NCBI GenBank assembly: GCA_019614645.1
Contig: JABWDB010000001.1
Coordinates: forward strand, 6,843,501-6,907,500
DNA from: Stratiolaelaps scimitus
Lineage: Eukaryota; Arthropoda; Arachnida; Mesostigmata; Laelapidae
Reading direction: 5' to 3'
Length of the DNA stretch: 64,000 bases
Shown here: positions 1 to 64,000 of the stretch, piece after piece
How the letters are laid out: every line of letters begins with the position of its first letter
Numbering within the stretch: position 1 is the first letter of the stretch
Notes under the pieces: generated by a model
Seen by the model: the letters and a program-made list of their open reading frames with translations, nothing else
The model's database searches: none
What the model was told of the DNA's origin: nothing
Made by a program: the position numbers and the translations under genes

Positions 1-972
1 TGAAAGGTGTGAGTCAACTGCATTATCATACTACATGATGATATTGTCTGAAATCTACTGTAAACACACTACATGAAACATGGCTTCACGTGCGCAGTGA
101 GGGAGACCTATTCAGTTGGTGAGAAGTGTCCTCCCGCATGATAGGATGTCCCTGCGCAAAGAGAACCAACGCTCCATAAGAAAATCTCTCTGAAAGTCAT
201 GTGATTGCGCGAGGTCTCTGGTTCCTTTGCAAAATGAACGATAACATATCGGCTTTGCAGAAAATGCCAGCCGGGTATCTCTTGCTTGCGCAAGTGTCTT
301 AACGCAACACGTACCAATTCATCTGAGGAGGGTATCCCATCGATTGTTTGTCACATTTTACAGTGAATACAACGACCATAAAATAAGGACACGATAGAAC
401 AGTGGCCCAACATGGGCATGTGCTGAAAAACTTCCAACTGAAAACGACAAAACTGTTAATTAATAACTTGATATGCTCGGTATTAGCGTGACTTTGATCG
501 CTGCGGCGCGGCGTTGGCGCTGTCCACTCAAACCTTATTATTATCATTATTTAACTTGAATCACGGAGACATTTTAAGAGATTAGAGAATGATGTTAGCC
601 TGATGGGAATTTCCAGAGCTAATCAGATGATGATAATAATAACAATAATAATAATGGTACAAGTACTGATACTACTTCCGAATCATTAAAAATCTGATCA
701 TATTTCCAGAGAATAGCCATACTACCGAATGAGGTTCCTGGTGCAGTAGCTTGTACTCTACGAGAAATCGACTTAAGACTTACTTAGCTCTATTGTACAA
801 ACACATCATCCAACATAATTGGGATGTCTTATTGTCTTACCTGGTATATCTATTATCGTATGCTTGTTTTTAATGCAATTCGATGCGATGCAATTGCATA
901 ATTGCCCTTACTACGAACCACTTGCTGTCACTACAGCTATTTTGTTAAACAACCAAGCTCTGACTAATGCAG
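1..972. other. no gene recognised
   Basis: Open frames here are short, lie on both strands and show no family motif. An ATT/AAT-rich stretch lies near 630-655. The first exon (with signal peptide) of the cysteine-rich gene that starts at 973 could lie here or beyond the window edge, but I could not identify it. An exon encoding a signal peptide and ending in phase 2 would be expected. Confidence 0.5.
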
Positions 973-2673
973 CGTTTCACCATCATCGACAACAGGTCTG
1001 CCGCCGGTGTCAGGCGGCACAAATTTGATCCCGCCTTCGATAAGCATTACTACAGGATCGTCGAATACGACCACACCTAATACCGGCCCCTCCGTATCAG
1101 GCACGGTGGGAATTGGCGGTCCAGGCAGCGGTATCAGCATCATACTGAACACGCAGGTGGGCAAATTGTCAACGATGTTATTAAATGTGCCCCAGGTTAG
1201 CGTGGGCGATAAACATTTTACAATTTCGGCTTTAAATTGTTATGCGCTATTCAAGTATGATCTGTCACTCGGCGTGTCTGTTCGCACGTCTATGGGTGTG
1301 TCGCTAAAAAAAGAAACGAAATTGCATACGTGATAGACTCTACGGATTTCATTGTCGAAATGCTATGTAGCCTGTGGGAGTCCATTGTTTACGACATACC
1401 GGCAAATATCGGGTAGCGCGGTTAATTTAAAAAAATGCTCATTGGTGCCCCTCTTGCGATGGATCCAGTCTAGTTGGCAATAGCTAATTTAAGTGACAAC
1501 AGTATGGCTCCAATCTTATTTATGGTTCAAAACGACGAGGAGTATTGTAGTGTTTGTTGGCTTGTGTTTCGGCTTTCAGCATTGCTTTCATAATCTGTAA
1601 GGGTTGTCTGGCAAACGAGCTGCTGGATACATTGACCAAAAAAACCATCTCGCATGGGACTTACCACCTACCTCAAGTGTCCAAGGCAAATGCTTAGTGC
1701 AGATAGCGCAGAGTAATATTTACCCTCTTAATATTTACTTCTTTCTCTCACAACTTCTATGCTTCTATCGGCTTTAGCACCGAGTGACGATTGTTTCGCA
1801 AAATATTGAGTACACATGTGGTTTATAAACTCATTCCTGCCACCTTTCAGTTGCCTCCCAATGCAGGCATCTATATTTTGCTTGGATCTTATTTATGGTT
1901 CATGGACACAGACGAGGAAGAGTGGAGTATTTGTTGACACTGAAATTTAATTTACAGGACTGCGCACAGGAGGCGGTTCAATGTCCTGCAGGCTACATGA
2001 TGTCCTTCTGCACAGGATGTCTAGCAAAGTGTACGAAAAACATTGAATCCTTCAGCTTCGCTGCTTTCAAGGAGCACATGAAGATTATCACCGCTCCGGA
2101 CGGATCAAACTGCACTACGAACTTTGTTAGTAATGTTCACCTACTGTCGATGTTTCAAGACGTTCCCAGTTTGCCAGCATTCGGGCTCGGACACATAGCT
2201 AGCTCTAAAGCAAACCAACCGCGAGCGAGAAGCGACCATTCACAAACAAAGACAACATATAGCAACAATAGTGGTTGGCCGGTGGCCACAATCGCAGTTG
2301 AACCAAATCTCAGACGCTATCCCTATGCAGATCACGGCCTTATCAAAACTACCCGCAAGTTTCCGTTACCCCACCTTTGATACGAATTAAGGCAAATCTG
2401 TTCATTTCTGTTAGCTCATATTGTGGCCTGCGTATGAACCTTCAAAATTATCTGCGAATTCATCTTTAGGAGTCACCGATCATATTCAATGCACAATGCC
2501 GTCTAATATCTATATTCATCGCGTTTTGGTTTTATTGCTGCTTGTGGTGCAATGTGATTTTTCAGTTCTCGGTGACGCGCCAGGGCACATGCCGGCTCGG
2601 AAGTTGTGTGACGCCACTCTTCACCCGAAGCTCAAAACTCAAACTGTGTCCGTTGGGTTTGCTTAATTGCTAG
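973..2673 (+). CDS. cysteine-rich, probably secreted protein (three 3' exons; 5' end missing)
   Basis: Three phase-compatible exons: 973-1195 (alternative donor at 1156, same phase), 1958-2125 and 2566-2673, ending in TAG. Acceptors read aatgcag, tttacag and ttttcag; donors read CAG|gttagc (or CAG|gtgggc) and TTT|gttagt. The first exon gives a Ser/Thr/Gly/Pro-rich, low-complexity stretch. The second gives a cysteine cluster around CPAGYMMSFCTGCLAKC and then PDGSNC. The third gives GTCRLGSC and ends in a Cys before the stop. The pairing of PDGxxC with GxCxxGxC is common in small secreted arthropod proteins and in the cysteine-rich ends of reprolysins, so an extracellular disulphide-bonded product is likely. 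This is inference from motif only. No signal peptide exon was found. The third exon overlaps an unrelated open frame with a hydrophobic N-terminus, which I reject. Function unknown. Confidence 0.45.
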
Positions 2674-2686
2674 CCGATTCAATATA

Positions 2687-2714
2687 TCTATCTATATATA
2701 TATATATATATATA
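2687..2714. repeat. (TA)n microsatellite
   Basis: A TATC/TA dinucleotide tract lies just after the stop codon of the cysteine-rich gene, so it probably sits in its 3' UTR or flank. Confidence 0.85.
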
Positions 2715-3278
2715 ATATCGGAAGCCTCTCAAACACTGGGGGTCCAGCGTTCAGGGGGATACGCAGTGAGTTGTCGCTTAGTTGCTTGAGTAGGTTATGA
2801 TGAAATAGCCGAGGTCGACACTAGTCCGGAACGCGTTTTGATCTTCAAGCCTTAATGCACGCTTGAGATGCCAGCCCCACCGAATGATGTCAGAGTAAGC
2901 TGGGAAAGCGTTGGCAGATTATTATTAGTCAGAACCATATTTTTTTGTGAAACATGATCGTTAAAGATAAAAATATTTACAACACAAGGTTATCCAAGAC
3001 AAGAGACAGTCGAATCTCTATACTCGATTGCATCTCATTAACATATGCGGTAAGCAACTCGCTTGCCGAGAAGCAAATGCATTTCGGGTCAGACGACATA
3101 GCGAGAACATTTTAACTCCATGCCAACTATTGAACTTTTCCAGAACCCAAAGTAGGATTTCCTCTATCTCCATTTTGGGTGTTTTTTTTTCTTTTCGCGC
3201 AAAAGGGGAAATTCGGATAAGTTATGTATGGGATAGCTAATCACAATGGGAATGTGGGACACACATTAACATTTATAG

Positions 3279-3575
3279 GTCCATCTATCGATGAAATTTC
3301 TAGACGTTGCCTCTATGCCGATTGCACTCCTTCTCAGTGGACCCAGCAGACCTGCTGCATATAATAGAATAATATCCCACGGTAGCAGTTGTTGTTGTTG
3401 ATGATATTGTTGTTATTTTGTCTTAAAGGCCTGCACGGCGAGGGAACGGGGTGATCTCAGCAGAACAGTGGTGGCATGCGAATACAGGTTGAAGGATTGC
3501 CCTCACTTGTATATTGGGTGCAATCTCGTAAAGTGCAGCGCTATCACACATCCATCGTCTAGCTCATTCGACTAA
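3279..3575 (+). CDS. possible second small cysteine-rich protein (two exons, tentative)
   Basis: Exon 3279-3336 follows atttatag and ends at a weak donor (CA|gtggac, phase 2). Exon 3461-3575 follows gatctcag and ends in TAA. Joined, they read through six cysteines (RRCLYADC, then ACEYRLKDCPHLYIGCNLVKC) and a Ser-rich end. Both splice sites are weak. The second exon could instead start at 3429 after a much better pyrimidine tract (ttgtcttaaag), which keeps the same open frame but breaks the join. The cysteine spacing and the position behind another cysteine-rich gene suggest a small local cluster of secreted peptides. No paralogy between the two can be shown by eye. Confidence 0.25.
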
Positions 3576-6500
3576 TGGCGACCTCTCAATTTCACCAGTT
3601 TACAACAAAAACAACAACGACAACAGCAACCTCAACCATAACAACAACAAAAGAAATCAATCTATGGATAAATGCAGCGAAAACCAGCAGATTCTCAATG
3701 GATTTTGCCATTTCTGCTGCACTAGGTCGTCAAGTCGATTTGATAGACTCTCGGTCACTCCACAACTTCAACTAGCCGATAGGGAGAGTGGCACGAGGGC
3801 GAAAATGAGTCGAACTAAGTCAGAGCGTTGTTTTGAAGTAAGGTGTATTTGCCACGAATGTGGACATCGATATGGTCCGATCGAGACGCCGCTTTTTATT
3901 CAAGGCACTTCTCGTATCTGACGAACAAATGCGGATTAGTGTGTCACGTAGAGCAATGAAACGAGTTCGTGGACATTAAAATTGTCAAATAAAAAAAAAA
4001 CAGGCTTTATTGATACAATTAATCATGTTGCATGGTGTCATTGTGAAGGGTCTTTCAGCAGCAGCTTCGTCATGACCATGGAACCTGCGCTGGTGTAGAC
4101 GTCTAAATCGTCCGCTCGTTTTGAATATACCTAGGATATACAAAGTATGGTATGATATTTTGTTTATTCTAATAATCACGTGTACTTAACAGGATATAGG
4201 TAACAATAGTATTCTAGTATTATTATTGAATAGCTCCCAAATTACAAATTCCATCCTAGTCTGCTATCGTGTCAGTTTATCGTACCAGGAGTTTTGTAAC
4301 TTTTGCCCTCGAATTCTCTAGAGACTCCAAAATGGACTTTTATGGCTCGCTTGTCACTTGCATATCACCTAAAAAGTAAGCCAAATAGACATGGGACGAT
4401 ATGTACATTCTTCAACACCCAAACAAATGAGCAACCCTGAAGGGTTTCTATTTTGTCAACACTAAGTCCGAAGCGTGCTTACCGCGAACTGGTGGACGGG
4501 CGCGTTGGATAGTGAATATGAAATACTTTCTACTGCTTCATACAAGTACTTATGTAGGTATTAAGTAAATGGTAGGATAGTGCCACAATTTTTTTCGGAA
4601 AAACAGCAAACATTGAGTGTAATAGAGCCCATCCTCAGTAAGGTAACATGCTGTACGCCAGGTGTGATAAACGAACGCTAATGTATATTCTTTAAGGGAA
4701 CTATCTTTTTTGCAAACTGAATATATATGATATATATATTTTTTTTGTTTAACTCTAAGGTGTCTATTCACGGGTCATGCCGTTAGAGAGGGGCTGGTGG
4801 ATGCGAAACTTGAGACGATGCAATAACTGAAACGTTTGCAGTTGGAAGGGTTGTGAATATTCTCTAGCCAAGAAGTGCATACACACAAAATAAGCTTGTC
4901 GTTACCAGAGTATCATTTTGATATTAGTCGAGCGCAGGCGAAAACGGATTATAATAAAGAAATGCTCAGATGGTATATGAGTACGCTGGTGTTTTCATTC
5001 GTCGACTTGGGAGGAGTTAGCTATGATAAATGGGTTTGTTGATTTTTTCATAAACTCAGCAAGAATGAATTAGTCGGTGTGAGTCGTTTATGGTAACGGG
5101 CAGTGGTCTGCTTCTCTAGCTATTATATTCTATATTATAAGACGCACAATCATAAAGAGGCAAGGACATGCGTCTATATTTGTATCAACCACCACTTGTT
5201 GCAGGGTCAAACAGGGATATCTACTTCTCGACTAATTTCTGCTGTATATTTGTCGCCCATCTGATGTGTTCCGGGGGAGGTGATATGGTTAGTCAACACA
5301 ATAGCCAGATGAACTCATTCGTGTTTGTTTTGTTCACGTGCAAAAGAAATCGAGAGGCACTTCAGTTATTTTATATAACACTAATATGAATAACTAACAT
5401 CTTCTCGGTGTTATGTTGACTAACAGGAATAAGTCTTCCTCAAATGTCCAACTCATCAACCATTGATCCCTACAATCGCGGCTCGGAAGACTATGCGATC
5501 GTTTGCACGATGCTGTCCACAGGCAACAGCAACAATTCATTCGCTCCTATTTGCAATCATATTCAAATTGTTTGCTGAGCGAACGTCTCTAATAGTGCGG
5601 CAGGGGCCGAGGTCGAATGGACGTGAAGCAACACAGTTTGCGCGCAAACCATTTTATTCAGGTACATCGTTTTATAAGGCTCTAGTGATTGTCAAATACA
5701 TATATAATATTCAATGGTATCACCTGGTAGTTGTAATATTTTCAGCTTGTCTAGCTGTTTTTCTTTTCCAATCATAAACCGCACGCTTGCACAATAACTT
5801 CAGTAGACCACCAGAACTTGGGAAATATTTAGACGTTTGCCTTTCAAACGTGACTGGGCTATCCTGTAACGATGGTCGCAATTTCCAAGCCGGGTATGCG
5901 TGCTACGGAGCTAGATCCCGTTGATAGACTGATCGCGCAAACATTTCATCAGTGCATATGATTGTAGGATAAGGGTGGGGTGGAGGTTTGTTTCCATATG
6001 TGCCTGCATTGGCAAATTTTGGAATACAAAACTGGCCGTCTAACTCCGAATTTGGCATTTTTCCAAACTTTCCGGCTAGCTGCAGTAGCCCAGACGACAA
6101 CCACCCTGTGCATTACGACCTCCACGGTCGTTAGAATCGATTGAGAAATTAGACCGTACAGTGCCAAGCAAACCTAAATCGGATGAAGAGCTTTCGAGGT
6201 ATCCGGACTGAGCCATTGAACCCCATCCTTGCAAGTAATGTCCTGACCAGTAAACGAAGTCGTAACCGTTCGAACGGACATGAAAAACGAAGCACTCGAA
6301 CTTCAGACGACCTCGACCAGAGCGCATCTACGCCATATTCTGAAGATTACTAGATTGTAAACGGGTATTTCTCAAATAACAAATCTTCACACAAAATCAA
6401 ATAAACTAAGTGGATGTCTCACTACGCAATAAACGCACCAGCGGAGTTGCTGTTGATTTGGCCACTTGATATCTTTATTGATGACTGTAACCTATGTTAC

Positions 6501-7036
6501 ACGGCACTCGCGGCCTGATTTTAGCAACCAGAAGCCAAAGCACAGGGCGGAGTATCTACATCAAATGTGCCTTTGTTCTTCCAATCAATGTGAATACTCA
6601 CACACGCACAGATATAATGTTTGTACAGGTTTCTTCGCGTATCGTAACTAAAAAGGGCGCCACAATGTGAAAACATTCGTTTGTTGGTAATGTTAGTGAT
6701 TGAAGTTATTCCCATATCACTCCGGTACCCCGGCGCCGCGTCGGGTGTCTTGCTTCGAACACAATTTTATTGTTTATGAGATTATGTGCAAACCTTACAA
6801 ACGTGGCATTTCCGCACGATCTAGATTTAACTAATACTATACAACTCGATAAATTGTCAAGAATTCTTCCTTCATATTACGCCATCCGGTTTAACTAGAG
6901 GAAGACTGAAAGCTCAATACTGAATTATCGCTTCTCTTGCGTTGTTATAAATGTAATTTTTATACAGTAATTCTCTCCTCCTTGTATCGTGTACCTATCT
7001 AAGAGTCTAGACATCGACACTGGCCAGAGTGTTTAA
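3576..7036. other. no gene that can be supported; possible stray exon near 6.1-6.3 kb
   Basis: Mostly AT-rich DNA with scattered short frames. Around 6080-6330 both strands are open: a minus-strand frame of 83 codons, and a plus-strand stretch after gctgcagtag that runs to a possible donor (TCGAG|gtatcc). I could not decide between them. 3600-3660 is CAA-rich low complexity. Confidence 0.3.
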
Positions 7037-10000
7037 TTATTCGCCATCTGTTGAAAACCGCCCCGTGGGATTGTCTTCCAAAAATTCCAGTATAGCCGTA
7101 ATTTCGGGTTCAAGGTTCCATTGATCATCACCGGCACGGAGAAGCCAACGGGCGCCAGTGCGAGCATATTGCAGATGGGCAACATTACGGTTGATATTGT
7201 CCAGTTCATCTGTCACCTGCTGCCGTAAGCCACTAGTTGACGACACGTCGTCATTCAAGACTCTGGAGACGATGAAATCTCTGAGGTCTTCCAATACATG
7301 TAGAACGGCGTGAATCCGATCTTCGATATGCCGGTACCATCGCTCCTCGAATCTTGTCAGTATGATGTAGGCGGGACGATATTTGGCCTCCATAGTCCTT
7401 CGAAAGGCCTGAACGATTAATTCTGATAGAAAATAGAGGCGCTCACGATCCTATCCTGAAATCGTCGTTTTGTTTAACAAAGAAAGTAAAAACCAGCAGA
7501 CGGCTCATATAAGCATGCCATTCTATACCAATATGATCTTCGATCAACTATTTCAACACGAACCTACTTGCTTTCATTTATTTATCAGTATTTTAACTGT
7601 ATTCAAAGATCCTCACATGGACCAAATGTCGAATGGTTGATACGAGATAATCATAATTACTTCAAAAACAAACCAAGCCCATATATAAAAGGTTCGAAAC
7701 GGGATTCTTTGTAGAGGACAGGGAAGGACCATCTGCCTGTATGTTAGGCTGATTTGTAGTGCTTGTTAAAAAATGTATCGAAAATTCAATTCAAATGCGC
7801 TAAATGTTGGCGTATAGAACAAGATCAAATACACAACTATTTCCGTTTGGCAGATAATAGATAAAATACACTATTGCACACTATCCAATACACGTTTGAT
7901 CGGCTAAAGCATAATACCCTCTGTTATAAATAATAACGCGATATGACCATATATAGACCAAGCTATCTAAAAAAACCAAAAGCTTCTGGTTAGAGGATAA
8001 TCCAACGAACAGATGGTTAATTTTATTGAACCAAATGTTGCAAGATTAATTAGGCAATAGAGAATATTGAAAGAGCCAGGAGAAGGATGTAGCTTACTGG
8101 GAGGCCAGGATTCGCTTAGCAAGGCGTGGTGCCAGCTTACTAACGTCGTCTAGCTAAGAACGCGTGACCTTCGCTAACTAAATTGAGGACGAACGCAAGG
8201 AACGTCGACCGTGCGGCTTACTCGACTTGAATCTACGCACAGACTGAATTTAGCGGGAAATGTGAGATTAACTGCTAGTTCAACATCATAGCTGATCAAC
8301 CTTCTCAAAACAACAAAAGAACCTTCTCTCAACGCGCCAACAGTCAAATTACAACTGAGCAACATGGAACACCCTCTGACATCGTGGACAGCATTTCCTC
8401 CGGGACCCGACACTCGCAAAACACTCCGACGATTTCTAGAATCAGTTGGCCTCGGATGTCTCCGATCGAAAGGGGCGCACGATGCGTTGTCCTTCGAGTA
8501 ACTCTGAACGTTGAACATTATGCACTCCTGCATTATGCTTATGTAGAACAGTACTAGAGTTTGACGTTACACCAGCACGTGTCTCATGTATGCCAGGTAA
8601 ATTGTGTTCGACTTACCGTTTTATAGGAGCGAGAGCATTCAGCGATGATTACCGGGACGGATTAGACTAGCCGCAAGTGTTGACATATTTTTCGACACAA
8701 CCAGGTGTTGAAATGCAACCTCCACATGCCGAGTCAAAACAAGCGAGCTATACATATATTGTTATTGCGCTACATCGCTTGACTTCGTTCGTTAGCCGTG
8801 CGAACCTGTTCAGTCGTAGAGTCGAGACTCGTGCCAGCTACACATGACACGCTCTTGACGCAGTTAGATGCCATATGATGTGCGTTCGTCTTGCCAGTGG
8901 AGAAAAGCGAGTTGGTGATCATCGATGCCTTCAGACTTCGTTTCGTCGCAGCCCACTCCTTCGCATCATAGTTCATTAGCGGAAATGCGATTTGACAACG
9001 CTTACGTTGATTGAGCTTACATCGCTTAAGTTGGTTAGATGAATTCGCCAACCTAGAACCCATGGTGAATGTTCAGGCTGTCTCAAAGCGGAACCGAGTG
9101 AACCTTTGAAAGAACGGGGGGGTGTGGCTTCAACCCTGCGGCGGTGCGATTGGTTTTATAAGCGGAATCCGGCAGAACTTTCCACCACTGGCCGAACCAG
9201 TAGAATAGTAATAAGCGACAAGTACCACTTTGGTCACTGCCCCTCAGACTATAGTTATTTACTGTGTTTACCACTACTGCTTTGTTTTTACATCATTTAA
9301 GTGTTGAATACGCCCGAGTGCTTTGGCTACCCACTCATATTGATCGCTCCTGTGATAAGGCAAGCGACTACGTGCGTGAATATGGACAATGTGTATTATA
9401 TAATAATAGCAACTGGCGCTGCGTATTATGTAATTGTGTCCCTTTCAAATGGCTGTTCACACCAGTTGTCTTGTTGGGGCCTACATGTCATTAAGGATCT
9501 GTAGATATTTTAGGTATGGGGAGGTTGTTTTTTACGAACTATGTAAACGTAAATTTATTTCCAGTTTAAGCTTGCCATTTATGAACAAAGGTTGGTTGAG
9601 TATATATATATATATAATTCGATCGATATCTACTCATATTTTGGCTTGATTCTCCGTCAACCTTTGTCTATAAATGGTACGCTTACTCTCGAAGTGAGTT
9701 TACCTCATTTTCAAATCATATATATAAATTTATCAATTTTGACCATTTTAATCAACGTGGCGCGGAAGACGGTTCCTGACCTGCACGGACACCGAGACCG
9801 CGTAAGCATTGTTGACTGCGGTTGCACTTGACTTTCACGGTTATGGTGCGAGAGGCTCTGGTCGCTTATTATGTGTCTGGGCACTCCAAGTCAAGACTGG
9901 GGCAAAGGGGGGATCCTGTTTATACTCTTTGAATGCCGTTATCAGGGTTAGGAGTCGGCTTTGGGAGTTGATGTCGAATGCAGTAATTGGTCAGCGTTGG

Positions 10001-10283
10001 CCTAGCACTAGTAAACATGAGCAAAAAGGTTTTTAGACCAGTTGCAGGTCGTATACTCAGGCTTCGGAGCACTCCGTACAGAAGTCGAATAGAAGATGTG
10101 TGGTAGGAAGAACGAGTCGTATGGTATAGGGAATGACAACGGCCCGAGAGTATTCTTGAGGAAATGGCACAAGTTGATCAACTGGGCCAGCTTGCGCAGG
10201 AGATCTTCGAAGTCAGCGTTTCGAGAGAGCGTGGCGTCCAGAAAGTGCATCCGAGGAGTCTCAGTGAGGACGCATTCTCTATG
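7037..10283 (-). CDS. unrecognised gene, 3' exons (partial)
   Basis: Read on the minus strand. The last exon, 7408 down to 7037, follows an acceptor (cgttcag) and ends in TAA. It encodes about 123 residues rich in charged residues and Trp, with coding-like composition, for example YIILTRFEERWYRHIEDRIH near its start. A preceding exon, 8435 to 8222, runs from gattctag to a strong donor (CGA|gtaagc) and joins the last exon in phase 0. A further candidate, 10283 to 10080, lies between a catag acceptor and TCT|gtacgg and contains FEDLLRKLAQLINLCHFLKN, which looks helical. Its phase does not fit directly onto the 8.4 kb exon, so an exon is missing or it belongs elsewhere. I do not recognise the protein. 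The region 8770-9063 (minus) is open too but lacks good splice sites. Confidence 0.4.
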
Positions 10284-10381
10284 CTATGACCGTCGGGTGT
10301 GAGTAAGGACTAGGACGTTGAACCTCGAAGTGTGCGAAACGTCAGTGCTTGAGTTTCCCTCGCGTTAATAGTAGTCGTGTT

Positions 10382-10440
10382 ATGGATCTGCACTCTTTCA
10401 AAAGCGTATCGTACCACGCTTTCAAAGAGTGCAGATCCAT
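10382..10440. repeat. near-perfect inverted repeat (hairpin)
   Basis: Two arms of about 24 bases, beginning ATGGATCTGCACTCTTT and ending with its reverse complement, are separated by about 10 bases. There is one mismatch and one inserted A. The transcript of either strand would fold into a long stable stem. Confidence 0.85.
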
Positions 10441-11349
10441 CGACATTAGTCCACAGATGTGTTCTGCGAACTTTCCATTAATTTAAAGGAGCTGTCGTCG
10501 GCGTTCATAGTGGCAGAACCTTTCACTGTTCTTGGGTATCAAATGATAGGTCAAACGACAACCATACGTATAACTCGTATCTTTTAAGAGAATCAGATTC
10601 AAATTGGATCACAACAGCATTACAACAGTCGACACCCTACGCGTTTCACTGATTTGCCATAGGAATTAGCACAGAAAGATAAGATTGCTCTCGACTTCGA
10701 CCCTAGCTCCTGTGAATTACTGATGATAGCGTCAATGTACAGCGAAGGCTATAGGATTCATGATGTTTATCGGCTTACCTAACAAGGATGGTGTATCCTA
10801 GAAAATTAACGATGTTTAAAAAGTTCGAAGATCTTTGCGCGTGCCGGGAATCTGTATGAACTTGTTTTTGTTCCAGCCAAGAACAAAACCAGAGGTCTCT
10901 AAAATCTGGTATGGCTATTCGTGCTGTTTCAATGTGTTGAAGTTGTTCATATCAAACAATTAAGCCGAAAGAGTGGTATGTTAAATGCAACAGGCTGAGG
11001 AAATCTCGAAAGAAATGTGTCGTACCATGGTATCCCAATGGACTAAACCACTTGTTAGGCAAAGAAGGCATTAGTGGTTTGATGCCCCAGCAGTGCGGGG
11101 CTTCCCCCAGAATAGTGTGTGCTCGCGAATATCTCCTTGATGGCCTGTTCGGTGAGAAAATACTCCTGTCCCCTTTTTTGCGTCGACCATTTTCAACTCG
11201 ATCAAAATAAATATCAAAATAAGATTGACGTATGACGACATGGGATGTATTCATGACATAGAATTTTTAGGGCAATATGCATAAGAATGATAATTGTATG
11301 ATCGTACAGGGACACACGCCGCTTCGCTGCGTGTTGCTTTAACTGCAGC

Positions 11350-11376
11350 TCGTTTAATAAACCAATAAACCTTGTA
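11350..11376 (+). mobile_element. retroelement 3'-tail-like fragment
   Basis: TTTAATAAACCAATAAA is the reverse complement of the sequence found at 41380-41396 and 47802-47818. It would be a plus-strand member of the same family, here without the GTAAAG repeats. Confidence 0.3.
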
Positions 11377-12401
11377 CATGGTCCTATGTTTGTCTGTGTC
11401 TCAAATAAATCTGATCACACGCTGCTTAGTAAATGTAAATCACGCCAAAGCCACCCGAGTGCCCCCAAATCAAGGCTAAGAAATCTCTCTTTCTGGCAGA
11501 ACGCATAAAAATGGTCAACATACACATATTGATATGAGATAACTATTGCCAAATTAAAGCTGTGCTTCGCGCCACCTCACGGCGGTCCTCATTCATACGT
11601 GGTACGCTCACAAATGAGCGGAGGAGCACATTGACTTGTCAATGCAATAAATAGTAAACGCGAAACACCGCGAATGGGTTGACCGAATCACTCTGATTCT
11701 CAGGTCACACCTGCCGACCGCCCGCCCGCCCGACCAAGCTGGCTTCTCTAGCAGCCAGCATACTGAGCACTTGCATCTTTCGCGGGATGCTACTTCCACT
11801 GGATGCGGTAGGGAGTTTCCGACGGCGCTCGCGGTACCGTTTGTATCTCCTCCCTCTGGCTCCGCCATAGGTTCGGCCACTCCTGTCCGCTAATGAGCGT
11901 TATCAATATCATCAGTATCAGTGGAAGCACGGCCAGCACCAGCAGTAGCAGCAGCCACAAGAAAACCGGCGACCTCATTGCTCTTGGCCTACGTATCACG
12001 CCTGCTGCTCTCCTCGTCTATGTATCTCTATCTAGACCATAGCTTTTGTTCTCTCACCGGTGTGTTCACCGCGCGCGCGCTTCCCCCTCCCCGCTTGCGA
12101 GCGTTCCCTCTCCTAAGCGACGGTCGTCTGCTTAACCCGCAGCATACCCAAACGACGGGAGTGAGTCTCTGAATGGAGTCTCCCAAACGCAAACAATGGA
12201 TTGGGCCAATTGATCCTGTGCGAGTTACGGTGGCCCGCAGCAGTTGTCTCGGTCGTTGTGTTGAAAGCTGGAAAGGCGCAGGCAGGCAAACCCAGACGTG
12301 GGGAGGAAAATTCGAGTTGTTCAAATTTTGCGCGACAAAAAAATTCCAGTGGTAGGTTTTTGTCGCAGCCCGGTATATCACTCCTTCTCTCTCTTTACAT
12401 A

Positions 12402-12434
12402 CATATATATATATATATATATCTATATATATAG
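12402..12434. repeat. (TA)n microsatellite
   Basis: A pure TA run interrupted by single C or G positions. The Tyr/Ile-rich frames over it are artefacts. Confidence 0.9.
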
Positions 12435-13463
12435 ATACACATATATGCATGTATGTGCAGTGGGCCAGTGTAGACAGAACAGTGTTGAATGGCTAGTGAT
12501 CTTGAGTGTGTGTTTGTGGCGAGGACTTTTTCGCGCAGGGAGCCCGTTTCGTACATCGCCGCACCAGCGTTGAACCATCTGAGCTGAGTGAGTCCTGCGG
12601 GCCATATATGTATGTACAGTCAACGGAACGTTTCTTGTGTTTCGTCTGATCCGGTAATTACAGGGCTAAATGTGGGGCTAAATTAGACAGTGATTTTCGG
12701 AAGATCTATAACAGAGCAATGGTCTGTGCGGTCTGTTCATTTGCTCATGTTGGAAACTGTTCGCTCAGACTCACCTTGGCTTAACACCGATCTCAGGCTG
12801 TTGTATCGCTTTGGTATATTATCACTATTCGATTTATTAGGAAAATAGGTACGATATTTCAGTACGTCGTGCGCAAGTGCGAGACACAAAGTGACCTGAT
12901 GTGAAATGGGGGATAATGTACGCAAGTAGCATGATTACGCTACGGGATCTTTCCAATGTACACTCCTGGCGTACATGTGAACAGTATCAGCGCGCAAATC
13001 AGGTAGAAAATAGATTATGTTCTATTCATGTTGGAACGATTGTCTATAACTAGGTGATCTGTAACTGGCCGACGTATTCGCAAACGTTGAAAGGAAATAC
13101 TTGCTTTACATTTAAAATATCCTCCCTAGGACGGCTGAGCGGCAACCGTCCCTACAAAAATGTTATTACCTACCTACAAACAAACAATGAGAAGGACACT
13201 TCTTCACGGATACTCTAATCACTGTGCGTGTCCGACAATTTCCTTTGAAAGCTGTTCAGGAATCATGGTTCATAGTAGCTGACCGGCATAGATGACCTCA
13301 TAATAAAGCCGTTCGGTTTCTGATCCGCTTAGCTATATGAACGGTTCGCGCTTTTGGATAAGAAACCGGCCTTGTCTAGCTATCGTTGATGTGTCTCAAA
13401 TGGGCCAAAAACAGAAAAAATGGGCCTGGGAATTATTAATCGGGGCAAGTGAATATACTAGGT

Positions 13464-13724
13464 TTATGTATGTGCCACGTGTTTATATGGGTGTATAAAA
13501 TGATACAATACCTGCCAGTACGGAGTTCCCGTATAAGAACAAAGCTTCCAGTGGATTAAAACGACAGCTCCTTTGTCGTTTGCTGTGTAGATGACCTTGG
13601 TCTCCGTTCGCTCGGTTCTTATCAAGGTATATGCGACAGGACCATTATTAAAACCTAGATAGCTTTCCTTCTCAAGCACTCTGTCTGCCTCACGCGACGT
13701 GCCTTGCGTGACAGCTTTTCTCAC
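13464..13724 (-). CDS. unrecognised open frame, possible exon
   Basis: An 86-codon minus-strand frame. A good donor (TGGCAG|gtattg) would end an exon after residues GTPYWQ, in phase 0. No convincing acceptor was found upstream: the candidates ctatctag and gaggcag have poor pyrimidine tracts. Composition is coding-like, but the product is not recognised. Confidence 0.2.
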   Translation of the reverse strand: MRKAVTQGTSREADRVLEKESYLGFNNGPVAYTLIRTERTETKVIYTANDKGAVVLIHWKLCSYTGTPYWQVLYHFIHPYKHVAHT

Positions 13725-14257
13725 TCACCGTATGTAAAGAGACACAGCCAAGGGAAGCGTGTAAATTTGAATGCAATTCGTATAACTATAATACAATCCT
13801 CATGACGCGCTGTTTGCATTCGTCATATCAATGCCACAGTTATATTTATATATGTATGCCGATAACCGACAGAAGAAAAAAAAAACACCGAAATCGTAGA
13901 CTACAACGGCAATATACGTATATATGAGTCTATTTAGTCAGCTAAATTTCATCATGGTTCTAGCTACCTGTCGATCTCCCGCTTGAGACCGAGGTCTGTT
14001 GCGCCCTGAAGGACAATTCGAGTCACATTTCGAAACGTTTATTATATTTATACTTATCTAGATAAATATCACCTCCATGATTCTAGTTTGTCTTTATTTA
14101 CGTAGACAGTAGAGCGAATTGGACATGGATCAAACGAGGACCAAAAACGTCTCATCGATTCCAACCGAACGAGTTCAATAGCTTTCGCTGGACCACTTGC
14201 GAGATTGGCTCAGAATTCCTCGAGGAATGTCCCCAAATCTGATTAATCCCAACTCGA

Positions 14258-14529
14258 CTACAGGGTATTCGGAAACTTTGGCATCCTAGTGGGAGATTAA
14301 GCAAAGTTTGACAAAGCTAACTTTGTTTGAGATTTTTTTCTTCCTTTTTTTGCCACATGGTACCGGTAGTGTTCGTTTTTTTTTAAATACACGTTGCTAT
14401 CTATAACAAATATGTATCCATAGTAAGAGAAACGAACAAAAACAACAACAACACGAAAGGTTACCTTCGAAAGCGCCAAGCATTGGTAAGCTGTCCATGA
14501 GGTTGTGAAACATACCGAACACCCTGTAG
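14258..14529. mobile_element. non-autonomous DNA transposon (MITE-like), 272 bp
   Basis: The left end CTACAGGGTATTCGGAAAC and the right end, read inward as CTACAGGGTGTTCGGTATG, form terminal inverted repeats matching at 15 of 19 positions. Directly adjacent flanks are CGA on both sides, a possible 3-bp target duplication. There is no transposase frame inside. A 3-bp duplication is typical of PIF/Harbinger and also of some CACTA elements, so the superfamily is not fixed. Confidence 0.6.
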
Positions 14530-16640
14530 CGATCCACCCATCATGATTGGGCTGTTCGATTATGATGAATAATACTCACATATATAATAATAATAGGCGT
14601 GTGTGATAATCTATGGCGATAACTGTTATATAATGTTCAGTAGAAGATTGTTATTGTTCTTACGAAAAACGCATTGAATATGTTAAATAAACAAAGACAA
14701 CGAGAACGAAGCCACATGGTATTTATACACAGGGGGGGATGTACAATTTGTATTGATGCCTTATGCTGTCAGCTTTTAGTTTTTTAACAGACATTGACTC
14801 AGCTCAGTCCATTTGCAGACTCTGCATGAGGACAAATGTATTGCACGTATGTTATTGTTATTATTGTTAATTATCATTATCATCATGATATGGTCGTTTA
14901 CGTGACGCACCTCGCTGTTGCCCAATGACGTAGTGCCGTATTGTTACCGCTTTTATTGCAGCGACTGACGACCTGAAACCCTATTAAAGAGTCCCTTGCG
15001 GTCAGATTAACGGCCTTCCAGTGTCAATCATTGGTGTTCACGGAGCGTCGTCCCCCTTGTTGTTTCTGCTGCCGTAGCAGCACTGAAGCTAACGTAACCC
15101 TGTAAACAGCATCCGCGGGGAACGTTACCATGGGACGGAAGTGCGAATGACCAACGGTTGGCGTTACGCTTGAATCAACGGAAGCAGATCGGCGACGCAG
15201 CGCGCGAGATAGGTCGGGGATGTCTGTGTCATTCATTCAACAGTTGGCAGCTGCTGTCAGTTGGTCGTCGTTGATCCAGCGCTCCCATGATCCAGCGCAA
15301 TTGGAACACCCTTGACCGTACAGTGGGATGTAGAAACAAACAACAGCGAATATATTCGACTGCGATCTTAACATTGGTAGAGATCAATTAGTGGTATCCG
15401 ACTCAGCAGAGAATACAAGCCTAATTCTTAAGTAGTCTCATACGAATCTGGGTGTTTACTATGTACTACAAATAAAGATAACGGATTAGCACGGTATTGG
15501 AGTACCACAGGTTCGATTAGAGAATAATGCTGGGTATATATGGTACATGAGTATTTTGAAAGCTAAGTTTGTCCCCGATCTATAGCGCAGCATAGAAATG
15601 AAGCCGGACAAAATCCGACGATGGGCAACTAACTATCTCGGATATTAAATTACATTAGATCTGTTCAGCTGCGATACAACACAGTTCTCTGTATCTTTAT
15701 CAATTATACCGTTGTATCCTGAAACCAACACAACTCCGTTTTTATCCTCCATATGTATTATGTTAACGCTGACCGGTCAGAGTTAACGCTGGGACGTGTC
15801 AGACCGAACTTTTGTAACGTCTCTGTACTTGAGAAGGCTCCTGATGGTATACAGACAGAGCTGCGAGCTTTCAATAGCTATTCCATCTGAATCTACACAA
15901 GAGAGGGTTAAGTTGACAGGTACGATATAGGCTGTATTGAGCTGGTGCAGCCTAGCAATTCGCCTCGAGGTGGCCAAAGATTGTGGTAATTGTGTTCAGA
16001 GAGACAGGCGGAAGAGGGCATTGGTGCAGTTCGGTGTTCGCTTGAACGAGATAGTGAGCAGATTAGTGCTGACATACGACGTCGGGACGGGGCTCTGGGG
16101 GCCAGCATACAGCGACTGCTGTAATAGCCAAGTGGTGCTCGATCTGCTCAATTTCGAAATTGTGCCTATTAAACGAGAGAGAGAGAAAGAAACATTTCGA
16201 CACGGATCCTACTTATATATATATATATATATATAATAGAAAGGCCTCGGTACCCTTGTGCAGCATTACTTCAAGGACCTATCATATAGATCATGTTGGG
16301 TTCATCCGAGCTTTCCCAAACAGATCTCTGTAATGGCAAGGCTATGCTAACCATATCTCAGATAAACCGCGACTTCCGGATCGAACCGTGTTGCTCGTGT
16401 TTTCCATGGCACCTACAGTCGAATAAATGTGAATTAGCTACCCACGCCGCCACCTGTACCAGCTTCAGTGAATCACGCTTGATCTACACGATCCAGCTGC
16501 GATTGATAAGATAACCTAAGTGGCGCCGTCAAATTCTGGTATGATAATCAAGTCATATAGCTTAAACAGGTAACTAACAATAGCAGTGCCAACAAATAAA
16601 GCAACAAGCTAATGTTTTTCTTTTGATTCGTTTTTATTAC
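14530..16640. other. no confident gene
   Basis: A minus-strand frame at 15236-15024 starts with ATG and has 70 codons of coding-like composition, but no clear splice partner. A plus-strand frame at 15937-16190 is also coding-like and could be an exon of something, but it runs into (GA)n and (TA)n repeats at 16166-16233. Neither is assigned. Confidence 0.3.
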
Positions 16641-16713
16641 AGCTCGTGTGGACGACCGGCAATAAATATTTACTATTTTCTACTATTGCTCTGTTATCAT
16701 CGTCTAGTAATTA

Positions 16714-19700
16714 ATGATGGCCGTCACGGTAACGATCGTCCATTTCAATGACTGCTACAACGTGGAACCACAGAATACCGAGCCGGTGGGTGGCGCGGCC
16801 CGTTTCTGTACGGCAATTAAGTCGTTGTGGCCACTTAATCCATTGGTGTTATTCAGCGGCGATGTTTTGGCTCCGTCGATTATGAGTACGTTCACGAAGG
16901 GCGACCAGATGGCTCCTGTCCTCAACAGCATTAAAACAGACTGCGCCGTCTATGGAAATCACGATTTTGGTGCGTATACAACAAACATCATTTTTTCCGA
17001 CCATCATTTTTTGCGACCACCACGAGACAGTCGTTATAGGTTGCAATCAAGGCGATGAATTAGGCTAGCATGTAACGAATACGCTTAGCATGCTTTTATT
17101 CCAGTTCGAAAAAATGAGGCGGGTCACTCTGCCGTTCTGAGACGTTCGTATTTGCTGAACAGCAAATGCTAGCGATTATATATTATATAATAAATAGTAT
17201 TTATACAGAATGAATATAGAGTCAGCATTTAAGCAATGAGGTGTCATATGCATTGTAAGAAAGTTCGTATTTGTTTACTTACTGTCCTGCGTATTCGTAT
17301 TGTTTCGGTTCGCCAGATTTCGGCGTGGATAACCTGATCGACTTCAAGGACAAGTGTACATTTCCATGGCTGATAAGTAATGTTATCGACAACGAAACCC
17401 ACAAGCTGTTGGCGAGTGGTCACGAGTTTGTCATCCTCGAACGCAACAACAAGAAGGTGAGCTCGAAGAGAGGACAAACACCCGAAATCGAACCCGATAA
17501 ACTGGTTGCTCATAATAACGTACGATTATAAAGTCAAATTGTATAGTAAATCGAACCGAACGTCACAGTCGACCGTCGACTCGTTGAATTGTATCTTGAA
17601 CTGTGCAAATCTATGCAGCTGTTACACGCCAAGTATGGTTCATTGTCACGCCGATATCAGTCATTCATTAACGCATACAATAACGTTGTACACATGTGCT
17701 TTTGATACGAGTTTGCGAGAACACTCTATTGGGCAATATTCTTTCTCGCCTCACCGCGCCGACTGGCTATTTCTCTTCATATGCGTGTGTGTGTGTGTGT
17801 TGTTGAATCTGTCTTCCGTAAATTCCCTGGTTCTGGATGAATCTCAGTCACGGAGTAGTACGTTGAACCATGCTGCGGTAGGATGCAACGTTGCAATTAC
17901 GTAGCTCATCATTATCATCATCATCGTTAATGGGTAGATATTTATTGCGCTGTTCAAGTTGTCTGGTCCGTTCCCGCATCTCTGCGTTGTCAAATATCTC
18001 TGCTAATGACAGTGCTTTAGATCGGATAGGAGATAGGCTACTCTTGTTTGTGTCATCATTGAATCGTTGTTTTTTTTTTTTTGTTATTGTTGTAGTTGCG
18101 AGTCGACACTTCGCTAACTTCATGCGTTGATCGGGAATAGATATTGCTCTATTGATATTATGATTATTATTACTGCGACAGGGGATGTTGATGGTAGCCA
18201 ATGATGCGTGAAGATGACAAGTCAAACGAATGGAAACTTTTTGTATCGATTTCGTTGGTAATCTTCTTTTGTTGCTCGATGACTTCTTCGTGTTATGTAG
18301 CTAAAAATCATTTCTGGCTCATAATTTTTCTCTCGTATCGAGTTCTTTTTCATACCCCATCATTAAATGGACTTAATAATAGTCTGATTACATGTCTTCA
18401 CTCAATTTTGGCCAATTTCCGAACGACCGGTAGTGGTAGTAGCATGACTGATCATTCCCAGTAAAACCCAAGCATATTCGACGAATCATCTTCATCGAGC
18501 TATTATAATAATATCTCAATCACAACCATGAGCAAGACGACAATGAAAGACGATGCAACAAATACTAGCCGGAACATGCGTTGATTCATATAATGTGTTA
18601 TATATATATATATATATATATATTAGGGGTTCAATTTATTATTCATTCAATTTATATTCAAATTTTAAGGGTTCAAAAAAGATAGAAGCCATTGTTATAT
18701 ACGTGTCCGTGGCTGATTTTAAGCGTTGTCTTCTATTGCTTCTTTGTGTTGCTGCTTTCAGATTGGCATTATCGGTCTCGTAGAAGAAGAGTGGTTGGCC
18801 ACGCTGGCCACGATCGACAGTGAGCAAGTAGAATTTCGAGATTTCGTCGCTGAAGGTCGCCGGTTAGCTCAACTCCTAAAAGGGCCTCATCATGGATGTG
18901 ACTACGTGATCGCCCTTACACACATGCGATTTCCCAACGATTGCCGTCTGGCAGAGAACGTCGATGAGGTGGATCTGATTCTCGGCGGACATGATCATGT
19001 CTATGAAGTGAAACAAAGAGGAGGTAAAAAAACACGATCTATTATTAATGGACATTTGGCTTCATTCTGTATATTCTAACGTACGGAACTCCCTTAATCT
19101 GCTCATATATATATATATATATATATATGGGCAAATTAAGAGGGTTCCGTACGTTGGAATATATATATATATATATATTTATTTATAATGTATCACCTAT
19201 ATTCGTTTTCATGTAAGATCAAAGAAATACTCATCTGAGAGTATTTATTGTGTATATTTTAGTTTGCACTGTTTGTTTCATCAAAAAATTCGCCGAAATA
19301 CAAGAGATGTACAAATAACTTGGGCTAGTTTCATCATTCGTCGTGGGCTTGAGCATTTGTCTAATTCGGATGGTTAATCAGCGATGATGATGATCACCAA
19401 TTTACACCTGCTTCAGAAGCCTTCCCCTGGAACGTCCATGTTCACTCGATTACGGCAGATGTTTGTTTCCAGGAGTGATTAAATATGGGATGGCATTGTA
19501 TATACTTTTGCTTGCAGGGAAGCATATCGTAAAATCTGGAACAGACTTTCGGCAGTTCTCTAAGATTACTTTGACATTCAAAGCTGACGAGGGACCAATC
19601 GATGTTGATATTGAGGAGATGAATGTTACATCTAAATACGAAGAAGATAAAGATCTCGTGGAAGAGCTCAAAAAATATGACGACGTGGTTCAAGGTAAGA

Positions 19701-22700
19701 GACGGAGAGAGGGAGAGAGAGAGAGAGGGAGGGACGCCATTCAGCGCGATTACCTATGTGTAATTTATACTAAGTCTAATAATCATTTATCTACAATTTA
19801 TGATAATGTTTATCTCAGTGAATGTGTCACTCAGTAATTGACAGAAACTGAAACAGGACATTGCAATGGTTGCTCAATTTAATGATCGTTTGCCTCTAAT
19901 CGATGGACAGGAAAAATGGACGAAGTTCTGGGTCATTTCTCGGTAGAACTCGATGGCCGCTTTAGCTCGATTCGGACGTCCGAGACGAACTTGGGAAACT
20001 TCATTACGGATGTGATGCTGGCTGCGACGCACTCCGACCTCGCATTACTGAACTCAGGCACTCTTCGCTCAGATCGAGTGCACCCGAAAGGCGCTTTCAC
20101 GATGCGTGACTTGGTAAGCAAGTAATTCAGCAAGCACAAGTCAACCGCCGCACGTATGGCACGGTGTACGAATGCGACAGACGGATATGTTAAGAGATCG
20201 ATTTAATATTGTTTATTTAGACTCGCTCAGGTTTCTTGGACACAGCGATATCAAACGTCTAATGCCTATCCTGCATATTCGGTATATCGAGAGAGGTATT
20301 TTCGCGAAATTTACACAGAAATCGAGCGATGTACCGACACATTCAGCTATTTGTGTAGTCTTGAATTTTTATACTAAACCTTTTATTTATCTAGTGTTAA
20401 ACGACCACTCACATTTAATTCACCAGCACACATAGGACAGTTTGAAATCTTTACTCAGCATCATACCGCTTCGAGCCTGTCACTGTTACACGAGAATACA
20501 GAAGTGTCGCGATTATCACAGATGTGTACATGAACAACACTAAACGAAACCCGAGAAAAATCGTTCTACAGTTTGTAGTCAACATGTAGGGTGCACGGGT
20601 GTGACCCCACGGTTGCACCTCTGCATTTAAGGGGTCCGTCTTTTGACGCAACGTCGAAAGGAGTTCCGTGGACATAAAATGTTTCAGGCTGTGGGTCTGC
20701 CCGAAAAACATGCTTAGGGTGAGCAGACAAAAGGCATGAGTTGATCTGAATAGGTAAGATAGCATCGTATATTCCTGACAACGTGAATCGTTACAATGGG
20801 GAATATTCCTTTGGGAAGATATACTCAACACTACGTTATATGTCGTGCTGCCTTTCTTTCAGGTGACGGTTCTACCAATGATGGACAGTCTAATGGTTTT
20901 AGAGGTTTCGGGAGAGCAAATTGTAGGAGCACTTGAAAATGGTGTGAGCCAATATCCGAAGCTCGAAGGACGATTTCCACAGGTAATGCGTACCAGAATA
21001 AACCATTCCTCATGTCCCTTCTTTAATATTTGTGAACACAACTCCGCTTTATTGGAGTTACCTTGCGGTAACATAACATAACATGACATTTTCGGTTTAT
21101 TTCCGGAACGGCAATTTTACAATGCTTAAGTTCTCGATTAAAAATATAGGGTAAAAGTAAGAGGGGGGGGGTAAATAGGGTAGTCTCACTTTAAATAAGA
21201 AATCGTCGAACACTTTAATAAAGGCCAATGGAATGACGGAAAAGACTGTAGCCGATTTTCAGCTTACACCGTATAATCCTTCAAATCGAATCGCAATGCT
21301 GCAGGTATTCCCGGCATCATTGAATTTCCAAGTTATTTTCGGTTGCATTTAGTCAGTTGAATCTGACGGTGTCCTCTAAATCCTCTAAATTAAATTAACA
21401 CATTTTTTAAATGTTGAAATCATAAGCTGATGTGAGTTCCGCTCTGTATCTCGCCATCAGGTATCTGGGGTTTCGTTCGCGTTCGATCCCCGAAAACCGG
21501 CTGGCAAACGAATTAATCCTGAGCACGTGAAAATTGGTGACGAGATGCTCGATCTGAGCCAAAAGTATCGGCTTGTCACGAAAATGTACCTTTATATGGG
21601 CAAGGATGGTTACGATATACTGAAAAACTCGCCTATACTGGTAAGTGAAGAGAAGGTTATCTTCTCCTTTTTTTTCATGGACACTAATACGGCCCAACTC
21701 CCGATACCCTCGCAATAGGTCATATTGCCTGTGACGCGATGGGACCAATTACGGGTAGGAACCGAAGTAATCCTTAAGCTGGTCAAGCCTAACTGAGCTG
21801 TAAGGCTTGTTATTAAGAATTTGAATCATTTGATAAAGTCCCAGCGGACTTCCACCTATTCAGGTGGTCGGCTGTGAATTCTGGCGCCCGATCCACCCGG
21901 CCACCGGGGCAGTATCGATACTTTTAACTTCAAAAACTTAACGAAATCAATTCTATTATTCGTTACGCTGTTTGCACGTAACAATCAATCGACCAACAAA
22001 TTGCTTTGGTGCACTCTAGCCAATGAAACATTCTACCGTTGTGTTATCGCTTCTCGAGCAGGGGAAACCGAACAAACTGACCAAGTTATCCTATCCTACA
22101 AAATGAACTGTCTTTTACTGGACAGAGCCGGATAACAATAACTTTACGCTGTCATTTTTCTCTGGTAATTGTTTCAGATGGGTGACGACGAATCGCCGGA
22201 GTTGTGCACGGCCGTCCAGAACCATTTCCAAGCGATCAAGATGCTCACGGGAGCTCAGGATCACCCGCACACACACCACAGACAAAGTCTTGTCGCTCTC
22301 TCAAGGAGGTCCGTAGCGCTTGTTTAAATCTAGTGTCCATGGGGACACCACAAAGTGCGATCTAACCAATAATGTAATGCCCTAATGTTACTATACACTG
22401 AATGTATAAAAGATGTATACTTGGCACGTTTGTAGCAGTATATGAATATAGCATTCATATAAGGCAATAATAACTACGTTATAAGCTCACTCTGTCCCTG
22501 TTTTGACTTGGAACAGGACCGATCCATTGCTTGATATTGTCACAAGAGTAGCCTTCCCACAAAGTTTCGCGTGGTACTTTCAAAATAAGATTACTTCTTA
22601 CGTATCTGGGAAACATTAAATTTCGAGCGTTCGTTGGCCGAGATTGGTTTCGCCAGCTGGCATCATTGACGTTGAAATAAACTCTCCGATACAAGAAATC

Positions 22701-22880
22701 ATTTCGATCAAACTTCACCGACAGTCCATTGATTGCATATATATATATATATATATATATATGTATTAGTATCCCCACCGTTGCACATTTACATTTAGGG
22801 GCCGTCTTACGAAGCAATGCGAAAGCGGTGCCGTGGACGTTAAATGTTAGTTTAGTTTAGTATCTATAGCTCTTGTTCCG

Positions 22881-22911
<31 letters not shown>

Positions 22912-25900
22912 AGTATTCCGTCCTTAAAGGGTGGTACTGACTCTGAGGCTAAGAGCGAGACGATCACTCTCCCATGAGGATAGGATAGCCAATTATTTAT
23001 ATACAATATGGGACCCACGCTCAATTTTCATATTAAAACAATCGAAGAGGTATTCATATGAGTAGGATAATTACGTTAGTTCGTTAGCAGTTCCTCCTCC
23101 TTCGTTATTTTCTCGTACTTACGGAATCCACTCCATGAGTTGGTTACAGATACGTTTTGGGTTCTCTCCCCATCTCTCTGCTGTATAAATGAGTTCGCCC
23201 CCAACTTCGCAACTCACTTAATTATTTCTATTGTATTTTCGGTTTTCATTCAGTGTCTCTTTGATTACCACCTACCTGTACATATATCTTCTATTTGCCA
23301 TGTAAATTGCACTTCTATTACATTCACTAATTTAGAACTGTCCACCAAGTTTACTGGCCACCCCGCAACGGCAAAGTTATTGTCTCATTCGATCGCATCT
23401 GTGCCTAAGAATTAGGACGGATTATGATAGCCCTCCTCACTTGCCTGTACTCTATATGCCTCCTGCTGAGGGAAGGCGCTTTTGTTTGGTAATTGCGGAT
23501 TGAAGAGGAGGACCCCCAACCTTAGCTAGAATATCTTTCCTATGATGAGTGAACGTGTACTGTACATCGGAAAACCCACCACGGGCGACTGCGAATTAAA
23601 TTTGAACAGTTGCTAAGGATGCCACAAAAACATTTGGATGTCCCGAAAAATAAACGTTTCTCCTTGGCGTATTCCACTGGTCGAAAGATCTAAAGCATTC
23701 TCACCGAAATGTATGTTGTCATCACTTTGTGTTACGAGGACAGGCAGAAATCTCGAACTGCGCCTAATGCCTGCTTAAACATTCATACCAGCTCGTCGCT
23801 AGAGCGTTAGAGTGCAATTTTTATCGCTATCTCATGAGCTTGAGATAGCTGTTCTACGGCAGGCGAGCTGTATCGCGTATTTGCAGTTTTTGTAATACGT
23901 TCGCAATTTCGGTAAATTGTTTCGCCATTGTTCTGCCAGTTCGGGGAGCAGAACATTGTATAGTATTCTTATGAGTCCCCTTGATCGTCTAGTGGTGATC
24001 GTACTGGACCGCTAAACAGCTGGGGGTCAGCTCAACAAGAAAAGTGTTGTATAGTTAGGTTGCAGTAATATGAGAACAGCAATAGAGCGGAATAGTCCTG
24101 CATCGCATTTATTATGATTATTTATTATTATTTTTTCTCGACCGTATGGAATATCATACACATATGCGTATAGATCACTACTCCAATAAAATCCAGTTTG
24201 TCCTTTTACCATTACTTTTGTCTAATAAACTAATGGTAGCTCAATACAACGATTGCATTAAGGTACGGTTTGTTCACACTTTATTGAGATCGATCTACTG
24301 TGGAAGATTTTCCTCCTTATTCAACTGCGCCTGTATTTCTATAATTTAGATATATACTGTTATAGTTTAGTACTATAAGTATTACATTATCGAGTAAGTC
24401 GTTACAGGTCGATTTTCCAATATCGTCGCCATATGGTATTTCGTAAGCTCCGCCATTCTGCGTGGAAAGCAATTGGGTCTGATACACAAATACTCGTCGA
24501 TGGGCAGGGGAAAATCCATAAATTTTGCATATCAAAATTTCAATATAGTTTTGGGCTCAACTACGCCTGGATATGGCTTTACATATCAAATTAAAAATGG
24601 TAGTTAAATGTACCAACAGACGCCTATTTGGCACGATCTACAGCAAGCATATAACATGCAATCTAAAAACGCTACTGTTTCACACATCGATTAATTTGAT
24701 AATGGGCGTATACCCGGCAGGAATTCAAGTTAACCGACTTCTTTGAAATTAAGACGAAAGATCCTAAATTATTTAGCTACAGTTAAAATCTACAGATTGG
24801 TTTTGTCAACAGATGTAGTATAGAGTATTGGCAATATATTGTAATCCAGTGGAGCAGTTCTTGTTGCATTGATTATCTACAGCTGTATAGACTGCCACCG
24901 AAAAAAAGCTGAGGGTGAGCTCAAGCCAAAAATGGAACAGAGTGTAGTACTAGAATAGATTGAATTATTTGAGGGTCAACTCAAGCAATGCTTAGTCATG
25001 GATTAAAAGGCATTCTTTTTAACTTGTTTAGCTAATATATATATATATATATATCGGTGTTCTCAAACATATATATTTTCATGTCTACTTGAACTCATTC
25101 CACTCGTCAACAGGCATAGCGTCGTTCGCATGGCTGAAGAGGCTCACCATGCGCACAACTATAAGCAGTCATCGCTGAGCAGAGGCACCTCTCTGGACGC
25201 CTCCGCGCGGCGAGCTCAATTCGGATCGCGACAGCCGTCCTTAGACAACGTTGAACACGAACAAGCGAGGCTGAGCCCAAAAGTCGAGGGTCGAATAGTA
25301 GTTCTCACGCCAGAGGTAAACTTCACCAAGAATATTTAGTGCTATATTGGTGTCGTACCGTCATTAGATTATGCCGGATTTCAATTTGTATCGGAGAAAT
25401 GTATACGGATCAAATGGCTACAAATGGGAAATACTTGCTATTTATCTAACTTTGCTTAACAGCCCCATCGGATGGTGGGTGACTCAAACATCACTATTCG
25501 TGGTTCAACTTTGCAGCGACTTTTAGGTCCCTGCAAGCCCCGTATGAATGGGATTCTATTTTTTTTGACAACGTGATAGCTAATAATATTGGCGTGCATT
25601 CACGTCCGTCTCCCAATAAAACGCCATGTTCACCCCGTAACGATGAGCGAATGATTTACCCGCGATAAGTACAAATCTCGAATGTTCGTAGATTCGAAAG
25701 GAAATGAGTATACATAGTTTGCATTTGACCATGCTACATTGGATTAGCTTCTTTAGCTGTCATTGACTAAAGTTGGGTCATTTTTGTACGACGTTGTTTG
25801 GTAGCCTACTACTGCCCAAGTATTTTATGTTGTGCCTTTTGTGTCACCCTGTGAAATTATGGTTGTATTTGTTTATATCACCTTTCTGGCATTAGTGGCT

Positions 25901-26924
25901 GGCAGACAAAGCAGAGCTACTCGATCATCGCGACGCGCCCGACGTTTCAATTGCGGATTTTCGATAAATGTAAATCTCTCGTATGCGGCTTTCATTGGTG
26001 TGCTACCTAACTAACCGGCTGACTGATCGCATGCAGGGGCAATCTAAGCGTTTGTTGTATGGCTGACGATGTATATATGTCTAACCCAATTGGTTACGGT
26101 GGCACAATCGATTCGATGCCCCACGGATATGCGTTCGTGTAATAGAAATCTATGGGAGTATCATTCGTATGTCCCATGGCTAAATATTGGTGTATGCAAA
26201 CGGCAGAATAACAATCTCAAGTTTAGCGTCACACCAATACCAGGGAAGAGCAATGAAGACGAGCCGGCTGAAAGCGATCAAGTGAAGGACAACTTGACTC
26301 CAGACTAAAATGACTAAGGGTCATCACTTACTTAACTGAGCCTCACATTTAGCTTATATACCTGCTTATGATAGCAGTAATTTCCAGATCACTCGCGACA
26401 CATGCGGTGCTTTAGTTTTACTTGTTTCTCGGTGTGACTTACTAATTTATTTTGACGATCTGAAATCATCCCATTGAGCAACTTCGAAGCGACTCAGCAG
26501 AAGTGCGTTCCTCCCGATATGTTTTCTTTTTCCACTTAAAGAAAACGACGTTCAGGCAAATGTTTGGCAGATAACCTGATATATGCTATTTAACAGTGAT
26601 TTGTCGCTGTTGATATGATCAGCTTAAGGGTTTCTTAAAGGTATTCGGGCTGACTCTCAGCCCGAACATTTAACAACATGACATTATCAGCTACGCCTAC
26701 TAATAATGTTATCATATGGTGTTCGGTTGCAATGTGAATGCTGGTAACAGCTTGTTAACCCGTGCGTCTGTATTTCTTAATTTACTCTCCATTTTCTCCC
26801 TATGACTCAGGTCGAAGCTTGGTTGGCAGAAGAGCGACTGAAACAGCTTTCTCTAGCGGTCCATATCGACGATGTCATTCCTGAGGAGTCCCCGGGAGTC
26901 AACAGCTTCGACGAAAAGAGCTAG
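16714..26924 (+). CDS. cytosolic 5'-nucleotidase-family metallophosphatase, ten exons, 594 aa
   Basis: Ten exons in consistent phase: 16714-16969, 17317-17456, 18762-19023, 19518-19694, 19911-20113, 20863-20982, 21461-21640, 22178-22308, 25114-25315, 26811-26924 (TAG). The sum is 1785 nt. In-frame TAG TAA directly precede the first ATG, fixing the start; an upstream acceptor at about 16642 suggests a 5' UTR exon. Motifs of the metallophosphatase domain: HFNDCY (10-15), GD (49-50), GNHDFDFG (81-88, split by intron 1), TH (185-186) and GGHDH (207-211). Motifs of the 5'-nucleotidase C domain: ETNLGNF (303-309), LLNSGTLR (324-331) and GKDGY (433-437). The usual NDxH reads NDxY, as in cytosolic relatives often annotated as mannosylglucosyl-3-phosphoglycerate phosphatase-like. 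There is no signal peptide, so it differs from the secreted or GPI-anchored ecto-5'-nucleotidases. Residues 447-594 form a polar Ser/His-rich tail. The substrate is not deducible. Confidence 0.93.
18599..18623. repeat. (TA)n microsatellite in intron 2
   Basis: A pure TA run inside intron 2 of the metallophosphatase gene. Confidence 0.9.
19075..19160. repeat. fold-back element with (TA)n core, in intron 3
   Basis: The left arm (about 19075-19111) and right arm (about 19124-19160) are inverted copies of about 37 bases with a few mismatches. Both contain AACGTACGGAAC or its near complement. The centre is a TA run, and another TA run follows. It resembles a small palindromic MITE or hairpin-forming insertion. 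Confidence 0.75.
20590..20705 (+). mobile_element. SINE-like repeat, copy A (intron 5)
   Basis: Shares with the other copies the core GGTTGCACNTCTGCATTTAA, then GGGGTCCGTCTT, then a CCGTGGAC-ATAAAATGTT-type 3' part. The 5' part with the tRNA-like promoter is diverged. Confidence 0.65.
22738..22911 (+). mobile_element. SINE-like repeat, copy B, between two (TA)n tracts (intron 8)
   Basis: The core ATCCCCACCGTTGCACATTT and the 3' part GTGCCGTGGACGTTAAATGT lie at about 22776-22850, with TA runs at 22738-22762 and 22884-22911. The tRNA-like 5' half is missing, apparently replaced by the TA run. Confidence 0.7.
23965..24040 (+). mobile_element. second tRNA-derived SINE-like head
   Basis: CTTGATCGTCTAGTGGTGAT resembles the start of a tRNA, with an A-box-like TCTAGTGG. 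It is followed by CTGGACCGCTAAACAGCTGG and GGGTCAGCTCAAC. Related short segments (GAGGGTGAGCTCAAG and GAGGGTCAACTCAAG) recur at about 24912 and 24971 and, more diverged, at 31713. It is not a functional tRNA: the T arm and acceptor do not pair. Confidence 0.35.
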
Positions 26925-28460
26925 TCCATTCACTTGCTCGCTAGCTAATCAGTACAAATGTGGCACATAACAGCTGAGTTAATGCTGATCCACGAATGCC
27001 GAAACGAACGAGCAAAACGATGAAGAAGATGAGAGATCTACATTTGGAAATTGTGCTGTATTGGAGACGGTTCGACTTATGCCAACAGGTCAACGGAGCA
27101 CCTTGCCGCGAGGTGACCATTGAACGGCACAAGTACCGCCGGAATGATGTGGTAATGAGGTCTTTGAAGCTAGGACAGCGCGTGCGCGCGCGATGAGCTC
27201 TGTATGTCAGTGAAGCGGCGAAACAGCACAGCAACAGCAGTAATTCTTACTAGCAATAGTCTCGCCCTGAAAGCAAGTGAGAGACATGGCCCTGTCGCGA
27301 TGCCGTAGTGCCATTGATAATAACTAGATGATGATACGGCATATCTACATCAAGCAGAATTAGGGTAAACGCTTCATGAACCCTGGGGGCGTAGTTGTGT
27401 AGTAACTCTTGTCCAGGTCATTGTTTACAGTTGTCTAGGAGCTGACCACTGTGGCTTTCAAGTGGTTAGGATTTCACAAGTGAAGGCTGGGTTATGGCAA
27501 GAGTTAGGCGTCTGTTAGAGGTGGCTTTCTATATTGGTGCTACTCCATACAAGCGAGCCGGCATACCGGTGTACGGACTCGAAGTGGACAATCGCATTAT
27601 ATACAGTCCGTCTAATTCGCGAGGACCAGCATGACCGTTGCGTTGTGTACTGACCTTGTTCCCGACTGCTATCCGAGTATACATGTTGCCAAATCTGACA
27701 CCAACCGCTTCAGATGTTATTTTTTATGGCCAGCGCCTACACATCGATGTAGACCTTTGGCGCAATACGAACAAAACTGGAGCTGGTGATTGCCTGGCAA
27801 ATAAGAACAGTTCTTCTTTTCAACGACAGAAACAAGTAGAAGTGTCATATATTTGCGAATATCGACGTTGTTGTTAGTGGGCTACTCATTATACTAAGTT
27901 ATTGGCTTTGTTTATCTGCCGCCCACCGATGCACCCAATGAAAAAGCATACACAATTGTTGAGTGGCATGAACTTCGGAAGCAACTAACAGCAATCATGT
28001 TTATTATATATAAATGCATAATATATGTTCTACAATAGAATAACAACAATAATACAAGTATAACAATTCCGTAACACACGCATATATATATATATTAAAA
28101 TAGTGATAATGACGACTAAGATAATGTTTCCATATGTGGCGTCACTGTCACAACTGAATGAGGGGCAACGATCCAGTTGGATGAACGTCCATGAAAATGA
28201 AAATTAAACCGCTGTGAGTTGCTCATAAGAAATAAGTACTGGATAAAGATATCGATCGTCGTCGACAAAGGTGTCGATTTGTTCATCACGATTCACCTAT
28301 TCACGATCAATGAATATAATCCATCGAGTAATTATAGCTAATTAGCACTCCCTCGATGGGGAGAGGATGAAAAGCGCGTATCATCTCGACGAGGGTTCGG
28401 CCCCCTCACCGTCAAGATGAAGAATTCCCACGTGAGAAGGCTTCAACCGCAACCGAGTTC

Positions 28461-28492
<32 letters not shown>

Positions 28493-29282
28493 TCATCAAC
28501 CATGTCCCAACGAATAAAAACGAATTTTACTTATATAAAAATAATAATAACAATATATACGATGAGTACATAGTACAGCTTTCTGCGTATGATTACACTG
28601 GACATACAGCGAAGTCATTATACAATATATATTTAGAATCCTAATAGCAGAACATAGGCCGTTTACTTGATATATATATATATATATATATACATAATAT
28701 TATTTTGTATTCATTTATTTATTTTGATACCACCGAATATTATTGAAACTTACTTAGCATTTTCAACGACTTATTTATGATTGAATTCGTTTTGATATGT
28801 TATGATAAGTTATATTCTGGTTGACACGGTAGACAAAGTTCTCCTGTTTTACCTATGCAATAATTACGCCCTATATGAATGTAATTTTTTCCACCATATA
28901 TTTCTATTTGGTAGGAACGAATATATTTATCAGAATAGTAGCCTGGTGTGGAATTGGCGTGACAGACGACAGCGAACTCCATGTAGCTGAGTCTGAGCAA
29001 AAACCGGTTTCCCATGAAGCGGCATTGTTAAGTGTGGCATCATTTACACTACCATATATAATACTATTAATCTAGGTGAGTGCCGCGTTTGGTCGTTAAC
29101 CGAATCGATGACTATCATTGAGCGAACGTTTGGCATCAGGTTCCAGTCCCATAATCGTACTCTTGTTAGAAGACTCCCGTGGCTCAAGAACTTTTGTGGA
29201 TAGGCGGCGTGTTGAACGGGGCTCCTCGTTAGCATGTCGTTCACTGCTACTTCTTTGCTAACTTGGCACTGCCTCGCTCCAC

Positions 29283-29313
<31 letters not shown>

Positions 29314-29429
29314 GAACAGAATCTTCTATGACTCTGGTGCGATAAATAGCTACATGAAAACTAAACCTGTGAGTGAGCAGGAACAACTAAACTAGAGGTA
29401 CTCGCTTCGGGCTCAACTGCCTGTGCCAA

Positions 29430-29467
<38 letters not shown>

Positions 29468-31550
29468 CAAATCTATGCCTTAATAATGGTAGAAATTGAA
29501 AAGGTGGTTATTGTCACCGCGAGTGTCGTCAACGCCGACGGCTACTACTAGATTTTAGTTACATTTATTATTATCATTATTATTATAATTATGGATTACA
29601 CCACATTATATATATATAATAGCCGTTCTAGTGAGAGTAGTTTGCTTGACAAAACGCGTGCGCGGGGAAACAGCTACAGAATTAGCAAGTATCCCTTCGA
29701 GCGGAAATAGCAATACGCCGAAATGTCAAACATCGCCGATGCTCAGTGAAGATGCGCCATTAGAAATTGCGTATATGCGAACCATGCGAATATGCGAGAT
29801 GTTAAACACAAAGCTAAACAATACGATACATTAAAAGTAATAATGAAATATACACATTTGTACGATAAGTTGCTGCCTTATTTATTTGAAAGTGTATCAG
29901 AGAATAAAGCTAATTATAATGAATTTGTCAAAACGACTGTGGTCTTGATTCGGTATAAGTTGAAATTGCTCCTCAATATTTGTCGTATGCATGGAAGTTA
30001 CAGCCCGGTCATTCGGAAGACTGGCAGCGATCGTTATACGCATTGAGCATTTATAACGAGCCCTAATTCCAATACGTATATTGTATCAGCAGTGGCTGGA
30101 TTCTCGTAAATTCAGCGCTCTTGAGGCAGAGCTGCATCAGTTTGCGGTTCGCGAAGAGCTTTACGTAATATACCGATAATATCGTAATTTATTTGACAAC
30201 AAATGTTGTAGATGCCAAAAGCATTGGTCAGGCTGGCAACTTAGATCTCCAGTATCAAGCTGTCGAAATTACCTTCGCAAAGGGCGATGAAGTTTCGTAA
30301 AGGAGGTCTGGTTGTCGGCATCTGCAACGTGCCTATCCATTCAGCCGGCCTTGAGTACGTGCTAAGCTATGTATTATAATAAGCTGCAAATATCTCGAAC
30401 TTATCATGACAACGAACTAACTAACGGCCAGTCTCTTTTAGAGCATACCTGTGGCGTTCTTGGCTCATACCAAGACCACATAAGTACAAGCGTGTAAGTT
30501 GGACATCTCAAACTGGTTCTCGGTTTGTACTCGTCATGTCGAAACCTCTGCGTCGTAGAAACCTGGATAAAATGGCTGATTGACGAGCCACAATCATCGT
30601 AGCCATAATAAGCACGATATACGGTTTATGGGCAAATAGACCGTTTCTGTGTTAACATACATTGTGCCATATCTGGCAGTGTGTTCCAACAATGTGGGGT
30701 CAAGTAGCAAAAAAAAAAAAAATTGACAGGTCTTATCCAACAATAGCCTCGAAATTTAAATCCGAGTTGCCTTATACCTTGTATTATAATCGTATCCTAT
30801 TGTTAATTAGTAGATACTACAGTTCGTTTGAAATAGGTCTTAATATGGATACCAGTAATGTTATAATTTGCAAAGGCTTCTAGTGGTTACTATGATATTA
30901 TACGAGTCTGAAATCTCGTACCTAGGCGCTCGAATTAGAATGTGAACGAAGCTTCCAAAACCAACAGTGAGCACCTCGCAGTACCTCACACTGTGCAAAA
31001 TGTATTGGTCCCCTTTGCCCACTGTTTTCTATGAGCCATTCCCATTGAGGGTGAGGGGACCCTCTCCATTTGTCCCTTGCCATAAAGCCGATAGGATATT
31101 TCCCTCGTAGCCAGACTCCAATGCTGAAGTATGATGTCTGCGAGCAAGTGCATAAGGGTTTCATCTGGTCGGACGAGACGCCTAATTTCAGAGAGTTTCG
31201 TAAACAATTTAAAGGCTATCCGTGGGCCTGCGATGCCCATTGCATGACGTAGAGCCTCTGCAGACAATCTGCAATATTTAGTGCTTTATGTTCATATACA
31301 CGTGTGAGATCTCAATATGCTGTGTGAGTAACGGATACGTTCAACCTTTGCCTCACGCGCTTACAATGTAGAGTTAACGCTTTGGAACTTTATGCCGTGG
31401 ACTAACCCGAAGGATGCGTTTAAAGCTTGCGTGCAGTGTTTCTGCTGGGACCTACTCCATAAAAAAGACTATTTAAAAATCTAGATGCTGTCAAATCATC
31501 GGCTGACAACCATGGACAGTGATATAATGGTAGGAGATATTATATCCATC
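26925..31550. other. no confident gene; (TA)n-rich
   Basis: Contains (TA)n tracts at 28081-28096, 28461-28487, 28672-28691, 29283-29308 and 29433-29464, plus short frames with no motif. 29631-29834 is open for 67 codons with a Ser/Thr-rich start but no splice context. 30922-31267 is open on the minus strand without recognisable features. Some of 26925-27200 is presumably 3' UTR of the metallophosphatase gene. Confidence 0.4.
29433..29464. repeat. (TA)n microsatellite
   Basis: A pure TA run of 32 bases; a similar run lies at 29283-29308. Confidence 0.9.
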
Positions 31551-31559
31551 ACTAGGTAA

Positions 31560-31735
31560 AGATTATAGTCTCGAGTAGTGAAAGCCTTGGATTGCTAGAG
31601 AGGACGAACGCCAGGCATGAGTTCAGATCCTACTAAATGTGGAAAATCTGGAGTATATGTCCTCGCGGTAATACCCAAAGGCTTATAGACGAGGCCTGTC
31701 AAATAAGAAGAACAGCTGAGAGTAAGCTCAAATAT
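31560..31735 (+). mobile_element. tRNA-derived SINE-like copy (second family)
   Basis: A B-box-like GAGTTCAGATCCT at about 31620 is followed by GTCCTCGCGGTAATAC and GACGAGGCCTGTCAAATA. The last two blocks recur, diverged, at 59053-59103, which marks a dispersed repeat. Confidence 0.4.
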
Positions 31736-31820
31736 GCTTACGTACAAATTATACATAGGTACAATACTCTTGGAATATAGTATACTTTAGGTATGTACCT
31801 CGACCCTACTGGAAATTAGG

Positions 31821-34800
31821 TTAGACAACAAGGTATTGCAAATAACTATTTAAAATATACGACATATACATAGTTCGGAACAATAGGGATTCTGATTCAA
31901 GTTCGTCGCACATCGGTCGTATGTACTTAACAATTGCACTATAAAATAACGAAAGTTGAAGCAATCTGCCCACGAAAAAAAAGTAAAAGCAATGACGACA
32001 GAAAATACATCTCTCATGCGTTAATTTGGAAATTAAGTTACAAGTCGCAGACAATCCGCTCCACCTCCACAAGTATTGAACTCAAATGGGGATTTTGATT
32101 CAAGGAACAAGCAACAAGTCGACCTCGGCCAAGGTTCACGTCAACTTGAATTCACAGTTTCCCCACACCGTATAGTACGTACACAGGAGATGTCTGATCT
32201 TGTTGGTGCTATGTTCTTCAAGTTTAAATTTCAAAGGGCCGATTGAACCTGAAGGAAACCAGAGAAGCAAATGTCAAGGCAATTGCACCCTCTCATGTCA
32301 ATCATTGTGCTATCATCCCCTTTTGCAGGGATTCCTTTGGTGTACAAAGAGGGAATGCCATCGCCTCCCTCAGGATCATGGCGGCCTCGGCCTGACACCC
32401 TGTCCCCAACTGCGTCACTAAATATGGTACATATCAAAGGACACAATAATATGAACTAAAGATGAACATTCTATTGTTAGGGATCATAGATCTGAGTCCA
32501 ACAATGGCGCCGCATAGGGCATAATGCCCCTGAGCACGCAGTCGCCGAACCGAGTACCGAGTGAAGGTGGATGCCAAACATACACAGCCAAACTCTTAAC
32601 TGAACTATAGTAACCCTTCGTTCAGAAAGGGCCAGGGACTTTGTTAAGGGTCACCTCACCATTTCATTTTTCTGCAATCTCAGCTGCTTGCGAAACACGT
32701 GAAATGACGACGGGGTGTCTTAATACCACTGGAAACTGTGCAGTTAGTTCTATTTTGTATCACCCATTCACGATTTAGTAAGGGGTACGCAAACTCAATT
32801 ACTTCTAGACATTGACGTTTTTTTTCTATTTATGATTCGCTTGTATAATAGGCTACTGAACGCCAAGTTGGTAGCACTATTAAGCCGCGAGAAGCAGCCC
32901 CGGCTAAGCCAATTATCTTGCAAACGTAGCTCTCAATAAAGTGAGTATCACCAAAGGGGCTTAGTGAATCACCTTCATGCGAGAGAGGGCTAAAAAAACC
33001 ACAACGCATTTCACAAAGACCTGTCTACCTTAGTGAGGAAATTGATACGTAATTGATATTCAAACACACGGAGGACTGGCATACTAGGAATTGACCGTCT
33101 GAGCACACCGCCAATCACGCGGCCTTAAACGACATCGAGGTTGTCTCACCCATGAGTATATGTGGAAGATGTTCGCGATTCTGATTTATGAAGACTTCTC
33201 GATCGACGAGCCTTCCCTCATAAGAAGGGCGATCTACAACATACCCCCCAAAATCCTGCGTGAACCGATATAAGCGCTATAAGATTATCCTTACAAGTCT
33301 GTCCCCTAAGCATGTTGACACGATTTCAGCATGACGATTAGGCTGGAGTGTGTATATCTTTCCGAATATATCCATACTAGTCTAGTCAGATAATATGAGT
33401 TAATAATTATAGCTACGGTTGTAGAAACGTTGATTTAGACAAAAATTAATCAACAGCTAATTGGATCAAGGCAGTCAGAGATGGAGGCGAGATCGTCGTT
33501 GAAATTATGGGTCAATAGAGGTCGTAACCGAAGAGTCCTTGAGGTCATAACCGCTTATGTGGAGAGATATTCTCAACTATAAAACAGTCCTCCCCAGTTA
33601 ATGATAGTATTGCTTATTCCGCAAGTCTAGAGAACCGTGTGCGAAGTGTAGTGCACACACACACACACCAGATCCAAGCTAATAACGTATCGTCTAATTA
33701 GCGTTAATAGTAGCTGATTACGCATTGCTACACGGCAAAATAGCGGGTCGCAATTTACTTACCAAGTTCACGAAAGGGCCCGCAATTCATTACGTTGCTT
33801 TGTGAGATCGATTTTTCACGTCTTTATGAATTTTCATAACAAACCGATACTTGCTGCTATGCACATACCCTTTTTACGTGCTTTAAATAATACCGCATAG
33901 CTATCCACCATCGACATAATGAAGCTATCGGGAAAAAGACCGCCCGAGCACTAAAAGACAGAGATATCCTGCTCCAACACTTCTTGCAAATGTCTTCGAC
34001 TCTGGGATCATAGATCTAATAAGCTCAGCGATCACAAGTCGAGTTCATTGCACAAAAAACACTTTGTGCCGTATGTTCAAATCACACATGGTTCGTTCAA
34101 ATATTGTTGCCTTACGAAGTGGCCCCATCGCCGACATGCCACCAAAATACCAACTGGAAGTAAATCTCCACGAGGCACGAGTAGAGGTGGCGTATTCAGC
34201 CCGAGAGAATGCTTTATCTGAATCAATTTAAACACAACAAGAGTGATTTGGGACACAACAACACTTTTAACCAGTTAAGGAATACGATCTTTGACCCGAT
34301 CTAGTAGGGTGAGAAAATGCAATCACATAGAATTAATATCGAAGTAGGTCACAGGATGAGGACAACGTTTGCACACATAGGCTGTTCTTCATCGTAAGGA
34401 ACCAATTGAGGCGTGATGCCAAAATGTGTGAGAATAGCGATAGCTTTGGGCGGCTATGAATCCTTACGAATGATTGTTGCTTTGTCTGTGCAAAGACACC
34501 AACGAGCTGAGTATGATGATTCCACAATTTCAAACCTGCTACACACAATGCCGTAGCAGTTAGGCAACTTAAAGGCCATGCCCGATCTAGGCATAGGTAT
34601 ATTTTTAATGTATTCATATAGAGTGAGCAATGTACAATACAAATAATTACGTAAACAAATAAACGCCGCGTTGTGACCAGACAAGATGCGCTACACACTT
34701 AATATGGATATATGGAAAATAGCTAGAACCTCTTGCGCTTGTAAAAACACTGAGCTAGAACGCGCTGCCGTCCATTATCCCGAATAGAACAGAGGCTGCT

Positions 34801-35700
34801 GGCGAGGCCGTAGAGATGCTTAGTCTGAAAATACTCCTCCATACAGGCGAAAAGTGTCCACTGAAGCTTACAGCCCTTGACCTTTTTGAACAGTCCACAG
34901 TAAGCACAAAGTCCCCCGAAAACTTCTTTGCACAAATTGAATGCTCTAGCCCTTCAAAGCTAGCCGGATATGAAACGGTACGAATGGCGTGAGAGATGTG
35001 GCAATAAACGCTCCAACGGGAGGAAGATATTCTGTACACAAAAAGCTATACGCATATAAATGTTACAGCCTCACTATGACGCTGGACCTTCTGAAGTCGA
35101 GCGGCGAGTAACGGTGAATGTGCTGGTATAAAGGCGTTCACTATTTCGCAGAACATTTTTTTCCTAGCAGCTTGAGTAGATCTTCCTGAGCCTATAGGCA
35201 GGTGGCTTGTAGAGTCTGCTGGGGCCGAATTTTGTGGCGCGTCATCGGGCTAAACCAAAAGACGATTCAATTCGAGAGTTTCATCGTTGGCTTCTAGCAA
35301 AGGAGACATACATCGTCAAAACTATGGTCATATTTGACAGGCAAAGCCCTAATATTATAGCCGTGTTTAAACTTGAGCGGGAGGAAATAGGCTTGACTTG
35401 GTATTCCATGGATTTCAGATTTGATATCTCAATTCCAGCGCACAAACTGTCACAGCATCTCGATATCTTGTGCTCTACGATGTGTAACATAGCTGTAGAA
35501 ATAGGAGCGAGCATCTTGGTTGAGTTGAGCCAAATGGACGATCGACGACCTCCACCAAAGCGCGAACAGCACAATTCGACCGTTATCACGCTGTTTGAAA
35601 GGGCCGCTCATGACGGCCACATGACGGCCATCTACGCAGATGATACTATAAGAGGTCTCTCTGTTGTGAGAATTGTCGAACATTGCAGATTTTTTTAAAG
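31821..35700. other. decayed retroelement territory, no intact gene
   Basis: Short frames on both strands. GGGATCATAGATCT-like sequence occurs near 32480 and 34005. A plus-strand frame at 35234-35698 is open for 154 codons (it contains YSMDFRFDISIPAHKLSQHL) without a motif I recognise and without an ATG start. It may be transposon-derived or chance. Confidence 0.35.
32320..32420 (+). pseudogene. non-LTR retrotransposon reverse-transcriptase fragment (possible)
   Basis: A plus-strand frame reads LLQGFLWCTKRE, then RLPQDHGGLGLTP. This resembles the FLWxxxR...LPxxxGGLGLP block near the C-terminal side of reverse transcriptases of L1/CR1-type elements. Only this block is visible, so it is a remnant at best. 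Confidence 0.35.
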
Positions 35701-35871
35701 GGGGACGTTGTCATGACCACACACTCTCCTTGCCGTATAGAAGTCGTGGTTAGCTGACTATCAGCTTCTTCCATTCTCTTTCACCCCCGACTTCCCCTCG
35801 AGGACCTCTGTCCGCTTCCCGTCTGTAAACGACTACTGTGGTCAATAGGGTGTCTGTAGAAAGCCCCATGT

Positions 35872-36748
35872 ATGAAAACACGCAGTATTTATGACGCATA
35901 CAGGGGATATACGATGCCTTCCTTTCTGTACAGTGGTAGCTGTGCCGCAGACCACATTAGTTGCCGCTGTTCCTTTTCAAATCTTATTGCGGAAATGCTG
36001 CCCATTAAAGTACGTATGAGTCCACTCAGATTTGAACCTCCGACACCACAAAACTCCTTTTTGATACTGCCTACCGTACCTCCAAGCCATGGCCGTAGGC
36101 TTGGAGGATGTCGTTCACCGTGGCTCCATAAGATCCCCTGTCGAATTGTATGTTCACGCGTAAAGTGCAATTCATTTGACGCAGGCCTTGCAATCGGCAC
36201 CTCATTGTCATGATCGTTATATAAGGTGATGTTCTCAGTGTTTCGTAAGGACAGCCTTAGTAGGTGATACTGACCAAACACTATATATACATATATTCAG
36301 AGACCCTTTCCAGCCATGAATCAAATTCAAGAAATTCACCTAATGTATCCCACGTGGAGGAAGAACGGTCAATTCGCGCGAAAGCTGCTTTTAAAATAAG
36401 CCCTTTGTAGGCTTTCCATCTTCGTTCATCGTTCAGGCAGTAGATGGTCTCTTTGAGTACAGAACTATCCGTCCATGGAGGCAATCAATTTTTCTAAACG
36501 AAACGAGGTGGTAATCCAATGTACTACGTTCTGGACTCCAATCCGCTAACTGTAGTTCCATCAATAAATAAGATTTGAATTTGAATACAGCGAATTACAA
36601 TCTACAATCTCGCATAATCTCCGTTGGTACCAGTGCATCTTTTGCATCCGGACGTAGTGAAGAAATCACTGTAGGACATGCACAGCAGTCGACAGAAGTA
36701 CCGCGCTAAACCTCAAGCGAAATAAGTAAAAAGAATTGTCACGGGATA

Positions 36749-36806
<58 letters not shown>

Positions 36807-38331
36807 TGTGCATAGATCCTGTTATTGCATCATGATGGTGTATTTATATATCACATTGCACAAGTTAGCGATATATATATATATACATACATATATATAT
36901 ATATATATTAAGCAAAATTAATATTAAAAAAGGTGCAGTTAGTAGGTCGGTTCTGTTTTACTGTGCACCGCGATTCGAGCACTAAGAACATTTTGCGTCT
37001 CTGGCTACATCTGCTGTCAAAAGCGTGTTACCGCTGTCACGTAGTCAAGCGCATAAGTTTCTTTGAGCAAACGCATTCAGAGACCTCCGGCTGCGAAAGG
37101 TTCACTATATTATGTTGTCCCGTGATGACGCGAACTGGTTGCCACGCAGAGACGAGCGTAATGACTCTTGATGAATGAACGTACCTCGATCTCTACAAAT
37201 GTTCAACTGAGTCTCAATCCTAGTATTTATCTAATGGCAAATATAGAACTATGTCTTTTACTTTGCACAAGGAAATATTATAGCATACAGTGGAGTATTT
37301 CTTTCCGTTCAACTTTTCTAAGATGCCGTCGGTGGACTTGTGCTGCGCTAATTATCGTTATGATTATGAAACAACGTCATTGTCCATGAAAGTTAGTGAT
37401 AGCCTCATTCTGGAATCGCCCACTGAAATTGGATGGAGACGGATGACCAGATGGTCTCTTATACCATGAGAGCTGGATAGTTAAATTATGATCCACTTGA
37501 CTAGATAATTGATTAATTAGTAATGACATTCATCTTTCGGAGTCTAATCTGATATATGGTAGTGTGATGATTTTTCGTTCATTTTACGTTCGAAGCTGTA
37601 TATTAAATATGGATGTATGTGACTTGTAATATAGTTGATCAAAAATAATATGGTGATTAATCTCATCATCACTCCATACTCGATATTCTGGTTGGTGGTA
37701 AGTTGATTGCAAATTAAAAGGAGCGAGCAGGTATCAAGCAGCATCATGCATTCACATCTCCCCCCCCCAAAAAGGTATCAAGCAAGTCTCGAATAATCAT
37801 TGCAGTGATCAACTCGACTAGAGAATAATGAAGGAAGCTTATTATGTTTCGGGTCGTTCTTTCGCCAATCCAGTAGTGCACTGGGCAAGGGACGACTCAT
37901 CGAGTATTAAAATTTCATATTGAGGTTTATTGACAGAGCTGCAATCTCACAAACACTTTCATTTTCGTTAAATGTTAAAGAAATAAAGTAAACGTTTGAA
38001 TTGTGTCGTAATTGTGTAAGAATTCAGAGAAAAAAAATCAGTGAATAATTCAGACCGCGAGAACTTTTGAAACTCGCACAGGAATTTTTTGTTGAGCAGA
38101 ATGAGCGGATCTCGTGAGAAAACGAGTCCCAGACAGCCGACAGGCGATAAACGAGGCAATAGCGGCTAGTTTCTTTAACGGCATTGTGGCACCACGAGTA
38201 TCATAGGACCTGGTATTAATTTTGTTTGCCCGAATTTCATATAGAAATTGGGCCAGATCATTTCTTTCCGTAGTCTGACCAGTCATCCTCGACTTCATGT
38301 TCTCACCGTGCTGCTCGTTCTCTGATTACAG
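35872..38331. other. no confident gene; likely includes intron or 5' region of the receptor gene
   Basis: A minus-strand frame at 36281-35889 (130 codons) and an overlapping plus-strand frame at 35872-36213 are both open, which suggests composition rather than coding. The stretch up to the acceptor at 38331 should contain or lead to the missing N-terminal exon of the receptor, but I could not pick an ATG exon with confidence. Confidence 0.35.
36752..36804. repeat. (TA)n microsatellite, 53 bp
   Basis: The longest uninterrupted TA run in the window. A second, interrupted run lies at 36870-36910. Tyr/Ile-repeat frames over it are artefacts. Confidence 0.95.
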
Positions 38332-39363
38332 ATTTCTACTACTTCGACAGCTTCGCCTCTCACAGCCGTTGGAACAGTTAATCCAGACGTAGCAGCCACA
38401 GATCCTCGCGACGAGGTCATCGCTCGCGTTCGCGTTGCTGTCCTAGGTCTCGCACTGTTCTCCACGTTGGCCGGCAACATCGTCGTGTTCGTGCTGGTCC
38501 TTCAGAGTCGGCCAAAGTCAGCTCATCTCTCACGAATGTACTACTTCTTGCTGCATGTGTCAATTGCCGACATCCTTGTCGGCCTACTAAATATCTCGCC
38601 ACAACTTGTGTGGGACCTCTACTTCAGGTTTCCGTTCGGCAATCTCGCCTGTAAGGTCGTCAAATTCATGCAGGTGTTTGTACTCTATCTTTCCACGTAC
38701 GTGCTAGCGGGAATGGCCGTTGATCGATACCTCGTCATCCAGTCAGGTGTGAACAGGCCGATATTTGTCGTCAGGACAATTCTGACAACAAGCTGGCTGT
38801 TCGCGGCCTTTTTCGCCTTGCCACAACTGTTCATCTTCTCGCGCCAGCAGCTGCCCAATGGGGTACACGATTGTTGGGCGACTTTCGAGCCACCGATAAC
38901 CAGTTTCCGCTACGTTCTTTTCTTCGTGACGGCGATCCTCTTTGTTCCGGTATCGGTGATGGCGTTCTGTTACACCTATCTCTGTTGGGCCATCTCGAAA
39001 AGGTCACTAAGTGATGCGAAATTAAAGACCGTTCGAATGACAATGGTGATGGTGGTAGTATTCGTGCTTTGCTGGACGCCGTTTTGCTGCGCCCAGCTCT
39101 ATCTCGAGTCCACGGGACAGGTTCCCTCGACGTTTATCACACTTTGCCTGCTCGTACCGAATTTGAACTCGTGCGCCAATCCGTGGGTGTGCTTAACATT
39201 CAGCACGAGCCTGCGCCGAAGACTCTTAGACTCCATACCATTTTGGAGTCTCTGTGAGCGTCTCGCGGCACACCGCACGAAGCACGTAATCACCGTATCC
39301 AACCTTCAATATCGGGCGCCAATTCACTCGAAGAGGCAAATCCGTGCGTATCGGGTTGCGTGA
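38332..39363 (+). CDS. vasopressin/oxytocin (inotocin)-type G-protein-coupled receptor, main 3' exon
   Basis: The exon opens after tctgattacag and ends in TGA, giving 343 residues with all seven transmembrane segments. Numbering from the exon start: N49 in TM1 (AGN), D80 in TM2, C107 at the start of TM3, DRY at 131-133, DCWATF at 180-185 (the extracellular loop 2 signature of this receptor family, pairing with C107), CWTP at 247-250 in TM6, and LNSCANPW at 279-285 in TM7. The receptor should couple an oxytocin/vasopressin-like peptide to G proteins at the cell surface. An in-frame TGA just upstream of the acceptor shows that the start codon lies in an earlier exon. Residue 287, normally the Tyr of NPxxY, is Cys (NPWVC). 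There is no intron between TM6 and TM7, unlike vertebrate vasopressin receptors. The TTG at 38467 is not a start. Confidence 0.9.
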   Translation: MSTTSTASPLTAVGTVNPDVAATDPRDEVIARVRVAVLGLALFSTLAGNIVVFVLVLQSRPKSAHLSRMYYFLLHVSIADILVGLLNISPQLVWDLYFRFPFGNLACKVVKFMQVFVLYLSTYVLAGMAVDRYLVIQSGVNRPIFVVRTILTTSWLFAAFFALPQLFIFSRQQLPNGVHDCWATFEPPITSFRYVLFFVTAILFVPVSVMAFCYTYLCWAISKRSLSDAKLKTVRMTMVMVVVFVLCWTPFCCAQLYLESTGQVPSTFITLCLLVPNLNSCANPWVCLTFSTSLRRRLLDSIPFWSLCERLAAHRTKHVITVSNLQYRAPIHSKRQIRAYRVA

Positions 39364-39483
39364 CCCGACGCAGTATTGAACAAATAAGGCAATATTTGCA
39401 GCGGTAAATACACCCTGTATCTATGGATGTGTGTTTGTATGCTTCGACTGTGTAAGGTGGGCCAAAAATGCTGACTAACACCG

Positions 39484-39520
39484 TTGACAAAGTCGCAATG
39501 CGACCTGCCGGCTTTGTCAA
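39484..39520. repeat. short palindromic hairpin downstream of the receptor
   Basis: TTGACAAAG and CTTTGTCAA are inverted ends of a 37-base segment that also holds the self-complementary TCGCAATGCGA. It probably lies in the 3' UTR or flank. Confidence 0.6.
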
Positions 39521-39913
39521 TATCTCTCGGCTCCTGCGTCGTGACTATGTGATACTCGTCGTTTGTAACTGGTGCCGAAAACTGGAGATAGTATATTTTC
39601 GACGGATATTTAAGGTCGTGTAGGATAAGATGTTTGATCTTCTTAACTCTCGGAAACCCTGTACATTTCATCATTGGACGGCTGTTGCACATGTGAATAC
39701 TTGAGCGATAGTGCTAAAAATTGCTATTTCTCATCGGCATCAGTCCGCATGTCGGGGATATCAACACTTACACATATGTAGACAACATTGTTATCAGACT
39801 GTTGGCCCCAACTGGCTCAAGAGCCCGTCAAACGGCTGATTATTACTGCGTTTCAAAAATTATTATAAAAAAAATATTATATATATTTATAATAATTATT
39901 AAAAAATAATAAT

Positions 39914-39945
<32 letters not shown>

Positions 39946-42036
39946 CAACAATGAAAAAGTGCGCCTTGTATAAACGGATAAAGCCAAAGTCAATTTCGGT
40001 TTCTTTTCTGAGCTGTCTCAGAGCTTGTTTCTAGTACTGAGTTTACAAAGACCGAAGATGTTGATTACATTGTACTATTCTCCCATATTTGTAAGAGGAA
40101 GTCATATCATATTTTAGAGAACAGAGACAATTTAATATTTATTCAAACATACAGAGAGAGAGAGAGAGAATAGTTCTCTACTGTCGCTGCGATGAAACCT
40201 CTGTTTCCCTCCACCCTCGACAATAGCAAAGGGCCGAGCACCGATCCGGCCTACCAGACTGCTCTATCGGTCTCACCCCTGGAAAAGGCATAGCCCACAC
40301 AATGGAACTATTCAATGTCGGTGGTTAAACGCTGTTTTCAAATGTAGAGAAGATAAAATGATTGTGTAGGTGAAGGGCGAGACTAGCAATCAGAATATCT
40401 CTATGGGTACATGGTAGAGAACCCATCCGAAATTTGCAGAAAAGCTCAGACATTTTAAACGCTGTAGCCGCCGTCCTATTTGCTCGAACGACGATAATAC
40501 ATAGGTGTGTTCGTGTTTTCATTTTGACTCTGACGTCTACAAATTAACACCTCCCTCCATGTTGAAATATAGTCCTCGTAGTTAAATGAGGCCACCGGGA
40601 GGTAACTGGATGTCTCGAAATCGGCGAATATCTATAGAGTATTGAGGAAGACATCCACTATTTTGGGCAATGATTTTCGGTTTGAAATGTAGTCATCTGT
40701 TTACGGATGTCGTCCGCAGTGACATCTCACGTTTCCGATATATAATCTAACCTGCTCGCCCGTATTTTAGCGCAAACGTTTGCACGCAAATAAAATACTG
40801 TAAATACTACACATTTGCATATGCGATACTATCGAAATCAAACACAATATCTGAGGTCAAATGTACGTGAACACACAAGCAATGTATGAGGGAAAATATC
40901 AAATATATGTTTGAACTATGAAATGTGAAGAAACAAATTTTACTCAAACGAAACAGCGAAATCGTTTCCCAATTATGTATCAATTAAACTGTTCTGAATG
41001 GATGGTGGATAGTTTTTTAATACAACATTGATGTAAATAAAATGAACGTTGTCTGCGAAATTCTGCTTCGTGTTTTGATCCACGCACATATTTTCTTTGT
41101 ATACTGGGTTTTCTACTGACGGGTGCGGTTTCTCAAATGTAGGTGATCTTGTGACATCAATAGTAGCATACATTCAGGCGGCCGTAGGCGGCCGGACCCG
41201 ATTCGATAATCGACGACCTTTTAGCAGGAACTAGTAGTTCTATCCGTAAGTGGTAGTGACATGCTGGAACGGGTCGTCGGCCCCACAGGTCTCAGACTCC
41301 GGAGGACCTGATCTTTCGAACACGAAACGAACGGGCCCTTTGACCGCGTATGCGCCCTAGGGTAAAGGTAAGATAAAGGCTTTATTAGTTTATTAACCCC
41401 GTGAAGGAATGCGCTAAGCGATACCGGGGAGGCGGGTGCTGTTCAACATCGTCAACAGCTCGAGAAGTGTAACGACAGTTTATGGAGAAATTAACTGTCC
41501 CTCCGACGATGGTGTTCAATCGATTCGTTAATCTACTGATTATCAGTAATGATCTACGCAGATGTTCGATTTGGTCGAGGTATTTTGGCGTCATTATTAT
41601 AGTAGAGCAGTGTACCAGTATCGATTTCCCGGGGAGCCGTCGACTGCTGACAGCAACGATGTCCGCTGTCACTACTGGGGGTACGATCAGGATAATAACA
41701 ACATGGGATAGCATAGTTCAGCCACGTCGTCGTGAGAATCTCACGCGCTGGCATGAAGTTGCACCTCGGACTACCGAGCGCTCATGAGTAAGGTACACAA
41801 GAGTCATAGTTCTGGATCTTTCAGAACCATCCCAGGCTTGCCTACCATCAGGCATCGGATGCACGCTGGCCAATGTCGCGATCGCCCATCACGATGCAGT
41901 GATGCAGTCCAATCCTTGGGTTTTCAACGCCCAATTCCAAATTAACCCACGCACGTCCGGGTTGTGTTCTATTAACTGCGCCGTGATGAACAACAGTGAG
42001 CTCGCAACAAGTAGCTGACGGCAACACGCTTGGAGA
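39521..42036. other. no confident gene; repeats and 5' flank of the membrane-protein gene
   Basis: An ATT/TAA-rich stretch lies at 39840-39950 and a (GA)n run at 40151-40169. Frames at 41385-41787 are open on both strands beside a retroelement tail. 41880-42036 is probably 5' UTR or promoter of the gene that follows. Confidence 0.4.
41360..41396 (-). mobile_element. non-LTR retroelement 3' tail (minus orientation)
   Basis: GGTAAAGGTAAGATAAAGG followed by CTTTATTAGTTTATTAA. Read on the minus strand, this is an AATAAA-bearing end followed by TTTACC-type repeats, the usual form of a LINE 3' end. A near-identical tail lies at 47788-47818. Minus-strand frames at 41385-41754 may be the attached, decayed 3' body. 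Confidence 0.45.
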
Positions 42037-43356
42037 ATGCCAACACTGAGGTCGACAGGCCACAGCTCATGGTCAACGTCTCCGATTCTGGCAGCCGGAG
42101 CAGCATTTCTGTTCTTGCCGAATGTTGTGGCGGTGGATATAACCCGGCGTGTGGGAACTGAACGATGGGAGGTGGACGGATTCATCGAAGGCAACGCTTC
42201 GCTCGTGCTAGGCTTTGCATGTCGAACAGGTCTTCCAGCAAAGATAAGTGATGATATGCCTGAAGATTACTGCAATGGTATCAATGGAACATGCATTCGG
42301 GGCGTGTGCCTGTGCAGGCGCGGCTACTATCAGGCGTCGAGCGACAGCTGCAAGCCAGGTGTGCCTAGTGCTAGATTTTTGCCGCATACATCACACTCTC
42401 ATCGACGACCGACAATCCTTAATCAATCAATCAATCATACTTGGCCCTTTGTCGGCCACGCTGTAACAAGCAGTTGAAAAGTTGCCAAGGCTGCTTAGTC
42501 TCGATCTGAACTGATACACTCTCCATCTATTTCTGTCTCTCGAATTTTCAGTGAAGTCGGGCATTCTTCAGATGTTACTGTCAGTGCTGTCCTGGTTGCC
42601 CATATTGTATCTTCTCATAGTGTTGGTTGCAGCCATGTACGATGCGTTTGTGCACGGCGTATTCACTATTATGGAACGCGACACGGACGGCGCTGTCCTC
42701 GAAGCTAGCTCAAAGCCGATGAGTCCAGCAGCGCCGAATGAGCCGGTAGTATTAAACCAGTGCCCATGAACAGTTTAAACATAATGTCGTATCGTGCCGA
42801 ACTATCGTACGTGTCCAGCGGTCGCCACACAAGCAATCCTGCTACTTGCACAGTAATTCACAGAGTAGAAGTTGATTTTTGGGCTATCCCTGTGTAGCCT
42901 TGCTTCAAATGCAGGAGAGACGAGCTATTGAGTCTGTGTTAGACCAGGTGTATATATTACTCAGCGTTCTCGCCCTTCTTTTTTACGTTATTTGAACGGT
43001 TGACAATGGTGGACTCGGGATGCAAGTAGCCTAATGCTAGACTTGTGTACCCATCGTGAAAGTGATATGGGGACAATACCCCTCCATATTGTACTCCCAT
43101 AGGCCCCTTGACCATATAGACTTACACCAGATAATGCTCACATCACGTATCAACGTCACAGCTGACGCTGACTCGCTGCGTGACTAATTTCTCATTATCG
43201 TTATGACTATTTGATCTGTAGTCTGTTACAGAGTGTGGCACACGTCATCGCCGGCACCGGGGTGCAGTGCGTGTGGAGAAAATTGCTGAAGGTGTCGAAT
43301 ACGATTGGGCTTACGATAGCGCTTTGGACCAAGGCGAGGATGATGTCGATATGTGA
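42037..43356 (+). CDS. single-pass membrane protein with cysteine module, tandem paralogue 1
   Basis: Exons 42037-42358 (phase 1 end, CCAG|gtgtgc), 42552-42745 (donor GCCG|gtagta) and 43222-43356 (acceptor atctgtag; stop TGA) give 216 residues. Order: a hydrophobic leader ending near FLPNVVAVD, an ectodomain with WEVDGFIEGNAS, a module DYCNGINGTCIRGVCLCRRG with two possible N-glycosylation sites, one transmembrane segment (LSWLPILYLLIVLVAAMY), the juxtamembrane motif MERDTDGAVLEA, and an acidic tail with GVEYDWAYDSAL. The orientation is probably type I (signal peptide, tail inside the cell). The last exon is read in a frame other than the longest one there; the paralogue at 44.8-47.6 kb supports this choice. 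If intron 2 is retained, translation stops at 42769. The cysteine pattern resembles an EB or half-EGF module. I do not know the family. Confidence 0.75.
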
Positions 43357-43434
43357 CAGGCCTGCGTGCGATTACTGTAAATACTGCCGACAAGCTCCGC
43401 CTGCGTCTCTCGGTTGTCCGAGCGGGAATCGATG

Positions 43435-43513
43435 ACTTTTTGTTTGGTTGTTGATTGCGGCAACTTTTTGTTTGGTTGTTGATTGCGGCAACTTTTTGTT
43501 TGGTTGTTGATTT
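43435..43513. repeat. 28-bp tandem repeat, three copies
   Basis: Three nearly identical units containing TTTTTGTTTGGTTGTTGATT lie between the stop codon and the poly(A) signal of paralogue 1, so in its 3' UTR. Confidence 0.9.
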
Positions 43514-43627
43514 TGTAGATGTCTGTAGAATCCAATACGGGAAGTGTATGTATATATGTATGTATTATAAAAATAGCTAATCTGCTGAGAATTGATTTAC
43601 TGCTGCTACACAAAAAAATTGTCGCTG

Positions 43628-43633
43628 AATAAA
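43628..43633 (+). promoter_or_regulatory. poly(A) signal AATAAA of paralogue 1
   Basis: A canonical hexamer about 270 bases after the stop codon and past the 28-bp tandem repeat. Confidence 0.6.
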
Positions 43634-44805
43634 TAGATGCACATAATTGGTATCTCGACATTTGGCCGGCCTCTCAAGTGTTCAATCTGCGATGCAGAGA
43701 AAATACTTGGTATCTATTTTCGTCTCCTTGTCAGTATCATCATATGCTCAACCGCGATATCGCACCCGCGCCTAGTCTACTGAGAGAGCGCTAAGTTTAA
43801 TTGGTAAGCAAAGTCGTAGTATTGCAATACGAGTTCGCAGTCACACTTACTGAGCTCACGATTATGTTAATTATTATCTCAATATGTTCGTATACCTGAA
43901 TGTCTCTCAGGACTAGGATCAAGATGCTTCGGCTCCTTCTTGCCTAAAATATTAAACACAAGTGCGCCATCAATCCAGTGAGAGTTCTAGGATTGTATCT
44001 CTAAGTAGACATTATCAACAAGCTGTTCTCTACTTCAACAGCGTTTGGTGCGCAACTACTGAGAATTAAGTGAAGGCACTAGATACTGTCGGTTAATGGC
44101 CACACATCATCGTTGTGGCCGATGTAGTAGAGGTCACAATGCACGACACCTGATGGGATAACACTACAACATGTATTTTGAATGCACACCCAAAAGCTGT
44201 TACGGCTGTTACGCTACAATCGTCGGGCATGCATTGTCCACGTGCGTGTACACGTACGATCAGTAGGAGCAGATTTCGCAATCACTAGGTGCTTGTGCAG
44301 TGCTCCGATTTTAAGGTTCTTATCAAGTTTGCGGGTCTAAAAAGAATGCTGTCAAGCCAAGTTAGGGTAACTTTAATTTTAAAGGATGCCCGGGCCGTCC
44401 TATGCGGCCTCGGCCAGGGGTTTCTCATTGCAGCCAGTCGACTTCGCCATCTGCTGCGGAGTCGATACGAAAATGAAGCAATTCAGTTGATAGAAAGTTT
44501 TACATAGAGTTTTACAAAGTCATACATAGACGAGAAAGGACAACTCGTTCGATGGCAGGAGAGCGGGTAGCTCGTTCGTAGATGGATGTTGAAATTTCCT
44601 CCGGCTCTCAGAGGTATTTACCGCAAGACGAAAATCTGTTGAATACCCTGTCTCCAAAATATACCCTGATACGTCCACCTCATTAAGTGAGCAGGGTTTT
44701 CAGACTGCTTTCGTTCACGGCGATTCTGCGATGTGGCAATGACTATGAAGGCAGCGCGACGGCCGGCAAGAACCTCGGCGAACCTCGTCATCCGAACTCT
44801 GTACG
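43634..44805. other. intergenic spacer between the two paralogues
   Basis: No gene seen. It contains the promoter and 5' UTR of paralogue 2, without a clear TATA box. Short frames on both strands look random. Confidence 0.5.
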
Positions 44806-47608
44806 ATGCGAACGCTAAAGCCAACCGTGCGCGGCGGTGCATACTCGAGCATTGAATTGCTTCTCGCGTTCACGATGTCACTGTTACTACCTAGCGTGAT
44901 GGGCTCAAGTGAAAGACACGTAAAACTTGAAGAACTAAGCCTCACTAAAGAACGAGCCGTCGGGACAACACGATGGGCACCAAGAGCTTTCGTTGCAGGT
45001 AATTCGACACACGTCTTGGCGTACGCGTGCGAGCTAAATTATCCCCCAAAGCTAGAGAGCTCACCCGATTCTTCAATCCCTGATTACTGTCATCTCGCTA
45101 ATGGAACGTGCGTTGTGGGGGTGTGCATCTGTAGGCGAGGATTCACACGTGTCTCGATGAAGAGCTGTCAATTCGGTAAGAATTCGATGTTATTGTGGTT
45201 TCTCGTACGAACTGAGAACGGCGGAGTGATTCAGGAGGGGTGATTTCCGTTCATAAGGTGACTTGGTATGCTGTCATAGGTCGGTTGTAGGCATTCGCGT
45301 GCGCCGTGCGAGGGAGACGTGTAGGTCCACGAGTTCGATTCCCACCGTTGCGCATTTGCATATAAAGGGGTCCGTCTTATGGAGCAATGCTGGAAGCAGT
45401 ACCGTGGACGTTAAATGTTGGCTGTGAGCCAGCCCGGAAAATCTATAGGTCGCTCTAGGTTATAACCCAGTAAGGTGCGGCGTAGTTTTTGGGTAGCTAC
45501 TAAACGTGGAACTCCCCTAACGGTTGATTTGGGGTATGTCCAGCTCCCCTCGGAGGGGTGACGACTTCTGATCCATGCTCGCTCAGTCACACGGAAATCC
45601 GCTGTCCGATTAAAAGAGACTAATTAGTCTCTCCGTGTACACGCACATGGACAATGCATGCCAGGCGATTGTAGCGTAAGGCCCGATAACGCGAACTTCT
45701 TCTCAAAATTAGCTTGGTTTTGTGGTCATCTTCATGGGCAAAGGTGGTGCCTTGCAAATGATTTGCCAGAGAACGGAAAATGAGATAATCGGTTGGAGCA
45801 AGGTGCGCCGAAAACGGCTGGGGAAAAATAACTTTCTAATCGAGGCTGCTTGGGATGGTTTTCGCGGATTTTGTAATGTGTGGGTCCGGCATTGTTGCAG
45901 CAGGATCACCTGCTCGCTATGGGGCGTTTACCCCTTCAATAGTTAGATCTACGCGTTGCAACTGGCCCATATAGACGTGCTGACCTACAGTCTGATTGTT
46001 ATCCAGCATTTCCCACTAAATCATGCCTTTCTGGTCTCAGTGAGTGAAGGTGATGCACTGCCGGCTGACGGCTGACACCGATATTTTCGGCTAATTCCCG
46101 CGTTGTTCTTCTCCAACAATGTCAAGACGCTTCCCATCAATGTTAGGCGGTTCTCTCACTAATAACATCGTCACCGTATAGAGAACAGATCTCCCTGCCT
46201 GCTTCCTCAGTCCTTTGGCCAAGGGGAAAGGCATCGAAAAGCAAGTGTCGAAAATGCAATTTTTTTTTACTTTGAAATACACCCATGTTTAGAGCCTTCC
46301 TGAAAAGAGAAATGCTCCGTATCCGTGCCGCTACTCAACTTGTAGACGAAAGGACAGAACTCTCCAGCGACTGATAGAAACACACGGTAGCCGAGAAGGG
46401 CGAACGGGAAGCAATTAGAAAACAGCCAAAACTTATGTAACAACCGAAAGTGTACATTGAAGACGTAGTTTGATCTACCATGTATGTACAGACACGCATC
46501 CCGATCACGAATCGTTCAAAAGGGTCGCACTCGCCCACATGAAGTCTCCTCACTTAGCGCTTAGTGCTTATCTGGCAAGTGTCTAAAGCCCGCGTGGGGC
46601 GCCCTTCTCAATGCATCGACCCATGTTGGCAATTCTAATTGTGCGCCGTCGTTGTCCCCTCCCCCCCCCGCAAATAATCGTTCGGGCATAATTGTTTGTT
46701 CAACTCTCTTCACGTGTCGTTGTGGCGAATACATTGCAGCATCCCTCGGAAGTGGAATACATACAATCTTGTCGACGCTCTCGTGGTCGCCGATGGCCTA
46801 CCCTTTAATGGTTTTTATCGCGATGATTTATGAAGGTTTTGTAATGTCGCTGTTCAAGATCATGCAGCGTGATACCGACGGAGCTGTCTTAGAGGCCAAG
46901 ACGTCATTACTCAAGCCCAGCCAATCGACTACTAACGAACAGGTAAGTTGGACATAGAAACTAGCAACAGTAGACAGTAGAAATAGTAAAAAGAATTACG
47001 CGTAAAAATGTCAAACGCGACGAAACGCTAGATAACATCACAATATGATGGTCCAATATTAATAAAAGCACTGTATCTTGCTCGATAGAATGGTGGCTCC
47101 TCGCAGAGAAATGTCTACAACTCAATCAATCACTGCCATTTATTGTCTGCGCCTGTGTTAAAGCTGGAGCAGGCAACGACAGGCAGTGATACTCATTTCT
47201 CTAGCACACAATGGCCAGACGCTGGGCATTTTCACTATGCTACGAGCATCGGCACGCTTAGTATGTGGCTTAACGCACATTGACACGCAGCTAAAACATC
47301 GATCCCGGAAATCAAGGCGATAAATTCAAGGCGAGCGAATGTCAAAATGATGTATAATATCAATTGCATCCAGTTGCCACGTTGAGAGAATACAGGTCTG
47401 ACTTTCCTCTATTCGTGCTTTTCATCTGTCCTGTTCCTTCCTGCACCTCCCACCCCTGGCCGGTTCTCAGGTACGTGCACCTAGCATGTGCCGCTCTAGG
47501 TCTCAGCGAGGCATTGTCGTGGAGAAGTGCGCCGAAGGTGTGGAATACGATTGGGCTTACGATAGCGCTTTAGAACAAGAAGAGTATGAAACAGACGATC
47601 AGAATTAG
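44806..47608 (+). CDS. single-pass membrane protein with cysteine module, tandem paralogue 2
   Basis: Exons 44806-45175 (TTCG|gtaaga), 46740-46942 (acceptor cattgcag, donor ACAG|gtaagt) and 47507-47608 (acceptor gtctcag; stop TAG) give 224 residues. It has the same architecture, intron positions and phases as the gene at 42.0 kb: a leader (LLLAFTMSLLLPSVMGSS), an ectodomain with an FVAGNST site, the module DYCHLANGTCVVGVCICRRG, a transmembrane segment after LSW, then MQRDTDGAVLEA and the tail GVEYDWAYDSALEQEEYETD. The ectodomains have drifted while the juxtamembrane motif and tail core are unchanged. The Tyr residues in an acidic tail could be phosphorylation or sorting signals (inference). 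Intron 1 is 1564 bp, against 193 bp in paralogue 1, and holds two transposable-element relics. Function unknown. Confidence 0.78.
45285..45450 (+). mobile_element. SINE-like repeat, copy C, most complete (intron 1 of paralogue 2)
   Basis: The copy with the clearest RNA polymerase III B box (GAGTTCGATTCCC at about 45329). It is followed by the shared core CACCGTTGCGCATTTGCATA, GGGGTCCGTCTTATGGAGCA and TACCGTGGACGTTAAATGTT. The tRNA-like 5' part starts near 45285. Confidence 0.75.
45660..46560 (-). pseudogene. mariner transposase relic (intron 1 of paralogue 2)
   Basis: On the minus strand, mariner hallmarks appear in order but in different frames: CSLYGDDVISERTA (about 46140-46190), TRELAENIGVS then VHHLHSL (about 46040-46095), YMGQLQRVDLTIEG (about 45940-45985) and LAPTDYLIFRSL (about 45770-45805). 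The last is the block after the second catalytic Asp; the usual Ser of APSD is Thr. Several stops and frame shifts lie between them, so the copy is dead. The catalytic NARPH region is not recognisable. No clear terminal repeats were identified. Confidence 0.8.
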
Positions 47609-47754
47609 CCGGCGTTTAGGTCACGCTGGCCCCGAGAATAATTTGTATCCGGATAGGGACAACGATTCGTTAGTAATTCTATTGATGTTGGTGATGACGA
47701 TCATGATGACGATGTGGTGTGCCTCCTGTCTGTGTGGGTGGACACCGCTTGATG

Positions 47755-47760
47755 AATAAA
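47755..47760 (+). promoter_or_regulatory. poly(A) signal AATAAA of paralogue 2
   Basis: A canonical hexamer about 150 bases after the stop codon. Confidence 0.6.
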
Positions 47761-47787
47761 CATTTGATGACATTTGTGATAAGTAAA

Positions 47788-48417
47788 GGGTAAAGGTAAA
47801 GCTTTATTGGTTTATTAAAGGAGCTGAAATTTCACAATGTTTAAACTCTCTTAGTCTCTCTATTATGTCACGCAGCGGAGCTCGAACTAAAGTAGCTAAA
47901 CGCTGTTTGGTGCGGTGCGGATGTGAGAAAAGTTGTCTTTTTTTACGAGGGGAGAAATGTGTTACGCACGAGCAGACACCACCGTTTATATCTGGGCCGA
48001 GCAGTGTCGGACTCGCCATAAATTAGCGGCGAGCTAAACTACCGGCGTTACCGACTAATACTCCAGGTTTTTAGTTGGTCTCAACATAGCAGCCTCTCTT
48101 AAGCTTCCCTCCATACCTCCCAGCTCTTCATTTGACAGTACGATGGGTAGGTAGGAGTGCTGGGGGTCACCTGTCGGGTTCCCCACCGCATCAGACAAGC
48201 CGTTCCCATCAACCTGCGACCCCGACACGGTTGTGGCATTGTCCTCGGCGTGACTTACTGTCGGGAGGGTGCTCACTGAGCCATACACGTCACGTCCTGT
48301 TTCTTTCCGTCTTTCTCCCTCGGCGGTTTTTGCGATGAAGGGGAATCTTAATAGGCGAATTCGAGCAAGGCGTCCCTTTTCTTCGACTTTAGCAGTGAGT
48401 CGCCGTTCCGCTGCCAA
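47788..48417 (-). mobile_element. non-LTR retroelement 3' end, tail plus possible decayed body
   Basis: The tail at 47788-47818 (GGGTAAAGGTAAAG then CTTTATTGGTTTATTAA) matches that at 41360-41396. Behind it, minus-strand frames at 48019-47804 and 48417-48055 are open. The second has 120 codons with good coding composition (for example SYLPIVLSNEELGGMEGSL) but no family motif. It could be element-derived or an independent exon. Confidence 0.4.
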
Positions 48418-48670
48418 CGGTGCGAGACTTTATTCAGAGCTAAGGTTCTTGCCGGCTCCAGTGCAGGACAGACGAGCAGCGTGTAGAAAGCATCGTCTCT
48501 TGTACCTTCAGTGGAGTGCATACAGCTCCCCGAATGGGGGACTATGTCGAAATGGAAGTCTCTATGCCCAGTTAAAACTTGGGTGATGAAGAAGTTATGT
48601 GTAAATTTGTCTACGTGAATCTGTACTATCTGTAATTGCTATTTGTGAAGTGTTATTCAAACTAATTATA

Positions 48671-48825
48671 CCGGGCTGACTGATACTGCTTTCGACATTG
48701 CTTCATAACACGGATCCCTTTGAATGAAACTGTGCAACGTTGGGGATCAAACCCGCACGCACACGTGTCTCCTCCGATTGCAAGACACCCACGAATGCAC
48801 CACCAGGCCACCGGGATCGGCCACG
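48671..48825 (-). mobile_element. SINE-like repeat, copy E (minus strand)
   Basis: On the minus strand: a tRNA-like head with GGTGGTGCATTCGTGGGTGT and CTTGCAATCGGAGGAGAC, a B-box-like GGGTTTGATCCCC, then the core AACGTTGCACAGTTTCATTC and GGGATCCGTGTTATGAAGCA. It aligns along its length with copy D. Confidence 0.75.
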
Positions 48826-49304
48826 TCTTGCCAAGCCCTCGTTGCTCCTATTGTTATTTTCCTTGCCATTGAGAGAAATATTCTCGGCGTTGATTAAAAA
48901 CAACTTTGCACCCAGGACCTGCAGAGGGTTTACGATGTAATTTTGAGAACGCTCCCTTCCTGTAGCAGTTGTCGTTTTGCGACGCCTGGCTTGAACAGCT
49001 CTTCTCTGGCGAACACCCCTGTACCGGCGCTTCAACACAACGGAACACAACTCTGCCTGCAAAAAACGCTTTCCAGAACGGGTATTGTTTAGTTCGTCTG
49101 ACGGTTGACAACTTCGGCACGTGTCAACGCGGGCGAGTACTCAACAATATCTCCATTTTAAAATGGAATCAGTAATACGCTCTATAAGTTTATAGTACTA
49201 ACAATAATAATAATAATAATAATAGAATTTTACAACTTCACAATATTATTGTTACAAACAGCAATTGACAGGTTAAATAAAAGAGCAAATATAAAGTCTG
49301 CCTA
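48826..49304. other. no confident gene
   Basis: Minus-strand frames overlap (48854-49120) with no motif. An AATAAT run lies at 49201-49225. Confidence 0.35.
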
Positions 49305-50329
49305 TTAATTTATACGCTGTGGCGTTTCATGCAGGAAGCATCGATTTCTTTGGCCTGGAGAAAACGCTAGAGGAAATAATCAGGTCTGGAGGATATCCCG
49401 GTTCAACAGGAAGAACTCTACCGAATTGTTTTACGCATTATTACTTTTAAAATACTGGAAACCAGGGCATGTAATATTTTCGAGATTCAAATATACTTTG
49501 TTTCGATATTGAGTTAGGTTCGTGAGTAGTATTTGTGTAACTTACGAGCAACTGTGAAAGGACAGAGGATACCAATTACGGTTTGGAAAAAATTCAAACT
49601 CACCCAAGTGGTGGTGAAAGCAGGAATAGCAAAGGTTTCTTAGGTTTATATATAAGAACACGATATAGAATATGAATGACCTATCATGAAAGATTGAGGA
49701 CACAGGTAGCACAGATTCGTAACTTCGTATATAGTTTGATCGACAGAAAAGGTAGAGGTCGGTTGTTTAGATTTTGGGTAAACTGAAATTGCACTGATTT
49801 ACCCCGATCTGATAACAGGATCTTTGGCGCAACTTGATTTTTTATGTGACTTCGATCCACTCCAGAGATGCTTCTTAAATGTTTTACTTAATCGGAGGTA
49901 CTTAAAAGATAGTGCGCGCTATCGATAAATGCGGTGACGGAGAAAAAAGAGCAGCACAGCCTCCGGTATTACAAGCTGAAATAGAATCAATAGGAATATT
50001 AATTATTGCTTCATATGTGACAAAAATGTTAATTAGAAAAATAGTTCAGCTCTTAAGCACTGTTAAATTATTCGGATTAAAACTCAACATTTAACGCTGG
50101 TTTCTGGCGGATACCGAGACGATCAGAGATGGCTTGGATGTGCGGGTTTCTCAACATACTTTGTTTAATGAAAATCTGAAGTGGCCGATTTGCAGAATTA
50201 CAGCTTCGAATCCTAATGTGTCAAGAATCCAGCCAGCTCGAGTGGACTCACTTCGAAGGTTCAAATATCCTCCATTTGCGCACGAAGGACTTTGATCCTC
50301 TGATGTCGTTGAACTTCGGAAAGATTCTA
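49305..50329 (-). CDS. possible secreted or extracellular protein, two 3' exons (partial)
   Basis: On the minus strand, exon 50329 to 50252 lies between an excellent acceptor (gttccctgttatag) and an excellent donor (CGAA|gtgagt). It encodes a Ser-rich stretch ending SPSCANGGYLNLR. Exon 49354 to 49305 follows gcgttttctccag and continues in the required phase to TAA, adding a second Cys (SQRNRCFLHE). CxNGGY is reminiscent of the start of EGF-like modules, but the rest of an EGF module is absent, so an exon may be skipped in this model. Upstream exons were not found. Confidence 0.35.
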
Positions 50330-50385
50330 CTATAACAGGGAACAAGAAGCACTGGGAATTTGAGCTTACGCAAAATATAACCGAC

Positions 50386-50422
50386 CGACCGACCTTATAT
50401 ATTATATATATAAGGTCGGTTA
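50386..50422. repeat. palindrome with TA core
   Basis: ACCGACCTTATAT and its reverse complement flank a short TA segment; the left arm carries an extra GACC duplication. The stem is about 14 bases. Confidence 0.7.
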
Positions 50423-51754
50423 ACTTTGGGGTTGGAGTCTAGCAAAAATAGAAATGCAGATGTCGTTCATGCCTATTCAGCCGGAGTAGCTTTCCGCATA
50501 TTTCTATTTCGTACGGATAAAGTCAAATCAAAGTCAGAGATGAAGCTAGAAATATCGAGAAATATACCTATCTTACTGGCCTCGAGAAAAGACCTAACGT
50601 AAACCCATCGATGCTAATGTATGTTGCGGCTCGGGAGAAGCTCTAGGTTTGTTTGACTGAGGTCCCGTATCTGAGGCAACTTTTAGGAAGGAAGATAGCG
50701 ATGTAGACTCAGGGAACTACAGATGTTGAAACAGTAAAATACGGGGCCGCGTACTTGATCGGATTAGGTGGTAATAGTGGCACAAGCTGAGCTTTCCGAG
50801 AATATTTCCTATAGTAGGAAGTTCAGGCAGACTCGTGTTACGTTCTCAAATATCTCGATGCAACGGTCCTGCCAGTGTTCATCTGCTTTCGATTTTAGCG
50901 GCCTTAAGGATAAAACTCGGGAGAATTTCATTGCAATTTTGAGTCCACGTTAGTCATGCTGAAGGTTTTGTATCACTGGAGTGCTTCTCTTGCACCAAGA
51001 CCAAGCGGCAGCCCACAAGTCTGGCGGTGTATTCTGAGCAATAGCTGGAACAAACGAACAGACAACAGTGTCGGCGGTTAGCGCAAACAGGCGCCATTCA
51101 GCAGCGAAACACAATAGTGACAAACTGGTCGCGAGATATGTCCCGTACTGATGCCGGCATACATAGGTTAAGTACCGAGGGGTGCCTTTTGGAAGAAAAA
51201 CCTGGGGGCGAGCCGCAAACGAGTCCACCGAATAATGATAATGTTACTCAGTCATGTGGACTAACCTCGTTCTATTTACAAGGCGTCAGCTTCGCTCGCC
51301 CGTCGATGACGCGGCTGTCCACAGCCACATTTAGTTATACGAGATTAAATAATTAATAACAACCTTGCAGACAGGGCAGCAAGATCCAAGGCCGCACAGT
51401 TCTCGGGTGGGCCGGCTCCTGTAAACTGAAACAGTCTAAGCTAACATGAAAAACATGCTCTCCAACCCGTACAGATTAATGTCGGCTGCAAAGAGTCTGT
51501 TGACCTCATCGTGAGTAAACATTTGCTTGCGTCCGAGAGAGAACTGGAGCTACTGACGAGTCGATGATTCGAAATCGACTGAGGGTCCGCTGCTTGCGCC
51601 TATAAATATTTACGACATTTGTATTTCAGTGGCCTCGCCTAATGAATCATTGGTTTTTTTTGCCTGTTACGCTTAAACAGAGTCACTGTACTCGACATTT
51701 CGAAATTCTAGAAAGAAAAACGGACCTAAAACGTATCTTGTCTCAAAACGACAC
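50423..51754. other. no confident gene
   Basis: A very good minus-strand acceptor (ctgttcgtttgttccag) lies at about 51043-51059 and is followed by all three frames open for 23-32 codons. It may start an exon, but its frame and partner are undecided. 50768-50953 (plus) is open for 61 codons without context. Confidence 0.3.
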
Positions 51755-52482
51755 TCAATGATAAGTTTTGTTCAGCGGATCAAGTTCCACTCGGGTCAGT
51801 TCCGCCGCCGAGGGAGGACAACCTGACAATGGGACCACTTGACACGATGAGATTTCTTGTCTTGTCACCGGTCCCACTTCGTTATGAGTGAGTCCTGGTA
51901 ATGAGGAAATCGGCACAATACTCGCATGTAAGATTATGCGCCGCATAAAGATCAAGGGCTTCATTTGCACCATTGCGTCAGCCATATTACATCTTAGTGT
52001 GTTCAGGCTCACTGTGAATTACATATTGTACTAGAATATGAAAGAGGCAATACACGACTTGCGGAGCAAGTTTATTATTCAATTCAGGACAGTTCCCTAG
52101 ACGATTTAACTGCGCGGATCAGGACGTATCAGTCTCGTTACGTACCCTCTACGGTGCAGCTCGCGTCAAGCAAATGAGCACTCCTTACGTTTTCGCTATT
52201 TTTGCTACAATGTTCAACAGCCATTATAGCAGGCATGTTCGGTAAGGCAAAGTGATTCATCGCATCTGAAACAGTTGGCCGTTTCAGTTGTCGGATGCTA
52301 ATCATCCAATTTCCATAATGAATGGTTCGATTTGCGTACCCGGAAATTCGAGGATGCAGCAGCTTTGATTTTGAAGACAAAGCTCTGTCGCAGGACGAGG
52401 ATCTCAAGGAGGTAGGACAGTCACTAACAACGGCGCAGCCGGTAAAATGCTGCCGCTTGCTTGAAATGGACGGCAAATCCAA
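51755..52482 (-). CDS. unrecognised gene, last two exons
   Basis: On the minus strand, exon 52482 to 52146 follows a consensus acceptor (tctactttcag), stays open for 337 nt and ends at a strong donor (GAGG|gtacgt) in phase 1. Exon 52011 to 51755 follows atgtaattcacag, enters in exactly that phase and runs to TGA. Together they encode about 197 residues with ordinary coding composition, scattered cysteines (TGCAVVSDCPTS, DASCTVE) and no transmembrane segment. A possible upstream exon lies near 52880 after tgtcttttctag, but its donor is poor. Agreement of both splice sites and phase makes this a real gene in my judgement. I do not recognise the product. Confidence 0.5.
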
Positions 52483-54499
52483 CTGAAAGTAGAATCAGGG
52501 ATGAACTTTAGTCTTAGATAACATACAACCTAATATGACGTGCTATGGACAAAGCCTTTGACAGGGACATTGCTTTTGAGAGGTTCTACACCCAAAAACA
52601 AACGAATCTCGTCTGAGTTGCAAACGCCACAGCAGGCTAACTTAGCTGGCCCAGTGTCGACCATATGCAGTTTTTTTCTTATCTAAGCTTTTGTACGTAA
52701 TACGTTTGTACTATCAGAAATATCGATTATGTATATTGCTTATTTTGACATAATCCATGCTGACACCCAACGCAGATCAGGTTTAGCGTTCAAGACATTA
52801 TGAAGATCGGTGAAAAATGAGATTAGGCTGTAACGTATGGCATGGTTGTGAACTGCTCGTCGGCTATAGTTATAGCAAACCGAGAACGACCCTAGAAAAG
52901 ACAGTATCCAGGGTGAGTATATCATCATTACGGACCCGTGCTACAGTATTCTAAATACTAGAATCACGAAGCTTTGTTCCGGATAATCGTCACATCAGGG
53001 ACAAAGCTTCATGATGTGCCTTTCCCACTCCTCGTTCCTCTATAAACTCTTCGTTGCTCCAAAACAAATGGGTCTCATCCATCATTTTTCGCTGCACTGA
53101 GTGCGTTTTATGATAAACGGCCAGCTTGTGAATCTAGATCTAACTACCTATCAGCGCTTAGGTTCATTGTATGCAATTCAGTGTTTGTTGATTCGAGATT
53201 TGAGAGATTTGTCTGAGCGATTATAATAATAGTACTTGAAATCTCTTGATAAACAGGGTCGCCATTGGGTTGTCGCCACGTTTGCGTCAACAGCTAACGA
53301 TATCACATGATTGTATTGTATTCAAAACATGTTAGACATTTATTTCACTGCAAATTCGGTGTTTGCCCAAGTTAAGCTTGAACAGTCATCGTCAGCTAGG
53401 TCGTGATTGTCACCATTACACTCAGCAGTGGCGCTTGTCATGCGATGCGGGTATGTGAATCCAACGGTCAGTGTTGAACTTAGGCATTCTGTCTCTGCTA
53501 GAGACTTCCTCTTTGCCTGCTATGTTTTTTTTCAGTGGATTGTAGCGATTTGGCAGCGCACATTCGACATTTCATATTGAAACACTAGTTTCACTAGTGC
53601 TTCCAGGCGAAGTGCGATTGACGGATTCTGTGGGCATTACACTTAACGCAACAACCTAAACAGAAATCATACGTAGTGTGCATAACGAAAGTGAACTCAA
53701 CGCAACTGCTCGTAAGCATGTGAGTTTGCACTTTTGCCCTTGTGGCTACAATCCACGATAAGAGATAGAGATGTTTGGAGAAGATTTTTTTGGTGGGCTG
53801 TCTTAGTGTTACCTGGGCAGAGTTCGATTTTGCCAAAAGTGGTTGATTGCGAAATTTGCTAAACATGGCTGTTTATGCTATGTTCTCATTATGACAATGG
53901 TCGACAACGTTGGAAAAGTCTCTCGTCTGCTGCTTTGACGACCCGGGATTGAACTGTGAGAATCTCTGGAACAAAATGCATATGAGAAGAATTGACTAAA
54001 CTTATAATGTCTACAAGTAATCTCTAAATAATCGCAAAAAATAAATTTGTCACACTTCTCTGGTGAGCATTGCCGTTCAAGGGGTAGCAAGCGGGTTTTG
54101 CAAAAGATTCTGAAAATTTGGCATGTGTAAATGTGCAAGTTGCCAAGTACCCAGTGCCCCGAGCTCAATACAGAATAGTTATCTGGTTATTCTTAAAGGT
54201 CAGATCAGTCTCATCACTGAAGGATAGAATAAACGCATTGCGATATTACGCATAGGGATAATTGTATCGGGAAATATAATATAAGTATCATGAAAAACGG
54301 GTTGACTATAATGTGTTAATGGGATAGCCTCGGCAGAGCGATAACGCGATAACAGCAGCAGGGGAATGAGACACCTCGAACGGAAGAAGAGACCCTTGGA
54401 GAGAAGGTAAGGGAGACAGCTGCAATAGCGCAATGAAATGACTAATATGGAGTGGGTATCTACTATTATTAGTTTTGGCTTAGCTTGTAGCTGTCAAGC
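52483..54499. other. probable upstream part of the minus-strand gene; exons not resolved
   Basis: Good minus-strand acceptors are visible at about 52893 (tgtcttttctag), 53660 (gatttctgtttag), 53965 (ttttgttccag) and 54112 (ccaaattttcag). The last leads into a cysteine-rich frame (RQCSPEKCDKFIFCDYLE). No consistent chain of phases could be built, so no exon is called. Confidence 0.3.
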
Positions 54500-54643
54500 C
54501 CGGGGGCGTGGTGGATTCGTTTGCGACTTGCAATCGGAGAAGGCACATAGGTGCATGGGTTCAATCCCCACCGTTGCACATCTGCATTTAAAGGGGTCCG
54601 TCTTATGAAGCATGATGACACATTGTATAATATATATATATAC

Positions 54644-54688
<45 letters not shown>
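54500..54688 (+). mobile_element. SINE-like repeat, copy D, ending in (TA)n
   Basis: The tRNA-like head GGGGGCGTGGTGGATTCG and CTTGCAATCGGAGAAGGCAC, then the B box GGGTTCAATCCCC at 54557-54569, then the core ACCGTTGCACATCTGCATTT and GGGGTCCGTCTTATGAAGCA. A TA tract at 54627-54688 follows where the 3' part should be. Confidence 0.75.
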
Positions 54689-54690
<2 letters not shown>

Positions 54691-55774
54691 GAGGCAAATG
54701 AAAGCCTACATTTATGACACCTCAAAGCTTGAAAATAGGTGCTGTTCATTCCCAGCTCAGCAACCGATTGAATCTCCGTTTACAAATCGAACATCCACGC
54801 TTACACCCATCCTCCGGTCAGCGACATTAGTTGGCCGCATCTGTAAAGTGTCCATTGTGTTCAAACACTGTCAGGCCTCGAGGCTGATGTTTGTGACGAT
54901 CACGAGCGAACGATTTTCAAATAGTGTCATCACGTGTAACACCTTCCCGCTTGGCTTCTCCCCTCGCATCTCCCGCTTCTTTTTGTTCGTCTTCTGTTGA
55001 TTGTTGTCTAAATGAACTGAATGCATGACTTTGCAAATCATACGAATCTTTACGTCGTCTTTAATCGTTTCATCGCCTGCTGTTCGTACGTCCGCTCACG
55101 GCCGAGCCTGCTACGGCCGCCTCTGTCTTTTGCCGGCGCCTGTGACCACCACCACCACCGTTGTTAGTATTTGCTATTAACGTTCTGTTACTTTCAATTT
55201 ATCGCATGATTGCCCTTGCGGCATCTGTTTCATTTGCGACTAATTTTCGCTGTGATCGCCCGCTGCGGCCACTTCTGACAGCGTCAGTTTCTGCCGTCCG
55301 ATAGCGCAGGGCCTCTCTTGTGATGCTGTTGAAAAAGCGAATCCTGATGCTGCTGACGCTGTTGACCAACCGAACACAAAACCCACCTGATCGATGCTGG
55401 CTGAACTGATGCGGAGGTCTTGGGGCTGATTCCGAGGATAATGCAGATGTTTATGCTGTACGCGGCAATCCACGGTGGCGTCGGCCGATGTTGGTTGTCG
55501 CCAAAATGAACGAGGATGGCAAGCGAAGTGAAAAGTATGACGATGATGATGATGATGATGATGATGATTTGAAGTGCTGAAGTAGCTCTCTGCAGTGTCG
55601 CTTCACGCTTCATCGATTCTCACCTTCATCGTTGTTGTCTGCCCATCTCGTTGCTCACCAGCAGCCAGGTAGCAATAGGCTGGCCTCCTTCGTTGCGTTT
55701 GTGGATTTGATTCTGCTGCTACTGCTGCTGGTGCCGCACTGCACCATACAGTCTACTCTAGCGTATTGGCTTAC
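54689..55774. other. unresolved; hydrophobic minus-strand frame
   Basis: A minus-strand frame at 55613-55284 starts with an Ile run made by an (ATC)n repeat, continues VILFTSLAILVHFGD, and then reads QHRPTPPW. This recalls, weakly, the TM3 end of Cys-loop receptors, but nothing else of that family is present. A (GAT)n repeat lies at 55540-55566. Confidence 0.25.
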
Positions 55775-56026
55775 CTGATCGTGCGTGCATGCACGTGTGC
55801 CTATTGGCGGCGAAAGCCAAGAAGCGCGGATTGCAAGCTGGCAGACGCCATCCACTCGTCGTCGTCGGCGGCCATTGGAATTGAGCCGTGCGAAATGATC
55901 CGTGCTACCGGTACTGCCTACTACTGCTGTCGCCATCGGTGGCTCTATCGAGTGGTCGCCTGCCAGTGCCTGCAGGACATCAAGAAGCCACAACAACAAC
56001 AACACTGGAAATAGCCTAGATAACAT
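55775..56026 (-). CDS. first coding exon of a secreted or prepropeptide-like protein (partial)
   Basis: The minus-strand ATG at 56026 is followed by a clean signal peptide (MLSRLFPVLLLLWLLDVLQA, then LAG). Then comes a Ser/Thr/Gly-rich stretch, a basic cluster GRRRRR that could be a furin-type processing site, and a short segment with two cysteines (VCQLAIRASW, TRACTHDQ). The exon ends at a strong donor (GATCAG|gtaagc), phase 0. An upstream in-frame ATG at 56113 exists but would bury the signal peptide. If not spliced, the frame runs to 55655 with three more cysteines. The following exon is undecided. A neuropeptide or other processed secreted factor is possible, but no family signature is visible. 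Confidence 0.35.
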
Positions 56027-59000
56027 CGGATGCTTGTTGCCTTGGTATGCGTTTTCTGTCGTGTGTGCGTCTCGATCCGTCTCGAACATTGGCGGCCACG
56101 ACAACGAGTCCAACGACTACCACCATGACCACCGGCGACAGCGACGCTGTCGTCGATCCGTTTGTTTCCTGCTGATCATCAGCAGGACATCTCGCGACGC
56201 CACTGGCGCAGGCTACCCCTGGCCAGCTATGGCATGCGTACAAAACTGGTAATCAGGAATCCATCGGACCGATGAGTGCGAATCAGGCGACACGCGCCCG
56301 ACACGCGCCAGACAACGTAAATGCAGACGTAGACACATGTACACAATACAGTGATGCTTGCTACATTCAAACAGTAAATACAAATATATATATTTATATA
56401 TATCGAGATGTACACACGTCTGTACATGTGGGCCTTTATGCATTTCAACGAAGACGACAAAGATGAGAGAGAGAGACTGAGAGGGAGAGAGCGAGAGAGA
56501 ACGTCAACGCTGGAGCCGATGTTGTGTCTTGGGAACCACGCGACGATAAGTCGAGGAGGGGAGATGCAGCACCTGTCAGCACGGCGCGCGCGCGCCCAGC
56601 AGCAAAAACAGCAGCCGTAGCAGCAGCAAACAACGGCAAAACAAACGAATAATCAACGAAACAAGTCGGACGACTGCAGGGCTCAGGCGACCATACGAAC
56701 AGCAGCGGCAGCTGTAGCAATTACACGAGCAGTCAAAATTGAACAAGCGCTTAAAGGATGAAACAACAGAGACGGCCAGACAGACCAGCAAATCCATGCA
56801 AACACCGTGTAAATCGTTGGGGGTAGACGGAACCGAAAAGGAGTTCTAATAACGATCAGTTATTATGTATATAGTTTGTACAAGTAGTGAGGTGAGCAAA
56901 ATCATAGGTAATGAACATGCTGCGCTCTACGTTGTATGAAACGTTTAAGTAAATAAAGAACGCAGTCGCCTGCTTGATTTGCGTTTGGAAGGGCGCAGTT
57001 TAGTGCGGATAATCACCGATTTGATAAAGTGAGTGTTAATTAATTGAATATTTAATACGTTTGAGCATGCGCGTAATGCTCTATGGCTCTCAATAAAGGT
57101 CTAGAAATGTTCACACAGATTCAGAGATATCCATGCGTTTCGCCTGGCATTTACGGTGACGAAACGCCCTCTCCTGAAAACCTATCCAGCAGAATTGTGT
57201 ATCTAGTTACCATCTATCCTCGCTGCATGGGGGGGGAACTAGGGAATATACCAGATCTCAAGAGACCAAGCCTGAGTACGAAAGACGGATGTGAAATGGA
57301 TTGTGCGAGGCCTTGATCGTCCATTGATGCCACAACAAACAGAAATATTGTACGTAGACCATCAATCAATCAACCCATCAAACCGAAATGCATTTTCGCG
57401 GATAAGTGGCTCGATGGATACATCTACTCCTTGACACGGTAAGCATTAACTCTACACAAGTTATCACCGTTTCGTCGATATGTAGACGGCACAAAGCTCT
57501 CGTCGTCTTTCCCAGATGGGTGGCGAAGCGATCCTTGTATGGCATACGTCCCGTCTAAGTACACAACTAATACGTGCACGCAGATCCCGGCAAATACGGC
57601 GAGTGTGGTAGCTAGCTTCAGTTTGCTGGATGCACTGTTTGCTAGCGGTGCTGTTGGTGTTGTTTACCCAATCAGCGAATGTTTAACCGTTCGGCGAAGA
57701 GTCGCTGACTATGCTCTGTGCAACTATCGCAGACTACCCCGGTCTAGCTTCGTTGCTTGACCTATCGAGTTTACACTGGAGGCCACCACTCGGCTGGCAT
57801 ACGAATCACCTCTTGTGGGGTATGATGAAACCCCGGTCAGGGTTGAATAGTAACGTAGTAACGTCGGCGATGTCGATTACTATGCTTTCATAAAATTAAT
57901 CCATATTCTAATATACAAGTTCTCATTAAACTGGTGAGCGCATCCAGTCATAAACAAGGTAGGTATTAGGTCAGACAAAATGCGGCGGTTTGCATTGAGC
58001 CCAATGTACTGCTGAAGTAGCCATAGCGATTTATAGCGAGACGCTATAACTACATAGTGTATGCCACTCTCAACTATGACTGATTATCATCGATTCTGCA
58101 GAGAGCATACATTTTCATATGAATGTATCTGCTGAATAATTCACCTAATCCGTTTAACGTGCTCTGTACAGCTCGGCTCTGCGTATGCAATACAGAAGGA
58201 CGAGATAAAGCATTCATTCATCTTGTCATTGGTGATAAAAGCAGGGGGAGAATAGGCTCAGTTCCGTTTTTCTATAGGGCCCGTAGCGACAGTAGTCCGC
58301 TTGCTCGTTTTACCTTGATAAGGACCACGCGAAGATGCAGATTATTTGGCCATTTCCTCTCTGACACACTATCACAGCCATTAGGTAGGCTATTCTGCGA
58401 TACTGATTTCGCGTATAAGTGATTGTTATCTGCCTCGTGACTGCCTCGTGAGATCACTTTTATTCAGCAGAAAATATCACTGCCAGATGAAAAGGTGAAA
58501 GATATTTTAAAGAGCGTCTTTCAAAAATGATCTTCTCCCATCACGCTTGGGCATACCCAGGTCTGCGTACGCCAACTTGTCCCTTGTAGCCATGAAGGCA
58601 ATTTTCGCATGGTCATATATTACACAACGAGGAAACATCGCATGTTTATGTCCATTGCTACAGTTGCTACATTTACGTAGCGGTTAGTGATATTAGATCG
58701 TGGTGTCGTGTCCTTGAACTACTGCTCCTTAACGAAATAAATGCCACGGCACGCTCGTTTGCCATTATCATACGCTCGCCATCTCGCGGCGATACACTTC
58801 CAACTCGAGTATCATCATACAGTTATATCGACATGAACATTTCGGAGGTGAAATATGCATTTGAATGCTATAATCCATGATTCCACTCCAATTCTAGACA
58901 CATTATTTTCATCTTGTCATGATCGATTTGCAAGTCGAAATTTCATTTCTTTTGAGAGACTAGCGACGGTTCGCGTTCAGTCTGATGTGAGAAAATTGGT

Positions 59001-59800
59001 TATACTTTGGATTTGTATGTGCCCAATGGACAAGAAAAGGTGGCCCCGACAGGTCCTCATAGTAATACTTCAGAGGTTAAGAGCTGAGGCCTGTCAGATA
59101 GGGTCAGCTCGAAAAACCGTCTTTGGTATGAGAAATTAAGCTCGAAAGTGGTGATCCTCGCTGTGATGCGCGGGATAATTTGGTGTTATCATTACTGACG
59201 TGTCCTGCTTGTTTGACTCCTGTTATTGTAATTTCTGAGATGGCGGCAGGTATTCACACTGACTGAAGCCTTCTGAACGGAATTCGCAACCTGACGCTAT
59301 TAGTATTTCGCATAATTAAACTAAGTGAGCTAATTACTTGAAAATTGGACTGAAAAATGCGATTGCGGTCCAAATAGGCTGAAGTCAATATGAAATATGG
59401 ATTTACAGTGAACAAAAGCGATAGCGGCTTTTGAATTTTGGTTTCTCTGCAAGGAAAGCAAACCCCTGGACCAAACTGATCCTTTGGCGTACTCGGGAAA
59501 ACACTGCTGGAAAATAGCCGCGGAACCTTCCCGTGCATACATGTATACATTAAGGCGCTAACTTTGTCAAATCATCCCGAAGCGAGCAAACCATCCCAAC
59601 TTCTATCTGTCGCATTGACCCAAATTAAGCGCCACTTGATTATATACCTGCTGCATAAAATAACTCACGCTAATAATCTTGCCTTACGCTAATACGATCA
59701 ATATTAAACCAGCTGTAAGCATCTAACGATGTCCATGGCTTAGACAGGCAATCCTACATACACGAAATATACAACTAGCCGAGAACTTTTGCAAGCATCG
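56027..59800. other. no confident gene; low complexity
   Basis: (GA)n, CAG/CAA-rich and GC-repeat stretches lie at 56464-56650 and may be the 5' leader of the minus-strand secreted gene. Frames at 57083-57316 and 57539-57760 (plus) have no motif or splice context. Blocks at 59053-59103 (GTCCTCATAGTAATAC and GAGGCCTGTCAGATA) match the SINE-like repeat at 31.6 kb. Confidence 0.35.
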
Positions 59801-59807
59801 CCGTTGC

Positions 59808-60398
59808 TTGTTTTTGTCTCCAACGCCCGCCGTGAGAAGTGTTCCACCCTGCAAAATGCCTTCGCGAACGAAGTTCTCTAAGTGCTTATATACTCGTGGA
59901 AGAACACACGAAATGAACAGTCAGCGATTTCGGGGCATTCGCATCGACAATTCGCTAATGAGCGTTGCCTGCCCTGTCACTGCCAGGGACACTTTGAAGC
60001 ACGGGCGTACATATCTGCGCCTCTGTGCCAACCTCCCGAGTGGCCAACTATTATTACGAGTTAGAGAATTGCAAACTTTTGCGACTCTCTCGAGCGATAG
60101 GAACATTCATGCGCGTGCACCTCCCGCTGCATCTGGCGCTGGAACGGCAAGTTTCTGCCACGCGAACAAGTTCAAACGGAGCAAACGTTTATCTGGTGAA
60201 GCCCCTGGTGGCACAGAACTTCATTCGTTCGACTTAACCCGACTCGGACTTTCTCTTGAGCGTCTTCTGAAATGCAAGGCCTATTGTATCCTACATAGGT
60301 TAGGTAGCAGGCCTTTCTTAGCTGACAATGGCAGATGGAGCGTATCCAAGAGCATATTTACCCAACTTCACCACGTTTGCGTGAGAGGCCTATTTTGA
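59808..60398 (+). CDS. long open frame of doubtful coding status
   Basis: 196 codons are open, beginning at a non-ATG codon, with an internal ATG at the residue after PPCK. The region is locally GC-rich and the other two plus-strand frames are also open for 60-70 codons over the same span. The composition (many Arg, Ser, Leu) does not resemble a known family. No splice sites frame it. More likely compositional than real. Confidence 0.15.
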   Translation: MFLSPTPAVRSVPPCKMPSRTKFSKCLYTRGRTHEMNSQRFRGIRIDNSLMSVACPVTARDTLKHGRTYLRLCANLPSGQLLLRVRELQTFATLSSDRNIHARAPPAASGAGTASFCHANKFKRSKRLSGEAPGGTELHSFDLTRLGLSLERLLKCKAYCILHRLGSRPFLADNGRWSVSKSIFTQLHHVCVRGLF

Positions 60399-63376
60399 TC
60401 ATGTGAAGAAAGCCCAGGCATTCAGATTACCAATGCGATGCCATATCTGAAGGATAATTACAAGGATTATAGTTTATCATAATCGATTTGTATAAAACAA
60501 ACAAATTACAAATGTATCACAGATGTAGACTTAGAGCCAAGTTTATCACTTCACTGAGAGGGAAGGAAATCAGAGAAAAAATTCAGCAGAGACGAATCAC
60601 TGTGTGTTTACTAACGTCATAGGTTCCTGGTCCGCTGCTACTTAACGAGTGATTCAATATGTGTTTGGTAGCTAACTAAATCACGGCGGACCTCTCGTTA
60701 GTAGAATCTGTTTTTAGAACAGCTTTGTGACGACTAATTAACGTGCGAAAAGCCGCATTAATTCCTGTCTGTTCTTTGGGCTTTGATCTGGGGTTGATGG
60801 TTTCAAGTATCTTAAGTTGTCCCTCCACCATCCATGAAAGACAGATGCTTAAGTGGCATAAACTATATGCCGCTGTTAAGGTTTAACTTTGTATGCTGCC
60901 AAGCAACCAAATAAGTGGTCTCGTTATGTGCGATTTGAGTGTAATTAGCTGTGTCGACGCTGTTCTGAGAAACTGTTCAAATTTCTCCACGAACGTTGAT
61001 TGAAGAGAAGGAGACCCACGTATACGACAGTTAAATATAGATGCTATCCGTTAAATGTGTGTCACGTTGTCCAACCAGAAACCGTTTCCTCACAGAAGCC
61101 GCTCAGAAAAGTTCAGGTTCAGGCTGGGCCGTAGGTGCGCACTGTTGAAAAGGCCGCCGACGAGCCTAGTAGCGGTGGCGGCAAACAGCAGCGGTCCGAG
61201 CGGAAATATCCCAGTAGAAATTGCTGACGCGCGTCACCGCAGCCCAGATGACACGCCCCTGATATTTTGTAGTTGAACAATGACTCTCTAAGGAGCGTAT
61301 TCGGGGCGCTGTAGGCTTTTGTATTTATTTTAGAACGATGACAATAGTATCGAAGGTCCTGATAAGCCGCAAATTGTATCTAGCGCCCGCTAAATATGCT
61401 AATAGTGAACGTAACAGGCTGGTATAGCACTAGACATGAAAAACGTTGTTTTGATTTTATTAACCTTACCTAAAATATTTTGATCTCACCGTCCTCCTTT
61501 GACCCGTGGCTGATGGTATTGCCCTATGAACTAGTGAGTTTCACTGGTCGACCGGCTTATACGTGTTGTGAATCGAACGGAATTTACCTTCAATAACTTT
61601 AGAGGTACATAACTTTATATATTTATCCTAGGAGACATTTCAATGGACACATTTCACTAACTCAGCTAGCGTTTTCATATAACACACAATAAATTTCACT
61701 TATTCAATTATGCAAAATTCCAACCTTAACCCTCTTCAAAAAAGACGTCGCACGGTATGGTTAATATTAATATACCATTATCATCAACGACAAGATACAA
61801 AATGTAATTCTCGAAAGCGAATATTTCCGATTGAATCCGAGAGTTCTCTCTTTTCCTTTTTTTTTGTGACAACGTTATCTGTTTCACCGACGTTCGGTAT
61901 ATGATGCGCCGCATCTTCGACTTCGTCAATAGGACCGTCACAGAAGCGAGGATAAAATCGCCCACCAGGTTCGCTTACGGCGAATACAACGACAGCGCAC
62001 AAAGATGAAATGCTCTGGGAACGCGCCTAATGCCTGTACACGACAGCGTGCCGCTGTTGGGCAGATCGAATATCTGTTTCGATTACGTGCACAGCCCCGA
62101 CCTCGTGTAGCTGAAATGGACAGTGGGGAGTGGAGGGTAAGAGAAGCTCAATTAAACTAGCTCCAAAACAACGAACAATCGTAGTTACTAATTTCGAAGT
62201 TTTCTCTGGATACCTCGGAACAAGGTACATTACTACGCGGCCTTCTAGGAAGGAATAACGGATAATGTTAATAACTAGATCGTTTCGACAATAACACCTT
62301 GTGTCGATGGCGTAGTGCCCTACGACGCGTTACATCAAGAATATATCAACGATATTTATTCACACATTAAGTGATGTTTTCGGGTTGGATGGAGTTTAAT
62401 CAGTGTTAGTGCGCCAGCACAGTGATCGAGAGAATGAAGCTTTAAATATTTTCTCTCTAGTCTTGCTAGTATAGTCAATGTAAATAGTACACTGACTTCC
62501 TGGCAGCAGTAGTGGAAGGCCCAAAGCGCTGGTAGGACACATAGGGATGCGTGCATCCACAAAGAAATGATGGAGAATAGAATTATTTTCTAAGCGCACT
62601 TTAGCGCATCCTGAGCATTTATAGCGGACCTTACGTGTTCGCCATTTTAAGTTTGTTCGTTGCTCAAGTTTATTTTGTTCTCCGTGCCACTCTATATTGC
62701 ACTTGTTGTTCTGTTCCACTGAAGCAATTGGCGGCTCACGTTAAATCCAATTGAACAAATGACTGAACCAGGCCTTCAGCAGCAGCAGCAGCAAAAGAGG
62801 GTATCAAAGCAGACCCTCAACCCTCATACACGGCTCGAACGGCGACAAAAAGGCAAGAACTAAGGAGGGCTTTGACAGAATGAAAAAGAAAAAGAAAGAG
62901 AGAGTATAAAATATTTTGTATATTCGGCGCTGCTGCGCCGCCACCACCACTACGCCATATCGCTTTAAGAAAGCGGATTTATTGTGGCTGGTAGCCACAA
63001 TACCATAGTGTATATAATAGCAAATACTTCTGCAGCCGTGTGGCCGCTACACGATGGCGGTGCAACGAACTGTTTTCGTCTGTCTGTCTCTATTGTTGCT
63101 ACTTCTGCTGTTGTTGTTATTGTTGTTGTTGTTGTTGTCGTTGTCGTCGTAGTTGTGCTACGAGGGAGGAGTGACTAATAATTCCGGATATTACCCTGCC
63201 GCTTCGTTTTAATGTTATTGAACGCGCTCATAGCTTCGTTCAGGGAACAACAACAACAGCAACAGCGGTAACAACGATAACAAGCGCTAGAACAACAATG
63301 ACAGTACCGATGGTCTTGCCCCCCCGTCTCCCTCGGATAGTAGCCTGCTTATATTACACATGGTCACTTAGCTCTT

Positions 63377-63413
<37 letters not shown>

Positions 63414-64000
63414 TGTGTTGAACGGGGGTGGGATGGAGAGAGAGAGCCATCGATCCATCTACTATACAGTGGAGAGCGCGTCTGCTCTGTTGAGAGAATG
63501 AAAAAGGAAGACAATGAAAGCGAAATATAGCAGCAGGTAAACCCGAATAGCTGTTGTAGTAGAAGTAGCAGCCTTCACGGTCCCACTGCTGCCGTTGTGG
63601 CACCTTCGCAACCGCCGCACCCAATGGGGGAGACAACCACCCCACTCTCGTACCCAGAGACACACGGCACACACACACACAGCACTAACAGAGAGGCACA
63701 GTAGGATATCATACGGATTAGGTATACGATACAGTTATTAACCACTCCACGACTGCGCATATCGCGCCCAAACGAATACCGCACAAATGTTCAAGGGGCA
63801 AACGTCCGTCGCGTGTTCAATCACATGCCGATACTATATATATATATATATATATACATAGAATGGACTTATCGTTCAGTTGTCGGCAACTGACTTAGTC
63901 GGCAGTATCGGTTCTGGTCAGAGAAGAGCTCAACCGAAGAGCGAGAGAGAGGGAGAGAAAGAAAGGAGAGAGAGGGAGAGTACGTGAAGACCAAGCCTTC
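60399..64000. other. no confident gene; many simple repeats
   Basis: Holds (CAG)n at 62778-62794, (GA)n at 62890-62905, (GTT)n at 63105-63150, CAA-rich 63247-63297, (TA)n at 63381-63410 and 63833-63856, and a GA-rich end at 63940-63980. A GC-rich island at 61120-61260 is open on both strands. The CAG and GA content near the right edge would fit the 5' leader of a gene beyond the window, which is a guess. Confidence 0.35.
63381..63410. repeat. (TA)n microsatellite
   Basis: A pure TA run of 30 bases between GC-richer flanks. Confidence 0.9.

What the first reader, a model, noticed from the sequence alone, without database searches (positions are those of the whole stretch)
42037..47608. Tandem pair of unnamed single-pass membrane proteins with an invariant tail
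Two three-exon genes share intron positions and phases (1, 0), a leader, a DYCxxxNGTCxxGVCxCRRG cysteine module, a single transmembrane segment, the identical juxtamembrane string DTDGAVLEA and an identical cytoplasmic string GVEYDWAYDSAL. The ectodomains differ widely while the inner parts are frozen. That is the pattern expected of diversified receptors or ligands with one shared intracellular partner. I know no named family with this layout. The function and the topology are inference.
Basis: partly seen in the sequence, partly recalled or inferred. Interest (0 to 1): 0.75.

Follow-up and report, generated by a model that had tools for sequence, protein, structure and literature searches.

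The report
Two orphan mite membrane-protein genes
A predatory mite carries two old, neighbouring gene copies for a small, probably single-pass surface protein with an EGF-like outer module and a strongly conserved ten-residue inner motif, and the only clear relative found is an unnamed protein of a related bee mite.

Summary
The gene pair is real. G1 (42037-43356, 216 aa) and G2 (44806-47608, 236 aa, not 224) share three exons, intron phases 1 and 0, a leader, a six-cysteine EGF/EB-like module, one hydrophobic segment and the tail AEGVEYDWAYDSAL. The genome fits Stratiolaelaps scimitus (Mesostigmata). Each exon was found twice in the genome, both times here. In about 5.8 billion proteins the one significant relative is an unnamed Tropilaelaps mercedesae protein, which keeps EYDWAYDSAL. 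The juxtamembrane string is not invariant across species.

The claim of diversified ectodomains against a frozen interior is overstated. Identity is 46% (ectodomain), 46% (exon 2) and 58% (exon 3). Ectodomain dN/dS is about 0.22-0.29; only two short strings are fixed. Part of the tail identity may reflect a short gene-conversion tract (29 identical nucleotides).

Best reading: a fast-evolving family of type I EGF-like membrane proteins whose tail docks one conserved cytosolic partner, still unknown. A degenerate kinesin-light-chain W-acidic motif is the bold rival. Moderate interest: a real orphan family with ordinary architecture.

The parts
42037..42358 (+). G1 exon 1: leader, ectodomain and EGF/EB-like module (ends in phase 1, donor gtgtgc)
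   Evidence: homologous to G2 exon 1 and to the Tropilaelaps protein P0001 (45% identity by tblastn)
42220..42351 (+). G1 six-cysteine EGF/EB-like module (C62-C105), conserved NGT sequon
   Evidence: cysteine spacing; Pfam EGF_2 E 8.2e-4, below Pfam's cut-off
42552..42745 (+). G1 exon 2: hydrophobic segment and juxtamembrane string
   Evidence: hydropathy peak 2.55 (19-residue windows starting at residues 115 and 116)
42677..42706 (+). G1 RDTDGAVLEA
   Evidence: most synonymous sites differ from G2
43222..43356 (+). G1 exon 3: cytoplasmic tail and stop (alternative acceptor gives start 43234)
43297..43326 (+). G1 tail motif EYDWAYDSAL, invariant in the three known members
43628..43633 (+). AATAAA downstream of G1
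44806..45175 (+). G2 exon 1: leader, ectodomain and EGF/EB-like module (ends in phase 1, donor gtaaga)
45028..45168 (+). G2 six-cysteine EGF/EB-like module (C75-C121)
46740..46942 (+). G2 exon 2: hydrophobic segment (hydropathy peak 1.87) and juxtamembrane string
46868..46897 (+). G2 RDTDGAVLEA
47471..47608 (+). G2 exon 3: cytoplasmic tail and stop
47543..47572 (+). G2 tail motif EYDWAYDSAL; its first 29 nt are identical to G1
47755..47760 (+). AATAAA downstream of G2

Best explanation
G1 and G2 are an old tandem duplicate in a predatory mesostigmatan mite whose genome fits Stratiolaelaps scimitus. They encode type I single-pass membrane proteins. A leader directs the chain to the secretory pathway. 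Outside, a six-cysteine EGF/EB-like module with a conserved N-glycosylation sequon contacts an unknown partner. One hydrophobic segment anchors the protein. Inside, the EYDWAYDSAL motif docks one conserved cytosolic protein that links the surface protein to signalling or trafficking. Shown: the gene structures by comparison, sequence conservation, a cross-species relative and purifying selection between the copies. Inferred: topology, expression, and that the motif is a docking site. Unknown: the partner on either side.
For: Exon design and phases identical. Substitution pattern is that of coding sequence under purifying selection: ectodomain dN/dS 0.22, synonymous sites saturated over the whole gene. 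Tropilaelaps relative at E 1.7e-23 with the same leader-module-segment-tail order, six aligned cysteines and EYDWAYDSAL. Invariant run of 10, permutation p about 0.001. NGT sequon in 3 of 3 members. Each exon found twice in 426 Mb, both in this locus (3, 2 and 2 candidates scored). Outside the pair, the coding string for YDWAYD has one other match in the genome, inside a GMC oxidoreductase, about what chance gives (reversed-pattern control 1 forward, 1 reverse).
Against: No RNA reads. Pfam EGF_2 and EB scores lie below the curated cut-offs. Structure models are of low confidence (mean pLDDT 45.8 and 59.8). Only one other species is known. The hydrophobic stretch is about 35 residues with a Tyr-Asp/Glu/Gln inside it, and G2's peak hydropathy is only 1.87, so a second membrane pass, a membrane-lying helix or a different membrane boundary is not excluded. 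No known docking motif matches the tail strictly (by inspection).
Confidence: 0.5

Rival explanations
1. The tail is a degenerate kinesin-light-chain docking motif of the W-acidic kind (SKIP: TNLEWDDSAI). The proteins are membrane cargo receptors carried on kinesin-1, working like calsyntenin.
For: An acidic residue before Trp, then D-S-A-aliphatic, in an acidic C-terminal tail of a probable type I membrane protein. The published description and the SKIP peptide come from passages of PMC6214655, which also says that an artificial membrane protein with one calsyntenin motif recruits kinesin-1.
Against: The description given there, Trp flanked by Asp/Glu, is not met after the Trp (Ala), and DSAL lies one residue further away. 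The SKIP leucine at -2 is Tyr here. Pfam listed no calsyntenin family for the two proteins. The planned control, the mite's own calsyntenin tail, did not complete.
Confidence: 0.12
2. A membrane-tethered ligand or adhesion molecule in which the ectodomain does the work and the inner part only sets trafficking (sorting or endocytosis).
For: Single small cysteine module, short protein, leader and anchor. A Y-x-x-hydrophobic string (YDAF, YEGF, YQII) lies at the same place in 3 of 3 members (by inspection); if the membrane ends before it, it could be an endocytosis signal.
Against: The cysteine spacing (C3-x4-C4) is not that of EGF-receptor ligands (recalled). The YxxPhi-like string sits inside the hydrophobic stretch; the tail proper has no YxxPhi, NPxY or shared dileucine signal by inspection, yet it holds the longest invariant run.
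Confidence: 0.25
3. A tyrosine-phosphorylated immune-type receptor: the tail's two tyrosines (EYDWAYD) are kinase sites that recruit SH2 proteins, as in Draper-like phagocytic receptors.
For: Two tyrosines in acidic context, invariant in 3 of 3 members. EGF-type modules occur in such receptors (recalled, from no call).
Against: No ITAM (YxxL/I twice) and no NPxY; one module only; no CCxGY of Nimrod proteins (no adjacent cysteines).
Confidence: 0.08
4. The identical tails of G1 and G2 are mainly a product of gene conversion in exon 3, not of selection for one partner. (This concerns the cause of the identity and does not exclude the functional readings.)
For: 29 identical nucleotides; 10 of 12 consecutive comparable codons identical in the best stretch, against 34 of 95 overall. 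Exon 3 has 14 of 24 comparable codons identical against 20 of 71 in exons 1-2, Fisher p 0.013. Site patterns join G1 to G2 in exons 2-3 (15 of 24 two-way agreements) more than in exon 1 (12 of 34), Fisher p 0.06.
Against: The same string is in the Tropilaelaps protein. Exon 3 residues on either side of the motif are as diverged as the rest (43% and 33% identity), so a tract would have to be very short. The cysteine module is also short of synonymous saturation (dS 0.99), so the tail is not wholly exceptional. Synonymous constraint at RNA level is also possible.
Confidence: 0.2

Closest known systems
Tropilaelaps mercedesae hypothetical protein BIW11_08480 (P0001, 221 aa)
   Same: 37% identity over 75% of G2; six aligned cysteines; NGT sequon; EYDWAYDSAL tail
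   Different: Longer N-terminus; the outer half of the hydrophobic segment is absent (possibly a wrong exon boundary); juxtamembrane DTDGAVLEA not kept; charged linker before the tail motif
Pfam EGF_2 (PF07974) and EB module (PF01683)
   Same: NGTC..GVC.C..G......C pattern, listed for 3 of 3 members at E up to 10
   Different: Best scores below the curated cut-offs (EGF_2 20.1 against 22.1 bits, EB 16.6 against 24.3); 16-19 residues between cysteines 1 and 2
Calsyntenin/SKIP W-acidic adaptors
   Same: Acidic tail, Asp before Trp, DSAL after it
   Different: No acid directly after the Trp; one extra residue; no calsyntenin family listed by Pfam
Spitz/Keren/TGF-alpha type EGF-receptor ligands (recalled)
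   Same: Leader, one EGF-like module, one membrane segment
   Different: Four residues between cysteines 3 and 4 instead of about ten or more (spacing of the ligands recalled)

Membership tests
Same family as Tropilaelaps BIW11_08480 | Significant similarity over most of the length with the same order of parts and the tail motif | tested here: met
   E 1.7e-23, 75% of G2 covered, 10-residue invariant run
EGF_2 / EB module proteins | Pfam score at or above the curated cut-off | tested here: not met
   EGF_2 20.1 bits against 22.1; EB 16.6 against 24.3 (best of the members)
EGF-like module (broad sense) | Six cysteines ending C-x-C-x(8 or so)-C (recalled) | tested here: met
   spacings 16 or 19, 6, 4, 1, 11 in 3 of 3 members; disulphides and fold untested
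EGF-receptor ligands (Spitz type) | About ten or more residues between cysteines 3 and 4 (recalled) | tested here: not met
   four residues in 3 of 3 members
W-acidic kinesin light chain adaptors | Trp flanked by Asp/Glu (PMC6214655, passages) | tested here: not met
   DWA in 3 of 3 members: acid before, not after
W-acidic kinesin light chain adaptors | Binding to the KLC TPR domain | not testable with these tools
   needs a binding assay
ITAM receptors / Draper | YxxL/I twice, 6-12 apart (recalled) | tested here: not met
   by inspection: YDWA and YDSA in the tail
Nimrod family | NIM repeats with CCxGY (recalled) | tested here: not met
   no adjacent cysteines in any of the three
Type I single-pass membrane protein | Cleaved leader and one membrane segment with the C-terminus inside | tested here: inconclusive
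   hydropathy fits; no topology program and no experiment; long hydrophobic stretch

The most novel reading that the evidence does not exclude
EYDWAYDSAL is a new cytosolic docking motif, perhaps a shifted W-acidic kinesin-1 signal, and G1, G2 and their Tropilaelaps relative are the founding members of a laelapid-restricted family of surface cargo receptors built around it.
Probability: 0.12. Interest if true: 0.55.

Novelty: new variant of a known kind. Interest (0 to 1): 0.36.

Why it matters
It gives a small orphan surface-protein family of parasitic and predatory mites three aligned members, a defined six-cysteine module and a ten-residue tail motif. The motif is a ready-made bait for finding a cytosolic partner. 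The family evolves fast: 37-47% identity, depending on the alignment, between two mites whose neighbouring receptor gene is 75% identical. Apparent lineage restriction may therefore partly be a limit of detection.

Tried and rejected
Further copies: none beyond the pair (only the few best candidates are scored, so a very diverged copy could be missed). Two weak hits of the Tropilaelaps protein on contigs C4 and C11 (E 0.35 and 4.6) contain stops and show no module and were rejected. A third genomic YDWAYD lies in a GMC oxidoreductase and was rejected. P0002 (E 3.2) resembles the module region but has other residues at three of the cysteines; it is chance or decayed sequence and was not counted as a member. 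PDB by sequence gave nothing significant (best E 0.25, 0.071). NCBIfam: none for G2; one of the three members matched an unrelated bacterial model at E 0.12. Rfam over 41500-48500: none. Structure models were too weak for fold searches, so none was run. Papers: no hit for the tail string or for BIW11_08480. A Dermanyssus secretome paper (PMC3846644, term search only) does not use the word EGF; the Tropilaelaps genome paper (PMC5467014, passages) likewise; PMC11183080 was seen as abstract and outline only. Other papers were seen as listings only.

Full report
Where it is. The window lies on contig C1 (31,288,268 bases) of a 426,401,914-base genome in 145 contigs. The Stratiolaelaps scimitus assembly paper gives 426.50 Mb, 158 contigs and a longest sequence of 31.29 Mb (PMC7936031; abstract and outline, section 11). 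The identification is inference from these statistics; the contig counts differ. It agrees with the neighbouring receptor gene, whose best named relative is a Tropilaelaps protein at 75% identity, with Galendromus at 55%.

The genes. Spliced by hand and checked by script, G1 is 42037-42358, 42552-42745, 43222-43356 (216 aa). Both have phases 1 and 0 and GT..AG introns. G1 has an alternative in-phase acceptor giving 212 aa. An AATAAA follows both genes. A profile of the family against the open frames of the window finds the six exons and nothing else significant (next best E 0.43).

What is conserved. G1 and G2 agree at 100 of 215 aligned residues. By segment: ectodomain 46%, exon 2 46%, exon 3 58%, ten juxtamembrane codons 90%, 14 tail codons 100%. 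Nei-Gojobori counts give dN/dS 0.22 for the ectodomain, 0.29 for a narrower cut, 0.38 for the module alone and 0.33 for exon 3; over the whole gene and in exon 2 dS is saturated. This is purifying selection and an old duplication. It does not show diversifying selection, though episodic selection cannot be excluded from two sequences.

Relatives. phmmer of G2 against about 5.8 billion proteins gave 1 hit among 259 candidates: Tropilaelaps mercedesae hypothetical protein BIW11_08480, E 1.7e-23. A profile of the three found that protein and P0002 (E 3.2) among 5296 candidates. Candidates are limited to 0.55-1.75 times the query length and must share short words. As a control, the neighbouring receptor exon found Tropilaelaps, Galendromus, Halotydeus and several ticks among 37 hits of 6288 candidates at E <= 1e-20. 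The collection therefore does hold mites and ticks. Because this family is only 37-47% identical between Stratiolaelaps and Tropilaelaps (by alignment and segment) while the receptor is 75%, more distant members could be missed by a word-based search. The range seen, two mites, is a lower bound.

The tail. EYDWAYDSAL is invariant in 3 of 3 members and is the longest invariant run (10; permutation p about 0.001). Between G1 and G2 the DNA of the motif is also unusually alike: 29 identical nucleotides. Synonymous identity is clustered there (12 of 15 identical codons in the best stretch, 34 of 95 overall; permutation p 0.0025-0.02 over four stretch lengths chosen by me). The juxtamembrane string shows the opposite: same residues, 6 of 9 DTDGAVLEA codons changed. 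The cysteine module is also below saturation (dS 0.99), which weakens the contrast. A very short gene-conversion tract or RNA-level constraint would explain the tail. Site patterns lean towards conversion but do not reach significance (Fisher p 0.06). The coding string for YDWAYD occurs once elsewhere in the genome, inside a GMC oxidoreductase.

The ectodomain. Six cysteines align in the three members, with spacings 16 or 19, 6, 4, 1, 11, and one NGT sequon. Pfam EGF_2 and EB are listed for 3 of 3 members, below cut-off. AlphaFold2 models are weak (mean pLDDT 45.8 for the G1 exon 1 product, 59.8 for the Tropilaelaps protein); short strands fall in the module, but no fold conclusion is drawn.

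The membrane segment. The hydrophobic stretch is about 35 residues, with peak hydropathy 2.55 in G1 and 1.87 in G2. It holds a Tyr followed by Asp, Glu or Gln in the three members (YDAF, YEGF, YQII). Depending on where the membrane ends, this is an in-membrane polar site or a YxxPhi-like sorting signal; I cannot tell which.

Mechanism. I commit to a type I surface protein with an EGF-like outer module and a docking tail (0.5). A ligand or adhesion reading with a trafficking tail (0.25) and a kinesin-1 cargo-receptor reading (0.12) remain. The latter rests on a partial likeness to the W-acidic peptide TNLEWDDSAI (PMC6214655, passages). The acid after the tryptophan is absent, so membership is not claimed. 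The confidence given for gene conversion concerns the cause of the tail's identity between copies and does not compete with the functional readings.

Verdict. A real small family, unnamed in the collections searched, with ordinary architecture and one striking conserved motif. A new variant of a known kind.

Noticed in passing
window 38326-39360 +: Large exon of a rhodopsin-type receptor, closest to oxytocin/vasopressin-like receptors; 75% identical to a Tropilaelaps protein.
   Followed up: partly
window about 16711-21715 +: Exons of a 5'-nucleotidase-like gene (Metallophos below cut-off in one open frame; 5_nucleotid_C above it in two).
   Followed up: partly
window 43435-43512: Perfect 28-base tandem repeat, 2.8 copies, between the G1 stop and its AATAAA.
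   Followed up: no
P0002 (188 aa, protein database): Unnamed sequence resembling the G2 module (CHLANG...GFTHVSSKKC) but with other residues at three of the cysteines; possibly a decayed relative or chance.
   Followed up: partly
P0001, about residues 133-155: The Tropilaelaps model lacks the outer half of the hydrophobic segment; its exon 2 start may be mis-annotated.
   Followed up: no
window 42632-42670 and 46841-46867 (inner end of the hydrophobic stretch): Y-x-x-hydrophobic string (YDAF, YEGF; YQII in the Tropilaelaps protein) at the same place in the three members.
   Followed up: no
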